A stretch of DNA of 64,000 nucleotides, taken from NCBI RefSeq assembly GCF_030295405.1, contig NZ_AP027080.1:1860001-1924000 (forward strand), written 5' to 3'. The stretch is from Mesoterricola silvestris (lineage in GTDB: Bacteria > Acidobacteriota > Holophagae > Holophagales > Holophagaceae). Of this stretch, positions 1 through 64,000 are shown one piece after another; positions within the stretch are counted from its first letter, which is position 1; every line of letters begins with the position of its first letter. Both the position numbers and the translations under genes were made by a program. The notes under the pieces are model-generated. The model was not told the DNA's origin. It ran no database searches and saw only the letters and a program-made list of their open reading frames with translations.

Positions 1-2
1 AA

Positions 3-2825
3 TACGCCCTCATCGAATCGAACCTCATTGCCGTGGGAACAACGGGCCCTTCCACCGCTGTCCCCGCCGTGACCGGCCTCGCGGCGGTCGAGTCGGTGCA
101 AACCCTCACGGATCGGGTTTCCCACATCCTGACGGCCTCCTGGGGCCCCGCAACGGGTTCTTCCCCCACAGGCTACAACGCCGCGATCAGCCGGGAGTAT
201 GGGCCCTGGAACGACATGCCCGTCAGCGGGCTTTCTGCCGTGGCGTCCAACCTGGAGCCCGGGTCCTACCGGATCCGCGTCTTCGCGCTCTACGGGACCA
301 GCCAATCCGCTTTTAACGAGGTATCGGCCACCGTCACGGATGGACCTGTCGGAAGCGCAGTCGGGGACCTCAACTCTCCCAATGCGTTGACCAACCTGGA
401 AAAGGGTCTCCTGGTCCAGAAGTGGAACGACGAAGCCCAGACCAAGACCCAACTTGATGCTCAGGCTTCCACCTACACCGTCAGCGCCACCGCCTACGAC
501 AATGCCGTAGTCGCCCTCTCAACGGGCCTCATCGCTGCTGGCGCCCCTTCCAACTGGGCAACCTCATGGCCTGATGGGACCACGTTCACGGCAACGGGGA
601 TTGTAGGGTCCCTCTCCACCTGGTGGGCCAACATCGCCAGCACCAGGGCCGCACTTCAGGGCGCGATCAACGCCAAGATCGCTGTGAATGCTTCTAGCGA
701 TGCCACCACGAAGGCCAACGCGGCCCAGTCCGCCGCCATTGCCTCTGCCGCCACGGACGCCACGACGAAGGCGAACGCCGCCTATTCCTCAGCCGTGTCC
801 TCAGCGGCGACGGATGCCACCACCAAGGCCCTGGACGCCATCAACAAGAGCCAGCTCCACGCCGTCGCCTGGGCCTCCAGCGCCCTCCCCACCCTCCCGA
901 ACGGGACCTACCCTGCGGGCTACCTCGCGCAGACCACGGACAACCGAAAGTTCCAGGTGAACGCAGCCGGGAACGCATGGGGGGAAATCACTCAGGCGGC
1001 CATCGGCATATTCGGGCAGGTTGTGGCTTCCCAGATGGTGCTGGCGAACCTGGACAACCTGATCCCCAACCCGACGAGTGAACAGGCCGCGCCAGCAGGT
1101 GGATGGCCAAGCGGAGCCTATGAAGCGGCGGCGCTCTACACCGGAAGCGCACGCACCGGGAACCAATGCCGATCCATTCTCTCAACGGGAACATCTGCGC
1201 AGCTCGTGGCCATCACCCCCGTCATCCCTTGCACCGTGGGGGACCAGGTTTATCTGTCCGCATGGATGCTGGTGAACCAGGCATCCGATTCCGGCCATGG
1301 CGGTTTCTATGTGTCCTTTACCAACGCAAACGGGAGCGAGGTAGCAGGGTATTGGATCTACGGGTCGGGCCTCAATTGGTCAAATTATGTCCAGGTTGCG
1401 ACCAACCTCACGGCCCCGGGTGGTGCCGTGGGCTACCAGGTAACCATCGGATGCAACGGTGCCCCGTCTGGGTATCGCTATTATTGGGACGACTTCTACC
1501 TTCGCCGCATGGCCGATTCCAACCTCCTTGTGGATGGGGCCGTCACCGCGCAGAAGGTAGCCGCCAAGGCCATCCTTGCGCAGAACATGGTCCTTGCGAA
1601 TCTGGACAACCTGATTCCCAACCCGAACAGCGAAGCCGCAGCCCCGTCTGGGGGATGGCCGTCCGGTGCGTGGGAGGCCGTGAATACGGTAGTCGGCGGC
1701 ATCGGGGCTTCTCTCGCATGGGCGGGAACTGGTAGCAGGGTTTTCCCTGGAACGGGGAATTTCGTCCGGAATCAGATTGCAGAATTCCCCGCGAATGAAG
1801 GGGACCAGTATTATTTTGAGGCCCAGACCTATCAGGATCAGACCAATTCCAACGTTCTGGCCTCAATCTCAATCGACTTTTGCGATGCTTCGGGATCTCC
1901 CATCGGCACATCGCCGTCCGCCTCCAGGTCGGTGAATAGCGGATGGGTGAAACTGTCTTTTGGGTCCACCGCGGCCCCTTCTGGGACCGTCAAGGCCAAG
2001 GTTTACTTGGGTTCCCGCTCGAACGTGGGCTACTACGGGTCTTTCGATAACCTGTATTGTCGCCGCATGGCCGACGCCAACCTCATCGTGGACGGGGCCG
2101 TCACTGCCCAGAAACTTGAAGCCGTGCTGGCGATCCTGGGAATCATCAAAGATCCCAACTACATTCCGGGAAGCACGGGCAATGTCCCAACGGGGTTCAA
2201 ACTGTCGGGCCCTGCCTTCACCACCACGTTCATCGACGGCACCACGGATGCCAACTGCCACATGGAGATGGCGGGGACAGGGAACTTCGGAGGCTACAAG
2301 GTCGCCACCGTGAACACCCGCGTATTCCAGACCTACAACCGAATCAGCAACGGCTTCTTCTACCGCAACCTCGCCCCCTGGGCTACCACCGCTGGACTCT
2401 TGGCCTACAACACCACCAGTAGCGGGACCGGAACCGGAAGCGCGATGCTGACGGTCACCGGCACGTTCCTTGGGGTCAACGACAGCCTCAGCCAAACCTT
2501 CATCTCGCCGGCCCTCCAGCCGGGGCAGACCGTGACCCTGGATTTCAAGACCGGATGGGCCACGAACAGCACCAGCGGCCTCTCCAACAGCTATGTGAAG
2601 GCCTACATCGTCAACCTCTCCACCGGCACGGAAACGCTCCTTGCCACCTACAACTACACCCACAGCGGCCAGAGCCTCGCCTGGACCCAGCGAAGCGTCT
2701 CAATCACCTCGTATGTGAGCGCGGGAGGGGAGTTCGGGATCCGGCTGGAGTGCGATGTCGAGGACAACAACAGCACCACGAAGACCGCATCCCTCTATGT
2801 GGATGAGGTAAAGGTCATCATTTAG
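3..2825 (+). CDS. Phage tail-tip/fibre protein, C-terminal part (5' end outside window)
   Basis: The frame is open to the left edge, so the protein starts upstream; an in-frame GTG at 33 is internal. About 940 residues are visible. The first 110 resemble a fibronectin type III domain as found near the C-terminus of lambda gpJ-like host-specificity proteins. An Ala/Thr-rich segment follows, with DATTKA repeats (about nt 690-840) typical of coiled phage fibres. Next come two similar modules of about 180 residues and a C-terminal beta-rich domain that may be carbohydrate-binding. GC is lower than in the chromosome to the right. Small phage-like genes follow directly. Assignment to a tail tip or fibre is by architecture, not by a specific homologue. 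Confidence 0.7.
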   Translation, partial: YALIESNLIAVGTTGPSTAVPAVTGLAAVESVQTLTDRVSHILTASWGPATGSSPTGYNAAISREYGPWNDMPVSGLSAVASNLEPGSYRIRVFALYGTSQSAFNEVSATVTDGPVGSAVGDLNSPNALTNLEKGLLVQKWNDEAQTKTQLDAQASTYTVSATAYDNAVVALSTGLIAAGAPSNWATSWPDGTTFTATGIVGSLSTWWANIASTRAALQGAINAKIAVNASSDATTKANAAQSAAIASAATDATTKANAAYSSAVSSAATDATTKALDAINKSQLHAVAWASSALPTLPNGTYPAGYLAQTTDNRKFQVNAAGNAWGEITQAAIGIFGQVVASQMVLANLDNLIPNPTSEQAAPAGGWPSGAYEAAALYTGSARTGNQCRSILSTGTSAQLVAITPVIPCTVGDQVYLSAWMLVNQASDSGHGGFYVSFTNANGSEVAGYWIYGSGLNWSNYVQVATNLTAPGGAVGYQVTIGCNGAPSGYRYYWDDFYLRRMADSNLLVDGAVTAQKVAAKAILAQNMVLANLDNLIPNPNSEAAAPSGGWPSGAWEAVNTVVGGIGASLAWAGTGSRVFPGTGNFVRNQIAEFPANEGDQYYFEAQTYQDQTNSNVLASISIDFCDASGSPIGTSPSASRSVNSGWVKLSFGSTAAPSGTVKAKVYLGSRSNVGYYGSFDNLYCRRMADANLIVDGAVTAQKLEAVLAILGIIKDPNYIPGSTGNVPTGFKLSGPAFTTTFIDGTTDANCHMEMAGTGNFGGYKVATVNTRVFQTYNRISNGFFYRNLAPWATTAGLLAYNTTSSGTGTGSAMLTVTGTFLGVNDSLSQTFISPALQPGQTVTLDFKTGWATNSTSGLSNSYVKAYIVNLSTGTETLLATYNYTHSGQSLAWTQRSVSITSYVSAGGEFGIRLECDVEDNNSTTKTASLYVDEVKVII
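1036..2118 (+). repeat. Tandem ~180-residue modules in the tail protein
   Basis: Two in-frame modules begin with MVLANLDNLIPNP (at nt 1036 and 1588, 552 nt apart). They continue with GGWPSGA and end with RRMAD(S/A)NL(L/I)VDGAVTAQK. The ends are much more alike than the middles, as expected when a binding domain diversifies between conserved linkers. Confidence 0.75.
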
Positions 2826-2833
2826 GAGGCCCT

Positions 2834-3016
2834 ATGGACCTGCAAACCCTCGCCAACCAACGCGCCGCCCTCCAGGCCCGGCTTTCCGTCCAGGAGGATA
2901 TGCAGCGGGACCTTGCCACGCAGACAAGTGCGACCCGCACGGAACTCCAGGCCGTCAACGACCAGATCAACGCGCTCCTGACCGCTGCGCCGATCCCCAC
3001 GGCACCCGTGCAATGA
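2834..3016 (+). CDS. Small coiled-coil protein, phage-associated
   Basis: A 60-residue protein, almost entirely helical and rich in Gln, Ala, Leu and Arg with heptad-like spacing, ending in a Pro-rich tail. It has no signal peptide or membrane segment. AGGAGG lies 4 nt before the ATG. It sits 8 nt after the tail gene and overlaps the next gene by 4 nt, so it belongs to the same late operon. Function is not recognised; a small tail or lysis accessory protein is possible. Confidence 0.6.
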   Translation: MDLQTLANQRAALQARLSVQEDMQRDLATQTSATRTELQAVNDQINALLTAAPIPTAPVQ

Positions 3017-3561
3017 GGCCCGCTCTCATGGCCCTGTGGGGGCTCCTGACTTGGCTCATCGCGGAAGTGGTCGTCTTCCTGCCCCTCTACCTCCTGGGTG
3101 TGGTATTCATGTGGCCGCTCCTGAAATGGGCACCCAAGCGGCTCAAGGAATCCAACATCAATCGCGGCCAGTTCGTCTACGGCTTCCTCTGGCCCTGGCT
3201 GGATGAACTCTTCGGAAACCGGGAAGATGGGCTACTTCCTGAATGGTGGGCCCTCCGCGAAGGCACTGCCTACGGATGGTTCTTGCGAAACCCGATCTGC
3301 AACATGCGATTCTGGCCCCTGGTATCCACGCTGCCCAAACCCACGGTGAAATGGATCGGAAATGCGGCCTGTGTGCCTCCCAGCGGCGTCCCAGGGTGGT
3401 TCCTGGCATGGCAGGGTGGGTATGTGGGCTTCCTCTGGCAGTGCCGCTCCTGGGGACTGTGGGCGGGCTGGAAATTGAACCCGAGGGATGCGACCTTCAT
3501 CCTCCCCGACGATTACCGCACCCATGGACTCGGAACGGCGTGTCAACTCATGAGGTTCTAG
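3013..3561 (+). CDS. Trp-rich membrane protein, phage-associated
   Basis: A 182-residue protein whose start overlaps the previous stop (ATGA). Residues about 5-38 form a hydrophobic stretch able to make one or two membrane helices. The rest is strikingly aromatic, with about 17 Trp in total and motifs such as RNPICNMRFWP and WGLWAGWK. This resembles uncharacterised phage proteins found near tail or lysis genes. It shows no enzyme motif. Its position suggests a role late in infection, but that is inferred only from context. Confidence 0.55.
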   Translation: MRPALMALWGLLTWLIAEVVVFLPLYLLGVVFMWPLLKWAPKRLKESNINRGQFVYGFLWPWLDELFGNREDGLLPEWWALREGTAYGWFLRNPICNMRFWPLVSTLPKPTVKWIGNAACVPPSGVPGWFLAWQGGYVGFLWQCRSWGLWAGWKLNPRDATFILPDDYRTHGLGTACQLMRF

Positions 3562-3726
3562 GTGGCCAAGACCAAGGAAGCCCCAGCACCAACCCCCAAA
3601 GCACCGGCCCAGGAAGCGATGGAGCGGGCGCTTGCCGAAGGTGAACGCAGGACCCAGGAATACGAGGCCACGCTTGACCCTCGGCAACGTCCGGCATGGA
3701 ATCCGCTGAATCTGTGCATATCGTGA
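3562..3726 (+). CDS. Small charged protein, phage-associated
   Basis: A 54-residue frame that starts with GTG immediately after the preceding TAG. The N-terminus is Lys/Pro/Ala-rich (KTKEAPAPTPKAPAQ) and is followed by a charged helix (EAMERALAEGERRTQEYEATL). TGAGG about 8 nt before the GTG could act as the ribosome-binding site. It has no membrane segment. Immediate coupling to the upstream gene is the main reason to call it. Confidence 0.45.
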   Translation: MAKTKEAPAPTPKAPAQEAMERALAEGERRTQEYEATLDPRQRPAWNPLNLCIS

Positions 3727-3777
3727 TGAGAATCACGCTGATAACCGCATAAACTCCCTTATCCCATGGGAGATAAC

Positions 3778-3948
3778 GTGGAAATTACACCCATCCAAAC
3801 AACCGTCCCGACACCGACCGCCAAGCCTCTGTCCCTAACCAAGGATGATTTGGGGACCATCTCGACCAACAATGACACTTCTGGGACCGGTGGGCCTACC
3901 ACCCCGATTCTTTCGGATGTCGGCTGCAACGTGAATAAGATCGGGTGA
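3778..3948 (+). CDS. Short peptide with GG-leader-like layout, upstream of kinase/regulator pair
   Basis: A 56-residue peptide. GTG at 3778 is preferred over the in-frame ATG at 3766 because GGGAG (3768-3772) sits 5 nt before it, while nothing suitable precedes the ATG. The middle, KPLSLTKDDLGTIS, is followed by NNDTSGTGG and then a 17-residue tail with one Cys (PTTPILSDVGCNVNKIG). This layout recalls double-glycine leader peptides, in particular the KLSLxKxTI type of Bacteroidetes natural-product precursors. It stops 4 nt before a membrane histidine kinase. No modifying enzyme, protease or exporter is adjacent. A signalling-peptide role is inference. Confidence 0.5.
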   Translation: MEITPIQTTVPTPTAKPLSLTKDDLGTISTNNDTSGTGGPTTPILSDVGCNVNKIG

Positions 3949-3952
3949 CACC

Positions 3953-4993
3953 GTGCGGCGGAACCACGTTGGAACGTGGGTTCTGCTGTTCGTGCTAGCC
4001 GTCGAAAGCGTTCACACCATACCTCTTCGGCAGCGGTATTTCCTGCGCCTCCCAAGCGACCATGGCTTCGGGTGGGTCTACCTCTATGCGATCCTAGGTC
4101 CGCTCCTGGTGGGGCTGATCTACGTCCTCTGTGCGCCCATGTTGTGGACCTATGTTGAGGATAGCCGCTGGCGCTACCGGTGGAACCCGAAGGGCATCCT
4201 GATTGCGGGCTCCGCGTGCCTGGGAATGCATGCGCTGGATTACGGGGCCTTTTACTGGCTGTTCAAGGGGAAGCCTCCAGGGTCCGTCTGGAGCAACATC
4301 CTGTTCACCCTGGGGATCCTAGGCTTTGCCGGATTCCTGTCCACGACGATGAACGGGCTGGAAATGGCCAGGTCCAAGCACCGGAGGCGGGCCGACGAAA
4401 CCGCAAAGGCCCTCCTGGATGCCAGGGCCAGGCTCATCGCGTCCCAGGTGGATCCCCATGCCATGTTCAATATTCTGGACGGCGCCGGATACCTGATAGA
4501 CGAAGACCCAGAGCTTGCCAAAACGATGCTGGACGCTTCGGCGGACTACCTCCGCAAGTTGCTCAAGGTGACCAAATCGGACTCTATTCCCCTGGCAGAG
4601 GAACGCGCCCTGATTCAGGAATACCTCCAGGTCCAGTCGATTCGATTGGGGGATCGGCTCCGGGTGGATTGGGACTGGCCAGTCAAATTTGACGGGGTGC
4701 CCATCCTGCCTATCCTTATTCAGCCCTTGGTGGAGAACGCTATAAACCATGGTATATGGCCCTCGAAGACTGGAGGGATCCTTTCCTTGAAATCGAGGCG
4801 CAAGGGGGCAAGCCTGGAAATCACCGTGGGCAATACCGGGGAGCCCATGCACCAGACCCAGCGCAAAGGTGCCACAGGGCTTGAGAACGTGCGACAAAGG
4901 CTGGCCCTCGCATATGGTCCCAGGGCCTCATGTGAGTTGTGTTCCCGGGATGGATGGACGCTGGCTATAATCACCCTCCCACTGGAGCCCTGA
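3953..4993 (+). CDS. LytS-type membrane sensor histidine kinase
   Basis: 346 residues, GTG start. Four hydrophobic segments occupy roughly residues 5-140, then a charged linker, then a His_kinase (PF06580-like) domain. The phospho-acceptor is in SQVDPHAMFN (His169), matching the PHFLFN motif of LytS/YehU kinases. The N box QPLVENAINHG (about residue 256) and the G-box region KGATGLENVRQRL are present, so it should be catalytically competent. It lies 4 nt after the small peptide gene, and its stop overlaps the start of a LytTR response regulator. LytS-type kinases paired with LytTR regulators often sense small molecules or peptides. A kinase pair at a phage end is unusual. Confidence 0.85.
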   Translation: MRRNHVGTWVLLFVLAVESVHTIPLRQRYFLRLPSDHGFGWVYLYAILGPLLVGLIYVLCAPMLWTYVEDSRWRYRWNPKGILIAGSACLGMHALDYGAFYWLFKGKPPGSVWSNILFTLGILGFAGFLSTTMNGLEMARSKHRRRADETAKALLDARARLIASQVDPHAMFNILDGAGYLIDEDPELAKTMLDASADYLRKLLKVTKSDSIPLAEERALIQEYLQVQSIRLGDRLRVDWDWPVKFDGVPILPILIQPLVENAINHGIWPSKTGGILSLKSRRKGASLEITVGNTGEPMHQTQRKGATGLENVRQRLALAYGPRASCELCSRDGWTLAIITLPLEP

Positions 4994-5595
4994 TGCGATG
5001 CCTGGTTGCGGATGATGAGCCCTTTTCCAGGGCGAAGATGAGCAAATACCTACGCGAACTAGGGTGCGAGGTGATCTATGAATGTGGGGATGGGGAATCC
5101 GTAGTGGATTGGATCACCGCGAACCCTACTGCGGTGGACGCGCTCTTCCTGGATATCCAGATGCCTAGGGCGTCAGGGTTGGACGTTCTTGATACGATCC
5201 AGGACCGGCAAATTCCGGTCGTGTTCGTGACGGGTCACCGGGAATACGCAATCAGCGCCTTTGACCTTGCGGCATCGGACTTCCTGGAGAAGCCCATCAC
5301 CCTGGAGAAGGTGCGGAGGGCCGTGGAGCGGGTGAAGGGCGATGCGATGCTCTACCGGTACCACGGGGAGGTTCACTGCGTCACCGTGAAGACCAGCCGC
5401 ACCACCCAGGCCCTTGTCCCCATCACGGCGGTTGAATCCTTCTCTGTTTCCGATCGCATGGTCACAGCCAGGATCATCGGGGATCCCCAGGATCATGAGG
5501 TGGTGGGGCACCGGACCTTGAAGTCCGTGGAAGACGCCTTCCCGAGGGAGCAATTCAAGGCCGATGGCCGGTCTAAGATCATCCGGATGCTGTAG
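4993..5595 (+). CDS. LytTR-family response regulator
   Basis: 200 residues. The ATG at 4993 overlaps the kinase TGA by one base; an upstream in-frame ATG is less likely because it lies inside the kinase. The receiver domain (residues 1-115) has the acidic pair Asp7/Asp8, phospho-acceptor Asp54 (FLDIQMP), Thr80 and Lys100 (LEKP). The C-terminal 85 residues resemble a LytTR DNA-binding domain, which contacts direct repeats. The partner is the preceding kinase. A likely target is the phased repeat array directly downstream (5597-5635). Confidence 0.85.
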   Translation: MRCLVADDEPFSRAKMSKYLRELGCEVIYECGDGESVVDWITANPTAVDALFLDIQMPRASGLDVLDTIQDRQIPVVFVTGHREYAISAFDLAASDFLEKPITLEKVRRAVERVKGDAMLYRYHGEVHCVTVKTSRTTQALVPITAVESFSVSDRMVTARIIGDPQDHEVVGHRTLKSVEDAFPREQFKADGRSKIIRML

Positions 5596-5596
5596 A

Positions 5597-5635
5597 TCCG
5601 TTCATGGCGTTCAACGGGAGCGGATTTCCGTTCAT
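5597..5635 (+). promoter_or_regulatory. Phased CCGTTCA direct repeats, candidate LytTR binding site
   Basis: CCGTTCAT occurs at 5598 and 5628, with a related GCGTTCAA at 5608. Starts are 10 and 20 bp apart, so all three lie on the same helix face. LytTR regulators bind short direct repeats about two turns apart. The array sits between the regulator gene and the next gene. The link to this regulator is inference. Confidence 0.35.
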
Positions 5636-5733
5636 CCCCAAAATTTGGAGCGAAACCGGCTCGGGTGCGGTTCCCTCCATCGCGGTTGCGGACAATTTTG
5701 ACCACCGGTAAAAAGAGGGCTGGAGATTCAGCC

Positions 5734-6105
5734 ATGAACCGAGAAAATGCAACCGCCATCTTGGCCTCAGCTACCCGCGCCTCAGAGAACGCCCTAGAGC
5801 TTTACCTTTCCCTCACTGAAGCCCACAAGCGGGACCTGAGCCGGATTGCCTGGGTTCTGTTCTTGGAGGCATCTACGGCGGCGGACAACCTGGATGGCAT
5901 CGACATGCTGGATGGGACTCTGGAGCATTCGATCCTAGGCATCGCGGAGAGGGGGTCATTCCTGGCGCTGTCGCTTCACGGGCTCCTGGTCCAGGAAAGG
6001 GATGCCTCTGGAGCCCTCGCGGCCTGGACGATCTATGAAGAGGCCCGGGTAAGTGCGGAACGGATGGGGGATGATATGGGGGTGGAAGTCGAACTTCCCG
6101 GATGA
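5734..6105 (+). CDS. Hypothetical helical protein at phage end
   Basis: 123 residues from an ATG preceded by GGAG about 8 nt upstream; an in-frame upstream extension to 5665 lacks such a site. It is predicted to be mostly alpha-helical and soluble, with no recognisable motif. It is the last gene before the lower-GC segment gives way to queG. It lies downstream of the kinase/regulator pair and the CCGTTCA array, so it may be a target of that system. Function unknown. Confidence 0.6.
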   Translation: MNRENATAILASATRASENALELYLSLTEAHKRDLSRIAWVLFLEASTAADNLDGIDMLDGTLEHSILGIAERGSFLALSLHGLLVQERDASGALAAWTIYEEARVSAERMGDDMGVEVELPG

Positions 6106-6236
6106 GCCCATTTCTCCCGAGAGTGGAACAAGAGTGGAACCGTGGCATACTCAAATGTCACAAGCCTAATCAAAACAGCAAACCATTGAACAAGCATTGA
6201 TATGGTCAGTATGTCCATGATGGGAGTGTAAATCTT
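6106..6236. other. AT-rich junction between phage-like segment and chromosome
   Basis: 131 nt without a gene, clearly more AT-rich than its surroundings. AGAGTGGAAC occurs twice (6120-6129 and 6131-6140). GGGAG at about 6222 is the probable ribosome-binding site of queG. It is a plausible right end of the mobile segment, but the left end is outside the window and no duplicated attachment core can be shown. Confidence 0.35.
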
Positions 6237-7166
6237 TTGTCCACCTCGACCGCGGAAAGCTTCAAGGAATGGCTGCGGACCGCGGCCCTGGACCTGGGGT
6301 TCGCCCGGGTCGGCTTCGCCTCCTGCGAGCCCTTCGACCGGGAGCGCCTTTCCCGGTGGTTCGCGGAGGGCCGGGGCGGGCTCCTGCCCTACCTGCTTCC
6401 CGGGGCCCTGGCGGACCCCGCCTCGGTGATGGAAGGGGCGCGCACGGCCCTGGTGGGATTCTTCCCCTACGCCCGGCCCGGAGCCGTGCCCGGGGCCGCG
6501 CCGGGCTCCCTGAAGGTCAGCCGCTACCTCTGGGGCCCGGACTACCACCGGATCCTGAAGCCCCGGCTCAAGGCCCTCCTCGCCAGGGCCCAGGAGCTGC
6601 GCCCGGGGCTCCAGGGGCGGGTCTGCGTGGACACGGCGCCCATCCTGGAGCGCCAGCTGGCCGCCAGGGCGGGCCTGGGCTGGCAGGGCAAGCACACCCT
6701 GCTCATCGCGGGCAAGGCCGGCTCCTGGGGCTTCCTGGGGGTGCTGCTGCTGGACGCCGACCTGCCCCCGGACCGGCCCTTCCCGGGGGAGCGGTGCGGC
6801 TCCTGCACCCGGTGCCTGGAGGCATGCCCCACCGGAGCCCTGGAGCCCTTCGCGCTGGATCCCCGGCTCTGCCTCACCACCTACACCGTGGAGACCGAGG
6901 CTCCGCCGCCCCCCGCGGTGGAGGCGGCCCTGGCCGGGACCCGGTGGGCCGCGGGCTGCGATCTCTGCCAGGAGGCCTGCCCCTGGAACCGCGCGCCCCT
7001 GTGGGGCGACGAAGGGCTGTGGGGAGGGCCGAGCCCGCTCCACACCCAGCCCGCGGAGGCGGGGGTCATGGGCGTGGGCCGGTGGCAGTCGCTGACCCGC
7101 GGGACGGCGCTGAGGAGGGTCCGGCACCGGCACTGGCTGGCCACCCTGGGGAGGATATTGGGCTAG
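6237..7166 (+). CDS. queG: Epoxyqueuosine reductase QueG
   Basis: 309 residues, TTG start with GGGAG about 10 nt upstream. QueG is a cytosolic cobalamin and iron-sulfur enzyme that reduces epoxyqueuosine to queuosine in tRNA. The active-site segment VDTAPILERQLA (Asp132) is present. Two [4Fe-4S] motifs follow: CGSCTRCLEACP (Cys187, 190, 193, 197) and CDLCQEACPWN (Cys241, 244, 248). It is shorter than the E. coli enzyme (about 380 residues) because the C-terminal HEAT-like extension is reduced, as in many bacteria. It is the first gene on the chromosomal side of the phage-like segment and appears intact. Confidence 0.93.
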   Translation: MSTSTAESFKEWLRTAALDLGFARVGFASCEPFDRERLSRWFAEGRGGLLPYLLPGALADPASVMEGARTALVGFFPYARPGAVPGAAPGSLKVSRYLWGPDYHRILKPRLKALLARAQELRPGLQGRVCVDTAPILERQLAARAGLGWQGKHTLLIAGKAGSWGFLGVLLLDADLPPDRPFPGERCGSCTRCLEACPTGALEPFALDPRLCLTTYTVETEAPPPPAVEAALAGTRWAAGCDLCQEACPWNRAPLWGDEGLWGGPSPLHTQPAEAGVMGVGRWQSLTRGTALRRVRHRHWLATLGRILG

Positions 7167-7177
7167 GGCGGGTTTCC

Positions 7178-7207
7178 TTGTTTATTCCCAAGCCGTTTTT
7201 CTATAAC
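7178..7207 (+). promoter_or_regulatory. Candidate sigma-70 promoter for speA
   Basis: TTGTTT (7178-7183) and TATAAC (7202-7207) are separated by 18 bp in the AT-richer gap before speA. The -10 ends 35 nt before the ATG. Confidence 0.4.
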
Positions 7208-7242
7208 GTGGCACGAGGGGAAACCCACCGGAGAGCACCTAG

Positions 7243-9141
7243 ATGGCAATCAAGAATTTCACGGTCCAGGACGCGATGTCGATGTACGGCGTCAAGGAAT
7301 GGGGCTATGGTTTCTTCGGCGTGAACAGCAAGGGCCACCTCGTCGTCCATCCCACCCGGGACGAGAACCTGTCCTGCGACGTGTTCGACATCGTGCAGCA
7401 CCTGCGCAAGAAGGGCGTGGACACCCCGCTGATCCTGCGCTTTCCCCAGATCCTGGCCGCCCGGGTCACGGAGCTCAACGAGGCCTTCCACAAGGCCATG
7501 CGGGAGTACGACTACGCCGGGAGCTACCAGGGCGTCTACCCGGTGAAGACCAACCAGATCAAGGAGGTCGTGGACCAGGTGGTGAAGGCGGGCTACAAGT
7601 ACCGCTACGGCCTGGAGGCGGGCTCCAAGCCCGAGCTGATGATCGCGCTGTCCATGAACCTCCACCCGGACGCCCTGGTCACCTGCAACGGATACAAGGA
7701 CGAGACCTTCATGCGCATGGCGCTCCTGGCGCGCAAGGCCGGGCGCAACGTGCTCATCACCGTGGAGAAGATGACCGAGCTGCCCATGATCCTGAAGGTG
7801 GCGAGGGAGCTCAAGGTGGAGCCGCTCCTGGGCTTGCGCTTCAAGCTCAACGCCATGGGCAGCGGGAAGTGGGAGAGCTCGGCCGGGGACCACTCCAAGT
7901 TCGGGCTCAACACCCAGGAGCTGCTGGAGGCGGTGGAGACCCTGGAGAAGAAGGGCCTCCTGGACTCCGTCGTGGAGCTGCACTTCCACATCGGCAGCCA
8001 GATCACCGACATCCGCCGGGTGAAGACCGCCATGAAGGAGGCCACCCGGATGTACGCCAAGCTCTACAAGCGCGGCGTGCCCCTGAAGTACCTCAACGTG
8101 GGCGGCGGCCTGGGCGTGGACTACGACGGCAGCCGCACCACCTTCAGCTCCTCCATGAACTACACCATCGACGAGTACGCCTCCGACGTGGTGTACACCA
8201 CCCAGGACGTCTGCGCCCAGGAGCAGGTCCCCGTCCCCAATCTCCTGAGCGAATCGGGGCGGGCCATCGCGGCCTTCCACGAGGTGGTGGTGGTGGACAT
8301 CATCGGCCTCATCGACACCACCCACACCAAGTACCGGGTGGAGCTCACCGGCAACGAGCCCCAGGTGCTCAAGGAGCTGGCCTACACCCGGGACAACCTG
8401 TCGGTGAAGAACTTCGCCGAGATGTACCACGACGCCATCACCCAGAAGGACGAGCTCATCACGCTGTTCAACCTGGGCTACCTGTCCCTGGACGACCGCG
8501 CCAAGGGCGAGATCCTGTTCTGGGAGGTGTGCCGCAAGCTCTCCAAGATCTTCAGCTACAAGAGCCTCAAGTACATCCCCGAGGAGTTCCAGGACCTCAG
8601 CAAGAGCCTGGCCGACAAGCTCATCGCCAACTTCAGCCTCTTCCAGTCCATGCCCGACCACTGGGCCATCGACCAGCTCTTCCCCGTGATGCCCATCCAC
8701 CGCCTCAAGGAGAAGCCCACCATCTCCGCCACGCTTTGCGACATCACCTGCGACAGCGACGGGAAGATGGAGAAGTTCATCGACCTCAAGGACGTGCGGG
8801 ACGAGATCAGCCTGCACGAGCCCAAGGGCGGCGAGCCCTACTACCTGGCCTTCTTCCTCACGGGCGCCTACCAGGACATCCTGGGCATGCGCCACAACCT
8901 CTTCGGGGCCCCCACCGAGGCCCACGTGGTGGTGAACGAGGACGAGGACTTCAAGGTCCAGCAGATCATCCCCGGCGACACCATGGACCACGTGCTGCGC
9001 AGTGTCCACTACGACCCCGACGAACTGGTGGAAGGCCCCACCCGCCGCCGCCAGAACAAGAGCGACGCCGGCGAGGCGCTGAAGGCCCTCCTGACCCAGC
9101 AGCGCAGCCTCCCCACGTACCTGGACACGAACGAACGTTAG
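7243..9141 (+). CDS. speA: Biosynthetic arginine decarboxylase SpeA
   Basis: 632 residues. SpeA converts arginine to agmatine, the first step of one route to putrescine and other polyamines, using PLP. The N-terminus (MYGVKEWGYGFFGVN) and the PLP-lysine motif VYPVKTNQ are characteristic, followed by GLEAGSKPEL and the fold-III barrel. The C-terminal beta domain carries the usual ESGRAI segment. Length fits the family (about 630-660). GGAG lies upstream of the ATG. It is monocistronic by position, with its own candidate promoter. No agmatinase lies nearby, though a deoxyhypusine-synthase-like gene lies at 60.3 kb. Confidence 0.96.
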   Translation: MAIKNFTVQDAMSMYGVKEWGYGFFGVNSKGHLVVHPTRDENLSCDVFDIVQHLRKKGVDTPLILRFPQILAARVTELNEAFHKAMREYDYAGSYQGVYPVKTNQIKEVVDQVVKAGYKYRYGLEAGSKPELMIALSMNLHPDALVTCNGYKDETFMRMALLARKAGRNVLITVEKMTELPMILKVARELKVEPLLGLRFKLNAMGSGKWESSAGDHSKFGLNTQELLEAVETLEKKGLLDSVVELHFHIGSQITDIRRVKTAMKEATRMYAKLYKRGVPLKYLNVGGGLGVDYDGSRTTFSSSMNYTIDEYASDVVYTTQDVCAQEQVPVPNLLSESGRAIAAFHEVVVVDIIGLIDTTHTKYRVELTGNEPQVLKELAYTRDNLSVKNFAEMYHDAITQKDELITLFNLGYLSLDDRAKGEILFWEVCRKLSKIFSYKSLKYIPEEFQDLSKSLADKLIANFSLFQSMPDHWAIDQLFPVMPIHRLKEKPTISATLCDITCDSDGKMEKFIDLKDVRDEISLHEPKGGEPYYLAFFLTGAYQDILGMRHNLFGAPTEAHVVVNEDEDFKVQQIIPGDTMDHVLRSVHYDPDELVEGPTRRRQNKSDAGEALKALLTQQRSLPTYLDTNER

Positions 9142-9150
9142 CGGGGCGCT

Positions 9151-9167
9151 CGTCCGGGACACGGGCG
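9151..9167. repeat. Remnant of foldback-element end (GTCCGGGAC motif)
   Basis: CGTCCGGGACACGGGCG in the 68-nt gap between convergent speA and the HDOD gene shares 16 bases with the right end of the palindrome at 61.7 kb. No hairpin remains here. Confidence 0.45.
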
Positions 9168-9209
9168 CCTCCCTGATCCAGGGGTGTACGTGGCGGGAAT
9201 GGGCGGGCG

Positions 9210-10250
9210 TCAGGGGGTTGGGGGGAAGAGGAGCTTCACCCGCTCCACGTGCTGCTCCATTTCGCGGTGGAGGAGGGCGGCGCCGCGGCGGACCAGGTGC
9301 ATGGCGGATATGGACTGGCGCGTCTCGTCGAGGTGGCGGGGGTCGGAGGGATCCTTCACGAGGCGGTGGATGCCGGAGACGAGGCGGAGGATGTGGACTT
9401 CCTGGTCCCCGGGGCCGGCGGGGACCTCGGGGGCGTGGTGCCGCCGGCAGATGTCCTGGAGGGGGGCGGGGAGGCCCCAGATCCCGTGGACGGCGCAGCC
9501 GATCTCCACGTGGACCCGCTCCAGGACCTCGTCCACCACGGGGTCGGGCAGGGGGGCCTCCACCTCGCCGGCGATGACCAGGGCCGCCAGGGAACGCAGG
9601 GCCAGGGACTTGCCCAGGTCGTGGAACATGCCCGCCAGGAAGGCGCTGTCGGCCCGGCCCACGTGCTGCTCGAAGGCGAACTGGCTCGCGCCGAAGGCCA
9701 CGGCCATGGTGTCCAGGAAGAGCTCCGACCACCGGGTGCCGAAGACCTCGTACTCCACGCGGAGGCCCACGTCGAACAGGCTCCGCCCCGCGACGCCCGC
9801 GGCGATCTCGCCCACGCCGCGCAGGCCGATGCGCATGACCGCCATGCGCATCTCCGTGATGTCCGATCCGCGGTTGTAGAGGGCCGAATTGGCCACGCGC
9901 AGCACGTTGATGGAAATGGCCGGGTCGGGGCTGATGGCCTTGAGGAGCCGGGCCATGTCCACGTCGGGCTCGTTTAGCAGGTCGATGATCCGCACCGCCA
10001 GGGCGGGGAAGGAGGTCGGGTCGGGGCGGTTCCGGGAGAAGTGCTCCAGGACCCGGGGCGCCAGGAGATCCACCTGCTCCAGCTCCGCCGGCGACAGGGG
10101 CCGCGGCGGAGGCGTGGCGGCGCCGGAGAGGATGGCCCAGGGCCCGTCGAAGGGATCCGGCGCCGGGGCGGGAGCGGGAACCGGCACCTCAGCCGGGGCC
10201 CCCGCGGGCGGGGTCCGTTCCCGGAAGAAGAGCCTGAAGGGGTTGATCAC
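9210..10250 (-). CDS. HDOD domain signalling protein
   Basis: 346 residues, GTG start. A Pro/Ala-rich N-terminal linker (residues 15-50) is followed by an HDOD domain (about 75-270), recognisable from SPDPAISINVLRVANSALYN and MAVMRIGLRGVGEI. The central HD-like region has FLAGMFHDLGKSLAL. HDOD proteins are non-enzymatic relatives of HD-GYP phosphodiesterases that act in signalling, motility or cell-cycle control. It is the last gene of a STAS-arfB-HDOD run, 31 nt after arfB. Specific partners are not evident. Confidence 0.85.
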   Translation of the reverse strand: MINPFRLFFRERTPPAGAPAEVPVPAPAPAPDPFDGPWAILSGAATPPPRPLSPAELEQVDLLAPRVLEHFSRNRPDPTSFPALAVRIIDLLNEPDVDMARLLKAISPDPAISINVLRVANSALYNRGSDITEMRMAVMRIGLRGVGEIAAGVAGRSLFDVGLRVEYEVFGTRWSELFLDTMAVAFGASQFAFEQHVGRADSAFLAGMFHDLGKSLALRSLAALVIAGEVEAPLPDPVVDEVLERVHVEIGCAVHGIWGLPAPLQDICRRHHAPEVPAGPGDQEVHILRLVSGIHRLVKDPSDPRHLDETRQSISAMHLVRRGAALLHREMEQHVERVKLLFPPTP

Positions 10251-10281
10251 TCCCCCATGGTAGTGAAGGAGGTCCCGCCTG

Positions 10282-10707
10282 TCAGTCCCAGTCCTTGCGG
10301 GCCCGGTCCTTCTTCACGGCTCCGGCGCGCTTCTTGACGATGAGGCGCACCGTCCTGCTGGACCGGGTGGGGCGCGTGGGCCGGCGCGGAACCGGGGCCT
10401 TGAGGGACTCCAGCACGGCCTGGGCCACCTTGGAGCGCGCGTCCTCGAGGTTGAGGAGCTGGTCCCGGGTGCGCGAGCTGGTGACGATCCAGCGCCCCTC
10501 CGCGTCCAGCTGGTTGCGCACCTTCGCCCGCAGGCGGTCCAGGGACGCGGGATCCAGCCCCTCGATGAGGGCCAGGTCCACCCGAACCTCCACCTTGGAG
10601 GCCACCTTGTTCACGTTCTGACCCCCGGGGCCCCCGGCCCTCACGGCCTTCACCTGGAAGGCGGCGGCGGGGATGACCACGGCGCCCGTGACGTCGAGGG
10701 CGTCCAT
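10282..10707 (-). CDS. arfB: Alternative ribosome-rescue factor ArfB
   Basis: 141 residues. ArfB (YaeJ) hydrolyses peptidyl-tRNA on ribosomes stalled without a stop codon. The GGQ catalytic motif is in RAGGPGGQNVNKVASKVEVR. The basic C-terminus (RPTRSSRTVRLIVKKRAGAVKKDRARKDWD region) is the tail that enters the empty mRNA channel. The N-terminus has no codon-recognition domain, which separates it from RF1 and RF2. Its ATG overlaps the stop of the upstream STAS gene. Confidence 0.92.
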   Translation of the reverse strand: MDALDVTGAVVIPAAAFQVKAVRAGGPGGQNVNKVASKVEVRVDLALIEGLDPASLDRLRAKVRNQLDAEGRWIVTSSRTRDQLLNLEDARSKVAQAVLESLKAPVPRRPTRPTRSSRTVRLIVKKRAGAVKKDRARKDWD

Positions 10708-11015
10708 CAGTTCGTGATCTGGAAGAGCCTCTCGAACCGCACCACTTCCAGGAGGCTCATGACCGGCTGCGAGGGGCGGTGGAGGACGACGGCCACCTGG
10801 CGCGTCTCGGCGGACTCCCGGAGGAGGAGGATCATGCCCAGGGAGCTGGCGTCGAGGTAGGTGACCTTCTCCATGTCCAGGACGATGCGCTCCAGGGGCC
10901 CGGATTCCAGGGCTTCCCGGGTGCAGGCCTTGAAGCCCGGATGCGCTTCGAACGTGAACCTGCCCTCGAGTCCGATCGTCGCCGTGAGGCCCTCAATCCG
11001 GCTCGTGAAATTCAT
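10707..11015 (-). CDS. STAS domain protein (anti-sigma-factor antagonist-like)
   Basis: 102 residues from the ATG at 11015, chosen because GGAGG lies 5 nt before it; a TTG four codons earlier would itself overlap that site. The STAS fold is seen in GLTATIGLEGRFTFEAHPGFK and in ERIVLDMEKVTYLDASSLGMILLL, where DASSLG carries the Ser that SpoIIAA-like proteins have phosphorylated by a partner kinase. It is first in a three-gene run with arfB and the HDOD gene. No anti-sigma kinase is encoded nearby, so its partner is unknown. Confidence 0.88.
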   Translation of the reverse strand: MNFTSRIEGLTATIGLEGRFTFEAHPGFKACTREALESGPLERIVLDMEKVTYLDASSLGMILLLRESAETRQVAVVLHRPSQPVMSLLEVVRFERLFQITN

Positions 11016-11072
11016 GCGTCCCTCCAAGGCGTCCCAGCCAGCATACCCAGGGGCGGCCCGGTTTGCTATTCT

Positions 11073-11103
11073 GGCGGTTCCTGCCCCCCGGATCGGAACC
11101 GCC
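11073..11103 (+). promoter_or_regulatory. Inverted repeat immediately before a start codon
   Basis: GGCGGTTCC (11073-11081) and GGAACCGCC (11095-11103) form a perfect 9-bp inverted repeat with a 13-nt spacer, ending 2 nt before the ATG at 11106. No Shine-Dalgarno sequence is visible there, so the hairpin or a protein bound to it could control translation or transcription. Confidence 0.4.
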
Positions 11104-11105
11104 CC

Positions 11106-11429
11106 ATGCCCCTTTCGCTGCCGTTCTCAACTGGCCAACTGGTGGTCGCGGTGCTCCGCGAGCCGAGGGAGCGCATGTGGGGCAGGCTCCTGGGGCTGGA
11201 GGCCTCCGGCCTCGCCCTGCGGGGCCTGGACCTGCGGGTGTGGGAGGAGGTGCTGGCCATGGTCCGCCGCGGGGAGGACGACCAGGTCGCGCTGGGGACG
11301 CGGTTCTTCCCCATGCACCGCGTGGAGTCGCTCTACCTGGACGAACCCAGCTCGGGGGTGCCGAGCCTGGGGGCCGACTTCCTCCAGCGCACGGGCCGGG
11401 ACCCCGGGGACTTCCTCCGGGATCTGTGA
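11106..11429 (+). CDS. Conserved-looking small protein, function unknown
   Basis: 107 residues, starting MPLSLPFSTGQLVVAVLREP. The composition suggests a small beta-rich cytosolic domain (GRLLGLEASGLALRGLDLRVWEEVL) with a charged C-terminal tail. It has no signal peptide and no catalytic motif. The frame stays open upstream, but the start at 11106 follows an inverted repeat and begins the region with protein-like composition. It is divergent from the STAS operon and converges on a terminator shared with the next gene. Confidence 0.6.
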   Translation: MPLSLPFSTGQLVVAVLREPRERMWGRLLGLEASGLALRGLDLRVWEEVLAMVRRGEDDQVALGTRFFPMHRVESLYLDEPSSGVPSLGADFLQRTGRDPGDFLRDL

Positions 11430-11433
11430 AAAG

Positions 11434-11458
11434 GGGGAGGCCTGGCCCAGGCCTCCCC
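11434..11458. terminator. Bidirectional terminator hairpin
   Basis: GGGGAGGCCT (11434-11443) pairs with AGGCCTCCCC (11449-11458) around a 5-nt loop, just after the stop at 11429 and before the convergent stop at 11476. No strong U tract follows on either side. Confidence 0.6.
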
Positions 11459-11475
11459 GATCCTGCAGGCTGTCG

Positions 11476-11871
11476 CTACTTGGCCTTCTCCAGCTGGTTG
11501 ACGCCCTTGTTCACCTGGTGGCGGCCCGCGGCCTTCACCCGGCGGCCCTGGCGCACTTCGGCCTTGCCCTTGGCCTCGGTGCGGTCGGCCTTGGCATCCA
11601 GGCGGGCGGCGGCACCGGCCTTGCCCTCGGCGGCGAGCTGGCCGGCCTTGGCCTCCTCGCGGCCGGCCCGGCGTTCGGTGGCCTTTCCCTTGGCCACTTC
11701 GGCCTGGCCGCGCACTTCCTTGCGGGTGCCGTGCTTGATGTTCTTCTCGCCGCGGTGCTCCAGCTGCTGGCTGGTGGGGGCGGCGGGCTGGGGCGCCGGC
11801 GTCTGGGCCACGAGGGCCGCGCCGATGAGGCCGGCTGCGATGAGGATGCCGAAGGTGCGGGTGTTGGCCAT
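11476..11871 (-). CDS. Secreted Ala/Lys-rich repetitive protein
   Basis: 131 residues. An N-terminal signal peptide (FGILIAAGLIGAALVAQ, cleavage probably after AAGLIGAALVA) precedes a Pro-rich stretch. The rest is a highly charged Ala/Lys/Glu/Gly helix of degenerate repeats (KGKATERRAGREEAKAG, KADRTEAKGKAEVRQG). No known domain is seen. It resembles small periplasmic repeat proteins of unknown function. It has its own upstream region of about 200 nt shared with divergent purN. Confidence 0.6.
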   Translation of the reverse strand: MANTRTFGILIAAGLIGAALVAQTPAPQPAAPTSQQLEHRGEKNIKHGTRKEVRGQAEVAKGKATERRAGREEAKAGQLAAEGKAGAAARLDAKADRTEAKGKAEVRQGRRVKAAGRHQVNKGVNQLEKAK

Positions 11872-12074
11872 GGTGATCTCCTTGTGCGGGCTGGGCCGCG
11901 GTGGGGTTCATCCCCGCCGAGCAGGGAGCAGGAAGAATGCCAAATGGCAAGTTGTTTTGATTCAGCATTACACAAAGGTTTAAGGCCTTTTTTCGAGGGG
12001 CCTTCCCCGGGCGCGTTGCATTCGGCCACACCGGGATGCAAGGTTCCGCAGCGGCGCCGTGAGAGGATGGGGAG

Positions 12075-12653
12075 ATGAAACGACTGGCCCTCTTCATCTC
12101 CGGCACCGGGGGCAACGCCCTCAACCTCCTGGAGGCCTGCGCCTCCGGGCGGGTCCCCGCGACGCCGGTCCTGGGACTGTCCTCCAGCGCCAGGGCCGCG
12201 GGCGTCGAGCGGCTCGCGGCGCGGGGCCTCGGGGTCGCCGTGGTTGCGCGGTCCGCCTTCGACGACGACCGGGCCTTCACCCTGGCCTGCCTCGACCGGG
12301 CCGAGGCGGCGGGAGCGGACGTGATCGCCCTCTGCGGATGGCTGAAGAAGCTGGATCTGCCCGCGGCCTGGGAGGGCCGCATCCTGAACATCCACCCGGG
12401 CCTGCTCCCGGCCTTCGGGGGGCCGGGGATGTACGGCATGCACGTGCACCGGGCCGTGCTGGAGGCGGGCGTCGCGGAATCGGGCTGCACCGTGCACGTG
12501 GTGGACAACGTCTACGATCACGGCCGCATCGTGGCCCAGGCCCGGGTGCCCGTCCTGCCCGGGGATACGCCCGAGGCCCTGCAGCAGCGGGTGTACCAGC
12601 AGGAGATGGCCCTCTACCCGGCGGCGCTGCGGGATTTCCTGGCCTCCCTCTGA
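12075..12653 (+). CDS. purN: Phosphoribosylglycinamide formyltransferase PurN
   Basis: 192 residues. PurN transfers formyl from 10-formyl-THF to GAR in purine synthesis (cytosol). The N-terminal ISGTGGNALNLL phosphate-binding loop, the catalytic Asn105 and His107 in NIHPGLLPAFGG, and Asp145 in VVDNVYDHG are present. Length fits the family. It is followed 34 nt later by a Gfo/Idh oxidoreductase, with no other purine gene in the window. Confidence 0.95.
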   Translation: MKRLALFISGTGGNALNLLEACASGRVPATPVLGLSSSARAAGVERLAARGLGVAVVARSAFDDDRAFTLACLDRAEAAGADVIALCGWLKKLDLPAAWEGRILNIHPGLLPAFGGPGMYGMHVHRAVLEAGVAESGCTVHVVDNVYDHGRIVAQARVPVLPGDTPEALQQRVYQQEMALYPAALRDFLASL

Positions 12654-12687
12654 TAGGCTGGATCCAGCGGATTGCTTGGGAGACACC

Positions 12688-13653
12688 ATGTCCAAATTGC
12701 GTGTGGCCGTCGTCGGAGTGGGCAGCCTGGGCCAGCACCATGCCCGGATCGCGGCCGGATCGGAGGCCACCGAGCTGGTGGCGGTGGTGGATCCCGGCGA
12801 GGCCCGGGGCCGGGAGATCGCCGAGAAGTTCGGCACCGCCTGGGCGCCGGACATGGGCCAGGTCCTGGACCGGGTGGACGCCGTGCAGATCGCCGCGCCC
12901 ACCGGGTTCCACCACGCCCTGGGCCTCGAGGTGCTCAAGGCCGGCAAGCACGTGATCATGGAGAAGCCCCTGGCCGCCACCCTCGACGAGGGCAAGGCCC
13001 TCCTGGGGGCCCTGGCCGGGGCCCGCCGGGACCGGCCCGGGCTCGTGGCCGCCGTGGGCCACCTGGAGCGCTTCAACCCGGCCGTGACGGCCCTGCGCTC
13101 CCTGGGCATCAAGCCCCACTTCGCCGAGGCCATCCGGGTTTCGCCCTTCCCCATGCGCAGCATGGAGGTGGACGTGATCATGGACGTGATGATCCACGAC
13201 CTGGACCTGCTCCTGGCGCTCATCGGGCGCCCCGTGGTGTCCGTGGAGGCCGTGGGCGTCCCGGTGCTCACCAAGTACGCCGACCTGGTCAACGCGCGGC
13301 TCCGGTTCGAGGGCGGCGCCTTCGCCACCGTCACCGCCAGCCGCGTGGCCCGCAAGAAGGAGCGGGTGCTCCGCGCCTTCGGGACCCGGGCCTACGCCAG
13401 CCTCGACTTCGCCGCCCAGAAGCTGGAAGTGCTCCGCCTGGCCATGGGCCCCGACGGACCGGCTGTCCTGCCCGACGTCATCGATATCGTCGAGGGGGAG
13501 CCCCTGAAGCTCGAACTGGAGGCCTTCTACGCCGCGTGCCTGGGCCTCGGGGAGGACCTCTGCCCGTGGCAGGACGCCTTCGAGGCCATGAAGGTGGCCG
13601 ACATGGTGCAGAAGTCCGTGGCGGAGTCCCTGGCGAACCTGAAGATCGACTAG
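12688..13653 (+). CDS. Gfo/Idh/MocA family NAD(P)-dependent oxidoreductase
   Basis: 321 residues from the ATG at 12688, with GGGAG spaced correctly; a TTG four codons earlier contains that site. Rossmann motif VVGVGSLGQHHARI, then the signature MEKPLAATLDEGKAL with the family Lys (EKP), and VGHLERFNPAV. Members oxidise or reduce sugars and related compounds. One branch (GnnA) makes the amino-sugar precursor of some lipid A types; this cannot be decided here because no GnnB aminotransferase is adjacent. The stop codon abuts the start of the next gene. Confidence 0.85.
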   Translation: MSKLRVAVVGVGSLGQHHARIAAGSEATELVAVVDPGEARGREIAEKFGTAWAPDMGQVLDRVDAVQIAAPTGFHHALGLEVLKAGKHVIMEKPLAATLDEGKALLGALAGARRDRPGLVAAVGHLERFNPAVTALRSLGIKPHFAEAIRVSPFPMRSMEVDVIMDVMIHDLDLLLALIGRPVVSVEAVGVPVLTKYADLVNARLRFEGGAFATVTASRVARKKERVLRAFGTRAYASLDFAAQKLEVLRLAMGPDGPAVLPDVIDIVEGEPLKLELEAFYAACLGLGEDLCPWQDAFEAMKVADMVQKSVAESLANLKID

Positions 13654-14592
13654 GTGTTCTACGACCTCGCGTCCCTCGCGAAGCCCCTGGTGACCGCGCC
13701 CCTGGCGCACCGGCACCTGGACCTGGACGAGGACCGGCGCGGGGAGCTGGGCTTCCTGGACCGTCCGGAGCCCCTCACGGTGCGCCAGCTCCTGAGCCAT
13801 TCCGCGGGCCTTCCGCCGTGGCTCCCCTTCACGGGGGAGCCCCTCGCGGCCCAGCTGGCGCGCGGATTCCCCGCCGGGGCCCATCCCAAGCTGGTCCGGG
13901 GGACCCCCGGCACCAGCCTCTATTCGGACCTGGGCTACCGCCTCCTGGCGGAACTGCTGGAGCGCAGGACGGGCGTGCCCTTCGCGGAGCTGGGGGCGGC
14001 CTCCTCGGGCCTGGAGCCCGCGCCCTGGCGCGAAGCGCCGGCCTACGCGCCCCAGGGCCCGGACCTGGACATGTGGAAGCTCGCCGAACCCGCGCTGCCC
14101 TTCCCGCCCCGGGACCCGCACCTGCCCAACGACGCCAACGCGCGCGCGGGAATGCGCGGCCACGCCGGGTTCGGGACCGACGCCGCGGGCCTGCGGGCCT
14201 CCCTGGAAAGGTGGGTCGCCTCCGGCGCGCCCCTGCTCATGGCCCGGGACGCGGCGCGGGGCGCCGACGGCTCCCGGTGGGGCCTGGGCCTCCAGCGGGC
14301 CTTCACCGGCCCCGGGCGCTTCGGGGAGCTCCTGGAGGGCGTGCGCCGGGAGGGGGTCCACGTGGTGGAGTGGGACCGGGACCGCCTTTCGCCGGCCGTT
14401 CCCGATTCGGGACCGGGGCCGGCATCGGCCTTCTGGTACCACCTGGGGTTCACGGGGCCCGCGCTCTTCTTCCGGCCCGAGGATGGCCTCTGCGTGGCCG
14501 TGCTGGCCCATCGCGTGGGTCCCGGTGGCGGACTGCTGGACGCCGCCCAGCTCCAGGCCCGGAGGATGGAGGCGCTTTCCGCCTGGCTCTGA
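13654..14592 (+). CDS. Serine hydrolase (class C beta-lactamase family) lacking the usual N-terminus
   Basis: 312 residues starting with GTG directly after the preceding TAG. The catalytic SxxK motif is in DLASLAKP (Ser7, Lys10), the second motif YSD at residues 90-92 and an HLGFTG third motif near the C-terminus. All catalytic elements are therefore present. However, proteins of this family normally carry 40-70 residues before SxxK that form part of the beta sheet. Here those codons would fall inside the oxidoreductase gene in another frame. It may be a 5'-truncated gene, a fusion remnant or a frameshifted copy, and activity is doubtful. Confidence 0.6.
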   Translation: MFYDLASLAKPLVTAPLAHRHLDLDEDRRGELGFLDRPEPLTVRQLLSHSAGLPPWLPFTGEPLAAQLARGFPAGAHPKLVRGTPGTSLYSDLGYRLLAELLERRTGVPFAELGAASSGLEPAPWREAPAYAPQGPDLDMWKLAEPALPFPPRDPHLPNDANARAGMRGHAGFGTDAAGLRASLERWVASGAPLLMARDAARGADGSRWGLGLQRAFTGPGRFGELLEGVRREGVHVVEWDRDRLSPAVPDSGPGPASAFWYHLGFTGPALFFRPEDGLCVAVLAHRVGPGGGLLDAAQLQARRMEALSAWL

Positions 14593-14593
14593 C

Positions 14594-16180
14594 CTACCGG
14601 CTCCACCGGTAGGCCAGTTCCGCGAAGTAGCGGAAGCCGTTCCCGGCCGCCCCCGGCACCCAGCCCACCGCGGAATGCCGCGTCCAGGAGGCCCCGGCGC
14701 GCAGGGTCGCCGCCGGGGCCACCTTCCAGGCCAGGTCCTGCTGGAGGCCCTGGAAGGCGTCGTTGGCGGGGCTCAGGGACGGGTGGGCCGCGTTCCAGAG
14801 TTCCGGTGCGTCCCGGAAGGGGCGGATGCCCACGAAGACCCAGGTGCTCGACGACAGGCGGGAGCCGAGGTCCAGCTCCACCTTGGCCACCGTGGTGTTG
14901 GCCTCGCCGCCCAGGGCCTCGCCCAGGGGGTCGCCGTAGGCGTAGAACCCGGAAGGATAGACGGAGTTCACGAAGGACCGGTAGGAGATGCCCGGAGGGT
15001 TGGAAGTGTCGTGGTGTTCCAGCCCGAAGCGCACCCCGGGCCACTCCAGGAGGATTCCGATGGTATCGTTGGGGGCGATCAGGTTGGGCGCCACATAGCT
15101 GTCCTTCCTGTTCCACACCGCGGAGGCGCTGAGGCCCTTGACGCTCCGCCAGGTCCCATCGATTTCCTTGCCGAGGTAATGGATCGGTCTCCGGGCCAGC
15201 ACCTTCCACTGGAGGAGGACCCCCTTGCTGCCGCGGCTCACGTAGATCCAGGCCTTCTCGCTGGAGGTGGCGCGGGCGAGCCAGTCGGCCCGGAAGCGCA
15301 TGCCCACGTCGAAATTGGTGGAACTGGCGGCCCCGTTCACGAGGGTGGGCTGGGGGTGGTTGGGGTCGTTGAAGTCCACGCCGCCCTCGGCCAGGGCGTC
15401 CTTGGTGCCCGTGATGGCGGTGAGGTACTCGCCCAGGCTGTAGCCCCGGGTCATGGGCACGCCGTCGCGGTTGCCGCCCCAGAGGACGGTCCAGTTGAGG
15501 TAGAACTCCACCTTCCCGTCCCGGGACCGGGCCTGGGTCCTCCAGCCGGAGAAGAAGGGGCTCTGCGGGTCCCCGTTCAGGGCCATGTCCGAGGCGATGG
15601 AAAGGGGCATCTGGGAGGCCGCGGGAATGGAGCGGCCGTTTTCCAGGCGTCCCGTGAACCACTGGAACCCCCATTCCCCCAGGGACCACTTCCCCAGGGA
15701 CAGGTGCCAGTAGGGCGTCTCCAGGCGGAGCTTGGGGACGGGGCGCGCCGATTCGCCCAGCAGGTAGCCTCCGGTGAGACCGTAGCCCCACACCAGGGGT
15801 TCCTGCTCGAACCCCGCCGTCCAGCCTCCGGAGTGGTACCGCGCATGGCTGCGCATGACCGTGAAGTGGGAGCGGCCCTGGGCGTCGGTGTCGGCCAGGC
15901 CCTGGATGGCGAAGCTCCAGCGGCCCAGGTCGGCCCCCGCTTCCGCGGAGATCCCCGAGCCGACGTACCCGTTGCCCATGCCCAGGGAGTCCACGAGGGG
16001 GGCGGGGGGGCCATGGCGGTCCGCGGTCCACAGCCCCGCCCCGTACCAGGCCGCGCCCGGGGGCAGGCCGGATCCCAGCTCCTCCCTGCGGTTCCAGCCT
16101 TCGGGAGCCTGGGCACAGAGGGCGAGCCCCGGCACGGCGACCAGGAGGCAGCGGAAGAGGCCGGTGCGGTGCGGGATCAT
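14594..16180 (-). CDS. Wzi-like outer-membrane beta-barrel protein
   Basis: 528 residues with a signal peptide (about residues 1-23, LLVAVPGLALCAQ). The remainder is dominated by alternating aromatic/hydrophobic strands and ends in an aromatic-rich strand (YFAELAYRWSR), as expected for an outer-membrane barrel. LETPYWHLSLGKWSLGEWGF resembles the capsule assembly protein Wzi family, which binds surface polysaccharide. No capsule operon is adjacent, although a glycosyltransferase 9 gene follows on the same strand. The 3' end meets the convergent serine hydrolase gene with one base between stops. Confidence 0.65.
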   Translation of the reverse strand: MIPHRTGLFRCLLVAVPGLALCAQAPEGWNRREELGSGLPPGAAWYGAGLWTADRHGPPAPLVDSLGMGNGYVGSGISAEAGADLGRWSFAIQGLADTDAQGRSHFTVMRSHARYHSGGWTAGFEQEPLVWGYGLTGGYLLGESARPVPKLRLETPYWHLSLGKWSLGEWGFQWFTGRLENGRSIPAASQMPLSIASDMALNGDPQSPFFSGWRTQARSRDGKVEFYLNWTVLWGGNRDGVPMTRGYSLGEYLTAITGTKDALAEGGVDFNDPNHPQPTLVNGAASSTNFDVGMRFRADWLARATSSEKAWIYVSRGSKGVLLQWKVLARRPIHYLGKEIDGTWRSVKGLSASAVWNRKDSYVAPNLIAPNDTIGILLEWPGVRFGLEHHDTSNPPGISYRSFVNSVYPSGFYAYGDPLGEALGGEANTTVAKVELDLGSRLSSSTWVFVGIRPFRDAPELWNAAHPSLSPANDAFQGLQQDLAWKVAPAATLRAGASWTRHSAVGWVPGAAGNGFRYFAELAYRWSR

Positions 16181-16258
16181 TCAATTCTCCAAGTAACCGG
16201 TCGTGTTCCGTTGGTGATCAGATGCCAGGGCGGGGGGCTTGGTTCCAGGCCGGGTCCC

Positions 16259-17386
16259 TCAAACCCCGGCGGAGGTCGAAGGGGGCCCCACCTGCTCCCC
16301 CCGGGCCTCCAGGGCCAGGGCATGGAGGATGTTGGCGGCGCGCAGCGGCGTGATGCGGTGGGCGCCGCCTCCGCGGGGGTTTCCCGGGCGTTCGCCCTCG
16401 CCGAGGCCCATGGCGGGGCCCCGCACCGCGACGGAAAAGGGTCCCTGGGGCTGGATGAGGTGCTCCAGCGACATGTTCATGAGGGTCACGGTGGGCCTTC
16501 CCGCCCCCGCGCTGCAGTGGGACAGGCCCGTGTCCACCCCGACGCAGCCGTACGCGTGGTACTGCACGGCGCAGGCCTCGGGGATGGTGGTCTGGCCCGT
16601 GAGATCGATGGTCCCGGGGGCCAGGGCGGCCAGTTCCGAGGCCAGGGGCTTCTCGTCGGGGCTGCCCAGGAGGACCGTGGCGAATCCCTGGTCCATGAGG
16701 AGCTGGGACAATCCGGGCCAGTTCTCGTGCTCGGGGAACCAGCGCTTCTCCTCGCCCCGGGTTCCGAAGGCCAGCACCACGTACGGCCTTCCGTCCCAGC
16801 CGGCGCGGCGAAGGAGGGGCAGGGCGCCCTTGCCGCCCAGGAGGTCGGGGGTGATGGGCAGCCACCGGATGTCGGTCAGGCCCGTGAGCTTCTCGAGCAG
16901 GGGCTGGTAGCGCTGCACGATGTGGATTGGCAGGTCCCGGTACTTGAACGGGTGGGTGTAGAGCAGGCTCAGGTTGTTGTCGGCGATGCCGCCGCGGATG
17001 GGCACCCGGGCCATCCAGGCGGCCAGGATGAGCCGCACCGACTGGCTGAGGTTGATGACCGCCACGGGGCGGTCCTTGCGCCAGCGCCGCAGCAGCATCC
17101 AGGGGTCGGGCTTGCCCACGCCCCCGGTCTCGATGACGCTCTCCGCGATGACCGATTCCGCGGCCTCGCTGAAGACCGCCGCGCCGATGGCGTGGCCCAC
17201 GGCCACCCACTTGAGGGTGACGCCGAGCTCCGCGGCCGCGGCGTTCCATTCCCGCTGCAGGCTGCCCAGGAAGGGCAGTGCGAAGATGACGTCCCCCAGC
17301 TGCCTGGGAAAGCGGATCCACACCTCGGGCAGGGCGTCGCCCCGCCGGAGGCTCTCCTTGAGGGCCTGGGTGCCGTTCGCCTTCAT
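16259..17386 (-). CDS. Glycosyltransferase family 9 (heptosyltransferase-like)
   Basis: 375 residues. The ATG overlaps the upstream stop (ATGA), fixing the start. RFPRQLGDVIFALPFLGSLQ is the GT9 N-terminal motif for sugar-nucleotide donors, and the C-terminal GVDTGLSHCSAGAGRPTV fits the ADP-heptose-binding loop. GT9 enzymes add heptose to the lipopolysaccharide inner core on the cytosolic face of the membrane. Coupled translation with an M64-type peptidase is unusual and gives no functional clue. Confidence 0.88.
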   Translation of the reverse strand: MKANGTQALKESLRRGDALPEVWIRFPRQLGDVIFALPFLGSLQREWNAAAAELGVTLKWVAVGHAIGAAVFSEAAESVIAESVIETGGVGKPDPWMLLRRWRKDRPVAVINLSQSVRLILAAWMARVPIRGGIADNNLSLLYTHPFKYRDLPIHIVQRYQPLLEKLTGLTDIRWLPITPDLLGGKGALPLLRRAGWDGRPYVVLAFGTRGEEKRWFPEHENWPGLSQLLMDQGFATVLLGSPDEKPLASELAALAPGTIDLTGQTTIPEACAVQYHAYGCVGVDTGLSHCSAGAGRPTVTLMNMSLEHLIQPQGPFSVAVRGPAMGLGEGERPGNPRGGGAHRITPLRAANILHALALEARGEQVGPPSTSAGV

Positions 17387-18777
17387 TTGGCGTACAGGGC
17401 GATGACCCGCTCGATGGCGCCCGCGCAGGCCGCGCAGAACGGAACGTCGTCGCGCGTGAACATGATGCAGTCCTCCTGGGCGCGGAAGTAGCCCGTGCCC
17501 TCGTAGTTGCAGCCCTCGAAGGCGCCCACCTTCCCGGAGTGCGCGTCGGTGCCCAGCAGCCGGGTCTCGAAGACCTTCTCCTCCTCGAAGAGCGCGTCCA
17601 TCTCCGCCTCGGGGCGTTTCGTCGCGCGAAGCTCCCGGCGGCGGGCCTGGGTCTCGTGGCTGGACTTCTCGAAGGCCTCCTTCTTCCAGGGCGTGGGCAG
17701 GGGGGTGCCGGGCTTGACGAGGGACTTCCACTTGGGGGCCTTGGGGTCGGCGGTGGCGTTGAGCTCCCAGGGCTCGGGGCGGTCCTTGGAACTCTCGTAG
17801 GCCACGTCCGAGGTGTAGTACTCGTCCGCCAGGCCCGCGAAGTGGTGGCCGAATTCGTGCACGAAGACGTAGGGCGCGTAGAGGTTTCCGGCCGCCACGG
17901 TGCTGAACTGGCCGAAGATGCCCGCGCCGCCGTAGGTCTCGCCGTTGACCAGGATCTCCAGGACGTCGTACGGGGCGAAGGAGGCCGCGTCCCGCAGGGC
18001 CCGGTTCTCGAAGGTCAGGATGTAGCGTTCGCTGCCGAACGCGTCGTAGCTCGTGCCCAGGGGGCTGCGGCGGTGGATGCCCGTGGAGGGCCGGCTCACG
18101 CCCGAGGTTTCGGAGGGCGGGCACAGGGCCCAGACGTTGAAGTCCCGGCGGTGCTCCCGGAAGGGGGACCTGGCGAAGAGGGCCTCGGTGAGCTTCCGGG
18201 CCTGCTGCTCGAATTTCGGGAGCTCCTCCCGGGTGTAGCCGTCGCCGAGGATCAGCAGGTCCACCTTCCCGGCCGGATCACCGGACCGCTGGATGGGGAT
18301 CACCGCGCCGGGGGAGGGCGGCGGGGCGGAATCCACGCCCGGGTCCGCGGGGTCCAGGGAGAAGGACCAGATCTCCCGGAAGGCGTTGCGGGCGTCCCGC
18401 TTCTTGACGTTGATCTGCACCGGGCCTTCGGGGCGGGGGAAGCGCAGGGATTCCGAGAAGGTCCGCGGGGTGGTCCGGGCCTCGCCCGTGGTCTCCCACT
18501 CCCCGTAGATGGAATTGAAGCCCCGGGAGAAGAGGACCCGGTTCGTGGCCCGGTCCACCACCTCGAAGTAGTACTTGCCCAGGTTGGACGTGTCCAGGGC
18601 CTTGGCGGGATCCCCGGGCCAGGGCAGGGGCTCCAGGACGGTGCGGTCCGGGGCGAAGGTCTCGGAGGCGGCGGTGCCGGTGTGGTAGTAGTCCACGCGC
18701 ATCGTCCGGGGGGCCTGGGCCGCCAGGGCCGAAGCGAGGATAAGGGCGGAAAGGGTACGGAGCATCACAAGCCTCAT
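17383..18777 (-). CDS. Secreted zinc metallopeptidase, M64 (IgA-peptidase-like) family
   Basis: 464 residues. The ATG at 18777 has AGGAG 5 nt upstream. A signal peptide (LRTLSALILASALAAQ) leads to a beta-rich N-terminal domain and then the M64 catalytic domain: LLILGDGYTREELPKF, and the zinc site HEFGHHFAGLADEYY with two His and the catalytic Glu. The C-terminal CNYEGTGYFRAQEDCIMF and CAAC include Cys likely in disulfides. M64 peptidases are exported; only a few have known substrates. It overlaps the GT9 gene by 4 nt. Confidence 0.88.
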   Translation of the reverse strand: MRLVMLRTLSALILASALAAQAPRTMRVDYYHTGTAASETFAPDRTVLEPLPWPGDPAKALDTSNLGKYYFEVVDRATNRVLFSRGFNSIYGEWETTGEARTTPRTFSESLRFPRPEGPVQINVKKRDARNAFREIWSFSLDPADPGVDSAPPPSPGAVIPIQRSGDPAGKVDLLILGDGYTREELPKFEQQARKLTEALFARSPFREHRRDFNVWALCPPSETSGVSRPSTGIHRRSPLGTSYDAFGSERYILTFENRALRDAASFAPYDVLEILVNGETYGGAGIFGQFSTVAAGNLYAPYVFVHEFGHHFAGLADEYYTSDVAYESSKDRPEPWELNATADPKAPKWKSLVKPGTPLPTPWKKEAFEKSSHETQARRRELRATKRPEAEMDALFEEEKVFETRLLGTDAHSGKVGAFEGCNYEGTGYFRAQEDCIMFTRDDVPFCAACAGAIERVIALYAK

Positions 18778-18828
18778 GGATACTCCTATACTAGGACATT
18801 CCACGAATCCCGCCGAACCGAGGTCTCC

Positions 18829-19125
18829 ATGCTCACCCCCCGACAACGCCAGCACCTCAAGGCCAAGGCCCACCCCCTCAAGGCCAATGTCCACATCGGC
18901 AAGGCCGGGCTCACCGACGCGCTGGCCCAGGAACTCGACGTCATGCTCGAAAGCCTGGAACTCATGAAGCTCCGCCTCAACCAGAACACCCCCGAGGACG
19001 AAGCCAGCGCGGTGGAGGCGCTCACGGCCAAGGTCCCGGGCCTGGAGGTGGTCCGGGTCCTGGGCCACACGGTCCTGGTGTTCCGGGCCAGCCGCAACAA
19101 GCCCACCGCCTATCCCCTGCCCTGA
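18829..19125 (+). CDS. yhbY: YhbY/CRM-domain RNA-binding protein
   Basis: 98 residues from ATG at 18829. The CRM/YhbY fold is seen in LTPRQRQHLKAKAHPLKANVHIGKAGLTDAL, including the GxxG-like loop HIGKAG, and in LGHTVLVFRAS near the end. YhbY-type proteins associate with pre-50S ribosomal particles. The basic N-terminus fits RNA binding. It lies 13 nt upstream of the FHA-sensor gene and is probably cotranscribed. Confidence 0.9.
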   Translation: MLTPRQRQHLKAKAHPLKANVHIGKAGLTDALAQELDVMLESLELMKLRLNQNTPEDEASAVEALTAKVPGLEVVRVLGHTVLVFRASRNKPTAYPLP

Positions 19126-19138
19126 AGGGAGACCCGGC

Positions 19139-21241
19139 GTGCCGTACCTGTCCTGGACCGAAGGGGGCGTCGTCAGGCGCCATGAAGTCGCCGACCCGGT
19201 GCAGCTGGGCCGGGATCCCGTGCTGTGCCCCGTGGCCCTGCCCGCCGACGTCAGCGTCTCCAGGACCCATGCCCTGGTGGCCAAGGTGGGCGGGAAATGG
19301 TGGATCCGCGACCTGGAGTCCCGCAACGGCACCCTGCTCAACGGCCTTTCGGTCTCCACGCCCATCGGGAGCGCCCTGGAGGACGGGGACGAGATCGGGC
19401 TCGGGGACTGGTGCCTGAAATTCACGGAAGGGTTCCCCGGCCTGGACGGCGTCAACTTCATCGAGGGCGTGGGCGACCTCTTCACCGAGATCAAGCCCGA
19501 GCCCGGCCAGGCCATGGTCCTCCTGCGGGCCCTGGAACTGCTGCACCGGTCCTCGGAGAGCCTCCTGGGGGAGGGCAGCTCGTACATCATGTTCCGCAGC
19601 ATCCTCGCCGAGGCCCTGAAGCTCATGGGCGCCGAGCGGGGCTTCGTGGTGATGGTGAACCCGGACGGCACCTGGCAGAACCTGCACCGCGTGGGCGACG
19701 TGGAGGACCGGCTCGGCCTGTCCCACTCCGTGGTGGCCTACGTCCTCTCCCACCGCACGGGCGTGCTGAGCAATTCGCCCATGATCGACCCCCGCTTCGG
19801 GGGCGCGAGCCTGCTGGAACTCACCGTGGGGGCCGTGATGTGCGCCCCCCTGGAGGTGGGCGGCGAGATCCAGGGCGTGCTGTACCTGGACCGCGCCCAG
19901 CAGGGGAGGCCCTTCTCCCGGTTCGACCTGGCGCTGCTGCAGGCCTTCGTGCGCCAGGGCGCCGTGGCCCTTCGCCACACGGAACTGGTGCAGCGGGCCA
20001 TGCGCCAGGCGGAGATCCAGGGCGAGTACCTGCGGCTGAAGACCCTGCACGAGCGCATCGTCAAGCGCATGGGCGAACTCCTGGGGGCCATGGGGTCCAG
20101 CCTCCGGTGGATCCAGAGCTACGCCGAGAGCGGCTACGGCGATCTGGCCGCGGTGCTCCGGCACCAGACCGGGCGCATCCAGCACCTGGTGGAATCGGGC
20201 CTGCAGGAAACCCTCCTGGAGGTGCCCCGGGAGACCCCCGTCTCCACCAGCCTCCAGGCCCTCCAGGAGGTGCTGGAGCCCGTGTGGCGGGACCTGCTCA
20301 CCATCCGGAACATCCCCCTGACGCTGGAGGCGGTGCCCCCCGGCACCATCTGGGTGGCCGGGGACCTGGCCACCCAGGCCCTCATGGGCCTGGTGGAGCC
20401 CCTGCTCATGCGGGCCCCGGAAGGCACCACGGTGCAGGGCCGGTGGCTGGACCAGACCTCGGACTGGACCCTGCGCCTGGCCTTCTCCGCGGGCATGGCC
20501 ATTCCCACCCCGGACCCCTGGACCCTCCGGACCCTGCAGGAATCGGGGATCCGCTGGCACTGGAACGACCAGGCCCTGTCCCTGGAATTCCCCAAGGACG
20601 TGCACCACACCCTGGACAGCCGGGCCATGCCCGTCCTCGGCCTGGTCACGGAGGAGATGGAGCTGGTGGGCCTCTTCGAAAGCGTGGCCCAGGCCGAGGA
20701 GCTCTCCCTCCACCTCCTGGAGGCCGAGCCGCCCCGGGCCCCCACCGAGCCCTTCAAGTACCTCGTCATCGACGCCAAGGGCACCGGGGACCCCGTGGGC
20801 ACCGTGGAGGCCTACCGCCGCAACGCCAGCTTCACCACGGTGCCCATCCTGGTGGTGCGGGCCCGGGACGACCAGTTCCCCCGGTTCCTGGCCGTGGGCA
20901 CCACGGATTGCCTGCCGGAGGGCTTCCGGTGGGAGACCCTCCACCACCGCCTGCAGGTGCTCCGGGGCCACGACGAGCTCCAGCGCAAGGCCCGGGCCGC
21001 GGAGAGGCTGGATTCCCTGCGCCAGATGGCCGGAACCCTCAAGCACGAGATCAACAACCCGCTGGCCGTGATCTCCATGCAGATCGAGCTGCTCGCCCGC
21101 AAATACCCCGACGAGCCCAAGCTCCAGAAGGTGATGGAGATGGTGGAGCGCATCCGGGTGCTGGTGCAGGTGCTGCAGAAGATGCGGGAGGCCTCCAGCG
21201 AGGACTACCCGGGCGGGGAGAGCATCTTCAAGCTAGGGTAG
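19139..21241 (+). CDS. FHA-GAF sensor protein with C-terminal HisKA-like segment and no ATPase domain
   Basis: 700 residues. An N-terminal FHA domain (about 1-100; SRTHALVAKVGGKWWIRDLESRNGTLLNG) should bind phospho-Thr. A GAF domain spans about 135-290. Residues about 300-470 resemble a degenerate kinase core (TQALMGLVEPLLMRAPEGT in place of an N box). About 530-610 looks like a receiver lacking its Asp. The end has a HisKA-like helix pair with LKHEINNPLAV (His636), but the protein stops 64 residues later with no HATPase domain. It may be a scaffold or phosphotransfer protein. Cotranscribed with yhbY. Confidence 0.7.
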   Translation: MPYLSWTEGGVVRRHEVADPVQLGRDPVLCPVALPADVSVSRTHALVAKVGGKWWIRDLESRNGTLLNGLSVSTPIGSALEDGDEIGLGDWCLKFTEGFPGLDGVNFIEGVGDLFTEIKPEPGQAMVLLRALELLHRSSESLLGEGSSYIMFRSILAEALKLMGAERGFVVMVNPDGTWQNLHRVGDVEDRLGLSHSVVAYVLSHRTGVLSNSPMIDPRFGGASLLELTVGAVMCAPLEVGGEIQGVLYLDRAQQGRPFSRFDLALLQAFVRQGAVALRHTELVQRAMRQAEIQGEYLRLKTLHERIVKRMGELLGAMGSSLRWIQSYAESGYGDLAAVLRHQTGRIQHLVESGLQETLLEVPRETPVSTSLQALQEVLEPVWRDLLTIRNIPLTLEAVPPGTIWVAGDLATQALMGLVEPLLMRAPEGTTVQGRWLDQTSDWTLRLAFSAGMAIPTPDPWTLRTLQESGIRWHWNDQALSLEFPKDVHHTLDSRAMPVLGLVTEEMELVGLFESVAQAEELSLHLLEAEPPRAPTEPFKYLVIDAKGTGDPVGTVEAYRRNASFTTVPILVVRARDDQFPRFLAVGTTDCLPEGFRWETLHHRLQVLRGHDELQRKARAAERLDSLRQMAGTLKHEINNPLAVISMQIELLARKYPDEPKLQKVMEMVERIRVLVQVLQKMREASSEDYPGGESIFKLG

Positions 21242-21787
21242 GAGCCGCACCCCCGCCTCGTCCGCGAAGCCCATGACCGGGACGTCCCCGGGCCCCGTGG
21301 GCAGGGCCGGGCAGTGCTGGACGCCGAACCCCGTGCCCAGCGTCACGACCCCGGGTCCCAGGGCCGGAAGGACGGCGTCATAGAAGCCCCTTCCGTACCC
21401 CAGCCGGTGCCCGTCCCCGGCGAAGGCCAGACCCGGCACCAGCACCAGCTGCACCGGCGGCACGGCGTGGGGCGCGGCCAGGGGCTCCTGGAGGCCCCAG
21501 GCGCCGGGGCCCAGGGGGCGCGGCCCCCAGGCCAGGGTCGGCGGGGCCTTCTCCACGATCCTCGGAAAGTGGAAGGTCCAGAACGGGTGCGCGTCCAGGA
21601 GGGGCCGCAGGTCGATCTCCGAGCCCAGGGGCCAGAAGGCGGCGACGGAATGGATGGCACGGGCTTCGCAGAAGGCCGCCAGGTGGCGGCAGGCCTGGGC
21701 GGACCACAGGGCCCGCTCGAGGGGATCGAGGCCGTCCCTCAGGGCCAGGTAGTGCCGCCTCAGCGCGGCCTTGCCGGACTCAGGCAT
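21233..21787 (-). CDS. 5-formyltetrahydrofolate cyclo-ligase
   Basis: 184 residues. The enzyme (MTHFS, E. coli Fau/YgfA) converts 5-formyl-THF to 5,10-methenyl-THF with ATP, recovering folate in the cytosol. Basic N-terminus KAALRRHYLALRDGLDPLER, folate/ATP site LVLVPGLAFAGDGHRLGYGRGFYD. Length fits the family (about 180-200). Its ATG overlaps the mqnE stop by 8 nt, so the two are cotranscribed, and its 3' end overlaps the convergent sensor gene by 9 nt. Confidence 0.93.
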   Translation of the reverse strand: MPESGKAALRRHYLALRDGLDPLERALWSAQACRHLAAFCEARAIHSVAAFWPLGSEIDLRPLLDAHPFWTFHFPRIVEKAPPTLAWGPRPLGPGAWGLQEPLAAPHAVPPVQLVLVPGLAFAGDGHRLGYGRGFYDAVLPALGPGVVTLGTGFGVQHCPALPTGPGDVPVMGFADEAGVRLLP

Positions 21788-22898
21788 AGACCTTGTACAG
21801 ATTGTCGCGTTCCATGGGCTGGAAGCCGGCCTCGGTGATCAGACGCTCCAGCTCGGCCTTGGTGAGGGCCTGGGGCGTCTTGGCGCCGGCGAGGTGGGCG
21901 ATGGACTCCTCGATGATGGTGCCGTCCAGGTCGTCGGCGCCGTACGTGAGCCCCACCTGGGCCAGCCCTTCGGTGATCATGACCCAGTAGGCCTTGATGT
22001 GCGGCACGTTGTCCAGCATCAGCCGGGCCACGGCGACCTCCCGCAGGTCCTGGTGGCCGGTGGTCTCGTGGATCTCGTAGGCCCGCCCCAGCTCGTTGTC
22101 CTCGATCTGGTAGGCCAGCGGGATATAGGCCAGGAAGCCGCCGGTGCGGTCCTGGAGCTCCCGCAGGCGCAGGAGGTGGTCCACCCGGTGGCGGGCCTCC
22201 TCGATGTGCCCGTAGAGCATGGTGCAGTTGGTGGGCAGACCCATGCGGTGGCTGAGTTCGGCCACCCGCAGCCAGGTTCCGGCGTCCTTCTTCCCGATGC
22301 AGATCTTCTCGCGGATCCCCTCGTCGAAGATCTCCGCGCCCCCGCCCGGGCAGCTCTCCAGGCCCGCGGCCATGCACCGGGAGATGAATTCCTCGATGGG
22401 GATCCCCGAGGCCCGGGCGTAGTAGTCCATCTCCACCATGGTGAAGACCTTCAGGTGCAGGTCCGGGAACCGCGCCTTGAGGCGCCGGAAGAGGTCCTCG
22501 AAGTACTCGATCTTGAGCTTGGGGTAGTGCCCGGCCACCATGTGCAGCTCCCGCACCCCCAGGTTCTCCGGCTTCTCCATCTCCCGGATGATCTCGTCGG
22601 CCGAGAGGACGTAGGCCCGCGGATCCCCCGGCCGGGCCTGGAACGCGCAGAACTGGCAGTGGGTCACGCAGATGTTCGTGTAGGAGAGGCGCCGGCTCAC
22701 CACATAGTAGGTGTTCCTCCCGTGGAGCTTGAGCCGCACGAAGTGGGCCATGGCGCCGATGCCCGTGAGATCCGGGCTTTCGTAGAGCAGGAGGCCGTCG
22801 TCGAAGGTGAGCCGTTCGCCCCGTTCCACCTTCTCCGCGATGGGGAGGAGTCGGGGATCGGTGAGGTAGCTTTTCAATCCGAGGCTGAGGCTGTGCAT
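21780..22898 (-). CDS. mqnE: Aminofutalosine synthase MqnE
   Basis: 372 residues from the ATG at 22898, preceded by GGAG 6 nt upstream. A radical SAM enzyme of the futalosine menaquinone pathway: it joins SAM to 3-(1-carboxyvinyloxy)benzoate to give aminofutalosine. The [4Fe-4S] ligands are Cys77, Cys81 and Cys84 in NICVTHCQFCAF. The C-terminal YWVMITEGLAQVGLTYGADD and GTIIEESI segments are typical of MqnE rather than MqnC. Other mqn genes are elsewhere. Menaquinone fits a respiratory, possibly anaerobic lifestyle. Confidence 0.92.
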   Translation of the reverse strand: MHSLSLGLKSYLTDPRLLPIAEKVERGERLTFDDGLLLYESPDLTGIGAMAHFVRLKLHGRNTYYVVSRRLSYTNICVTHCQFCAFQARPGDPRAYVLSADEIIREMEKPENLGVRELHMVAGHYPKLKIEYFEDLFRRLKARFPDLHLKVFTMVEMDYYARASGIPIEEFISRCMAAGLESCPGGGAEIFDEGIREKICIGKKDAGTWLRVAELSHRMGLPTNCTMLYGHIEEARHRVDHLLRLRELQDRTGGFLAYIPLAYQIEDNELGRAYEIHETTGHQDLREVAVARLMLDNVPHIKAYWVMITEGLAQVGLTYGADDLDGTIIEESIAHLAGAKTPQALTKAELERLITEAGFQPMERDNLYKVYA

Positions 22899-23021
22899 GA
22901 ACGTCTCCAGACACCAGTCTACCGGGGCCCGGGAAGGGGAACTATTTCTTGAAATACTAATCATTCCTGCCGGCCGGTTCCCCTGCGCGGCGCACCGGAA
23001 TGCACCGTGAATGTTCATGGG

Positions 23022-23052
23022 GACGACCTATATTGAAGCTTGCGAGGTCGTC
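23022..23052 (+). promoter_or_regulatory. Hairpin in the leader of a mini-gene
   Basis: GACGACCT (23022-23029) and AGGTCGTC (23045-23052) form an 8-bp inverted repeat with a 15-nt loop. GAGGTCGTTCG recurs just before the start codon at 23095, so the right arm and the ribosome-binding region share sequence, which could allow alternative pairing. Confidence 0.35.
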
Positions 23053-23094
23053 GACAGGGCCTGGATTCAAATAATCATCAATGGAGGTCGTTCG

Positions 23095-23175
23095 ATGAAA
23101 CACGCATTCATTTGGGGTTGCCGCTTGGCCCTCTTCGCCATCGGCGCGAGTTCCTTCCTCCTCCTTTGGGGCTAG
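23095..23175 (+). CDS. 26-residue single-pass membrane mini-protein
   Basis: ATG at 23095 with a perfect GGAGG 8 nt upstream encodes MKHAFIWGCRLALFAIGASS followed by FLLLWG, then TAG. Two charged residues at the start and a hydrophobic stretch of about 20 residues with one Cys suit a small inner-membrane protein. No homologue is recognised. It stands alone, divergent from mqnE, with a structured leader. The strong ribosome-binding site is the main support. Confidence 0.5.
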   Translation: MKHAFIWGCRLALFAIGASSFLLLWG

Positions 23176-23459
23176 GCCAAGAATCGATGGGCTGTTCTCG
23201 GTGATCTGGCCCTAGGTTTGACCTGAGGTTCTTTATCCTGATTTTTCCCCTGGATCCTGTTTATCCCCGTTTGAACTGCGCTGGGAGTTATCGCCACCTT
23301 CGGGTCAAGGACGTCGCGTAACGTGCGCTCCGACCCACCTCTGCCTTAGCCCTGCGGAAACAGGGATGAACGCCGATTGATGGGATGGAGTGGGATCCGC
23401 TCAACCTGGGACAGACCCTTCATCGCGAATTCAAGGCACCTTGGGTTTGGCGACAAGCC
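23176..23459. other. Gene-less convergent gap
   Basis: 284 nt, less GC-rich than the genes around it. Loose inverted copies of a TTTATCCC(C/T)GTTT-like phrase occur at about 23255 and, reversed, at about 23360; a related CATCCCTGTT lies at about 29.9 kb. No open frame, terminator or copy of the GTCCCGGAC foldback family was found. Confidence 0.4.
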
Positions 23460-24587
23460 TTAGGCCGAAGCCCGTTTCATGACCCGGAGGGCCATGGACC
23501 AGACGACCATTCCGAAGACCGTCAGCTTGATGAGCTGCGGCCAGAAGGCCTCCATCCCGGCCCCCCGCAGGACGATGGCGCGGACGATGATGAGGAAGTG
23601 GGTGAGGGGGATGATCTGGGCCAGGCCCTGGAAGAAGAGGGGCATGCCTTCGATGGGGAAGATGTAGCCGGACAGGAAGACCATGGGCAGGAAGGTGAGG
23701 ATGGCCATCTGGGTGGACTGGGCCTGGGTGTCGGCGGCGGTGGAGAGCAGGATGCCGACCCCCAGCATGGGGACGATGAAGAAGAGGGCGGTGGCGTAGA
23801 GCAGGGGCACGGAGCCGGCGATGGGCACGGCGAACAGGAGCCGCGCCGCCCCGAAGAGCACCGTCAGCTGCAGGTAGGCGACGCCGATGACGGGGATGAT
23901 CTTCCCGAGGAACAGCTCGAAGGGCCGCACCGGGGTGACCATCACCTGGTCCAGGGTGCCCCGTTCCTTCTCCTTGACGATGCTGCCCGAGGCGTAGATG
24001 ACGCAGGTCATGGCCAGGATCACGCCCACGAGGCCCGGGACGATGAAGTTGGGGCTTCGCAGGTTGGGGTTGTACCAGGGGCGCACCCGCAGGTCGATGG
24101 GGGGGATGGGCTGGGTGGCCTGGCCGTAGCCCATGCGCTGGAAGAGCAGGGTGGTGCCGCGCATCTGGGAGACGCCCACGGCGGTGGCGATGGCGTTGCT
24201 GGCGGTGGTGGGATTGGAGGCGTCCACCACCACCATGGCCTCGGCGGTGCCGCCGGACCTGAGCTTTCGCGCGTAGTCCGGGGGGAACCACACGCCCACC
24301 TGGGCCCGGCCCATGTCGATCTCCCGGGTGAAGGCGGCCTCGCTGTCCACGCGGCTCTTGAGATCGAAGTACTGGGTGGCCGCGAGGCCGTCCACGAAGT
24401 CGCGGCTCTCCTGGCTCCGGGATTCGTCATAGACGACGCAGGGCAGGTGCTTGACGTCGGTGTTCACCGCGAAGCCGAAGATGAGGATCTGGGCCAGGGG
24501 CATGACGAGGACGAAGCCGATGGTGAGCCGGTCCCTGCGCAGTTGGAGGAACTCCTTCCAGACCAGGGCCTTGATGCGGTTCCACAT
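23460..24587 (-). CDS. ABC-2 type exporter permease (YbhS/YhhJ-like)
   Basis: 375 residues. Topology fits the ABC-2 family: one N-terminal membrane helix (RDRLTIGFVLVMPLAQILIF), a large extracytoplasmic domain (about 45-190), then five helices. The ERGTLDQVMVTPVRPFE signature after helix 2 is typical of the family. It is the last gene of a TetR-HlyD-ABC-ABC-permease operon, 8 nt after the second ATPase. The E. coli ybhGFSR and yhiI-rbbA-yhhJ systems are the closest layouts; the former has two permeases, while only one is found here. Confidence 0.88.
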   Translation of the reverse strand: MWNRIKALVWKEFLQLRRDRLTIGFVLVMPLAQILIFGFAVNTDVKHLPCVVYDESRSQESRDFVDGLAATQYFDLKSRVDSEAAFTREIDMGRAQVGVWFPPDYARKLRSGGTAEAMVVVDASNPTTASNAIATAVGVSQMRGTTLLFQRMGYGQATQPIPPIDLRVRPWYNPNLRSPNFIVPGLVGVILAMTCVIYASGSIVKEKERGTLDQVMVTPVRPFELFLGKIIPVIGVAYLQLTVLFGAARLLFAVPIAGSVPLLYATALFFIVPMLGVGILLSTAADTQAQSTQMAILTFLPMVFLSGYIFPIEGMPLFFQGLAQIIPLTHFLIIVRAIVLRGAGMEAFWPQLIKLTVFGMVVWSMALRVMKRASA

Positions 24588-24595
24588 GATTCACC

Positions 24596-25528
24596 TCAGG
24601 CGTTGCCGCGGCCCTGGTCCACCAGGTCCACGAAGAAGTCTTCCAGGGAGGGGAGCTCGGGCTCCGCGGGCGCGAAGGGCAGGCCGAGGGAAGCCACGGC
24701 CTGGAGGAGCGCGGCGGGGTCCCCGCCTTCGGCATAGGTCAGGCGCACGGAGCGGCCCTGCAGCACCGCGGAGAGCACCCCCGGGATGGACCGGGCCGCC
24801 TCCTGCAGGCGGCGGTATTCGGGTGTGCGCAGGGCCATCACCCGCCGGCCCAGGCTGGCCTTGAGGTAGGCGGGGCTGCCGCTGGCCACGAGCCTGCCCC
24901 CCAGGATGAAGGCCAGGCGGTCGCACTGGTCGGCCTCGCCCAGGTTGTGGGTGGTGACGAGGATGGTCATGCCGTCGGCGATGAGGTCGGCCATGGCCTC
25001 CCAGAAGAGGCGCCGGCGCAGGGGATCCACCCCGGAGGTGGGCTCGTCCAGGAAGAGCACCTCCGGCTCGTGCAGGGTGGCCGCGGCCAGGGAAACCCGC
25101 TGGCGCTCGCCGGTGGAAAGGCCCGAGACCAGGTGGTCCCGCAGGGACCACACCTGCATCTCCTTCAGCCGGTGGGCGGTCTCGGCCCTCAGCCGGTCCC
25201 CGGAAAGCCCGTAGAGGCTCCCGAAGAAGGCCAGGTTCTCGCCCACGGTGAGGTCGGTGAGGAGGCTGGACTTCTGGCTCATGTAGCCCATGCGGGCCCG
25301 CACCCGCTGGCCCTCGGTGAACAGGTCCCGCCCCAGGGCGCGGGCGCGTCCCGAGGTGGGCGCCAGGACCCCGCAGAGCATGCGGATGGTGGTGCTCTTC
25401 CCGGCGCCGTTGGGGCCCAGGAACCCGAAGATCTCCCCCCGGCGGATCTCGAAGGAGACCCCGTCCACCGCCGTGAACTCCCCGAAGCGCCGGGTGAGGT
25501 CCTCCACCTGCAGGATGGGCTCACTCAT
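24596..25528 (-). CDS. ABC transporter ATP-binding protein (second ATPase of exporter)
   Basis: 310 residues. Walker A GPNGAGKST, Q loop YMSQKSSLLTDLTV, signature LSTGERQRVSLAAA, Walker B LFLDEPTSGVDP and the switch His in TTHNLG are all present, so it should hydrolyse ATP. A C-terminal extension of about 90 residues is usual for the DrrA/YbhF type. It overlaps the first ATPase by 8 nt. Together the two correspond to the halves of a fused YbhF-like protein. Confidence 0.92.
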   Translation of the reverse strand: MSEPILQVEDLTRRFGEFTAVDGVSFEIRRGEIFGFLGPNGAGKSTTIRMLCGVLAPTSGRARALGRDLFTEGQRVRARMGYMSQKSSLLTDLTVGENLAFFGSLYGLSGDRLRAETAHRLKEMQVWSLRDHLVSGLSTGERQRVSLAAATLHEPEVLFLDEPTSGVDPLRRRLFWEAMADLIADGMTILVTTHNLGEADQCDRLAFILGGRLVASGSPAYLKASLGRRVMALRTPEYRRLQEAARSIPGVLSAVLQGRSVRLTYAEGGDPAALLQAVASLGLPFAPAEPELPSLEDFFVDLVDQGRGNA

Positions 25529-26417
25529 GGAGGGCTCCCTCCTGGGCGCTGAGCACGTGCAGGAAATAGTCCTCCAGGGTGCTTTCGGATTCCCGCGCCG
25601 CGGCCACCCCGGGCAGGGCCCGGAGCCTCGCCAGGAGCGGCTCCATGGGCTGGTCCGGGAACCGGGCCCGCAGCACCTCGCCTTCGGCGAAGAGATCCAG
25701 GGGCGACAGGGCGGCCACCTGGGACCTTGCGAGCTTGCGGTCCGCCATGGTGAGGGCCGCCACCACGCCCCCCATCTCCTCCCGGAACCCGTCCAGGGTG
25801 CCTTCGGCCAGGATGCGCCCGCCGTCCATGAGCAGCAGGCGCAGGGCGTATTCCGCCTCGTCCATGTAGGGGGTGGAGAAGAGGATGGCCACGCCCTCGT
25901 CGTGGATGGCGTGGAGCATGGTCCAGAATTCCCGCCGGCTCACCGGGTCCACGCCCGTGGTGGGCTCGTCCAGGAGCAGGAGGCGCGGCGCGGGCAGCAG
26001 GGCCGAGCACAGCGAGAGCTTCTGCTTCATGCCGCCGGAGAGGGCCCCGGACATGCGGTCCCGGAAGCGGTCCAGGTCCACGGACGCCAGGAGGGACGCG
26101 ATGCGGGGGGCGGGGTCCTTCAGGTCGTAGAGCCGGGCCTGGAGCTGGAGGTTCTCCTCCACCGTGAGGTCCGGGGAGAGGCTGAACACCTGGGGCACGT
26201 AGCTCAGGGCATGGCGGTCCGCGGCCAGGCGGATCCGGCCGCCGGTGGGGCGCTGGAGGCCCATGAGCATGCGGAAGGTGGTGGTCTTCCCGGCGCCGTC
26301 GGGGCCGATGAGGCCCACCAGGTCGCCCTCCTCCAGGGCCAGGTCCAGGCCCTCCACGGCCCGGGTGCCGTCGGGGTAGCGGCAGGCGAGTCCCGTCGTC
26401 TCCAGGAGGCGGGCCAT
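25521..26417 (-). CDS. ABC transporter ATP-binding protein (first ATPase of exporter)
   Basis: 298 residues from the ATG at 26417, 2 nt after the HlyD stop. Walker A GPDGAGKTT, signature LSGGMKQKLSLCSAL and Walker B LLLLDEPTTGVDP are present. In the switch position it has STPYMDEAEY, without the usual His (commonly SSHxMxEAE/STHYMDEAE), as seen in one half of asymmetric pairs such as YbhF. That suggests one ATP site of the pair is degenerate. Confidence 0.9.
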   Translation of the reverse strand: MARLLETTGLACRYPDGTRAVEGLDLALEEGDLVGLIGPDGAGKTTTFRMLMGLQRPTGGRIRLAADRHALSYVPQVFSLSPDLTVEENLQLQARLYDLKDPAPRIASLLASVDLDRFRDRMSGALSGGMKQKLSLCSALLPAPRLLLLDEPTTGVDPVSRREFWTMLHAIHDEGVAILFSTPYMDEAEYALRLLLMDGGRILAEGTLDGFREEMGGVVAALTMADRKLARSQVAALSPLDLFAEGEVLRARFPDQPMEPLLARLRALPGVAAARESESTLEDYFLHVLSAQEGALHE

Positions 26418-26419
26418 GG

Positions 26420-27373
26420 TCACCTGCCCCGGGGCCTGAGCTTGACGTCCACGGCCACGCCGGGGATGAGGCCCTGGTCCCAGCCCCGGGCCAGGTGCAC
26501 CTGGGCGGGGTAGACGAGGTTGATGCGCTCCTCGGCGGTCTCCACCATCTTGGGCGTGTACTCGGGCACGCTGTTCACCTCGTCCAGGGCCGCCTCGAAG
26601 GTGCGGCCGTCGAGGGTGGCCACCTGCAGGGGCATGCCCTGGGCCACCCGGGGCTGCAGGGGCTGGGGGATGTAGAGGCGCACCCACAGTTGGTCCAGGC
26701 GCGCGATGGTGAGCACGGCCTGGGAGGCGCCCACGACGCTGCCCACCTCCCGCAGGCGGTGGATCACCACGGCGTCGAAGGGCGCGCGGATCTCCAGGAA
26801 ACCCTCCTGGACCCGGCTCTGGTCCAGGACGGCCCGGGCCTTGCGCGCGTCGGCCTCCGCCGCGGCGCGGTCCTCCCGGCGGAAACCCGCGCGGAGCTCC
26901 TCCAGGGCCTTCTTCTGCAGGTGCAGGGCCGCCTCGGCCCGGTCCCGGTCCGCCACGGCCTTGTCCAGGTCGGCCCGGGAGGCGATGGCGTCCTTGTGCA
27001 GGCTGGAGACGCGCTTGAGCGTATCGGCGGCCAGCGCCAGGGCGGCCTGGGCGTCCCTCACCCGGGCCTCGCCCTGGGCGATGTCCTCGGGGCGGTTCCC
27101 GGCCACGTACATGCGGTGGCGCGCCTCGGCCGAAGCCAGGCCCGCCGCGTCCCGGTCCACCGCCGGGCCCAGTTCGGCCGCGGAAAGGCGCACCAGGAGA
27201 TCCCCGGCCTTCACCCGCTGGCCCTCCTTCACCTCGATGGAGACGACGGTGCCCGGCACCCGGGGCCCCAGATCCGAAAGGTAGGCCTCGACCCGGCCGT
27301 TCAGGGTGACGGCGGCGTCGCGGTGGCAGCCGAGGGCCAACAGGGCCAGCAAGGCCAGGGCGGTCATCTTCAT
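26420..27373 (-). CDS. HlyD/YbhG-type membrane-fusion lipoprotein
   Basis: 317 residues. The N-terminus MKMTALALLALLALGC has a lipobox-like end (Cys16), indicating a lipoprotein anchored in the periplasm. A biotinyl/lipoyl-like half (VPGTVVSIEVKEGQRVKAGD) is followed by a long coiled coil (about 75-190), the second half-motif (IRAPFDAVVIHRLREVGSVV) and a beta domain. It would bridge the exporter to an outer-membrane channel; none is encoded here. The ATG overlaps the TetR stop (ATGA). Confidence 0.9.
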   Translation of the reverse strand: MKMTALALLALLALGCHRDAAVTLNGRVEAYLSDLGPRVPGTVVSIEVKEGQRVKAGDLLVRLSAAELGPAVDRDAAGLASAEARHRMYVAGNRPEDIAQGEARVRDAQAALALAADTLKRVSSLHKDAIASRADLDKAVADRDRAEAALHLQKKALEELRAGFRREDRAAAEADARKARAVLDQSRVQEGFLEIRAPFDAVVIHRLREVGSVVGASQAVLTIARLDQLWVRLYIPQPLQPRVAQGMPLQVATLDGRTFEAALDEVNSVPEYTPKMVETAEERINLVYPAQVHLARGWDQGLIPGVAVDVKLRPRGR

Positions 27374-28038
27374 AGGTTCTCCAGGAAGGGCAGGGGCTCC
27401 AGGGGATGGACGGCGACGCCGCGCCAGAACACGTCGAACCAGGTGCGCTCGGCCCAGGCGATGGCCTCTGGGGCCGGGATCCCCGCCAGACGCTCCGAGA
27501 AGACGGGCACCAGATCCAGGATCTCGGCCTCCATGCGGATGAGGAAAAGGCCCATCAGGAAGGGATTGAGGTCCGGCCTCAGCTCCCCGCGCCGCTGGCC
27601 CCGGCGCAGGATCGTCAGCACCGCCAGCTGCGCCGGCCGCATGCGCACCGCCAGCTGATCCGGCAGGGTCTCGGCCCCCCGGACGATCTGCCCCCGCACC
27701 ATGGCCCGGAACCCCGCGCTGTCGTGCAGATGGTGGTGGAAGCTCCGCAGGGCCGTCCACAGCTTTTCCGCCGTGCTCCGGGGATCCCCCGGATTGGCCA
27801 GCCGGCGCAGATCCCGTACCAGTGGCGGAATGCGCTCCTCCAGGAGGGCCGTGAACATGGCCTCCTTGTTCTCGAAGTGATAGTAGATCAGCGAGGGATC
27901 GCACCCCGCCTCCCGGGCGATGGCCCGCAAACTGGCCCCCTCCAGCCCCTCCCGCCCGAAGACCTTCAGGGCGGCGTCCAGAAGGGTTCGGGGATCCATC
28001 TTCACGGCTTTGGGACCACGGGGGCGGGGGGTGGGCAC
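27370..28038 (-). CDS. TetR-family regulator of the exporter operon (CecR-like)
   Basis: 222 residues, GTG start. Helix-turn-helix at about 18-64: LLDAALKVFGREGLEGASLR then AIAREAGCDPSLIYYHFENKE. The C-terminal ligand domain (about 80-215) resembles that of E. coli CecR (YbiH, 223 residues), which controls ybhGFSR. It is first in the exporter operon and overlaps hlyD by 4 nt, so it probably represses its own operon. Two palindromes lie directly upstream of the start. Confidence 0.88.
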   Translation of the reverse strand: MPTPRPRGPKAVKMDPRTLLDAALKVFGREGLEGASLRAIAREAGCDPSLIYYHFENKEAMFTALLEERIPPLVRDLRRLANPGDPRSTAEKLWTALRSFHHHLHDSAGFRAMVRGQIVRGAETLPDQLAVRMRPAQLAVLTILRRGQRRGELRPDLNPFLMGLFLIRMEAEILDLVPVFSERLAGIPAPEAIAWAERTWFDVFWRGVAVHPLEPLPFLENL

Positions 28039-28050
28039 GGCAATCCTTTA

Positions 28051-28066
28051 TTCAACGCTCGTTGAA
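28051..28066. promoter_or_regulatory. Candidate TetR operator 1
   Basis: TTCAACG-CT-CGTTGAA is a perfect palindrome with 7-bp arms, 12 nt before the TetR start codon. This position and form fit an autoregulatory TetR operator. Confidence 0.55.
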
Positions 28067-28091
28067 TTATGGATCCCCACGGAGGGAATGC

Positions 28092-28125
28092 AACCCCTAT
28101 TTCATCGAATGTTGAAATAGGGGTT
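28092..28125. promoter_or_regulatory. Candidate TetR operator 2 inside a 13-bp inverted repeat
   Basis: AACCCCTATTTCA (28092-28104) and TGAAATAGGGGTT (28113-28125) are perfect inverted arms around 8 nt. The core TTCATCGAATGTTGAA (28101-28116) resembles operator 1 (TTCAxCG..xGTTGAA). It may be a second operator, an RNA hairpin, or both. Confidence 0.45.
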
Positions 28126-28188
28126 TGCCGCTGGGGGGGCTCTTCCGGCAGGGCATGCCTGGGCGGTCCGAAAGGCCCACTATGCAGA

Positions 28189-28216
28189 GAAGGGGCCCCC
28201 TCGCGGAGGCCCCTTC
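28189..28216 (-). terminator. Terminator hairpin after rpoZ
   Basis: GAAGGGGCC (28189-28197) pairs with GGCCCCTTC (28208-28216) around a 10-nt loop, 18 nt after the rpoZ stop on the minus strand. No clear U tract follows. Confidence 0.5.
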
Positions 28217-28233
28217 CCGTTCCCGTGCGGAAC

Positions 28234-28521
28234 CTACTCCACGGAGATGGGGATCTCGGTGGTGTAGTCCAGGGTGATCACTTCGGGCTCCTCGAAGGCG
28301 ATGCGGCCCTCCTCCACTTCCTTGATGGCCACCTGGGCCCAGAAGGAGGCGAGGCGGGGAGCTTCCTGGGGCTGGCCCAGCTTGTTCATGGGGACGGTCA
28401 CCTCGACCTTGGGGTAGGCGCCGCGCTGGAGCTGTTCGCAACGTTTGCCCGTGACCACGACGAACCGGTACTTGTTGGCGATCTCTTCCGGAATATGGAC
28501 TACGGTGCGCTGAACGCTCAT
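28234..28521 (-). CDS. rpoZ: RNA polymerase omega subunit RpoZ
   Basis: 95 residues. Omega helps assemble and stabilise the RNA polymerase core. NKYRFVVVTGKRCEQLQRGAYPK matches the conserved helix that contacts beta-prime (usual form R(F/Y)xLVxxAxKRARQLxxG). The C-terminal FEEPEVITLDYTTEIPISVE is acidic. It is divergent from coaBC; rpoZ and coaBC are neighbours in many genomes, which supports the call. Confidence 0.85.
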   Translation of the reverse strand: MSVQRTVVHIPEEIANKYRFVVVTGKRCEQLQRGAYPKVEVTVPMNKLGQPQEAPRLASFWAQVAIKEVEEGRIAFEEPEVITLDYTTEIPISVE

Positions 28522-28599
28522 GGACTTCCCTCGAAGAGGGCAAGTCTATCAAGGAAAACGGGAGAAATCCAGGGTTAGTATGGTATTGGAGGCTGGAAC

Positions 28600-29790
28600 A
28601 TGAACATCCTGCTGGGCATCACGGGGGGGATCGCGGCGTACCGGGCCGCGGAACTGGCCCGCACCCTCACCAAGCGCGGCCACGTGGTCCGCTGCTGCCT
28701 GACCGACGCGGGATCCCGGTTCATCACGCCCCTCACCCTGGCCTCGCTCACGGGCCAGCCCTGTTTCGGGGCCAACCCGGACTACCACGAGTGGCGCCCC
28801 AATCCGGTCATCGAGCACATCGACCTGGCCCGCTGGGCGGACGTGGCCGCGGTGGTGCCCGCCACGGCCGACATCATCGGCAAGACCGCCAACGGCCTGG
28901 CCCCGGACCTGCTGTCCACCCTCCTCCTGGCCACCACGGCCAAGGTGCTCTGGGCCCCCGCCATGAACACGGCCATGTGGGCCCACCCGGCGGTGCGGGC
29001 CAACGTGGCCACCCTCAAGGGCTTCGGCCACACCATCGTGGAACCGGTGGAGGGGCTCCTGGCCTGCGGGGAGGAGGGCGCGGGCAAGCTCGCCGATATC
29101 CTGGACATCGCCGACGCCGTGGAGGCCCTGGCCGGGCCCGCCCACCCCAGCCTCCAGGGCAGGCGGATCCTCGTCACCGCCGGTCCCACCCGGGAGGACC
29201 TGGACCCGGTGCGCACCCTCACCAACCGCTCCTCGGGGGAGATGGGCGTGGAACTGGCCCGGGCCTTCCGGAATCTCGGCGCCCGGGTGGACCTGGTGCT
29301 GGGCGGCGAGCTCCCCGCCCCCTGGGGCGTGGCCACCCGCCGGGTGCGCAGCGCCGACCAGATGCTCGCGGCCTGCCGGGAGCTGTGGCCGGAGATGGAC
29401 GGCCTCGTGGCCGCCGCCGCCGTGGCCGACCAGCGCCCCGAGACCTTCTCCCCCGAAAAGGTGAAAAAGGCCGAAGGCCCCGAGACCCTCACCCTGGTGC
29501 GCACCCCGGACGTCCTGGCCACCCTGGCCGCGGAGAAGCGCCCCGGGCAGTGGCTCCTGGGCTTCGCCGCCGAAAGCGAGGCGCATGTCCCCAACGCCAC
29601 CGCCAAGCTCCGGAAGAAGGGCCTGGACGCCATCCTCGTGAACGACATCGGCGGCGGCAGGGCCTTCGGCCACCAGGCCAACACCCTCCTCCCCGTCACC
29701 GCCGCCGGCCCCGGGGAGCCCCTCGGACCCCTGCCCAAGGACGCCCTGGCCCAGGCCGTGGCGAATTGGTGGGGGGATAGATTGGGATAA
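28600..29790 (+). CDS. coaBC: Bifunctional CoaBC (phosphopantothenoylcysteine synthase/decarboxylase)
   Basis: 396 residues; GGAGG about 7 nt before the ATG. The fused enzyme adds Cys to 4'-phosphopantothenate and decarboxylates it in CoA synthesis. The N-terminal flavodoxin-like CoaC half has LLGITGGIAAYRAAEL, and PAMNTAMW at the active site. The C-terminal CoaB half has ILVTAGPTREDLDPVRTLTN, AAAVADQRP and EKVKKAEGP. All key regions are present. Confidence 0.96.
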   Translation: MNILLGITGGIAAYRAAELARTLTKRGHVVRCCLTDAGSRFITPLTLASLTGQPCFGANPDYHEWRPNPVIEHIDLARWADVAAVVPATADIIGKTANGLAPDLLSTLLLATTAKVLWAPAMNTAMWAHPAVRANVATLKGFGHTIVEPVEGLLACGEEGAGKLADILDIADAVEALAGPAHPSLQGRRILVTAGPTREDLDPVRTLTNRSSGEMGVELARAFRNLGARVDLVLGGELPAPWGVATRRVRSADQMLAACRELWPEMDGLVAAAAVADQRPETFSPEKVKKAEGPETLTLVRTPDVLATLAAEKRPGQWLLGFAAESEAHVPNATAKLRKKGLDAILVNDIGGGRAFGHQANTLLPVTAAGPGEPLGPLPKDALAQAVANWWGDRLG

Positions 29791-29801
29791 AAAGGGGCCG
29801 G

Positions 29802-29821
29802 GTCCCGGAAGTTCGCCCGGG
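29802..29821. repeat. Probable remnant of the GTCCCGGAC repeat family
   Basis: GTCCCGGAAGTTCGCCCGGG differs little from the left arm of the 61.7-kb palindrome (GTCCCGGACATTCGCCCCGG). It lies in the 145-nt gap between convergent genes. The gap also holds CTTCATCCCC-type pyrimidine repeats but no gene. Confidence 0.35.
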
Positions 29822-29935
29822 AAGGCCCGCGCAGCCAGCCTCAGCCTGGATGGACCTGGGCCCGGGGCTTCATCCCCTTCATCCTCTTCATCCCTGTTCA
29901 GCAGGGCCAAAGCCGGGGTGGGTCGAGATCCCGAT

Positions 29936-30391
29936 CTAGATCGCGGGATCCAGCCAGGCGATGGGGTCGCTGGGCACGCCCACCACATTCCCCACCCGCA
30001 CCGCCGCGGCCACGACCCAGCCTGAGGGACGACCGATCTGACGCATGTCCAGCTGAACGACGCCGCCGGGGGCCGGGAGATCCGGGCGGCTGCGTTCCAG
30101 CACCACTTCGCCCCGGGTGAGCACCTCCTGGGCGGAGGGACGGGCAGGGCCCAGGGGCAGGAGGAAGACCCGCACCTTCTCCACGCCCACGAGGCTTCCG
30201 CCCCGGGCGTCCAGAACGGGAAGGCGCACCTCCAGCACCCGGTGGGCGGTCCAGCGGATGACGCAGGGGCCGGGCGCCGCGCGGGTGCGGGGAATGGGGT
30301 CGCCCTTGCGCCCACAAGCGGCCAAGGAGAGGACCAGGAGGACTGAGATTATGGACCTTGCGGTCAGGTTTGGTAGTCTGGGGGTTCGCAC
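29936..30391 (-). CDS. LptM-like lipoprotein with fibronectin-III-like domain
   Basis: 151 residues from a GTG at 30391; no good ribosome-binding site is visible, so the start is uncertain. A lipoprotein signal ends in SLAAC (Cys26), followed by GRKGDPIPRTRA. That resembles the CGxKGxL start of LptM/YifL-type lipoproteins, which associate with the LPS transporter LptD. The remaining 110 residues look like a beta-sandwich domain and are much longer than LptM. Function is not known. It is divergent from the biotin-carboxylase-like gene. Confidence 0.65.
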   Translation of the reverse strand: MRTPRLPNLTARSIISVLLVLSLAACGRKGDPIPRTRAAPGPCVIRWTAHRVLEVRLPVLDARGGSLVGVEKVRVFLLPLGPARPSAQEVLTRGEVVLERSRPDLPAPGGVVQLDMRQIGRPSGWVVAAAVRVGNVVGVPSDPIAWLDPAI

Positions 30392-30442
30392 TATTCTATG
30401 ATGCCCCAGTTTGTGCCCGGGGCCATCCGTGAGGAAGAGGCC

Positions 30443-31942
30443 ATGCCCGTCACCAGATTGCTCATCGCGAACCGAGGCGAGATCGCCTGCCGGATCATGC
30501 GAACCTGCCGCGAAATCGATATCCCCACCGTGGCCGTCTATTCGGATTCGGACCGGGGGGCCATGCACGTCCGCCTCGCCATCCTCTCCGTGCCCATCGG
30601 TCCCACCCCCGCCCGGGAAAGCTACATGCGCGCCGACAAGCTCATCGAGGCCTGCCGCAAGACCGGGGCGGATTCCATCCACCCGGGCTACGGCTTCATC
30701 GCCGAGGACCCCGAGGCGGTGCGGCAGATCCAGGAGGCGGGCATCACCTGGCTGGGCCCCAGCGCGGAAGTGTTGGAAAAGATGGACAACAAGATCACCG
30801 CCCGGGAAATCGCCCGGTCCGTGGGCTGCCCCGTGCTGCCCGGGATCCAGGAGACCATGGGCGACGAGGAGCTCCTGGACGAGGCAAGGAAGATGGGCTA
30901 CCCCCTCATGGTCAAGCCCGTGCTGGGCCGGGACGGCAAGGGCATGCGCCTGGTGAAGACCGCCGGGGACCTGCGCCGGGCGCTGCCCCGGGTGAAGGGG
31001 GAGAGCATCTTCTCCTTCTGGGACGAGCGGGTCTACCTGGAGAAGGCCATCGTCCACCCCCGCCACGTGGAGGTGCAGATCGCCGGCGATTCCCACGGGA
31101 ACTACGTCTACCTGTGGGAGCGGGAGGGCTCCGTGCAGCGGCGCTTCCAGCAGATCTGCGAGGAGGCCCCCTCCCCGGGCGTCACCCCCGAACTGCGCCG
31201 GACCCTGGGGGAGCAGGCCGTGGCCATCGCCCGGGCCGTGGGCTACGTGGGCATCGGCACGGTGGAGTTCCTCCTGGACCAGGAGGGCAACCACTACTTC
31301 CTGGAGATGACCTGCCGCATCCAGGGGGGCCACGCCGTCACGGAGTGGATCACGGGCCAGGACCTGGTGAAGTGGCAGATCGACATCGCCCAGGGCAAGA
31401 AGCTGCCCCTGACCCAGGACAAGATCCCCTTCTGGGGCCACGCCATCCAGTGCCGCATCAACGCCGAGGACGCGGACCGGGACTTCGCCCCCAGCTCGGG
31501 CCGCATCCAGTACCTGCGCTCGCCCCAGGGGCACAATCTGCGCAACGACAGCGGCGTCTACTTCGGCTGGGAGATGTCGCCCTTCTACGCCCCGCTGCTG
31601 GCCAAGATCTCCACCTGGGGCCAGACCCGCCAGGAGGCCCTGCAGCGCATGCATTCGGCCCTCATGGAGATGCGCCTGGGCGGCGTGCGCAACAACGTGG
31701 CCTTCTTCAAGACCCTCCTGGAGAACAAGCAGTTCCTCAAGGGCGACCTCCACACGGGCATCCTCGCCCACCCCTGGTGGAAGCAGAAGGCCGTGGGCCC
31801 CAGCCTCAAGTTCGCCGTGGCCGCCGCGCTCTTCGACGAACTGGAGATGGAGGAGCGCCGGGCCCAGCAGCCCACCCCCAGGAACGACTGCGTCCCCACC
31901 AGCCAGGCCTGGAAGTCCCTCAACAAGTTCAACCGGCTCTGA
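30443..31942 (+). CDS. Biotin carboxylase-like protein with altered active site
   Basis: 499 residues; the ATG at 30443 follows GAGGAAGAGG. The fold is clearly AccC-like (LLIANRGEIACRI, SIHPGYGFIAEDPE, HPRHVEVQI, CRINAED). Compared with E. coli AccC, several residues differ. The Gly loop GGGGRGM is GRDGKGM (162-168), RDCS is REGS (227-230) and bicarbonate-binding Lys238 is Gln237. Asn290 is Thr290, Val295 is Gly295, and the catalytic base Glu296 is Gly296; Arg292 and Gln294 are kept. ATP-binding Lys158 remains. Ordinary bicarbonate-dependent biotin carboxylation is therefore unlikely. The next gene, 7 nt on, encodes an intact biotinyl carrier. No carboxyltransferase is adjacent. Confidence 0.85.
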   Translation: MPVTRLLIANRGEIACRIMRTCREIDIPTVAVYSDSDRGAMHVRLAILSVPIGPTPARESYMRADKLIEACRKTGADSIHPGYGFIAEDPEAVRQIQEAGITWLGPSAEVLEKMDNKITAREIARSVGCPVLPGIQETMGDEELLDEARKMGYPLMVKPVLGRDGKGMRLVKTAGDLRRALPRVKGESIFSFWDERVYLEKAIVHPRHVEVQIAGDSHGNYVYLWEREGSVQRRFQQICEEAPSPGVTPELRRTLGEQAVAIARAVGYVGIGTVEFLLDQEGNHYFLEMTCRIQGGHAVTEWITGQDLVKWQIDIAQGKKLPLTQDKIPFWGHAIQCRINAEDADRDFAPSSGRIQYLRSPQGHNLRNDSGVYFGWEMSPFYAPLLAKISTWGQTRQEALQRMHSALMEMRLGGVRNNVAFFKTLLENKQFLKGDLHTGILAHPWWKQKAVGPSLKFAVAAALFDELEMEERRAQQPTPRNDCVPTSQAWKSLNKFNRL

Positions 31943-31949
31943 GGAAATC

Positions 31950-32516
31950 ATGAAACGCACCCTAGTCGTCGCCGACGAGACCGTCGAGCTCGAGATCTAC
32001 CGCCGCCGCGGCACCACCGTCATGACCTGGGACGGCGTGGAGGTTCCCCTGGACATCGTGAAGGTGGAGCGCTCCAGCTATTCCATCATCATGGAGGGGC
32101 GCAGCGTGGGCGTGAACATCGACCGCATCCGCAACCCCGATCCGGATCTCCACGGCTTCCGGGCCGCCACCTACGACGGGGCCTACGAGTTCACCCTGCA
32201 GGACCCGCGCAAGGCGCTCCTCGCCGAGGCCATGGCCCGCAGCAAGCGCAGCGAGGCCAAGCTCCTCATCGCCCTCATGCCCGGCAAGGTGCTCAAGCTC
32301 CTCGTGCAGCCCGGGGACATCGTGGAGGAGGGCCAGCCCCTGCTCATCCTCGAGGCCATGAAGATGCAGAACGAGTACACGGCCCCCACCGCCAGCCGGG
32401 TATCGGCCATCCACGTGGAGGAGGGCGCCAACCTGGAGATCCACGCGCCCATGATCTCGCTGCAGAACCTGGAGCCCGCCGAAGGGGAAGGCCCGGAATC
32501 CGCCCCCAAGGGGTGA
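31950..32516 (+). CDS. Biotinyl-domain carrier protein
   Basis: 188 residues. The C-terminal biotinyl domain (about 105-175) has the biotin attachment motif EAMKM (Lys138), with IALMPGKVLKLLVQPGDIVEEG before it. The N-terminal 90 residues (beta-rich, VMTWDGVEVPLDIVKVERSS) resemble the region that precedes BCCP in propionyl/methylcrotonyl-CoA carboxylase alpha chains. Paired with the upstream carboxylase-like protein, it looks like a split alpha subunit. The biotin site is intact although the partner's catalytic residues are not. Confidence 0.85.
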   Translation: MKRTLVVADETVELEIYRRRGTTVMTWDGVEVPLDIVKVERSSYSIIMEGRSVGVNIDRIRNPDPDLHGFRAATYDGAYEFTLQDPRKALLAEAMARSKRSEAKLLIALMPGKVLKLLVQPGDIVEEGQPLLILEAMKMQNEYTAPTASRVSAIHVEEGANLEIHAPMISLQNLEPAEGEGPESAPKG

Positions 32517-32551
32517 CCGCATCGCCCGCCTCCGGGCGGCAGGGGATTGGC

Positions 32552-34567
32552 ATGGCAGGTGAGCCCATGGATGGCGCGGAGCCAGTGCTGGACGTCCTGG
32601 GGACGGTCCAGGCCAGTGAAGCCAGGTACCGCGCTCTGGTGGAGGCCTCGGCCCAGATCGTGTGGACCTGCGACGCCCGGGGCCGGGTCACGGAGGATTC
32701 CCCCTCCTGGCGGGCCTACACGGGCCAGACCCCGGGGGAGTGGCTGGGCCTGGGCTTCGAGGCCTGCATCCACCCGGAGGACCGCCTCCGGGCCCTGGAA
32801 ACCTGGCATCGGGGCCTCCGGGAGGGCCGTAGGGTCCAGCAGGAGTACCGGCTCTGGCACCACAGCGGCCAATGGCGGTGGAACCACGTGCGGGCGGTGC
32901 CCCTGCTGGGGCCAGGCGGGGCCGTGGAGTCCTGGGTGGGCATGAACATGGATATCCATGACCGGCTCTCGGCCCAGAGGATGCAGACCGCCCTCTACGG
33001 GATCTCCGAGGCGGCCCGGGGCCTGGGGGACCTGTACGTGCGCATCCACGGGATCATCAAGGCCTTCATGCCCGCGGAGAACTTCTACGTGGCGCTGCTG
33101 GACCCCGGCGGGGATACGGTGCGCTTCCCCTACTTCGTGGATGAGAACGATGCGCCCCCGCCGGCCCTGAGGATGGCCCGGGGCCTCACGGAACTGGTGC
33201 TGCGCAGCGGGGCGCCCTGGCGCCTGGATCCGGACCGCATCGAGGAACTCGTGCGGGGGGGCACCGTGGTGCTGCGCGGAGAGCCGCCCCTGGACTGGCT
33301 TGGCGTTCCGCTGTCCATGGACGGGCGCATCCTGGGGATGCTGGCGGTGCAGAGCTACCGGGGCGACGTGCACTACTCCCAGTCCGATCTGGCGCTGCTG
33401 CAGTTCGTCTCCGGCCAGATCGCCGCGAGCCTGGAGCGCCAGCGCGCCGAGGAGGAGCGCAAGCGGCTGGAGGCCGACCTCCAGCACGCCCAGAAGCTGG
33501 AGAGCCTGGGCAGCCTCGCCGGCGGGGTGGCCCACGACATGAACAACGTGCTGGGCGCCATCCACGCCGTCACCCAGACCCTCAAGGCCGCTTATGCCGG
33601 CGAGGACCGCCTCCTGGGTTCCATCGGCACCATCGAACGCGCCGCCGTGCGGGGGCGCGACCTGGTGAAGGGCCTGGCGGATTTCGCCCGCAAGGATCTG
33701 CGGGAGGCCTGCGCGGTGGACCTCAACGAGGTGGTGGGGCAGGAGTGCGAGCTCCTCAGCCGCACCCTCCTGCAGCGGGTGCGCCTGGACGTGGCCCTGG
33801 AGCCCGGGCTGCCCCGGGTCATGGGAGAGCCCGGCGCCCTGGGCAGCGCCTTCATGAACCTGTGCGTGAACGCCGTGGACGCCATGCCCGAAGGGGGCGC
33901 CCTGGTCATCCGCACCCGGAGCCTGCCGGGGGACCTGGTGGAACTGGCGGTGGACGACACCGGCCAGGGCATGGAGCCCTGGGTGCTCCAGCGGGCCATG
34001 GAACCCTTCTACACCACCAAGCCCTACGGCAAGGGCACCGGCCTGGGCCTCGCCATGGTCTACAGCACGGCCAAGGCCCACGGAGGCACCCTCACCCTGG
34101 ACAGCAGGCCCGGGGAGGGGACCCGGGTGCGCCTGCGCCTTCCGGCCCTGGCCGGGGCCCCCGCGCCTGCCGCGGCGGAACCCGTGGACACCGATCCCGG
34201 CAGGCCCCTGCGCATCCTCCTGGTGGATGACGACGACCTGATCCGGGATGCCGCCCCGGAACTGCTTGAACTGCTGGGCCACCGGGTGGCCACCGCATCC
34301 AGCGGACCCGAGGGCCTGGCCATGCTGGACCTGGACCCGGACGTGGACGTGGTGCTCCTGGACGTGAACATGCCCGGGATGAGCGGCCTCGAAACCCTGG
34401 CCCTCCTTCGCGAACGCCACCCCAGGCTGCCCGTGATCCTGGCCACGGGCTTCCTGGGGGACGCCACCCGGCACCTCCTGGCCACGGACCCCCACCTGCT
34501 GGCCCTGGCCAAGCCCTACACCCTGGAAGAGGCCCGGGTGAGGCTGAAGGAAGCCGTCAGTCGGTGA
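32552..34567 (+). CDS. Hybrid PAS-GAF histidine kinase with receiver domain
   Basis: 671 residues from the ATG at 32552 (AGGGG 8 nt upstream). A PAS domain (about 20-130, PAS/PAC ending VGMNMDIHDR) is followed by GAF (about 140-290) and HisKA with GGVAHDMNNVLGAIH. Then come HATPase (N box MNLCVNAVDAMP, G boxes DDTGQGM and GKGTGLGLAMV) and a C-terminal receiver (LLVDDDDLIRDA, phospho-Asp in VVLLDVNMPGMSG, Lys in ALAKPYT). No membrane segment, so it is cytosolic. It lies 35 nt after the biotinyl gene, possibly the same operon. The target regulator is not encoded nearby. Confidence 0.9.
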   Translation: MAGEPMDGAEPVLDVLGTVQASEARYRALVEASAQIVWTCDARGRVTEDSPSWRAYTGQTPGEWLGLGFEACIHPEDRLRALETWHRGLREGRRVQQEYRLWHHSGQWRWNHVRAVPLLGPGGAVESWVGMNMDIHDRLSAQRMQTALYGISEAARGLGDLYVRIHGIIKAFMPAENFYVALLDPGGDTVRFPYFVDENDAPPPALRMARGLTELVLRSGAPWRLDPDRIEELVRGGTVVLRGEPPLDWLGVPLSMDGRILGMLAVQSYRGDVHYSQSDLALLQFVSGQIAASLERQRAEEERKRLEADLQHAQKLESLGSLAGGVAHDMNNVLGAIHAVTQTLKAAYAGEDRLLGSIGTIERAAVRGRDLVKGLADFARKDLREACAVDLNEVVGQECELLSRTLLQRVRLDVALEPGLPRVMGEPGALGSAFMNLCVNAVDAMPEGGALVIRTRSLPGDLVELAVDDTGQGMEPWVLQRAMEPFYTTKPYGKGTGLGLAMVYSTAKAHGGTLTLDSRPGEGTRVRLRLPALAGAPAPAAAEPVDTDPGRPLRILLVDDDDLIRDAAPELLELLGHRVATASSGPEGLAMLDLDPDVDVVLLDVNMPGMSGLETLALLRERHPRLPVILATGFLGDATRHLLATDPHLLALAKPYTLEEARVRLKEAVSR

Positions 34568-35696
34568 CCGCGAAGACCACCTTCTCGTTGCGGAACCGGT
34601 CCTTGGCCAGCAGCTTCACCGTGGCCTGGGTGTGGTCCGGGTTGAACGCCAGGGTGTAGTGCTTGTCCTTCACCAGGGACCCGGGCACGACGTTGATCTT
34701 GTTGATCTTCTCCAGGCCCGCGTCGGCGGCGGTGATGGTGATGGAATCCTGGGACCTCAGGTCCGCGGTCTTGGTGAAGGCCTGGTCGTTCCAGTTGGAA
34801 CCGGCCCGGTCCTTGGAGAACACCGGCACCACGATGATGCCTTCGTCCTCGAGCACCTTGCGCCGGCCCACCAGGTAGTGGACGGAATTCAGCAGGGCCT
34901 GCTGGGTCTGGCTGGCGGCCGTGAGCACCTGCAGGTCCTTGGTCATGCGCTCCTTTTCCGTCCGCATGCTCTCGATGTCGGCCGTGAGCTTCTCGGACTG
35001 GGCGGTGAGGTCCACGATGTGGGCCTGCAGCTCCTTGCTGCGGGCCTCGGCCTGGTCACGCTCGCCTTCGATGCGGGCCTTGCGGTCCGCCTGCAGCTGG
35101 GTGGGACTCAGGTCCGCCTTGCCCTGGGCCACCCAGGACCCGTAGACGCCATTGCTGTAGAAGTGGTAGACGTGGAACCCCGGCGCCAGCTGGTCCATGG
35201 TGAGCACCTTGGCCACCAGCTCCTTGGCCTTGGCCTCGGGCACGCCGCGCTTCCTCAGGTAGCGCATGGCCATGTCGTAGTGGGTGTCGTCGGCCTTGGC
35301 GATCTCGGGCCGGGGCAGGACCGCCCGCAGGTGGCCGATCTTCTCATTGAGGCCCTTGATCTCCTTGTCCTTGTCCAGGACCTCCTGGAGCAGGGCCTGG
35401 TAGGAGCTGTTCTTCTCCACCTTGATGCGGGCCTCCAGGGCGGTCTTCTGTTCCGGGGTCAGTTCCAGGGTGTCCGGGTTGGGAGCCACGTTGGTGACGC
35501 CGGCCTGGGCCAGCTTCTTCTGCTCCTCGGCGCTGGCGGTGCCGGCCTTCTGGTTGAGGGTCTCCAGCTCGGCGGCCTTCTGGGAGAGGTCCTTGACCTC
35601 CTTTTCACCCGCATTGCGTCCGCAGGCGGGGGCGATCATGAGCGCGGCCGCCGCCGCGGCGGCCAGGAAGGAGTTCGATAGGGTTGTCCGTGTCAT
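34557..35696 (-). CDS. Exported coiled-coil protein, function unknown
   Basis: 379 residues. The N-terminal export signal ends in IAPACGRN (Cys25), probably a lipoprotein although the lipobox has Pro at -2. Coiled-coil segments flank a central helical region (about 30-130 and 205-270; QSEKLTADIESMRTEKERMTKDLQVL). The last 100 residues are beta-rich (YTLAFNPDHTQATVKLLAKDRF). It has no enzyme motif. The 3' end overlaps the convergent hybrid kinase gene by 11 nt. A structural envelope role is possible but unproven. Confidence 0.65.
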   Translation of the reverse strand: MTRTTLSNSFLAAAAAAALMIAPACGRNAGEKEVKDLSQKAAELETLNQKAGTASAEEQKKLAQAGVTNVAPNPDTLELTPEQKTALEARIKVEKNSSYQALLQEVLDKDKEIKGLNEKIGHLRAVLPRPEIAKADDTHYDMAMRYLRKRGVPEAKAKELVAKVLTMDQLAPGFHVYHFYSNGVYGSWVAQGKADLSPTQLQADRKARIEGERDQAEARSKELQAHIVDLTAQSEKLTADIESMRTEKERMTKDLQVLTAASQTQQALLNSVHYLVGRRKVLEDEGIIVVPVFSKDRAGSNWNDQAFTKTADLRSQDSITITAADAGLEKINKINVVPGSLVKDKHYTLAFNPDHTQATVKLLAKDRFRNEKVVFAVTD

Positions 35697-35924
35697 GGCT
35701 TTCTCCAGGTGCGTGGGGCCGGGATGGGAAGATCGCCCGGCTTCGGGTTGGATGAAGGGACCTCCATGAAAAGGTCGGCACGATGCCTACCCGCCTTGCG
35801 GTGCGCCAAGGGGGTGTGGAGCGGGTCCCACCCCATCGGGGGCAGGTCCGGGTTTGGCTATTGGATGACCGGGGCCGCCGGGATGTTCCAGGCACGGCCG
35901 CTTGTTTTTATCTATTAATTGCAA

Positions 35925-36389
35925 CTAGGGCGCAGAGAGGGCGAGGGTCCGGGGGTGGACGAGGCGGTCGAAGTCCAGGTACCGCATGCGCACCACTTCC
36001 GTATGGGAGCCCGCGTTGAAGGCGATCTCCTCGTTGGAGGCCAGGCGGGGGTCCACGAAGACATCCATGCGGTACAGGTTCCCGAAGGGCGGCATGGCCC
36101 CCAGCTCGCACCCGGGGAAGTCGCTGCGGAATTCCGGTTCCCGGGCCAGGTCCAGGTTCACGGCCCCGGTGCCCCGGCGCAGGAGATCCAGGTCCACCTT
36201 GCGGGTGGCGGGCAGCACCGCCATGGCCAGGTGGTCGTCCACCTTCACCACGACGGTCTTGGCCACCTCCCGGCCCTTCACGTGGGCGGACTCGGCCACG
36301 TCCATGGCGGTATAGGCCTTGGAGTGGGTGATGGAGAGGTATTTCACCTCGTGGTCATCCAGGAAGCTCTTCAGTTTCGCGACAGGCAT
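35925..36389 (-). CDS. YbaK/EbsC-family aminoacyl-tRNA deacylase-like protein
   Basis: 154 residues from the ATG at 36389 (AGGAGGT just upstream); a longer in-frame extension lacks a site. The YbaK fold is indicated by GREVAKTVVVKVDDHLAMAVLPA, with the substrate Lys of the KTxxxK type, and by GCELGAMPPFGNLYRMDVFVD. Such proteins hydrolyse misacylated tRNAs (ProXp family, YbaK) in trans. Which tRNA is edited cannot be told. An AT-rich palindrome lies about 90 nt upstream. Confidence 0.85.
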   Translation of the reverse strand: MPVAKLKSFLDDHEVKYLSITHSKAYTAMDVAESAHVKGREVAKTVVVKVDDHLAMAVLPATRKVDLDLLRRGTGAVNLDLAREPEFRSDFPGCELGAMPPFGNLYRMDVFVDPRLASNEEIAFNAGSHTEVVRMRYLDFDRLVHPRTLALSAP

Positions 36390-36479
36390 ACGTACCTCCT
36401 TGGCCGTCGACGGTTTGGAACCGAAGCATCGGGCATCGATCCGTTTTCGCAAGGGAGGGATTCGAGGGCTCTCGCAATT

Positions 36480-36496
36480 ATATGATTCGATCATAT
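36480..36496. promoter_or_regulatory. AT-rich palindrome, candidate operator
   Basis: ATATGAT-TCG-ATCATAT (7-bp perfect arms) stands out in a GC-rich setting, between the YbaK-type gene and the small plus-strand gene at 36632. It is followed by CCGTTCAT (36501) and CCGTTCAG (36522), 21 bp apart, like the repeats at 5598-5635. Confidence 0.4.
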
Positions 36497-36631
36497 GAAC
36501 CCGTTCATCCCCGGATTTGACCCGTTCAGGGGAACTTCGGGGTCCCCGGCACCGGACGGAGGTATGGTCCTAGGGTACCCCTCCGGAGGCCACTCCAGGC
36601 GCCGGAGGGGATCCTCCCTGGGTTGCGCCAC

Positions 36632-36823
36632 ATGATGCAGACCGCCAAACCGAGAATCCCCGTCGTCCTGAGCGAAATGGAAATCCATTGGCTCATCACC
36701 TGGCATGACCTGAACCTCCGGGAATGCTCGGGAACCACCACGGAATGCGACCGGGACTGGAGCGCCCTCCGCCGGGAGGAACTCCTCACCGCCTGGGACC
36801 GCACGCCGGGGGGCGCGAAGTAG
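36632..36823 (+). CDS. Small hypothetical protein
   Basis: 63 residues starting MMQTAKPRIPVVLSEMEIHW. The frame has strongly GC-biased third positions, which favours a real gene, but no clear ribosome-binding site. It is predicted to be soluble and helical, with two Cys and five Trp. No family is recognised. A TTG three codons upstream is an alternative start. Confidence 0.5.
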   Translation: MMQTAKPRIPVVLSEMEIHWLITWHDLNLRECSGTTTECDRDWSALRREELLTAWDRTPGGAK

Positions 36824-36868
36824 CGGGGCCCATTCGTCGCTCCGGTCAAAACCCGGTTTCCCTTCTTT

Positions 36869-37010
36869 CCCCAGCGCCCCAGCGAGCCCCCAGCGCCCCA
36901 GCGTTTAATTCTTTTTCTGGAATTCCCGGCGCCGATGGTTCCCATCTCGCCGAAGGCAACCTTGAAAAGTAAAAACGCAGAGACGCTGGGGACTCGCTGG
37001 GGCGCTGGGA
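36869..37010. repeat. Foldback repeat beside tRNA-Gly
   Basis: A left arm rich in CCAGCGCCCCAGCGAG (36869-36906, ending GCGTTT) faces an inverted arm at 36973-37010 (AAACGCAG, then CTCGCTGGGGCGCTGGG). The arms are about 38 nt with a few mismatches and enclose about 66 nt. They also contain a short GCGCCCCAGCG tandem. This is a different sequence from the GTCCCGGAC family. Confidence 0.6.
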
Positions 37011-37021
37011 AAAGCGGGTAC

Positions 37022-37054
37022 AAAAAAACCCCAAAACCTCATGGTTTCGGGGTT
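37022..37054 (-). terminator. Rho-independent terminator of tRNA-Gly
   Basis: On the minus strand AACCCCGAAACC pairs with GGTTTTGGGGTT (one mismatch pair) around a 4-nt loop and runs into a T tract, directly after the tRNA. Confidence 0.75.
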
Positions 37055-37059
37055 CTAGT

Positions 37060-37134
37060 TGGAGCGGGCGATCGGGATCGAACCGACGACGTTCAGCTTG
37101 GGAAGCTGACATTCTGCCACTGAATTACGCCCGC
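37060..37134 (-). tRNA. tRNA-Gly, anticodon CCC
   Basis: 75 nt including an encoded CCA. The acceptor stem GCGGGCG/CGCCCGC is perfect. The D arm is typical of glycine tRNAs (TAATTCAGTGGCAGAA). Anticodon stem TCAGC/GCTGA encloses TTCCCAA, giving anticodon CCC. The T stem GTCGG/CCGAT has one G-T pair around TTCGATC. A terminator follows. It reads GGG. Confidence 0.95.
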
Positions 37135-37260
37135 GCTTGCCTTGCCTGTCTTCGCCCTTGGGGGATCGGAACGGGCAACGGTCACCGTATCACGACGGGG
37201 GGAAGGGGGTCAACCTGGGTGCTATGCTGTCGGCGGAAGTATCGACCCCTCGGAGGTTCC

Positions 37261-37980
37261 ATGAAGGTTCTAGCGGGTTTGCCCGTGCTTTGCGCGGTGG
37301 CGGCCCTGGCGGCGGCACCCCATCGCACCAACTGGGAATTGAAGGAGTTCACCTGGGTGAAGCTGGTTCCGGCCGAAGGCGGGGCGGCGCCCTCCCAGCA
37401 TCCGGTGGCGCTGGACGCGGAGGCGCTGCGGCGCAATCTGCGGGCGCTGCGCTTCGAGGAGGGGGCGCTGTTCGAGGCCAAGGAGGTGGACCAGTTGGTC
37501 AAGCCCCTGCTGGAGGCCTTCGCGGTGGCCGATCCGGGGGAGGACCTGGTGCTGCTCAGCACGGGGCGCCGGGGCGGGGGGTTCCTGAACCCGGCCTTCG
37601 GGGTGACGGCGCGGCTCTTCGTGGAAGGGGGCAAGGTGCAGATGATCGTGCGGGACGCGCGGCTGGACTTCGTGGACCGCTTCCGGGTGCGGGGCGACAA
37701 GCCCGAATTCACCTACGGCTCCCGGACGGACGCCGGCAAGGCCGCGATCACCGGGGAGGGCCTGGCCTCCCGGCGCGCCGACTGGGTGGAGTTCCCGGCG
37801 GTGCCCTACGCGGCGCCGGCGCCGGTGCTGCCGGGCTTCCAGGGGGCCGCGGAGCCCCGGGCCGCCCCGGCCGAGGGTCCCGAGGCCCGCCTGCGGGCCC
37901 TGAAGCGCCTGCGGGACGAGAACCTCATCACCGAGGACGAGTACCAGAAGAAGCGCCAGGAGATCCTGAAGAGCCTCTGA
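37261..37980 (+). CDS. Secreted protein with C-terminal SHOCT domain
   Basis: 239 residues from the ATG at 37261 (GGAGG 4 nt upstream). A signal peptide (VLAGLPVLCAVAALAAA) precedes a domain of about 170 residues with no recognised family. The last 32 residues (LRALKRLRDENLITEDEYQK) form a SHOCT motif, a short helical hairpin often at protein ends that promotes assembly. Its 3' end overlaps the convergent lpxK gene by 53 nt, so the SHOCT codons are antisense to the lpxK end. Confidence 0.75.
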   Translation: MKVLAGLPVLCAVAALAAAPHRTNWELKEFTWVKLVPAEGGAAPSQHPVALDAEALRRNLRALRFEEGALFEAKEVDQLVKPLLEAFAVADPGEDLVLLSTGRRGGGFLNPAFGVTARLFVEGGKVQMIVRDARLDFVDRFRVRGDKPEFTYGSRTDAGKAAITGEGLASRRADWVEFPAVPYAAPAPVLPGFQGAAEPRAAPAEGPEARLRALKRLRDENLITEDEYQKKRQEILKSL

Positions 37981-38989
37981 GGCGCTCCAGGACCCAGGCC
38001 TCCAGGGGCTCGGCCCCCGTCACCCGCTGCTCGGCGATCCAGATGGGCAGGCCGGTGGCGCGGGCGGGGTCCAGCTTGACGGCGTCCTTCTCCGTGCACA
38101 CCAGGCCCCCGGCGCCCGCGGCCCGGGCCTCGGCCTCCAGGGCCCCCAGGCGCGGGCCCAGGGCCTGGTGATCCCGGAAGGCACGGCTGCCGGTCCAGGG
38201 GGCGCCGGCCACCAGGAGATCGGCGAAGAAGGCCTCCGGGTGGCCCAGGGCGCAGAAGGCGAAGAGGGGCCCCGGGGCGCCCAGGGGCAGGGGGATGCGC
38301 GCCCCGGTGTCCAGGCGCCGCAGGGCCGTGATGGCGAAATCCACCCAGAACACCGGGCCCCCGGACCCGAAGCGGGCCCACCAGGCCAGGATGGCGTCCC
38401 GGTCGGCCCGGGCGCCCCGGGTGACCACCAGGCAGGAGGCCCGGGCCGCCGAGGCCGCGGGCTCCCGCAGATCGCCCAGGGGCAGCATGCGGCCGTTGCC
38501 CCAGCGGCGGACCCCGTCCAGCAGCAGCAGGTCCAGGTCCCGGTGGAGGCCCCGGTGCTGGAAGCCGTCGTCCATGATGAGGAGGTCCGGCCGGGGGGAA
38601 AGGGCCAGGGCCCGCAGGGCCGCGTGGTGCCGCCGCCGGCCCACCACCACCCGCCCCGGGCCCAGGCGCCGGGCCATCATGAGGGGCTCGTCCCCGGTCT
38701 GGGCCGGGTCGGAGCCGGGGCCCACCTCCATGGGGTCCAGGTCCCGCCTCCCCCCGTAGCCCCGGGAGACCACCGACGCGATGAGGCCCTCCGCTTCCAA
38801 GGTTTCGGCCAAGTGGAGGGTCACGGGGGTCTTGCCGGTGCCTCCGGTGGTCAGGTTGCCGATGGAGACCACGGGAACGTCCACCCGGGCAGCGCGCTCC
38901 GGGTGGCGGTCGAAGGCGCGGTTCCGGGCCGCCACGATCCCCCCGTAGAGCGGGGCCAGGGGCGCGAGGATCCACCGGAGAAGATGCAT
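37928..38989 (-). CDS. lpxK: Tetraacyldisaccharide 4'-kinase LpxK
   Basis: 353 residues from the ATG at 38989 (MHLLRWILAPLAPLYGGIVA, the usual family start); an ATG 15 codons upstream is an alternative. LpxK phosphorylates the 4' position of the lipid A precursor at the inner membrane. The P-loop SIGNLTTGGTGKTPV, then SRGYGG, MDDGFQHRGL and VCTEKDAVKL are all present. It shows the organism makes lipid A, so a Gram-negative envelope is expected. The 3' end overlaps the SHOCT gene. Confidence 0.94.
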   Translation of the reverse strand: MHLLRWILAPLAPLYGGIVAARNRAFDRHPERAARVDVPVVSIGNLTTGGTGKTPVTLHLAETLEAEGLIASVVSRGYGGRRDLDPMEVGPGSDPAQTGDEPLMMARRLGPGRVVVGRRRHHAALRALALSPRPDLLIMDDGFQHRGLHRDLDLLLLDGVRRWGNGRMLPLGDLREPAASAARASCLVVTRGARADRDAILAWWARFGSGGPVFWVDFAITALRRLDTGARIPLPLGAPGPLFAFCALGHPEAFFADLLVAGAPWTGSRAFRDHQALGPRLGALEAEARAAGAGGLVCTEKDAVKLDPARATGLPIWIAEQRVTGAEPLEAWVLERLRGSSGSPGASSGTRPR

Positions 38990-39079
38990 CCCCCAAGCAT
39001 AAAGGGAAAAATCGCCCGCCAGTGAAGTTCCCATCGGAAGGGAAGGCAGGTTATCTTTAGATCCATCCCTCGGTTACCC

Positions 39080-39805
39080 ATGTCCGATTCGAACTTCATA
39101 GGCCAGAGCAAGCTCACCTTCAAGGAGGGGGAGATTGTGTACCGCAAGGGCGATCTGGCCCAGACGATGTACGTGATCCTCACGGGCAAGATCCGCATGT
39201 ACGTGGGCACCGAGCCCCAGGGGGACTGGTCCGAGGAACTGGCCAAGGGCGATTTCTTCGGCGAAGGCAGCCTCCTGGAGCCCATCCCCCGCCACCACAC
39301 GGTGGTGGCCCTGGAGGACACCGAAGTGGTGACCATCTCCCGGGGCACCTTCCTGCGCATGATCCGCCAGAACCCGGAAGTGTCCGTGAAGATGATGCAG
39401 CGCCTGGCCCAGCGCAACCGCGAGCTGGCCGGCCGCGTGGACCCGGAGCCCTTCAAAGGCGCCAAGGCCAAGGCCCAGCCTACCTCCGTGAGCCTCGTGT
39501 CCGTCATCTCGGGGCGGAAGTTCAACATCCTCTCCCACGGCGCCCTCGTGGGCCGCTACGACCCCAACACCGGCATCCACCCCGATATCGACCTCACCGA
39601 GGAGGACCCGCAGCTGAGCGTCTCCCGGCGCCACGCGCGGATCCTCTGCGAGCACAACCGCTACTTCCTGGTGGAGGAGCACGGCGTGGCCAACGGCACC
39701 TACATCAAGGGCGAGCGCCTTCCCCCCGGCGACGCCCGGGAGCTGAAGGCCGGGGACCGGGTGGGCTTCGGCATGGTGGTGCTCTTCTTCGAGAAGCCCG
39801 CGTGA
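39080..39805 (+). CDS. Cyclic-nucleotide-binding domain plus FHA domain protein
   Basis: 241 residues. A cNMP-binding domain (about 10-125; GDLAQTMYVILTGKIRMYVG and KGDFFGEGSLL) is joined to an FHA domain (about 140-240; SVSRRHARILCEHNRYFLVEE then NGTYIKGERL). The phosphate-cassette Glu is kept (GEGSLL), but the usual RxA segment is diverged (PRHHTVVA), so nucleotide binding is uncertain. There is no DNA-binding domain. It probably links a second messenger to phospho-Thr recognition. The next gene overlaps by 4 nt. Confidence 0.85.
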   Translation: MSDSNFIGQSKLTFKEGEIVYRKGDLAQTMYVILTGKIRMYVGTEPQGDWSEELAKGDFFGEGSLLEPIPRHHTVVALEDTEVVTISRGTFLRMIRQNPEVSVKMMQRLAQRNRELAGRVDPEPFKGAKAKAQPTSVSLVSVISGRKFNILSHGALVGRYDPNTGIHPDIDLTEEDPQLSVSRRHARILCEHNRYFLVEEHGVANGTYIKGERLPPGDARELKAGDRVGFGMVVLFFEKPA

Positions 39806-40035
39806 TCAGCGTCGAGGTGTGGCGCGACGAGCACGGCGTCACCTGGGAGCTGGTCCAGCTCGGCCTGGACGAGACCGGCGGCGGCTGCATCATCCGCGAA
39901 GGCTTCAGCACCCTGGACCGCGCCGACGGCGACGTGCGCGAAGGCGTCGAAGTCATCGCCCGCTTCGGCGACGTGGAGGACGCCCGCGCCTACCTGGAAT
40001 CCGAAGGTTTCGAACTCTTCACCTCCAGAACCTGA
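39802..40035 (+). CDS. Small hypothetical protein coupled to cNMP/FHA gene
   Basis: 77 residues; GTG start overlapping the preceding stop. It is acidic, with a probable beta-beta-alpha make-up (ISVEVWRDEHGVTWELVQLG; GDVEDARAYLESEGFELF). No family is recognised. Overlap implies translation coupled to the cNMP/FHA protein. Confidence 0.6.
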   Translation: MISVEVWRDEHGVTWELVQLGLDETGGGCIIREGFSTLDRADGDVREGVEVIARFGDVEDARAYLESEGFELFTSRT

Positions 40036-40120
40036 TCCCCGCCCCCCGAAGCGGATCGGGAGCCGAGGGCACTGGGAACGCATGCGCGCGGTTTGGACCT
40101 TTCGGCCGGTCCAATCCTTC

Positions 40121-40518
40121 CCCGCCGGGGGCTGCGGGGGGATCGTCGAGGTTCCTGGGGGAGAGGGCGGCCCATGCGGTCCCGGACCGGCGCCCCGACC
40201 CAACGGTAGCGATTTCGCAGCAGCGAGCTGCTGCGAAATCGCTTGCCGTGATCCATGGATGAGAGGTGGCGGAGGCGTTCAAAAAAAACCGCTCCCGGTC
40301 CTTCGGATGCAGGTCGAAGCATCCCTTCCGCGCGATGCCGAAGAAGCGCACCCCACGCCCTCCTTCACCCGTCCTCAATGGACAACGGCAAGCAATTTCG
40401 CAGCAGCTCGCTGCTGCGAAATCGCTACCGGTGGGTCGGCGCGCCGGTCCGGGACCGCATGGGCCGCCCTCTCCCCCGGGAACCTCGTCGATCCCCTTCG
40501 CAGCCCCCGGCAGGGAAC
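40121..40518. repeat. Foldback element A
   Basis: The 537-nt gap 40036-40572 lies between convergent genes and holds two inverted copies (40121-40262 and 40375-40518) of a unit of about 140 nt. Each unit reads CCGCCGGGGGCTGC-like start, GCGGTCCCGGAC, CCGACCCA(A/C)CGGTA and then a hairpin: AGCGATTTCGCAGCA (40208-40222) with its inverse (40229-40243) in the first, 40392-40426 in the second. The units differ at few positions. The spacer between them has no gene. Confidence 0.75.
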
Positions 40519-40572
40519 GCTTGGGCCGGCCGGGAGGACCCGGTCCCGGCGCCCCCAGCCGGATGCCCCGAC

Positions 40573-41535
40573 CTACTTCCCCAGCGCCTTCGCGGCCTTG
40601 GTGAGTTCCGGCACCACCTCGAACAGGTCGCCCACGATGCCGTAGGTGGCGAGCTTGAAGATGGGGGCTTCGGGGTCCTTGTTGATGGCTACGATGACCT
40701 TGGAGCCCGACATGCCGGCGACGTGCTGGATGGCGCCGCTGATGCCGCAGGCGATGTAGAGGGTGGGGCTCACGACCTTGCCGGTCTGGCCGATCTGCAT
40801 GCTGTGGGGGAGGCCCCAGCCGGCGTCCACGGCGGCCCGGCTCGCGCCGACCACGCCGCCCAGGGCCCCGGCCAGTTCCTCCAGGATCCCGAAATTGGCG
40901 CCGTCCTTCATGCCGCGGCCGCCGGCGACGATGACGTCGGCCTCGGCGATGTCCACGTGGCCCGCGCCCTTGGTGAGGATCTCCTTCACCACGGCCAGGA
41001 AGCCTCCGGCGGGGGCCGGGAGGGTCTCCACGGCGCCGGCCTTGGGGCAGGGGGCCAGGGCGAAGATATTGGGCCGGGTGGTGGCCACCTGCACGGGGGT
41101 CTCGAACCCGGTGGTGGCGAAGGCCTTGCCGGCGTACACGGGGCGCACCGCCTGGAGGCGGCCTTCCACCATGGACAGGCCCGTGACGTCCGAGGCGTAG
41201 CCCGCGCCCAGGCGCGCCGCGACCCGGGGGGCCACGTCGCGGCCGCAGGAGGTGGCGGCGGCCAGGAGCGCGGTGGCGCCCTTGGCCTTCACGGCGTCGG
41301 CGATGGCCGTGGCGTAGCCGTCGCTGGAATAGGCGGCGAGGCTCGGGGCCTCGATCTTCACGATGACGTCCGCGCCGTACTGGGCGGCCTCGCCGGCCCC
41401 CGTCGTGTCGGCGCCCACGAACAGCGCGCCCAGGCCCTTGCCGGCGCCATCGGCGAGGCGCCGGGCCTCGCAGAGGGCCTCAAGGGAAGGCTTGCGGATC
41501 TTCCCATCCTTCGTCTCACAGAAAACCAGAATCAT
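40573..41535 (-). CDS. etfA: Electron transfer flavoprotein alpha subunit EtfA
   Basis: 320 residues. EtfA binds FAD and, with EtfB, carries electrons from acyl-CoA and other dehydrogenases. The N-terminal domain starts [20 protein letters not shown]. The C-terminal FAD domain has [22 protein letters not shown], then SRAAVDAGW, the [13 protein letters not shown] motif and [12 protein letters not shown]. It lies 21 nt after etfB. No partner dehydrogenase or ETF:quinone oxidoreductase is next to it. Confidence 0.95.
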
Positions 41536-41556
41536 TTCGACCTCGGAATGGATGGG

Positions 41557-42306
41557 TTACAGGACCTTGGCTTCGTCGCGCAGGAGACCCAGGAGGGCCG
41601 CGGCCTGGGCGGCGGCGTCCCCTTCCAGCTTCCGGCCTTCGGGGCGGGAGGGGGGCAGGGCGAGGGTGACGGTGGTGACGGCGGGCGTCACGGCGGCCCC
41701 CTCCACCTCCTCGATGGTCTTCTTCTTGGCGGCCATGATCCCCTTGAGATTGGCGTACCGGGGCTCGTTGAGGCCGCGCTGGGCGGTGACCACCGCGGGC
41801 AGGGAGCCTTCCAGCACCTCGCTGTCGGCGTCCCCTTCGCGCTCGGCCTTGAAGCGGCCTTCGGACAGTTCCAGCTTCGTCACGACGTTGGCCTGGGCCA
41901 GGCCCAGCAGCTCGGCCAGCATGGGGCCCACGCAGGCGTTGTCGCCGCCGAAGCCCTTGTTGCCCAGGAGGATCAGGTCGAAGCCCTTGTCCTGGGCGAA
42001 GGCGGCCAGGGTCCGGGCCACGGCCAGGGGGTCCCCGGTCTCGGCGGACTTGACCAGCACGGCCTGGTCGGCGCCCAGGGCCAGCGCGTTGCGCAGGATG
42101 TCCTTGGCCTTGTCCCCGCCCACGGAGACGGCGGTCACTTCGGCGGCGGCGGATTCCTTGAGGCGCAGGGCCTCCTCCAGGGCGTACTCGTCGTAGGGGC
42201 TGGTGATCCACTTGACGTCGCCGGCGTCCAGGGATTTCCCGTCCGCCGCCACCCTGATCTTGGTCTCGGTGTCGGGCACCTGTTTCAGGGCCACAAGAAT
42301 CTTCAT
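41557..42306 (-). CDS. etfB: Electron transfer flavoprotein beta subunit EtfB
   Basis: 249 residues. MKILVALKQVPDTETKIRVA is the family start. Other features are ISPYDEYALEEALRLKE (here ITSPYDEYALEEAL), LLGNKGFGGDNACVGPMLAELLG and the signature region around NEPRYANLKGIMAAKKKTIE, which contains the recognition loop. First gene of etfBA, upstream region shared with divergent murG. Confidence 0.95.
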   Translation of the reverse strand: MKILVALKQVPDTETKIRVAADGKSLDAGDVKWITSPYDEYALEEALRLKESAAAEVTAVSVGGDKAKDILRNALALGADQAVLVKSAETGDPLAVARTLAAFAQDKGFDLILLGNKGFGGDNACVGPMLAELLGLAQANVVTKLELSEGRFKAEREGDADSEVLEGSLPAVVTAQRGLNEPRYANLKGIMAAKKKTIEEVEGAAVTPAVTTVTLALPPSRPEGRKLEGDAAAQAAALLGLLRDEAKVL

Positions 42307-42407
42307 TCGATCTCCCGAAAAAAAGGGAGCCGCCCTTTCGGTACGGCTTGGTCCTAAATACTACCAGGGAATCACCAAATGGTATCCTCATGCCCATGAC
42401 AGGACGC

Positions 42408-43484
42408 ATGTACGCCGAGAGCCTCGTGTTCACCGGGGGCGGGACGGGGGGCCACTTCTTCCCCGCCGTGGCCCTGGCCGAAGGGGCCCGGGCCCGCTGG
42501 GACCGCCCCATCACCTTCGTGGGCGCCACCCGCGGCATCGAGGCGCGGCTCCTGCCCCCGGGCCCCTGGCCCTACGAGCTGCTGGACGTGGAAGGCTTCG
42601 TGGGGCGCTCCCCCCTGAGGACGGCGCGGGCCGCGTGGAAGCTGTTCCGGGCCTGGCGCATCCTGGTGAACACCTGGAGGACGTACCGCCCCTGGGCGGT
42701 GGTGGGCACCGGCGGCTACGGCGCGGGCCCGGCCCTCCTGGCCGCGCGGAGCCTGGGCATCCCCTACTTCCTGCACGAATCCAACGCCAGCCCGGGGCTC
42801 CTGGTGAAGCGCCTGGCCACGGGCGCCGAGGGCGTCTGGTGCGGCATGGCGGAGGCCTCGGCGGGGCTGCCCGGGGCCCGGTGCGTCCTGGCGGGGACGC
42901 CGGTGCGGGAGGCCTTCCTGCGGGACTTCCAGCCCCTATCGGCCCAGCGTCCCCCGTACCGGCTCCTGGTGCTGGGGGGCAGCGGGGGCGCCCGCGCCCT
43001 CAACGAGGCGGTGTTCCAGGCGGCCCCGGGGCTCCTGGAGCGGTTCCCCCAGTGGGACCTCCTCCACCAGACCGGCGCCGGCCCCTTCGCGGAACTCTCC
43101 GCCCGGGACCGGCATCCCCGGCACCGGCTGGCGCCCTTCCTGGAATTCATGGACCGGCAGCTGGAATCCGCGAGCCTCGTGGTGACCCGGGCCGGGGCCA
43201 GCACCTGCGCCGAACTGCAAGCCGCAGGACGGCCGGCCGTCATTGTGCCCATGCCCGGCAGCGCCGGGGATCACCAGGTGGCCAACGCCCGGGCCATGGA
43301 GGCCGCGGGCCGGGCCCGGGTCGTCCTCCAGGGGGAGGGCATGCACCTCGCGCTGGCGGAGGAGGCGGCCCGGCTCATGGGGGACCACGCCCGGCTGGCC
43401 GGCCTCGCCCGCGGCGAGCCCAACCGGGCCACGGACATCTGCCTGGATGATCTCGCGTCCAGGATGCAAAACCGCCTACACTAG
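42408..43484 (+). CDS. murG: UDP-GlcNAc transferase MurG (peptidoglycan lipid II synthesis)
   Basis: 358 residues from the ATG at 42408 (AGGA close upstream); in-frame ATGs at 42390 and 42396 are alternatives. MurG adds GlcNAc to lipid I at the inner membrane. FTGGGTGGHFFPAVALAEG is the N-terminal glycine loop, with HESNASPGLLVKRLA, GGSGGARALNEAV and VVTRAGASTCAEL in the UDP-sugar site. It is separated from other mur genes and instead heads a run with an S41-like protein and a YibQ-type deacetylase. Confidence 0.92.
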   Translation: MYAESLVFTGGGTGGHFFPAVALAEGARARWDRPITFVGATRGIEARLLPPGPWPYELLDVEGFVGRSPLRTARAAWKLFRAWRILVNTWRTYRPWAVVGTGGYGAGPALLAARSLGIPYFLHESNASPGLLVKRLATGAEGVWCGMAEASAGLPGARCVLAGTPVREAFLRDFQPLSAQRPPYRLLVLGGSGGARALNEAVFQAAPGLLERFPQWDLLHQTGAGPFAELSARDRHPRHRLAPFLEFMDRQLESASLVVTRAGASTCAELQAAGRPAVIVPMPGSAGDHQVANARAMEAAGRARVVLQGEGMHLALAEEAARLMGDHARLAGLARGEPNRATDICLDDLASRMQNRLH

Positions 43485-43487
43485 GGC

Positions 43488-44786
43488 ATGCATCAGCGCA
43501 CCTGGCTCTCCCTCCTGACCCTCCCCCTGGTGGCGATGTTCACCTACCCGGTGGTGTTCCGCCCCGTGCAGGAAGCCCCCCGGAAGGAACTCAAGCCCGT
43601 AAGCCAGGATCCCCTGGCCGGCCTCTCCGACATCCAGGACGTCCTCTCCCTCATCAAGGACCACTACGTGGATCCCCCGGACATGGAGAAGGTCCTCAAC
43701 GGCGGCATCCAGGCCGCCCTGGAGCGGGCCCACCCCCTGAACGCCTACCTGACCCCGGAGGACCTGCGCCTTCCGGACCCCGGCCCGGCCTCCATCGGGA
43801 TCCAGGTGCTCAAGCGCCAGATCTACGCCCAGGTCATGGGCGTGACCGCCGGCAGCCCCGCCGCCAAGGCCGGCTTCCAGCCCGGGGACGTGATCCGCAA
43901 GGTGGACGGCGATTCCATCGGACCCATGAGCAGCTGGACCCTGGAGCGCCGCCTGCGCGGGGTGGCGGGTTCGGACATCTCCCTGCTGCGCTACGCCGCG
44001 GCCAACGGCGAACTGAAGAAGATCACCCTCAAGCGGGAGCTGATCGCGCGCCCGCCCGCATTCGTCCGCAAGGAAGCCAAGGCCAACCTCATCGGCATGG
44101 AGGACCTGACCCCCGGGCGTGCGGTGGAGCTGCAGGCCCTGCTCAAGGACCTGGACCACAAGCTCCCCCTGATCCTGGATCTGCGCCGCTGCAACGGCGG
44201 CAGCCTCAGCGAGGCCGCCCTGGTGGCGGGCCTGCTGGTGGGCGCCGGGCCCCTGGCCACCATCCAGGAGACGGGCAAGGCGCCCATCCCCCTGGCCATC
44301 GTTCCCGCCGGTCTCCCGCCCTTCGCCAAGGTGGCGGTGCTCCAGGGCCCCTGGACCTGCGGCGCCGCCGAGGCGCTGTCCTCGGCCCTGAAGTTCCAGT
44401 CCGTGCCCGTCTTCGGCGAGCGCACCATGGGCCTGGGCGTGGAGCGCACCCGCTTCCCCCTGCGCCAGGGCGGCGCCGCGGAGGTGGTGAACAAGCGCTG
44501 GCTGGGCGCCGGGGGCGAATTCCTGGGCGTGGGGGGGGAGAAGCCCGCGGCCATGAAGGCCAAGGCCGACCCCGCCCACCCCGGGGAGGCCGCCCAGGCC
44601 GGGGTCACCCCCGACCACCTCTTCAAGAACCTCAAGCCCGAGGAGGACCCCCTGCCGCGGATCCTCGAGATCCTCGAGGAGAAGGGCAAGGCGGCCCAGT
44701 GGAGCATTCCCCGCCAGAACCGGCGCGATCCGGTGCTGGTGTCCGGGCTGATGAACAGGTTCCCCGCGGACCGGGACTGGGTCTGA
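43488..44786 (+). CDS. S41/CtpA-family PDZ protein lacking catalytic Ser and Lys (pseudoprotease)
   Basis: 432 residues, ATG 3 nt after murG. An N-terminal membrane anchor or signal (LSLLTLPLVAMFTYPVVF), a CtpA-type helical N-region, PDZ (about 100-185; AGSPAAKAGFQPGDVI) and the S41 core. The catalytic Ser motif GSASASEI reads WTCGAAEAL, with Gly292 at the Ser position. The catalytic Lys motif TFGKG reads TMGLG, with Leu316 at the Lys position. It should thus be inactive as a protease. In many bacteria envC-ctpA-yibQ form a peptidoglycan-related cluster, and a YibQ-type gene follows here 4 nt later. Confidence 0.85.
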   Translation: MHQRTWLSLLTLPLVAMFTYPVVFRPVQEAPRKELKPVSQDPLAGLSDIQDVLSLIKDHYVDPPDMEKVLNGGIQAALERAHPLNAYLTPEDLRLPDPGPASIGIQVLKRQIYAQVMGVTAGSPAAKAGFQPGDVIRKVDGDSIGPMSSWTLERRLRGVAGSDISLLRYAAANGELKKITLKRELIARPPAFVRKEAKANLIGMEDLTPGRAVELQALLKDLDHKLPLILDLRRCNGGSLSEAALVAGLLVGAGPLATIQETGKAPIPLAIVPAGLPPFAKVAVLQGPWTCGAAEALSSALKFQSVPVFGERTMGLGVERTRFPLRQGGAAEVVNKRWLGAGGEFLGVGGEKPAAMKAKADPAHPGEAAQAGVTPDHLFKNLKPEEDPLPRILEILEEKGKAAQWSIPRQNRRDPVLVSGLMNRFPADRDWV

Positions 44787-44790
44787 GCCG

Positions 44791-45708
44791 GTGGTGACGC
44801 GACGGGGAGGCCGGGCCTCCACCCCCCGCCTGGCGGGGCTGGCCGTGCTCATGTTCGCGCTGGGCCTGGGCATCGGCGCCCTCTTCACCTCCCAGTCCTG
44901 CTCCCGGAAGGGCCGCCTGCCCGGGGACGAGGAAAAGGCCCAGCCCCGGCCTGCCCCCAAACCCAAGCCCCGGAAGGCCGAACCGGTCCCGCCCGCGCCA
45001 TCGCCCGCTCCCGCGCCGGCCCCCGAACCGAAATCCACCCTGCCCAAGCTGGCCGTGGTCATCGACGACCTGGGCTATGCCCCCACCGAGCTGGTCACGC
45101 GCCTCTGCGCCCAGCCCGTGCCCCTCTCCGTGGCCGTGCTGCCCTACCAGGAGCGCACCCGCGCCAGCGCCGACATCGCCCACGACCGGGGCAAGGAGGT
45201 CATGCTGCACCTCCCCATGGAGCCCCTGGGCTACCCCGCCCCCGGCAAGGATCCGGGCCCCGAGGCCGTGATGTTCGACCTCAAGGAGCCCGAGCTGCGT
45301 GCCCGGGTGCGCAAGGCCCTGGCCGACGTGCCCTGGCGCCGGGGCGTGAACAACCACATGGGCTCCCGCATCACCCCCGACCGCACCCGCATGCGGTGGG
45401 TCCTGGAGGAGATCCGCGCGAAGAAATGCTTCTTCGTGGACAGCCGCACCGAAAAGGACTCCGTGGCCTTCGACGTGGCCCGCGACCTCGCCGTGCCCAC
45501 GGTCCAGCGCAAGGTCTTCCTGGACGACGACAAGACCTTCGCCGAAATGTCCCGCCAGTGGGACCGCGCCCTGGCCATCGCCCACAAGGAAGGCCAGGCC
45601 CTCATCATCGGCCACATCTACCCCGAAACCGTGGAAGCCCTCGAAAAACTCATCCCCACCGCCAAAGGCAAAGTCCAGTTCGTGAGGGCGGGGGATCTGG
45701 CGAGGTAG
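44791..45708 (+). CDS. Divergent polysaccharide deacetylase (YibQ family)
   Basis: 305 residues, GTG start. A membrane anchor (LAGLAVLMFALGLGIGALF) and a long Pro/Ala/Lys linker (about 45-90) place the domain in the periplasm. The NodB-like domain begins KLAVVIDDLGY, with LHLPMEPLGYP, NNHMGSRIT and FVDSRT motifs typical of the YibQ branch. Activity in this branch is not well established. Last gene of murG-S41-yibQ. Confidence 0.88.
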   Translation: MVTRRGGRASTPRLAGLAVLMFALGLGIGALFTSQSCSRKGRLPGDEEKAQPRPAPKPKPRKAEPVPPAPSPAPAPAPEPKSTLPKLAVVIDDLGYAPTELVTRLCAQPVPLSVAVLPYQERTRASADIAHDRGKEVMLHLPMEPLGYPAPGKDPGPEAVMFDLKEPELRARVRKALADVPWRRGVNNHMGSRITPDRTRMRWVLEEIRAKKCFFVDSRTEKDSVAFDVARDLAVPTVQRKVFLDDDKTFAEMSRQWDRALAIAHKEGQALIIGHIYPETVEALEKLIPTAKGKVQFVRAGDLAR

Positions 45709-45728
45709 GGGGGCGTCTGGGCAGGCCA

Positions 45729-46494
45729 GGGCGTTCGGTTCCATCCGGATCCTCCCTGCCGGGGGCTGCACGTTGAAGGGGGGGGGCCCATCAGGAGGGC
45801 CCTACCCATTGGGGTCCCGGACTGTTGCGCCGACCCACCGGTACCGCCGGTTCCAGTCCTCGCTGCGCTGCGGGCTGGAACCGGCGGTTAGCCGTAGCTC
45901 GGTCGGGATTCCCGGTACGTCGGGATTGGGGGGCGGTTCCGGACCGGGGCCGCGGATGTTTCGAGGAAAAAACGCAATTTCCATCCCCCCTCGCATCACC
46001 GCGCACCCCGCCCACGGCTAACCGGCGGTAACGGTGGGTCGGCGCACCTTTCCGGGACCCCAATGGGTAGAGCCCCCTTATGGGACGCGTCCCAAGCAAG
46101 GCGGGGCCCCCGGCAGGGAATCCCCCGAAAGGCACAAACGCCAGTTTCCGCCTGGAAGCCGACCGTGATGTCCTCGCTGCGCCGCGGGCTGGAGCCGCCG
46201 GTTAACCGTGGCCGAGGTGCGCAGTGATGGAAGGGTTGGATGGAAATTGCGCTTTTTCCTCGAACCATCCGAGGCCCCAGTCCGGAACCCCCCCCAATCC
46301 CGATGTACCAGTAATCGCGACCGAGCTACGGCTAACCGACGGTTCCAGCCCGCAGCGCAGCGAGGACTGGAACCGGCGGTACCGGTGGGTCGGCGCAAAA
46401 GTCCGGGACCCCGGTGGGTAGACCCCCCCTGATGGGACCCCCCCCCTTCAAGGCGCAGCCCCCGGCAGGGAATCCCCGGATAGGCACGAACGCC
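45729..46494. repeat. Foldback element B (largest)
   Basis: The 795-nt gap 45709-46503 between convergent genes has inverted arms of about 258 nt at 45729-45987 and 46238-46494, roughly 80-85% identical by eye. Each has CCTGCCGGGGGCTGC, GGTCCCGGAC, GCGCCGACCCACCGGTA and a hairpin. In the left arm ACCGCCGGTTCCAG (45843-45856) pairs with CTGGAACCGGCGGT (45875-45888). The middle (about 46000-46230) holds further partial copies. Short frames across it differ between copies, so it is not coding. Same subfamily as element A but with a different hairpin. Confidence 0.8.
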
Positions 46495-46503
46495 CACTCC
46501 CGC

Positions 46504-47472
46504 CTAGAACCGGACCGTGATGTCCTCGCCCTCGTTCACGTGGACGGTATCGATGAACCTCACCCTCCTCGGCCTCCGGTTCAGCACCAGGCTCGCCGTG
46601 CGGACGCCGTCGCCGAAGGTGTGGACACCGTCCAGGAGGTTGCCCCGGGTGACGCCGCAGGCGGCGAAGACGATGTGTTCGCCGGGGGCCAGGTCGTCGG
46701 TGAAGTAGATGCGGTTGAAGTCGACCCCCATGGCCTCGGCCTTCTCCCGGCTGGCGGTGTTGGTGTCCACCACCAGGCGGCCCTGGATCTCGCCGCCCAG
46801 GCACTTGAGGGCCGCGGCGGAAATGACGCCCTCGGGGGCGCCGCCGATGCCCATGACGGCATGGATGCCCGTGCCGGAGACCGCGGCGGAGATGGCGGCG
46901 GAGAGGTCGCCGTCGCCGATGAGCTGGATGCGGGCTCCGGCGGAGCGGATGGCCTCGATGAGGTTGTCGTGCCGGGGGCGGTCCAGGACCACCACGGTCA
47001 GTTCGCTCACCTTCCGGTGCAGGGCTGCGGCGATGATCTTGAGGTTCTCGGCGGGGGTGGCGTCCAGGCTCACCTTGCCCTTGGCCGCGGGGCCCACGCA
47101 GAGCTTCTGCATGTAGAGGTCGGGGGCGTGGAGGAGGCCGCCCTTTTCGGAGGCGGCCAGGACCGTGATGGCGTTGGGGGCGCCGGTGGCGCAGAGGTTG
47201 GTGCCCTCCAGGGGATCCACCGCGATGTCGATGGCCGGGTGGCCCATGCCCAGGCCCAGCTTCTCGCCCACGTAAAGCATTGGCGCTTCATCACGTTCAC
47301 CCTCGCCGATGACGATGGTGCCGTCGATGGGCAGGTGCTCCATGCTGTGGCGCATGGATTCCACCGCGAGCCAGTCGCTGTGCTTGCGGTTGCCGTTGCC
47401 GATGCTCACCGCGCAGGCGATGGCGGCCTGTTCCACGACGCTGAGAAACTCTCCGCTGAGGGACATTTCCAT
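46504..47472 (-). CDS. glpX: Class II fructose-1,6-bisphosphatase GlpX
   Basis: 322 residues. GlpX dephosphorylates fructose 1,6-bisphosphate in gluconeogenesis. Metal/substrate motifs [53 protein letters not shown] and a C-terminal [11 protein letters not shown] are all present. Length fits (about 320-335). It follows cutA by 24 nt on the same strand. Confidence 0.95.
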
Positions 47473-47496
47473 GGTGTTCTCCTGGTTGTGGGGCGA

Positions 47497-47829
47497 TCAG
47501 CCTTCTCGCGAAACCGATTCCTCGATCCATTCGAGGAAACTGTCGGAACAAGCTTCGACGGGGACCATCAGGATTTCCGGGATCTCGTAGGTGTGGAGCT
47601 CGGTGATGACCTGGGCCACCGCGTCGTACCGGTCGCGGCTGGTCTTGATCATCAGCATCACCTCCTCGTCGAGGTGGGTTCCGCCCTTATAGTAGTAATA
47701 ACTCTTGATGGAGGGCAGGATGTTCACGCAGGCGGCGTACCCCTGGTCCACGACCGCGGCGGCAATGGTGAGGGCTGTCTCTTCGCTGCCACAGGTTGTG
47801 AAGATCGTCACGGCATTGATCATAGCCAA
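47497..47829 (-). CDS. cutA: Divalent-cation tolerance protein CutA
   Basis: 110 residues. A TTG at 47829 has GGAG 6 nt upstream; an ATG two codons later is the alternative. CutA1 forms very stable trimers linked to copper tolerance. Core motifs are AACVNILPSIKSYYYYKG, EEVMLMIKTSRDRYDAV and TYEIPEILMVPVEACSDSFLEWI. Four successive Tyr replace the usual YxWxG segment. First gene of a pair with glpX. Confidence 0.93.
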   Translation of the reverse strand: MAMINAVTIFTTCGSEETALTIAAAVVDQGYAACVNILPSIKSYYYYKGGTHLDEEVMLMIKTSRDRYDAVAQVITELHTYEIPEILMVPVEACSDSFLEWIEESVSREG

Positions 47830-48102
47830 TCAGGACTCCGGGCCGGTTCGTGGCCTGAATATCGAGTTTGCCACGGCTTTGGATGCCATCCCAAGGGAAC
47901 TCTCATGGAAATGATTTTTTCCTAGCCGCGGGCACCGGGGGGATCGGCCTTCCGGAGGGGTAATGCCTCGCATTGCAAGGTCTGGACGCCCGGAAAAAAA
48001 GCCCCGGCGCGGCTCAACGCCCCCGGCCCAGGGGGCGTCTAAAATTCCAGGTCAGGGAGGCCATCCCGGGGTTTTGTCGATTTTCGTTGCGGAGGATCCA
48101 GC

Positions 48103-49341
48103 ATGGGAACCCGTTCGATGAACCAGATCCTTTGGGGCGCCCCCCTGGTGGCGGGGCTCGCGGCCCTGCAGCTGTCCTGCTCGGGGGACAGCCACTACCA
48201 GCGGTCGGGCTTCGCCGACTACCCGGTGACCTGGGTCGCCGTGGCCGATCTGAACGGGGATGGCCTGGTGGACATCGTGGACGCCGTCCACTTCGAGGGG
48301 GGCGGGGCCGCCGCCTCCGGCTGGGTCTCGGCGCGGGTCCAGGACCCGGCGGCCCGGGGCACCTACCTGGATCCCGTGCAGACCGCCGCCGGCGCCAATC
48401 CGGCCTTCCTGGTGGCGGCCCGGCTCTCCCCCGCGGGCAATCCCGGCGTCGTGGTGGCGAACCGGCAGTTGGCCCCCGGCGCCGGGGCCTCCAACCAGGT
48501 CTCGGTGCTGTTCCCGGATCCCGCCGTCCCCGGCGGGTTCAAGGCCCCGGTGGCCCTGCCCGTGGGCACCCGCAACCCGGTGGCCGCGGCCGTGGGCGAC
48601 CTGGACGGGGACACCTACCCCGACGTGGTGGTGGCCGCCGACGGCGCCAGCACCCTCCTCCTCTTCACCCAGCAGGCCCCGGGGGGGACCTTCGCGGCCC
48701 CGGTGGCCCTGGCCGCGGGCGGCGAGCCCACGTCCGTGGCCGTGGCCGACCTCAACGGCGATGGCCTCGCGGATATCGTGGCCACCACCTCCGGCAACCA
48801 GGTCTCGGTGTTCCTCCAGGACCCGGCCCATCCCGGCAGCTTCCTGCCCCGGGTGGACTACGCGGTGGGGGTCCACCCCGTGGCCGTGGCGGTGGCGGAC
48901 CTGAACGGCGACGGGCTTCCCGATCTCGTGGTGGCCAACAACGGCACCGGGACGGCGCCCACGACCCAGGGCGTCAGCGTGCTCCTGCAGGCCTCCGGGG
49001 GCGCCTTCCAGCCCGCCGTCACCTACGACGCCGGGGACGCCTTCGCCTCCGCCGTGGCCGTGGGCGACCTGGACGGCGACGGCCGCCCCGATATCGTCGT
49101 GGCCAACGCGGGCGTGCCCGGCGACCCCGGCAGCGTCGCGGTGCTCATCCAGGACGGGACCGGCGCCTTCAAGGCTCCCGTGCGCTACGGCGGGGTCCAG
49201 GGCCCCGGCTCCGTGGCCATCGCCGACGTCGACGGTGACGGCCTGCCGGACTTGGTGCTGGGGGACGGCGGCCTCTTCGTGAGGTTCCAGATCCCGGGGA
49301 GGCCCGGGGTCTTCGGGCCCCCCGCCCAGTACCGGCAGTAG
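48103..49341 (+). CDS. FG-GAP/VCBS-repeat lipoprotein
   Basis: 412 residues; GGAGG 7 nt before the ATG. The signal ends in LQLSC (Cys26), so it is probably lipid-anchored. Six repeats carry a calcium-binding D(L/V)(N/D)GDGxxDIVV motif, for example DLNGDGLADIV and DVDGDGLPDLVLGDGG, as in integrin-like beta-propellers. Likely a surface-exposed or periplasmic adhesion or binding protein. It stands alone with a gap of about 270 nt upstream. Confidence 0.85.
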   Translation: MGTRSMNQILWGAPLVAGLAALQLSCSGDSHYQRSGFADYPVTWVAVADLNGDGLVDIVDAVHFEGGGAAASGWVSARVQDPAARGTYLDPVQTAAGANPAFLVAARLSPAGNPGVVVANRQLAPGAGASNQVSVLFPDPAVPGGFKAPVALPVGTRNPVAAAVGDLDGDTYPDVVVAADGASTLLLFTQQAPGGTFAAPVALAAGGEPTSVAVADLNGDGLADIVATTSGNQVSVFLQDPAHPGSFLPRVDYAVGVHPVAVAVADLNGDGLPDLVVANNGTGTAPTTQGVSVLLQASGGAFQPAVTYDAGDAFASAVAVGDLDGDGRPDIVVANAGVPGDPGSVAVLIQDGTGAFKAPVRYGGVQGPGSVAIADVDGDGLPDLVLGDGGLFVRFQIPGRPGVFGPPAQYRQ

Positions 49342-49411
49342 ATCCTTTGGGGCTTGTGCCACCGGGCCGGAACGCCCACCATGGCACCATCCCTTCCTGA
49401 AAGGATCCCCC

Positions 49412-50551
49412 ATGCAGTGGGTCGACGAGTATCCGCGCCACTACCAGGACTGCGTCTGGCTTGATTTCACCTTCCTCGAGGGGTTCATGCGGGACTCCCT
49501 CGTGGCCGCCGGCGTCCCCGCGCCGGACGCGGCCGTGGTGGCCGACGTCCTCATCGAATCGGATCGCCGGGGCATCGACTCCCACGGCATCGGGCGGCTC
49601 AAGCCCATCTACATCGACCGCATCCGGGACGGCATCCTGGATCCCGTCACCCGGGTGGAGGTGGTGCGCGACCGCAAGACCGTCACCGTCCTGGACGGGC
49701 ACAACGGCATGGGCCACGTGGTGGCCAAGCGCGCCATGGAGACCACCCTCGCCAAGGCCAGGGCCCACGGCATGGGCATGACCGCCGTGCGGAACTCCAC
49801 CCACTACGGCATCGCCGGGTACTACGCCTCCATGGCCGCCAAGGCCGGGATGATCGGCATCACCGGCACCAACGCCCGCCCCTCCATCGCCCCCACCTTC
49901 GGGGTGGAGAACATGCTGGGCACCAACCCCCTGACCATCGGCTTCCCCACCGACGAGGACTTCCCGTTCATCCTGGACTGCGCCACCTCCGTCACCCAGC
50001 GGGGCAAGATCGAGAGCTACGCCCGCATGGGCAAGGACCTGGTCCCGGGCTGGGTCATCGACGAGGAGGGCCGCACCCGCACCGACACGGCCCAGGTGCT
50101 GGTGGACCTGACCCTGGGCAAGGCCGCCCTGACGCCCCTGGGGGGCATCGGGGAGGACATGGCCGGGTTCAAGGGCTACGGCTACGCCACGGTGGTGGAG
50201 GTGCTCAGCGCCGCCCTGCAGGACGGGGCCTACCTCAAGCTGCTCAACGGCCTGGACGGGGCCGGGAACAAGGTCCCCATCCCCATCGGCCACTTCTTCA
50301 TGGCCGTGGACATCGAGGAATTCATCGAGCTGGACCGGTTCAAGGCGATCGCCGGGGACATCCTGCGGGAGCTGCGGGCGAGCCGGAAGGCCCCCGGCGA
50401 GGAGCACATCTTCACCGCCGGGGAGAAGGAGCACCTCGCCTGGGGGATCCGGAAGGAGAAGGGCTGCCCCGTGGGCGCCGCCCTGAGAAAGGACATGGAG
50501 ACGCTGAGGAAGTGGTATGATCTGCCCTACCATTTCCCCTGGGACGCCTGA
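49412..50551 (+). CDS. Ldh-family (malate/L-lactate/ureidoglycolate) dehydrogenase
   Basis: 379 residues. The family (PF02615) comprises NAD(P)-dependent 2-hydroxyacid dehydrogenases unrelated to classical LDH/MDH. Catalytic His is in RRGIDSHGIGRL. STHYGIAGYYA, GVENMLGTNPLTIGFP and GFKGYGYATVVEVLSAAL are family landmarks. It has a longer N-terminus than YlbC/AllD types (MQWVDEYPRHYQDCVW). The substrate cannot be told from sequence. Possibly cotranscribed with the acetyltransferase 25 nt downstream. Confidence 0.88.
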   Translation: MQWVDEYPRHYQDCVWLDFTFLEGFMRDSLVAAGVPAPDAAVVADVLIESDRRGIDSHGIGRLKPIYIDRIRDGILDPVTRVEVVRDRKTVTVLDGHNGMGHVVAKRAMETTLAKARAHGMGMTAVRNSTHYGIAGYYASMAAKAGMIGITGTNARPSIAPTFGVENMLGTNPLTIGFPTDEDFPFILDCATSVTQRGKIESYARMGKDLVPGWVIDEEGRTRTDTAQVLVDLTLGKAALTPLGGIGEDMAGFKGYGYATVVEVLSAALQDGAYLKLLNGLDGAGNKVPIPIGHFFMAVDIEEFIELDRFKAIAGDILRELRASRKAPGEEHIFTAGEKEHLAWGIRKEKGCPVGAALRKDMETLRKWYDLPYHFPWDA

Positions 50552-50576
50552 GTCTCAAGATCGAAGGAGGGCGGCC

Positions 50577-51089
50577 ATGACCTTCACCGTCAGGAAAGCG
50601 GAACTCCACGAAGGCCACGCCCTGGGGCAGTTCGCGGAGGCCTGCTTCCGGGAATCCTTCGGCTACCTCTTCCCGGAGGAGGCCCTGGACCTGCTGTGCT
50701 CCAAGGCCTTCACCACCCCCGTCATGGAGGGCCTCATCCGCAACGGCACCTGGATCGCGGAGGGCCCGGAGGGATGGCGGGGCTACGTGGCGCTCTCCCC
50801 CGATCCCTGCCCCGTGGAGGGGCTGGCGAGGCCGCACCTGGAGCTCAGCCGCCTCTACGTGCCCGCGCCGTGGATGGGGCAGGGGGTCTCGGACGCGCTC
50901 ATGACCGCCTTCCTGGCGGACGCCCGCGCCAAGGGGGTGCGGGGCGTCTGGCTGGAGGCCTTCGAGGGCAACCCCCGGGCCCTCCGTTTCTACCGCCGCT
51001 GGGGCTTCAAGGACCTGGCCGGCAGCGTGAAGATCCGGGAAGGCCTCCACCTGCCGCACCGGATCCTGGCGAGCGAACTGAATGGGTGA
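50577..51089 (+). CDS. GNAT-family N-acetyltransferase
   Basis: 170 residues from the ATG at 50577 (AAGGAGG 6 nt upstream). The acetyl-CoA loop of motif A is seen as LSRLYVPAPWMGQGVSDALM (QxxGxG/A-like), and motif B as FEGNPRALRFYRRWGFKDLA. Cytosolic. The acceptor is unknown. The 3' end faces foldback element C. Confidence 0.88.
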   Translation: MTFTVRKAELHEGHALGQFAEACFRESFGYLFPEEALDLLCSKAFTTPVMEGLIRNGTWIAEGPEGWRGYVALSPDPCPVEGLARPHLELSRLYVPAPWMGQGVSDALMTAFLADARAKGVRGVWLEAFEGNPRALRFYRRWGFKDLAGSVKIREGLHLPHRILASELNG

Positions 51090-51096
51090 GGCGTGG

Positions 51097-51575
51097 GTGT
51101 CCCGGACCAGCGTCAGGGATCCGCTGACGCAGGCAAGCTGCGTCAGCGAAAAGCTTGCGACGAAAGGATAGGCGTAAGTGTTGGCACACGCCGGCTTCGA
51201 TGGGCGTTGCGGCCCGGTTGGGGGGGTGGGCTCTCCGGATGGGCCTAGGTTCCAGGGGTACGCTTCAAGTGTTCCGGGGTGGGGGTGGGGTGGCGCCGAC
51301 GTTGATCGGTTGGCAGCAGTCGCAAACATCTGGAATCGGCACGATCCCTTTGGCCGGAGTCTCTGGTTTCAGGTGGCTGCCGCTTGAACCGGTCAGCGTC
51401 GGCGCGAAGCGGTCGTCCTTCCGGGAAACTTGAAGCGGACGGAACGGGTATAGGCCCATCCGGAGAGCCCAGCCATCAATCCTGCCCCAACGTCCATCGA
51501 AGCCGGAGTGTGCCAACACTTACGCATAATCTACCGTCGCGAGCTTTTCGCTGACGCAGCTTGCCTGCGTCAGCG
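51097..51575. repeat. Foldback element C
   Basis: The 520-nt gap 51090-51609 between convergent genes is a large imperfect inverted repeat. GTGTCCCGGAC lies at 51097. Outer hairpins CGCTGACGCAG-5 nt-CTGCGTCAGCG lie at 51122-51148 (loop GCAAG) and 51549-51575 (loop CTTGC). Inside them the arms stay alike to about 51278 and from about 51420 (GTAAGTGTTGGCACAC, CGGCTTCGATGG, GGGCTCTCCGGATGGGCCTA). At the centre GGCGCCGACGTTGATCGGTT faces AACCGGTCAGCGTCGGCGC. No gene was found inside. Confidence 0.8.
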
Positions 51576-51609
51576 GATTCCTGGCGCAAGGTTGGGACCC
51601 GGGCGAAGT

Positions 51610-54600
51610 CTAGCTGCAGCCGGTGGTGGCGCCGCAGGTCTGGCACTTCATGCAGGCGCCGTTCCGCACCAGGGTGAGGTGGCCGCATTCGGGGCAGGGG
51701 TCGCCGGTGTAGCCCTTCTGGCGGGCGGACATGAAGGCCGAGGGCGCGGCGGCGGCCTTGGCGGCGCCGGGGGCGGGGTGGCCGTGGGCGGCCAGGGCGG
51801 GGGCGGGCTGGGGCGCGTTGGCGGTCTCGGATTCGGGGAAGAGGGGCGTCATGCCGCCGATGGCGGCGGCGGACAGGCCCTGGCTCTCGGGCTTGTGGGA
51901 GCCGTTCCCGCCGGTCATCTGCATGAGCTGCTCGGGCTCCACCTGGGCCAGCTCGTAGCGTCCCAGGTAGCTGATGGCCAGTTCCCGGAACACGAAATCG
52001 ATGAGGCTGGTGGAGAACTTCACCGTGTCGCTGCCCTGGACCATGCCGTTGGGCTCGAAGCGGGTGAAGAGGAAGGCCTCGCAGAACTCCTCCAGGGGCA
52101 CCCCGTGCTGCAGGCCCATGCTCACGGCGATGGCGAAGCAGTTGAGCACGGCCCGGAACCCGGCGCCCTCCCGGTGGATGTCCAGGAAGATCTCGCCGAG
52201 GGTTCCGTCCTCGTATTCGCCGGTGCGCAGGTAGAGCTTGGTGCCCCCGATGGTCGCGGCCTGGGTGTAGCCGCCGCGGCGGTTGGGGAGCTTCTTGCGG
52301 TATGTGCGCACCACCTGCTGGGCCAGGGCCTGGCTCAGGGCCTGGACCTTCTCGGCCTTGGGGGCCTCGTCGTCCACGAGGGTGTCGATGCCCTCCAGGA
52401 GGTCGAGGTTGGTGGCGATGGCCTGGCTCATCTTGGAGCCGTCCCGGTAGAGGGCGACGGCCTTGAGCATGTGCTGCCAGGAGGCCTTGTAGATCGCGCC
52501 CACCTCTTCCACCGTGGCCTCGGCGGGGAGGTTGATGGTCTTGCTGATGGCGCCGCTGAGGAAGGGCTGGGCGGCCCCCATCATGCGGATGTGGCCCATG
52601 GGCGCGATGAAGCGCTGGCCCTTGCGGCCGCAGCGGTTCGCGCAGTCGAAGATGGGCAGGTGCTCGTCCTTCAGGTGGGGGGCGCCCTCCACGGTCATGG
52701 TGCCCGCCAGGGCGTCCAGGAAGGCCTGGGCGTCCTCCTCCCCGAAGTCCTTCTTCAGGCGGTCCACGGGAATGACGAAGGCGGGGTCGAAGGCGGTGGG
52801 GAGCTTGTCCTCGATGGCCGCGAGCTCCTCGGCCGTCCAGCCCTTGGCCAGCAGCCGGCTCCGGGAGATGCCCGGGGTCTCGTCGGTGATCTCCAGCCAG
52901 CCCACCACGTGGCGCTCGATGTCGCGGATCTGGGCGGGGTTGTAGCCCAGGCGCATGAGGGCTTCGGGGATGGCGCGGTTCACGAGCTTGAAGTAGCCGC
53001 CGCCGGCGAGCTTCTTGAACTTCACCAGGGCGAAGTCCGGCTCCACGCCGGTGGTGTCGCAGTCCATGAGCAGGCCGATGGTCCCGGTGGGGGCCAGCAC
53101 CGTCACCTGGGCGTTGCGGAAGCCGTGGGCCTCGCCCAGGGCCAGGGCGCGGTCCCAGCTGTCCCGGGAGGCGTCCAGGATGGACTTGGGCAGGAGGCTC
53201 CCCTTGAGGCCCTGGGGCGTGATGGAGAGCTGCTCGTACTCCGCGGCGGGGGCGTCGTAGGCGGCCCGGCGGTGGTTGCGGATGACCCGCAGCATGGCAT
53301 CCCGGTTCAGCTGGTAGCCGGGGAAGGGCCCCAGCTGGCCGGCCATCTCCGCGCTGGCGGCGTAGGCGTCGCCGGTGAGGATGGCGGTGAGGGCCGCGCA
53401 CCACTGGGTGCCGGCTTCGCTGTCGTAGGGGATGCCCAGGCGCATGAGCATGGCGCCCAGGTTGGCGTAGCCCAGGCCGAGGGTGCGGAAGTCATGGGAG
53501 AGCTGGGCGATGCGCTCGGAGGGGAACTGGGCCATGAGGACCGAGATCTCCAGGACGAACGTCCAGAGCCGGATGGCGTGGCGGTACCCGGACAGGTCGA
53601 ATCCGCCGTCGGGGGTGAGGAAGCTGCACAGGTTCAGGGAGGCCAGGTTGCAGGCCGTGTCGTCCAGGAACATGTACTCGGAGCACGGGTTGCTGGCGTT
53701 GATGGGGCCGTCGGCGGGGCAGGTGTGCCAGTCGTTGATGGTGGTGTCGAACTGGATGCCGGGGTCGGCGCAGGCCCAGGCGGCGTAGTTCACCTTGGCC
53801 CAGAGGTCCCGGGCCTTGAGGGTCTTGTGGACCTTGCCGTCGGTGCGGCGCTCCAGGTACCAGTCGCCGTCCTTTTCCAGGGCGCGCATGAACTGGTCGG
53901 GGACGCGCACGGAGTTGTTGGAGTTCATGCCCCCGACGGTGGCGTAGGCGTCGCCGTCCCAGCCGGTGTCGTAGCTCTTGAGGTCCCGGCTGAAGTCGCC
54001 CTGGGACAGGCGGCTCATGGACTGGGAGAGGAAGGCCGAGGCCACGCCCTCGCCCTTGGCCCGGGCCAGGGCCTTGCGCAGCTTCTCGTTGGTGCGGGGG
54101 TTGGCGTCCCGGGTGGTGGAGCCCTCCACGGCCTCGCACAGCGCGTTCCAGGTGCGGCCCAGGACGATGCTGCCCGCGGCCATCATGGCGACCTTGCGCT
54201 CCTCGGTGACCTTCCAGTCGATGAAGGCCTCCACGTCGGGGTGGTCCAGGTCCAGGCAGACCATCTTGGCGGCGCGGCGGGTGGTGCCGCCGGACTTGAT
54301 GGCCCCCGCGGCGCGGTCGCCCACGGCCAGGAAGGACATGAGGCCCGAGGAGCAGCCGCCGCCGGAGAGGTTCTCGGTGGCGCCCCGCACCTTGGAGAAG
54401 TTGGTGCCGGTGCCGCTGCCGTACTTGAAGATCCGCGCCTCGCGGGTCCACAGGTCCATGATGCCGCCGGGGTTGACCAGGTCGTCCTCCACGCTCTGGA
54501 TGAAGCACGCGTGGGGCTGGGGGCGCTCGTAGGCGGAGGTGGACTGGCACATGGCCCCGGTGACCGGGTCCACGAAGCTGTGGCCCTGGGCGGGGCCCGA

Positions 54601-55008
54601 GATGCCGTAGGCGTAGTGGAGGCCGGTGTTGAACCACTGGGGGCTGTTGGGGGCGCACATCTGGTTGGCCAGCATGTACACGAGTTCGTCGTAGAACGCC
54701 TGGGCGTCCTCGGGGCCGTCGAAGTAGCCGTACTGCTCGCCCCAGTGCCGCCAGCAACCAGCCAGCCGGTGGAACACCTGCCGGGCGTCCTTCTCCCCGC
54801 CGTTGGCCGCGTCGATGCCCTTCCGGCGGAAATACTTCTGGGCCAGGATATCCACCGCCACCTGGGACCAGCTCTCGGGGACCATCACATCCTTGGCCTC
54901 GAACACCACGGTGCCGTCCAGCTTGGTGATCCGGCTGGTGCGCCCCACGAAGGGGATGCCCGCGAGCGGATCCTTGCCGGCTTTGGTGAAGGCGCGAGAA
55001 ATTTGCAT
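51610..55008 (-). CDS. nrdJ: Vitamin B12-dependent (class II) ribonucleotide reductase NrdJ
   Basis: 1132 residues from the ATG at 55008 (GAGG 5 nt upstream); a longer in-frame extension runs into the control region. Class II enzymes use adenosylcobalamin to make deoxynucleotides with or without oxygen. Landmarks are [43 protein letters not shown] (active-site Cys region), and [20 protein letters not shown]. The end is a zinc-ribbon-like [20 protein letters not shown] plus CGATTGCS with redox Cys. It is monocistronic. Confidence 0.95.
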
Positions 55009-55086
55009 AAGATCCTCAGGGTTGGGCTCGAGCTGCGTTGAAATGGCCCATTGCACGTGGCCTATCCAGCTTGCTACCAGGTTCGA

Positions 55087-55134
55087 CATCAAGGGGTTGT
55101 GCTGGGTAGAAAGAATCACCCCAAGATCTTGGGG
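55087..55134 (-). promoter_or_regulatory. Two candidate NrdR boxes upstream of nrdJ
   Basis: CCCCAAGATCTTGGGG (55119-55134) is a perfect palindrome matching the conserved core of NrdR boxes (CxCwAxATxTwGxG). A weaker CATCAAGGGGTTGTGC (55087-55102) shares CAA-N4-TTG. Their centres are 32 bp apart, which is the usual tandem spacing for NrdR. They begin about 79 nt before the nrdJ start. Confidence 0.6.
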
Positions 55135-55138
55135 CGTC

Positions 55139-55162
55139 AAGGGGGACCCGCCCCCTTTTTTT
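55139..55162 (+). terminator. Terminator-like hairpin insulating the nrdJ control region
   Basis: AAGGGGG (55139-55145), loop ACCCG, CCCCCTT (55151-55157), followed by more T residues to 55162. On the plus strand it has the form of a rho-independent terminator. It would stop transcripts running antisense out of nrdJ. Confidence 0.5.
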
Positions 55163-55414
55163 CGCCTCGGGGAAAGAGCCTTGGAAATCAAAGAATTTAT
55201 CGCGCGGGCTCCCGCGGCCCCCCCGGACGAGGGCCGGGCTATGCCGCGGGGCCGCGTGCGGCTAAGATGGAATCAAGCCGGGCCCCATGCATCGGGGTGC
55301 GATGAACCGGGTCAGATCGGAAGAAGCAGCCCTAAGTCGTTCCCCCGAGTGCCGTGGCAAGCCCGGCCCTTGCTATGTACGTCCATGAACGTCTCGTACG
55401 GTTGGGTAGCGCCC

Positions 55415-55880
55415 GTGTTCCGGACCTGCGCGCCGTTTACTCGGCCGGACAAGCCGGCCTCGTTGGATGCCGGAGGGGCCGAAGGGGCGAGGCTCCACGT
55501 ACCAGCTCCGAGGGAGGTTCCGGGTTGGTGGGGTTTGGGCCCATCCGGGGGGACCTGGGGAGGGCAGGACGTGCTGCGAGTGAGGGTCGAGGCCCGCGGT
55601 TCGCGCCGACGTTGAATGGCGAAGGCGACCCCCCATGGAATTGGGCCAACGGAGCCAATCAGCGTCGGCGCCCCCCGGCGCCGACCGACCCCACGCGAAG
55701 CGATTCCACCCAGGCCTTGAAAGCCGCCCACCAGCCCGGGGCCTCCCGGAGGGCCCCCCGGTTCCGCTCTCCGGACCCCCCATCGAAGGAAACGGGCGCA
55801 GCACCCCCCCTCGTCCCTTCCCCACTCCCCGTCCTCGCCGGCTTGTCCGGCGAGGACGAACCGGCGCGCAAGTCCGGGAC
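55415..55880. repeat. Foldback element D
   Basis: Part of the gene-less stretch 55009-56001, between divergent nrdJ and the first permease gene. GTGTTCCGGAC at 55415 and GTCCGGGAC at 55872 mark the ends. Hairpins GGCCGG-ACAAG-CCGGCC (55443-55459) and GTCCTCGCCGG-CTTGT-CCGGCGAGGAC (55831-55857) face each other. The core pair GCGCCGACGTTGAATGGC (from 55603) and CCAATCAGCGTCGGCGCC (55655-55672) matches element C. From 55163 to 55414 and from 55881 to 56001 nothing further is seen. Confidence 0.7.
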
Positions 55881-56001
55881 CCGCACGAACCCCTGGCGAC
55901 CCCGCCGCCCTGCGCTACCATGGGTCAAGCTCACGGCCTTTATCGTTTCCACAATGACTTGCCTTGACGGTTCCGAAGGGGATCGAACGGAGACCTGCAC
56001 C

Positions 56002-57513
56002 ATGACGGAGAAGATCACGTCCCAGCTCTTCAAGCGAAAGCCTCTCGAACTGCTCCTGGAGGAGATGCGGGGGGAGAACCGGCTGCGGCGGGTCCTGGGG
56101 CCGGTGCAGCTCACGGCCCTGGGCGTGGGGGCCATCATCGGGGCGGGGATCTTCGTGGCCACCGGGGCCGCGGCCCACAACGTCGCGGGGCCGGCGCTCA
56201 TGCTCAGCTATGTGGTGGCGGGCATCACGTGCATCTTCGCGGCCCTGTGCTACGCCGAATTCGCCTCCATGGTGCCCGTGGCGGGATCCGCCTACACCTA
56301 CGCCTACGCCACCCTGGGCGAGCTCTTCGCCTGGATCATCGGGTGGGACCTGATCCTGGAGTACGGCGTGTCCAGCGCGGCGGTGGCCACGGGGTGGTCG
56401 GCCTACGCCCAGAGCTCGCTGTCCAAATTGGGCATCGAGTTCCCGCTCATCCTCCGGGAATCGCCCTGGCGCTACGACGCGGTGCACGGCGCCTTCGTGC
56501 GCACCGGCAGCTGGCTGAACCTGCCCGCCGTGCTCGTCACCGCCGCCGTCACCTTCGTGCTGGTCAAGGGCATCAAGGAGAGCGCCGGCTTCAACGCCAC
56601 CATGGTGGCCATCAAGGTCGCCGCGGTGCTCTTCGTGATCGCCGTGGGCGCCTTCTTCATCAGCGCCACGAACTGGCATCCCTTCGCGCCCTTCGGCTGG
56701 ACGGGACTGAGCTTTTTCGGCCACACCGTGGCCGGCCAGGTGGACCCCGGCGGCAAGCCCGTGGGAATGCTGGCGGGGGCGGCCATCATCTTCTTCGCGT
56801 ACATCGGCTTCGATTCCGTCTCCACCCACACGGAGGAGGCCAGGAATCCCCAGCGGGACGTGCCCCTGGCCATCGTCATCTCCCTGGTGCTCTGCACCGT
56901 GCTCTACATCGGCGTGGTGGCCGTGCTCACGGGGATGGTCCGGTTCGACCACCTGGACGTGAACGCCCCGGTGTCCATGGCCTTCAAGGTGCACCACCTG
57001 GGCTGGGCCGAAGGGCTCATCGCCACCGCCGGGGTGGCCGGCATCACCTCGGTCCTCCTGGTCATGATGCTCAGCGGCCCCCGGGTCTTCCTGGCCATGG
57101 CCCGGGACGGCCTGCTGCCCAAGGGCGTCTTCGGCGTGGTGCATCCGGAATTCCGCACCCCCTGGAAGTCCACCATCCTCATCGGGATCTTCGTGGCGGT
57201 CCTGTCGGGCCTGCTGCCCATCGACTCCCTCCTCCACCTCACCAACATCGGGACCCTGCTGGCCTTCGTCATCGTGTGCGCGGCCGTGCTCATCATGCGG
57301 AAGAAGTACCCCGACGTGCACCGCCCCTTCCGCTGCCCGTGGGTGCCCGTGGTGCCCATCCTGGGCATCCTGTCCTGCCTCCTGCTCATGTTCTCGCTTC
57401 CCACGGAGAACTGGTGGCGGCTCATCGCCTGGCTGGCACTGGGTTTCGGCATCTATTTCTTGTACGGGCGCAAACATAGCGTTATGAAACATTACTCGGA
57501 AACCAATCGCTAA
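56002..57513 (+). CDS. APC-superfamily amino acid permease (CAT-like), copy 1
   Basis: 503 residues from the ATG at 56002 (GGAG about 9 nt upstream). About 12 membrane helices. TM1 has the unwound GVGAIIGAGIFVATG motif for substrate binding. ALCYAEFASMVPVAGSAYTY and FFAYIGFDSVSTHTEEARNP are typical of cationic-amino-acid-transporter relatives. Probably a proton-coupled inner-membrane importer. A close paralogue follows 183 nt downstream; the two are very similar throughout, with most differences in the loop around residues 140-175. Confidence 0.9.
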   Translation: MTEKITSQLFKRKPLELLLEEMRGENRLRRVLGPVQLTALGVGAIIGAGIFVATGAAAHNVAGPALMLSYVVAGITCIFAALCYAEFASMVPVAGSAYTYAYATLGELFAWIIGWDLILEYGVSSAAVATGWSAYAQSSLSKLGIEFPLILRESPWRYDAVHGAFVRTGSWLNLPAVLVTAAVTFVLVKGIKESAGFNATMVAIKVAAVLFVIAVGAFFISATNWHPFAPFGWTGLSFFGHTVAGQVDPGGKPVGMLAGAAIIFFAYIGFDSVSTHTEEARNPQRDVPLAIVISLVLCTVLYIGVVAVLTGMVRFDHLDVNAPVSMAFKVHHLGWAEGLIATAGVAGITSVLLVMMLSGPRVFLAMARDGLLPKGVFGVVHPEFRTPWKSTILIGIFVAVLSGLLPIDSLLHLTNIGTLLAFVIVCAAVLIMRKKYPDVHRPFRCPWVPVVPILGILSCLLLMFSLPTENWWRLIAWLALGFGIYFLYGRKHSVMKHYSETNR

Positions 57514-57696
57514 GCTCGGGCATCAAAATCGCCAGGCGACGCTCTCCCTGGGGATTGAACCACCGCCTCACCAATGGAGGACGGAACCCCGTCACCAACG
57601 CTTGAATGCTCCATGGCGTCATGAACATGGAGGATCAGGACCGGCGGGGAAGGGGTTTCCCTGCCTCCAGGGTGCTTTCCCATTCGGAGGTGGTCC

Positions 57697-59226
57697 ATGG
57701 ATTCCAGTTTGCCGGCGGGCGTCCGCCGCTCCCGCCTTTTCTTCCGCAAGCCCCTGGCGGCGCTCCTGGAGGAGGCCCGCGGGGAGAACCGGCTCCGGCG
57801 GATCCTGGGCCCGGTGCACCTCACGGCCCTGGGCATCGGCGCCGTCATCGGGGCGGGCATCTTCGTGGCCACCGGGGCCGCGGCGCGCAACGTGGCGGGC
57901 CCGGCCCTGATGCTCTCCTACGCCGTGGCGGCGGTGACCTGCGTGTTCGCCGCGCTGTGCTACGCGGAGTTCGCGGCCATGGTGCCGGTGGCGGGATCGG
58001 CCTACACCTATGCCTACGCGACCCTCGGGGAGCTCTTCGCGTGGATCATCGGGTGGGACCTGATCCTGGAGTACGGCGTGGCCAGCGCCGCGGTGGCCAC
58101 GGGATGGTCGGCCTACGCCCAGGGGCTCCTGGCCAAGGCCGGCCTGGTCCTGCCCGCGGCCCTGGTGTCCTCCCCCTGGCGCTACGACCCCGCGGCGGGA
58201 AGCCTCGTGGGGACCGGGGCCCTGGTCAACCTGCCGGCGGCGCTGGTGGTGGGGGCGGTCACCTACGTCCTGGTGCGGGGCATCCAGGAGACCTCGCGCC
58301 TGAACACCGTGATGGTGGCCGTGAAGGTGGCGGCGGTCCTCTTCGTCATCGCCGCGGGCCTGTTCTTCGTGAGCTCCGCCAACTGGCGGCCCTTCGCCCC
58401 GTACGGGTGGACCGGCCTGTGCTTTTTCGGCCACACCGTGGCCGGCCAGGTGGATCCGGGGGGCAAGCCCGTGGGGATGCTGGCGGGCGCCGCCATCATC
58501 TTCTTCGCCTACATCGGGTTCGACGCGGTGTCCACCCACACCGAGGAGGCCCGGAATCCCCAGCGGGACGTGCCGGTGGGCATCGTGACGTCCCTGGCCG
58601 TGTGCAGCATCCTGTACGTCGCCATGGTGGCGGTGCTCACGGGCATGGTGCGCTTCGACCAGCTGGACATCAGCGCCCCCGTGTCCCTGGCCTTCAAGGC
58701 CCGGGGCCAGGGCTGGGCCGAGGGGCTCGTGGCGGTGGCGGGGGTGGCCGGCATCACGTCGGTGCTCCTGGTGATGATGCTCAGCGGGCCCCGGGTCTTC
58801 CTGGCCATGGCCCGGGACGGGCTGCTGCCCAGGAAGGTGTTCGGCGTGGTGCATCCGCGGTACCGCACGCCCTGGAAGTCCACGATCCTCACCGGGGCCT
58901 GCGTGGCCGTGATGGCCGGGCTCCTGCCCATCGACGTGCTCCTCCACCTCACCAACATCGGAACGCTCCTGGCCTTCGTCATCGTGTGCTCGGCGGTGCT
59001 GATCATGCGCCGCACCCACCCGGGCGCCGAGCGCCCCTTCCGGTGCCCCTGGGTGCCGGCGGTGCCCATCCTGGGCATCCTCTCCTGCCTGCTCCTCATG
59101 TTCTCCCTGCCCGTGGCCAACTGGTACCGGCTAGGCATCTGGCTGGCGCTGGGGATCCTTGTGTACTTCGGGTACGGACGCCGCCACAGCGTCCTGGGGA
59201 GGGCCTCCGGTGCGGACCCCGCTTGA
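57697..59226 (+). CDS. APC-superfamily amino acid permease (CAT-like), copy 2
   Basis: 509 residues; GGAGG 6 nt before the ATG. Same layout and motifs as copy 1 (GIGAVIGAGIFVATG, FFAYIGFDAVSTHTEEARNP, LSGPRVFLAMARDGLLP). A tandem duplication followed by divergence is the simplest origin. Separate ribosome-binding sites and a spacer of 183 nt would allow independent control. Its 3' end overlaps the ComF-like gene by 17 nt. Confidence 0.9.
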   Translation: MDSSLPAGVRRSRLFFRKPLAALLEEARGENRLRRILGPVHLTALGIGAVIGAGIFVATGAAARNVAGPALMLSYAVAAVTCVFAALCYAEFAAMVPVAGSAYTYAYATLGELFAWIIGWDLILEYGVASAAVATGWSAYAQGLLAKAGLVLPAALVSSPWRYDPAAGSLVGTGALVNLPAALVVGAVTYVLVRGIQETSRLNTVMVAVKVAAVLFVIAAGLFFVSSANWRPFAPYGWTGLCFFGHTVAGQVDPGGKPVGMLAGAAIIFFAYIGFDAVSTHTEEARNPQRDVPVGIVTSLAVCSILYVAMVAVLTGMVRFDQLDISAPVSLAFKARGQGWAEGLVAVAGVAGITSVLLVMMLSGPRVFLAMARDGLLPRKVFGVVHPRYRTPWKSTILTGACVAVMAGLLPIDVLLHLTNIGTLLAFVIVCSAVLIMRRTHPGAERPFRCPWVPAVPILGILSCLLLMFSLPVANWYRLGIWLALGILVYFGYGRRHSVLGRASGADPA

Positions 59227-59887
59227 GGTCATCCCCTGCCGGGGCTGCCTGGGCCCCGTGGACGGCCAGGCCCAGGCCGGCCTGTGCGGGCGCTGCTGGA
59301 GCCTGCTGACGCCCCTGCCGGAGGAGCGGTGCCCCCTGTGCGCCCTGGGCCACGGATGGGCCGACCCCTGTCCCGACCCCGTGGCCTGGTCCTCCGGGGA
59401 TGCCCTGTGGGACTACCACGGCGGGTTGGGGGCTCTCCTGGTGCCCTCCATCAAGCGGGGGGAACTGGGGTGGATGGACGCCCTCCTGGAGCGGGCGGCC
59501 CGGGCGCCCCTTCCGCCCTGGACCGCGGAGGCCACCCTGGTGTGCAGCGCGCCCACCGCCCGGCTCCGGCGCTGGTACCGGGGGTTCGACCTGGCCGAAC
59601 GGGCCGCCCTGACCTTCGCGGCCCGCCTGGGCACCGCCTTCGGGGCCGTCCTTCGCAAGCCCCTGTACACCCGCGCCCAGGCCAGCCTGCCCCAGGGGAG
59701 GAGGCGGCGCATGGGGCCCCACGTGACCCTCGTTCCCGGCCGGGCCGTGGAGGGGGAGGCCGTGCTCCTGGTGGACGACGTGTGGACCACCGGCACGACC
59801 CTGCTCCGGTCCGCCCAGGCCCTGGGGGCGGCCGGGGCCCGGGACGTGGCGGTGCTGGCCCTCTTCCGTGCGGGCAAGAGGGGCTAG
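59210..59887 (+). CDS. ComF-family phosphoribosyltransferase-like protein
   Basis: 225 residues from a GTG at 59210 (GGAGG about 7 nt upstream). An N-terminal zinc-binding region has four CxxC-like Cys (PCRGCLG, LCGRCW, RCPLC). The C-terminal PRTase domain has the PRPP loop VLLVDDVWTTGTTL. ComF/GntX proteins are linked to DNA uptake or metabolism; their exact activity is unclear. Overlap with the permease suggests coupling but not function. Confidence 0.85.
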   Translation: MRTPLEVIPCRGCLGPVDGQAQAGLCGRCWSLLTPLPEERCPLCALGHGWADPCPDPVAWSSGDALWDYHGGLGALLVPSIKRGELGWMDALLERAARAPLPPWTAEATLVCSAPTARLRRWYRGFDLAERAALTFAARLGTAFGAVLRKPLYTRAQASLPQGRRRRMGPHVTLVPGRAVEGEAVLLVDDVWTTGTTLLRSAQALGAAGARDVAVLALFRAGKRG

Positions 59888-59889
59888 AA

Positions 59890-60229
59890 GCCCGGCTACG
59901 TAATCGTACGTGTCTCAGACGTTCGCCCTGTTTCGTCATCGCCGGCCAAGCCGACGTTGAATGGTTTGCACCGCCCACAATCTTTTGAAGTCAGCTCAAG
60001 CCCAGACCTGCCGAAGGCCCGGTTCGAGACGAGGTCGCCTTCCCTAATCAGCGTTGGCGCCGTCCAATGCCCTCCTCGCAGCACTCGAAGTGAGGCCCCA
60101 AGGTGGGTCGGGGCCAATGCGTGAAACACAGGCCCAACCATGGGGCGAGAGCCTTCCGTTGCTGCGGGCTTGGCCCGCAGCAACGAACCGGGGCGAACGT
60201 CCGGGACACGTGCGATTACGTAGCCGGGC
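59890..60229. repeat. Foldback element E
   Basis: The gap 59888-60301 lies between two plus-strand genes. Outer arms at 59890-59928 and 60191-60229 are 39 nt and nearly identical inverted (GCCCGGCTACGTAATCG then ACGTGTC(T/C)C; the right arm contains GTCCGGGACACG). A hairpin CGTTGCTGCGGGC-TTG-GCCCGCAGCAACG lies at 60157-60185. The core pair GCCGACGTTGAATGG (59950-59964) and ATCAGCGTTGGCGC (60047-60060) is shared with C and D. No gene inside. Confidence 0.75.
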
Positions 60230-60301
60230 CCCTAGCCGTGGTATCCTTCGCAACGGCCCCCGGGAACCTTGGGGGGCGTATGCCTTTGAATGGAGTCGAC
60301 C

Positions 60302-61294
60302 ATGCCGAGCAGCGCCGCGTTCACCCCGGGCCCCGTGGGTTCGTTCATCAAGCACCATTTCCGCCACTTCAACGCGGCGGCCATGGTCGACGCGGCCGAG
60401 GGGTACCGCACCCACCTCCTGGAGGGCGGCAAGATGATGGTGAGCCTCGCCGGGGCCATGAGCACGGCCGAACTGGGCCTGAGCCTCGCGGAAATGATCC
60501 GCCAGGACAAGGTCCATCTCATCACCTGCACCGGCGCCAACCTGGAGGAGGACATCTTCAACCTGGTGGCCCACGACTACTACGAGCGCGTGCCCAACTA
60601 CCGCGACCTCACCCCCGCCGACGAGAAGGCCCTCCTGGACCGTCACATGAACCGGGTCACGGACACCTGCATCCCCGAGATGGAGGCCATGCGCCGCATC
60701 GAGAAGGCCATCCTCAAGGAGTGGATGGCCGCGGATGCCGCCGGCGAGCGCCGCTTCCCCCACGAGTTCCTGTACCGCCTCCTGCGCAGCGGCGTGCTGG
60801 AGCAGTACCACCAGATCGACACCAAGAACAGCTGGATGATCGCGGCCTGCGAGAAGAACCTGCCCATCGTCGTGCCCGGCTGGGAGGACAGCACCCTGGG
60901 CAACATGTTCGCCGCCGCCGTGATCCGGGGCGACGTGAAGAACGTCCACACGGTCCGCACCGGCATCGAGTACATGACCTGGCTCGCCCGCTTTTACCAG
61001 GAGATCACGAAGGATTGTTCCCTGGGCATGTTCCAGGTGGGCGGCGGCATCGCGGGGGACTTCCCGATCTGCGTGGTGCCCATGCTCCACCAGGACCTGG
61101 AACTGGAGGCCCCGCTCTGGGGCTATTTCTGCCAGATCAGCGATTCCACCACCAGCTACGGTTCCTACTCCGGCGCCGTGCCCAACGAGAAGATCACCTG
61201 GGGCAAGCTGGGGGCGGACACCCCCAAGTTCATCGTGGAGAGCGATGCCACCATCGTGGCGCCCCTGATGTTCGCCTATTTGCTTGGCTGGTAG
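60302..61294 (+). CDS. Deoxyhypusine synthase-like protein
   Basis: 330 residues from the ATG at 60302 (GGAG 6 nt upstream); an ATG four codons earlier is less well placed. The family transfers a 4-aminobutyl group from spermidine. NAD-site motifs (GAMSTAELGLSLAEMI, TCTGANLEEDIFNL), VVPGWEDSTLGNMFAA, and the catalytic Lys in EKITWGKLGAD (Lys302) are kept. Bacteria lack the eukaryotic target eIF5A; some bacterial relatives make homospermidine. Substrate here is unknown. speA in the same window gives a possible polyamine link. Confidence 0.88.
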   Translation: MPSSAAFTPGPVGSFIKHHFRHFNAAAMVDAAEGYRTHLLEGGKMMVSLAGAMSTAELGLSLAEMIRQDKVHLITCTGANLEEDIFNLVAHDYYERVPNYRDLTPADEKALLDRHMNRVTDTCIPEMEAMRRIEKAILKEWMAADAAGERRFPHEFLYRLLRSGVLEQYHQIDTKNSWMIAACEKNLPIVVPGWEDSTLGNMFAAAVIRGDVKNVHTVRTGIEYMTWLARFYQEITKDCSLGMFQVGGGIAGDFPICVVPMLHQDLELEAPLWGYFCQISDSTTSYGSYSGAVPNEKITWGKLGADTPKFIVESDATIVAPLMFAYLLGW

Positions 61295-61396
61295 CTTCTT
61301 CGCCGGGGGGGGCCGGCTAATTACGATCCCTGGGTCTTGTTCTCTTGATCCCCCCGTTTTCCTTGGATAGACTTGGGCTACCTTTTGGAGGTTCCA

Positions 61397-61588
61397 ATGA
61401 AGCGTTCCATCCTCGCCATCGCCGTCGCCTTCTGCGCCGCCTCGTTCTCCTTCGCCACCGTCGCCATCCAGAAGGAAGCCAAGGCCAAGGATCCCAAGGT
61501 CACCTGCAAGTCCTGCCACACCGCCATGCCCTGCACCAAGACCAACCTCACCGATGAAGGCAAGAAGTGGATCCCCGCCAAGAAGTAG
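61397..61588 (+). CDS. Small exported protein with one CxxCH motif
   Basis: 63 residues from the ATG at 61397 (GGAGG 5 nt upstream). A signal peptide (SILAIAVAFCAASFSFA) is followed by only about 40 residues containing CKSCH, which fits a covalent haem c site, plus one more Cys (AMPCTKTN). No distal Met is visible. It may be a minimal monohaem c-type cytochrome, or a metal- or thiol-binding peptide. A strong terminator follows, so it is monocistronic. Confidence 0.65.
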   Translation: MKRSILAIAVAFCAASFSFATVAIQKEAKAKDPKVTCKSCHTAMPCTKTNLTDEGKKWIPAKK

Positions 61589-61608
61589 TGGCGAGCCCCC
61601 GCTGACGG

Positions 61609-61637
61609 AAAGCGCCCACCGCGAGGTGGGCGCTTTT
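61609..61637 (+). terminator. Rho-independent terminator
   Basis: AAAGCGCCCACC (61609-61620), loop GCGA, GGTGGGCGCTTT (61625-61636) and further T, 20 nt after the CxxCH gene. Confidence 0.85.
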
Positions 61638-61674
61638 CGTTAGCGGGCGCGCAGGAGGGTGGTGAGTCATCGTC

Positions 61675-61751
61675 CGTGTCCCGGACATTCGCCCCGGGTC
61701 GCTGGCGCAGCTTGCCTGCGCCAGCGACCCGGGGCGAATGTCCGGGACACG
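61675..61751. repeat. Foldback element F: 36-bp perfect palindrome
   Basis: Arms 61675-61710 and 61716-61751 are perfect inverted copies around the loop CTTGC. The outer part is CGTGTCCCGGACATTCGCCC; the inner part is CTGGCGCAG-type like the hairpin of element C. It sits between convergent genes, 8 nt past the E2 gene stop. Confidence 0.9.
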
Positions 61752-61759
61752 GGCGATTC

Positions 61760-63022
61760 CTAGGCGAGGCCGAAGTCCGAGGATTCCAGTTCCTTCTTGA
61801 CGGCGGCCATGAAGAGGTCGGCGGTGGAGCCGTCGATGATGCGGTGGTCGAAGCTCAGGGCGCTGAACATCACTTCCCGGATGGCCAGGACGTCCTGGCC
61901 CAGGTCGTCGGTGACGACCACGGGGCGCTTCTTCACGGCGCCCATGCCCATGATGGCCACCTGGGGCTGGTTGATCACGGGCAGGCCGAAGGTGTCGCCG
62001 AAGACCCCGGGATTCGTGATCGTGAAGGTGCCCCCGGAGATCTCGTCGGGCTTGAGCTGCTTGGCGCGGGCCCGGCCGGCCAGGTCGTTGAGGGCCAGGG
62101 CCAGGCCGCCCAGGTTGAGCTGGTCGGCGTTCTTGACCACGGGGACGATGAGGCCCCAGTCCAGGGCCACGGCGATGCCCAGGTGCACGTCCTGCTTGTA
62201 GACGATGGAATCGCCGTCCACGCTGGCGTTGACTACGGGGTAGGCCCGGAGGGCCTTGGCCACGGCCATCATGGCGAAGGGCATGAAGCTGAGCTTGGTG
62301 CCGTACGAAGCCTCGAAGGCCTGCTTATGCCGGGCGCGCAGGCGCGACACGTTGGACATGTCGATCTCGAAGACCGTGTACACGTGGGCGCTGGTGTGCT
62401 TGGAAAGGACCATGTTGTCGCTGATGATCTTGCGCATGCGGGACATGGGCTCCACCCGGACGCGCTCGCCGGGGGCGAAGGCGGGGACGGCGGAGGCCGG
62501 GGCGGCCTTGGGGGCGGCCGGCGCGGCGGAGGCCGCAGGCTTGGCGGCCAGGTAGGCCTCCATGTCCTGCTTGGTGACCCGGCCCATCATGCCGGAACCG
62601 GGCACCGTGGCCAGGTCCACGCCGTGGTCCCCCGCCATGCGGCGGACCAGGGGACTGGACTTGGTGCGCAGGCGGCCTTCCAGGGTATCCCCGGCGGGGG
62701 CCGGGGGCAGGGCGGGAGCCGCCGCGGGGGCGGCGGGGGCCGGGGCCGGCGCGGCCTTCCCGGGAGCGGCGGCGGGCTTCTCCCCGGCCGCGCCGATGCG
62801 GGCCACCACGGTGCCCACGGGCACCGTGGCGTTCACGTCCACGAGGATCTCCAGGAGGGTTCCGGCGATGGGCGCGGGGATCTCGGCGTCCACCTTGTCG
62901 GTGGAGATCTCGTAGAGGGTCTCGTCCTTGCCGATGGCTTCCCCCGGCTGCCGGTGCCACTTCAGGATCGTAGCCTCGGCGATGGATTCCCCCATCTGGG
63001 GCATGACGACGTCGAATGCCAT
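61760..63022 (-). CDS. sucB: 2-oxoacid dehydrogenase E2 (dihydrolipoamide acyltransferase, probably succinyltransferase)
   Basis: 420 residues. An N-terminal lipoyl domain (1-80) has the lipoyl-lysine in EISTDKVDAEIP (Lys43). Pro/Ala-rich linkers flank a peripheral-subunit-binding domain (about 118-158; SPLVRRMAGDHGVDLATVPG). The acyltransferase core ends with the catalytic SFDHRIIDG. The form MPQMGESIAEATILKW is common in SucB-type E2, but a branched-chain or pyruvate E2 cannot be ruled out, as no E1 or E3 gene is adjacent. It follows gatA by 9 nt. Confidence 0.9.
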   Translation of the reverse strand: MAFDVVMPQMGESIAEATILKWHRQPGEAIGKDETLYEISTDKVDAEIPAPIAGTLLEILVDVNATVPVGTVVARIGAAGEKPAAAPGKAAPAPAPAAPAAAPALPPAPAGDTLEGRLRTKSSPLVRRMAGDHGVDLATVPGSGMMGRVTKQDMEAYLAAKPAASAAPAAPKAAPASAVPAFAPGERVRVEPMSRMRKIISDNMVLSKHTSAHVYTVFEIDMSNVSRLRARHKQAFEASYGTKLSFMPFAMMAVAKALRAYPVVNASVDGDSIVYKQDVHLGIAVALDWGLIVPVVKNADQLNLGGLALALNDLAGRARAKQLKPDEISGGTFTITNPGVFGDTFGLPVINQPQVAIMGMGAVKKRPVVVTDDLGQDVLAIREVMFSALSFDHRIIDGSTADLFMAAVKKELESSDFGLA

Positions 63023-63031
63023 TGGGTGCTC

Positions 63032-64000
63032 CTAGCAATCGAGGCGGGGCGCCTCGGTGTGATGCTTCGTGATCTGCTGGTAGGCGTGGGCCAGTTCCAG
63101 CAGGGAAACGTCCGAAAGGGAGGGACCGATGAGCTGGAGGCCCACCGGCAGGCCGGACGCGAAGCCCGCCGGCATGGAAAGGGCGGGCAGGGCCGCCAGC
63201 GAGGGGGTGACGGTGAAGACGTCCGAGAGGTACATCGAAAGGGGATCGCCGGTCCGGTCGCCCAGGGGAAAGGCGGTGCCGGGGCACACGGGGGTGGCCA
63301 GGACGTCCACCTGCCCGAAGGCTTCGGTGAAATCGCGCAGGATGAGGGTCCGGGCCTTCTGGGCCTTCAGGTAGAAGGCCTCGTAGTAGCCGCGGGAGAG
63401 GCAGAAGGCCCCCAGGAGGATGCGGCGCTTGGCCTCCATCCCGAAGCCCTCGTCCCGGGTGGCGGCGACCATGGTGTCCAGGGTTTCCGAAGGGGTCCGG
63501 GCGCCGAACCTCACCCCGTCGAACCGGGCCAGGTTGCTGGACACCTCCGAGGTGGTGATGAGGTAGTAGGTGTCGATGGCGAAGCGGGTGTGGGGCAGGG
63601 AGACCTCCACCAGCTCGGCCCCCTCGGCCTCCAGGGCGCGCAGGGCGGCCTCCAGGACCCCCCGGACCCCCTCTTCGATGCCTTCGCCGAAGCACTCCCG
63701 GGGAAGGCCGATGCGCAGGCCCTTGAGGGCGCGGGGCCGCAGCTCCGCGAGGCGCTCCCGCCCGGGCAGGTCCACGCTGGTGGCGTCAAGGGGATCGGAG
63801 CCGGCCATGACGGAGAGGGCCGCGGCGAGGTCCCGGGCCGAGGCGGCCACGGGCCCCACGATGTCCAGGGAGGAGGCCATGGCCGTGACCCCGTACCGGC
63901 TCAGGGCGCCATAGGTGGGGCGCAGGGCGGTGACGTTGCAGAAGCTTCCCGGCAGCCGAACGGAACCGCCCGTGTCGGTGCCCAGGGCCAGGGGGGCGTA
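63032..64000 (-). CDS. gatA: Asp-tRNA(Asn)/Glu-tRNA(Gln) amidotransferase subunit A (N-terminal part outside window)
   Basis: 322 codons are visible and the frame runs off the right edge. GatA is the amidase of GatCAB, which supplies ammonia from Gln to convert misacylated tRNA. GTDTGGSVRLPGSFCN holds the nucleophile Ser of the amidase signature. TYGALSRYGVTAMASSLDIVGP and GLRIGLPRECF are typical. The cis-Ser and Lys of the triad lie upstream, outside the window. GatB and GatC are not in view. Confidence 0.92.
   Translation of the reverse strand, partial: YAPLALGTDTGGSVRLPGSFCNVTALRPTYGALSRYGVTAMASSLDIVGPVAASARDLAAALSVMAGSDPLDATSVDLPGRERLAELRPRALKGLRIGLPRECFGEGIEEGVRGVLEAALRALEAEGAELVEVSLPHTRFAIDTYYLITTSEVSSNLARFDGVRFGARTPSETLDTMVAATRDEGFGMEAKRRILLGAFCLSRGYYEAFYLKAQKARTLILRDFTEAFGQVDVLATPVCPGTAFPLGDRTGDPLSMYLSDVFTVTPSLAALPALSMPAGFASGLPVGLQLIGPSLSDVSLLELAHAYQQITKHHTEAPRLDC

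Follow-up and report, generated by a model that had tools for sequence, protein, structure and literature searches.

Can a protein that keeps the fold and the ATP site of biotin carboxylase (BC) do without the catalytic residues of that enzyme, and what would it do beside an intact biotin carrier? The question arises from a gene pair in a 64,000-nucleotide stretch of the Mesoterricola silvestris genome (hereafter the window), where an initial annotation described a BC homologue lacking its catalytic base. E296 and K238 are the textbook catalytic residues of BC, and their joint absence from a natural lineage under strong conservation, with the ATP site intact, puts the need for them directly to the test.

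Active-site residues and gene integrity

Both open reading frames were full-length and in frame, as the initial annotation had stated. The BC homologue scored well over the cut-offs of three Pfam domains (Biotin_carb_N, CPSase_L_D2 and Biotin_carb_C), and its AlphaFold model (mean pLDDT 83.4, weak only past about residue 445) matched solved BCs over about 442 residues (3ouz; Z about 52, rmsd about 1.6), so that domains and predicted structure agree on a retained BC fold. It missed the cut-offs of NCBIfam accC (517.6 vs 626.5 bits) and PRK08591 (522.9 vs 597). A small lipoprotein-like gene (LAACGRKGD; positions 29936-30331, minus strand) with no Pfam match lies between coaBC and the BC gene and recurs in relatives at the same locus.

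Table 1 Features of the gene pair, in window positions; residues of the BC homologue are compared by E. coli AccC numbering.
Feature	Position	Strand	Remarks
Altered biotin carboxylase (pseudo-BC candidate), P0001, 499 aa	30443..31942	+	3 BC Pfam domains, BC fold, 15/15 altered orthologues
Biotin carrier with N-terminal BT-like region, P0002, 188 aa	31950..32516	+	7 bases downstream of BC gene
Glycine (ATP-lid) loop GRDGKGM replacing GGGG(R/K)GM; G164R/E, G165D/H/N	30926..30946	+	
Codon of Q237 = E. coli K238	31151..31153	+	Q in 14/15, E in 1/15
F235 = E. coli H236		+	Two codons upstream of Q237
T290-C291-R292-I293-Q294-G295-G296 replacing N-T-R-I-Q-V-E	31310..31330	+	Base E296 gone, R292 and Q294 kept
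Codon of A383 = E. coli D382	31589..31591	+	Ala in 15/15; Asp in every other sequence not gapped at this position
Carrier linker preceding biotinyl domain	32220..32276	+	Gly content differs between groups
Codon of K138, expected biotinylated lysine of EAMKM	32361..32363	+	Kept in 15/15 altered-clade carriers

Residues were numbered after the E. coli AccC sequence, which aligned without anomalies and whose numbering yields the published catalytic residues. Every change listed in the initial annotation (E296G, K238Q, N290T, V295G, C230G and the GRDGKGM loop) was present, and K116, K159 and R292 were retained, in line with its statement that the ATP lysine and R292 are kept. The window protein carried H236F, T291C, D382A, E336Q, P351S and F102W as further fixed changes beyond that list. 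Across 15 altered orthologues, K238Q/E, H236F/Y, N290T, T291C, V295G, E296G/S, D382A and a remade glycine loop were fixed, such that the catalytic/bicarbonate residues E296, K238 and V295 were changed in all 15, while C230 was variable (Gly in 12, Cys in 3). In every complete altered sequence the glycine loop contained an acidic residue (D165 or E164, for example). Residues at G164, G165, H236, K238, N290, T291, V295, E296, E336, P351 and D382, and at a few positions outside the site, were disjoint between altered and normal proteins, while R16, K116, K159, E201, Q233, E276, L278, E288, R292, Q294 and R338 were kept in all; the ATP/Mg residue H209 was His in 14 of the 15, including the window protein, and Gln in one. 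All eight contacts tallied on the ATP side were kept vs three of seven on the bicarbonate/biotin side (one-sided p = 0.026, illustrative only because the list was chosen by hand). Judged from these residues, the bicarbonate/biotin side of the site has been dismantled and its ATP side preserved.

The changed positions have defined roles in known enzymes. E296 holds bicarbonate, R338 and D382 contact biotin, and all three are named as strictly conserved (PMC11077971); some residues in that work follow C. aurantiacus numbering, and its D382 is probably that of E. coli. The loop bearing K238, a residue involved in carboxylation, links the ATP site to the biotin site and shows full conservation at every position but that of the His, H236, which is naturally variable and is Tyr in M. 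tuberculosis AccA3 (PMC5407890). A sequencing or assembly artefact was ruled out, as the residue set occurs in three single-contig genomes (the home genome G000, G073 and G077) and in metagenome-assembled genomes (MAGs) of five genera. The altered-residue observation is real, and stronger than could be seen from the window alone.

Distribution, origin and constraint of the altered protein

In a class-wide search, orthologues of the BC homologue ran through one family, Holophagaceae (GTDB family f1), which has members from soil and presumably from termite guts. The altered set was found in 15/15 orthologues of genera g1, g8, g9, g10 and g11, while standard residues were found in 23/23 orthologues of the sister genera g2, g3, g5, g6 and g7 and in 12/12 other BCs, including the home-genome AccC, other Holophagae BCs and E. 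coli AccC. On this alignment, a residue set shared across 15 orthologues is not chance. In a BC tree from an alignment stripped of the trait columns, the altered proteins formed one clade (support 100/100, stem branch 0.5) with the normal protein of a g5 genome (G060) as sister (support 97/92), and a separate carboxyltransferase tree gave the same grouping. The substitutions are therefore conserved as a clade of single origin, which the initial annotation had proposed to check.

Because coaBC, BC and carrier genes adjoin each other in both altered and normal groups wherever contigs are long enough, the BC change happened in place. A recent duplication beside a normal copy was unsupported, as the altered gene occupies the coaBC locus of the normal orthologue where contigs allow. 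Homologues with standard residues, which the initial annotation had named as evidence against its reading, do exist, but they are same-locus orthologues of sister genera and thus mark the change as a derived, clade-limited switch, leaving that reading intact.

Selection on the gene was assessed from dN/dS by Nei-Gojobori counting. Altered-clade pairs with usable dS had values of 0.05-0.09 (one pair 0.17), compared to 0.04-0.12 for pairs of normal orthologues. Two pairs with low dS gave 0.26 (G000-G073) and 0.34 (G000-G076), values probably biased by GC-saturated third positions; because dS appeared underestimated in these pairs and was saturated in g11, only other pairs were used. Purifying selection indicates that the gene is maintained, as first suggested, and together with the intact frames disfavors a pseudogene. 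It is also highly improbable that the protein is a relaxed, drifting remnant of an unneeded BC decaying in place: the longer stem branch (0.5) would be in keeping with decay, but the gene is intact in all sampled genera with dN/dS far under 1, the same residues are fixed in 15/15, and the carrier and a candidate partner carboxyltransferase are conserved alongside.

Strong purifying selection would also be expected of a new ATP-grasp ligase, in which R292 and Q294 would hold some carboxylate in place of bicarbonate, its phosphorylation by ATP would need no base, and the pocket opened by G295, G296 and A382 would have room for a larger acid or a different nucleophile. Those residues that serve ATP and Mg are kept, together with R292, Q294 and R338, the changes fall exactly on the base and the pocket, and a new invariant cysteine (C291) adjoins R292. 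Other ATP-grasp families (PurK/PurT) work without E296, which counts for such a ligase. Yet no substrate gene, new domain or changed neighborhood hints at another acid, the gene still lies beside a biotin carrier with the coaBC synteny of normal orthologues, and its fold matches were BCs throughout, so that we regard a new ligase as improbable.

The motif FLEMTCRxQG occurred at 12 loci among 84,980 species, all Holophagales by title save one, and a looser pattern, EMxxRxQG, matched the altered clade only among 396 Acidobacteriota-level genomes; BCs lacking E296 but with a different motif would escape both searches. The exception is a MAG record titled Bacillota (L155, JAJTBC010000305.1), which has the same match position as a g8 genome (G069) and is probably mislabelled. 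Within all collections searched, the altered BC is confined to Holophagaceae.

Genomes in which the altered protein is the sole biotin carboxylase

The window sits in a single-contig genome of 4.99 Mb that holds three further BCs (L002, L003 and L004), all with standard residues, as well as AccA and several carboxyltransferases. The separate normal AccC that the initial annotation had asked about is thus present, along with two other BCs, and the altered protein is not the sole BC there. Using a sensitive search, we found a single Biotin_carb_C protein, the altered one, in each of five MAGs of g9 (G072) and g11 (G080-G083); the g11 genomes are Holophagales MAGs, presumably from termite samples judging by isolate names. 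The other observation named in advance as evidence against the reading, that this is the only BC and is active, therefore holds in its first part for g9 and g11 and fails for the home genome. AccA was absent from g8, g9 and g11 and kept in g1 and G078. If assembly gaps were independent, which they are not fully, the chance of missing AccA in all nine MAGs would be about 3 × 10−9 and the corresponding chance for a second BC, over five MAGs, about 2 × 10−5. FabD and methylmalonyl-CoA mutase were present in g8, g9 and g11, save that FabD was undetected in one g8 genome (G070), and malonate decarboxylase, an alternative malonyl source, had no match over the cut-off.

With the altered BC as sole BC beside FabD, either BC chemistry is done otherwise or malonyl-CoA is made without it; either outcome would be surprising, and the situation occurs in at least two genera. 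The reduced 1.2-Mb genomes of genus g2 (L059/G009 and L060/G008) have no AccA, keep FabD and have one BC with standard residues, which suggests that BC, carrier and the single-gene carboxyltransferase that we call CT-solo can together serve as acetyl-CoA carboxylase.

A still-active BC with a rebuilt site, in which D165 or E164 of the glycine loop or C291 replaces E296 and K238 and the protein remains the BC of CT-solo, would account for these genomes. The altered protein is the sole BC in five g9 and g11 MAGs that have FabD and CT-solo and lack AccA, and g2, whose BC is normal, shows that a genome can have this BC/carrier/CT-solo set as its only one. The entire ATP site, R292, Q294 and R338 are kept, the glycine-loop acid is present in every complete altered sequence, and the H236 position varies naturally. 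However, K238, E296, V295, N290 and D382 were replaced together, though invariant in the other BCs compared and, for the K238 loop outside its His position (PMC5407890) and for E296, R338 and D382 (PMC11077971), described as conserved. The structure of the E. coli E296A variant (3g8d) was among the structural matches. In the E. coli enzyme, either K238Q or E296A severely impairs function. Furthermore, g1 and G078 keep AccA, which places the changes at a time when a normal acetyl-CoA carboxylase was still present in the lineage, so that they were not forced by a need for activity. On balance, an active rebuilt BC seems unlikely; the preserved ATP site and the sole-BC genomes nonetheless keep both it and the new ligase alive.

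Putative partner proteins and comparison with known systems

The explanation that we favor, tentatively and at somewhat less than even confidence, is that the protein is an ATP-binding pseudo-BC and belongs to an acyl-CoA carboxylase that has become a transcarboxylase, which makes malonyl-CoA from methylmalonyl-CoA without the BC reaction. The gene pair would be the remnant of an ancestral promiscuous acyl-CoA carboxylase composed of BC, BT-carrier and the separately encoded CT-solo, in which the bicarbonate/biotin half of the BC site would have been dismantled in the common ancestor of g1, g8, g9, g10 and g11 with retention of the BC fold and ATP/Mg site. The BC subunit would most likely be a pseudo-biotin-carboxylase that binds ATP and serves to hold the complex or to gate it. 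The carrier would be charged without the BC reaction, in that CT-solo would take the carboxyl group from methylmalonyl-CoA and pass it to another acyl-CoA, notably acetyl-CoA, giving malonyl-CoA. We infer a loss of biotin carboxylation and joint action of the three proteins in a complex that transcarboxylates, with malonyl-CoA as product; the pseudo-BC may bind ATP and have a structural or regulatory role.

The partner proteins bear on this explanation. The EAMKM biotinylation motif that the initial annotation had seen in the adjacent carrier was kept in all 15 altered-clade carriers. The linker before the biotinyl domain was mostly more charged in the altered clade and had 0-3 Gly among its 20 residues there, vs 3-7 in g3, g5, g6 and g7; such a loss of glycines on the altered branch is weakly in keeping with shuttling to a distant BC site being unneeded, and few (2-3) were also found in g2, which has a normal BC. 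CT-solo (G000:4863055) is unlinked to the BC-carrier pair, present and partly syntenic in altered and normal groups, and co-distributed with the pair, of which it is a candidate partner carboxyltransferase. In its alignment, 272 of 511 columns were invariant and only eight were switched between groups. The equivalent of S. coelicolor PccB D422 was Ile in 11/11 altered-clade CT-solo proteins, Cys in 17 normal ones and Asp in a 12S-like protein; an Ile there is associated in S. coelicolor with the use of acetyl-, propionyl- and butyryl-CoA, though context matters (PMC7835884).

A transcarboxylase link had been proposed before the search that found a 12S-cupin-5S-1.3S transcarboxylase-like operon in the altered clade. 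In the home genome (G000:C1:1523100-1527000; L111, 8105-12225), a 12S-like carboxyltransferase, a 110-aa cupin, a 5S-like protein with metal and Lys motifs and a biotin carrier lie in a row, and a cupin is again placed between 12S and 5S in g1, g8, g10 and g11. A 5S-like gene beside a 12S-like gene was absent in g2, g5, g6, g7 and nearly all of g3. Because 5S gain and BC change fall on one branch, their link amounts to a single coincidence. The BC-carrier pair lies outside the operon, which is found elsewhere (G000:1523446 on) and has its own carrier in relatives, arguing against a link to the pair. Further against a link between 5S and BC, one Geothrix-like g3 genome (G054) has an independent 5S-12S-small-carrier operon (L123, G054:C41, 6390-10194), with another gene order and a distant 12S, beside a normal BC orthologue (L128), while three of the four g11 MAGs (G081-G083) have the altered BC without detected 5S. 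A Na+-pump type operon (MmdA-like carboxyltransferase, OadG-like small protein, biotin carrier and Na_pump_decarbB; L125, L129, L170 and L181) was also observed in g8, g9 and g11.

Other observations weigh against the pseudo-BC explanation. Its conserved ATP site argues against a mere scaffold, which should not need one. In PCC-type holoenzymes the BT domain, rather than the BC domain, makes the main contact with the carboxyltransferase, which leaves the need for a dead BC unexplained. The home genome keeps AccABCD-type genes, so malonyl-CoA supply cannot explain the pair there. For g9 and g11, it is possible but doubtful that an acyl-CoA transcarboxylase, with the conserved ATP-binding pseudo-BC as a subunit, has replaced classical acetyl-CoA carboxylase and derives the malonyl-CoA for fatty acids from methylmalonyl-CoA, bypassing the ATP-dependent BC step. 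The initial interpretation thus held for selection, clade conservation, the intact carrier and the separate normal AccC; among the functions it suggested, a storage partner had no specific support, and the genomic surroundings fit better with a carboxyl-transfer complex for which the BC half-reaction has become unnecessary.

A literature search, with most subscription journals outside its reach, found no paper on the altered BC. Compared to the BC subunit of acetyl- and acyl-CoA carboxylases (AccC and the BC domain of PCC/MCC alpha), the window protein has the same architecture, fold, ATP/Mg residues, R292/Q294/R338 and carrier pairing, but lacks E296, K238, V295, N290, T291 and D382 and has a GRDG loop (in the clade also GE(H/D/N)G). 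A BC-fold member without the defining catalytic residues is not filed as a biotin carboxylase. The normal orthologue of Geothrix-like and neighboring genera (g2, g3, g5, g6 and g7) shares the coaBC locus where sampled, the carrier and CT-solo, and differs by having all standard BC residues. The proposed likeness to the Wood-Werkman methylmalonyl-CoA:pyruvate transcarboxylase (12S, 5S and 1.3S) is carboxyl transfer between carrier-linked sites without a BC reaction, and a 12S-5S-1.3S-like operon occurs in the altered clade, but the gene pair lies outside it; known transcarboxylases have no BC domain, which is limited to carboxylases (PMC3199775). BADC of the plant heteromeric acetyl-CoA carboxylase is alike as a non-catalytic homologue of a component kept for assembly (PMC7835884), but BADC is carrier-like without biotin, whereas in the present pair it is the BC subunit that is altered, beside an intact carrier.
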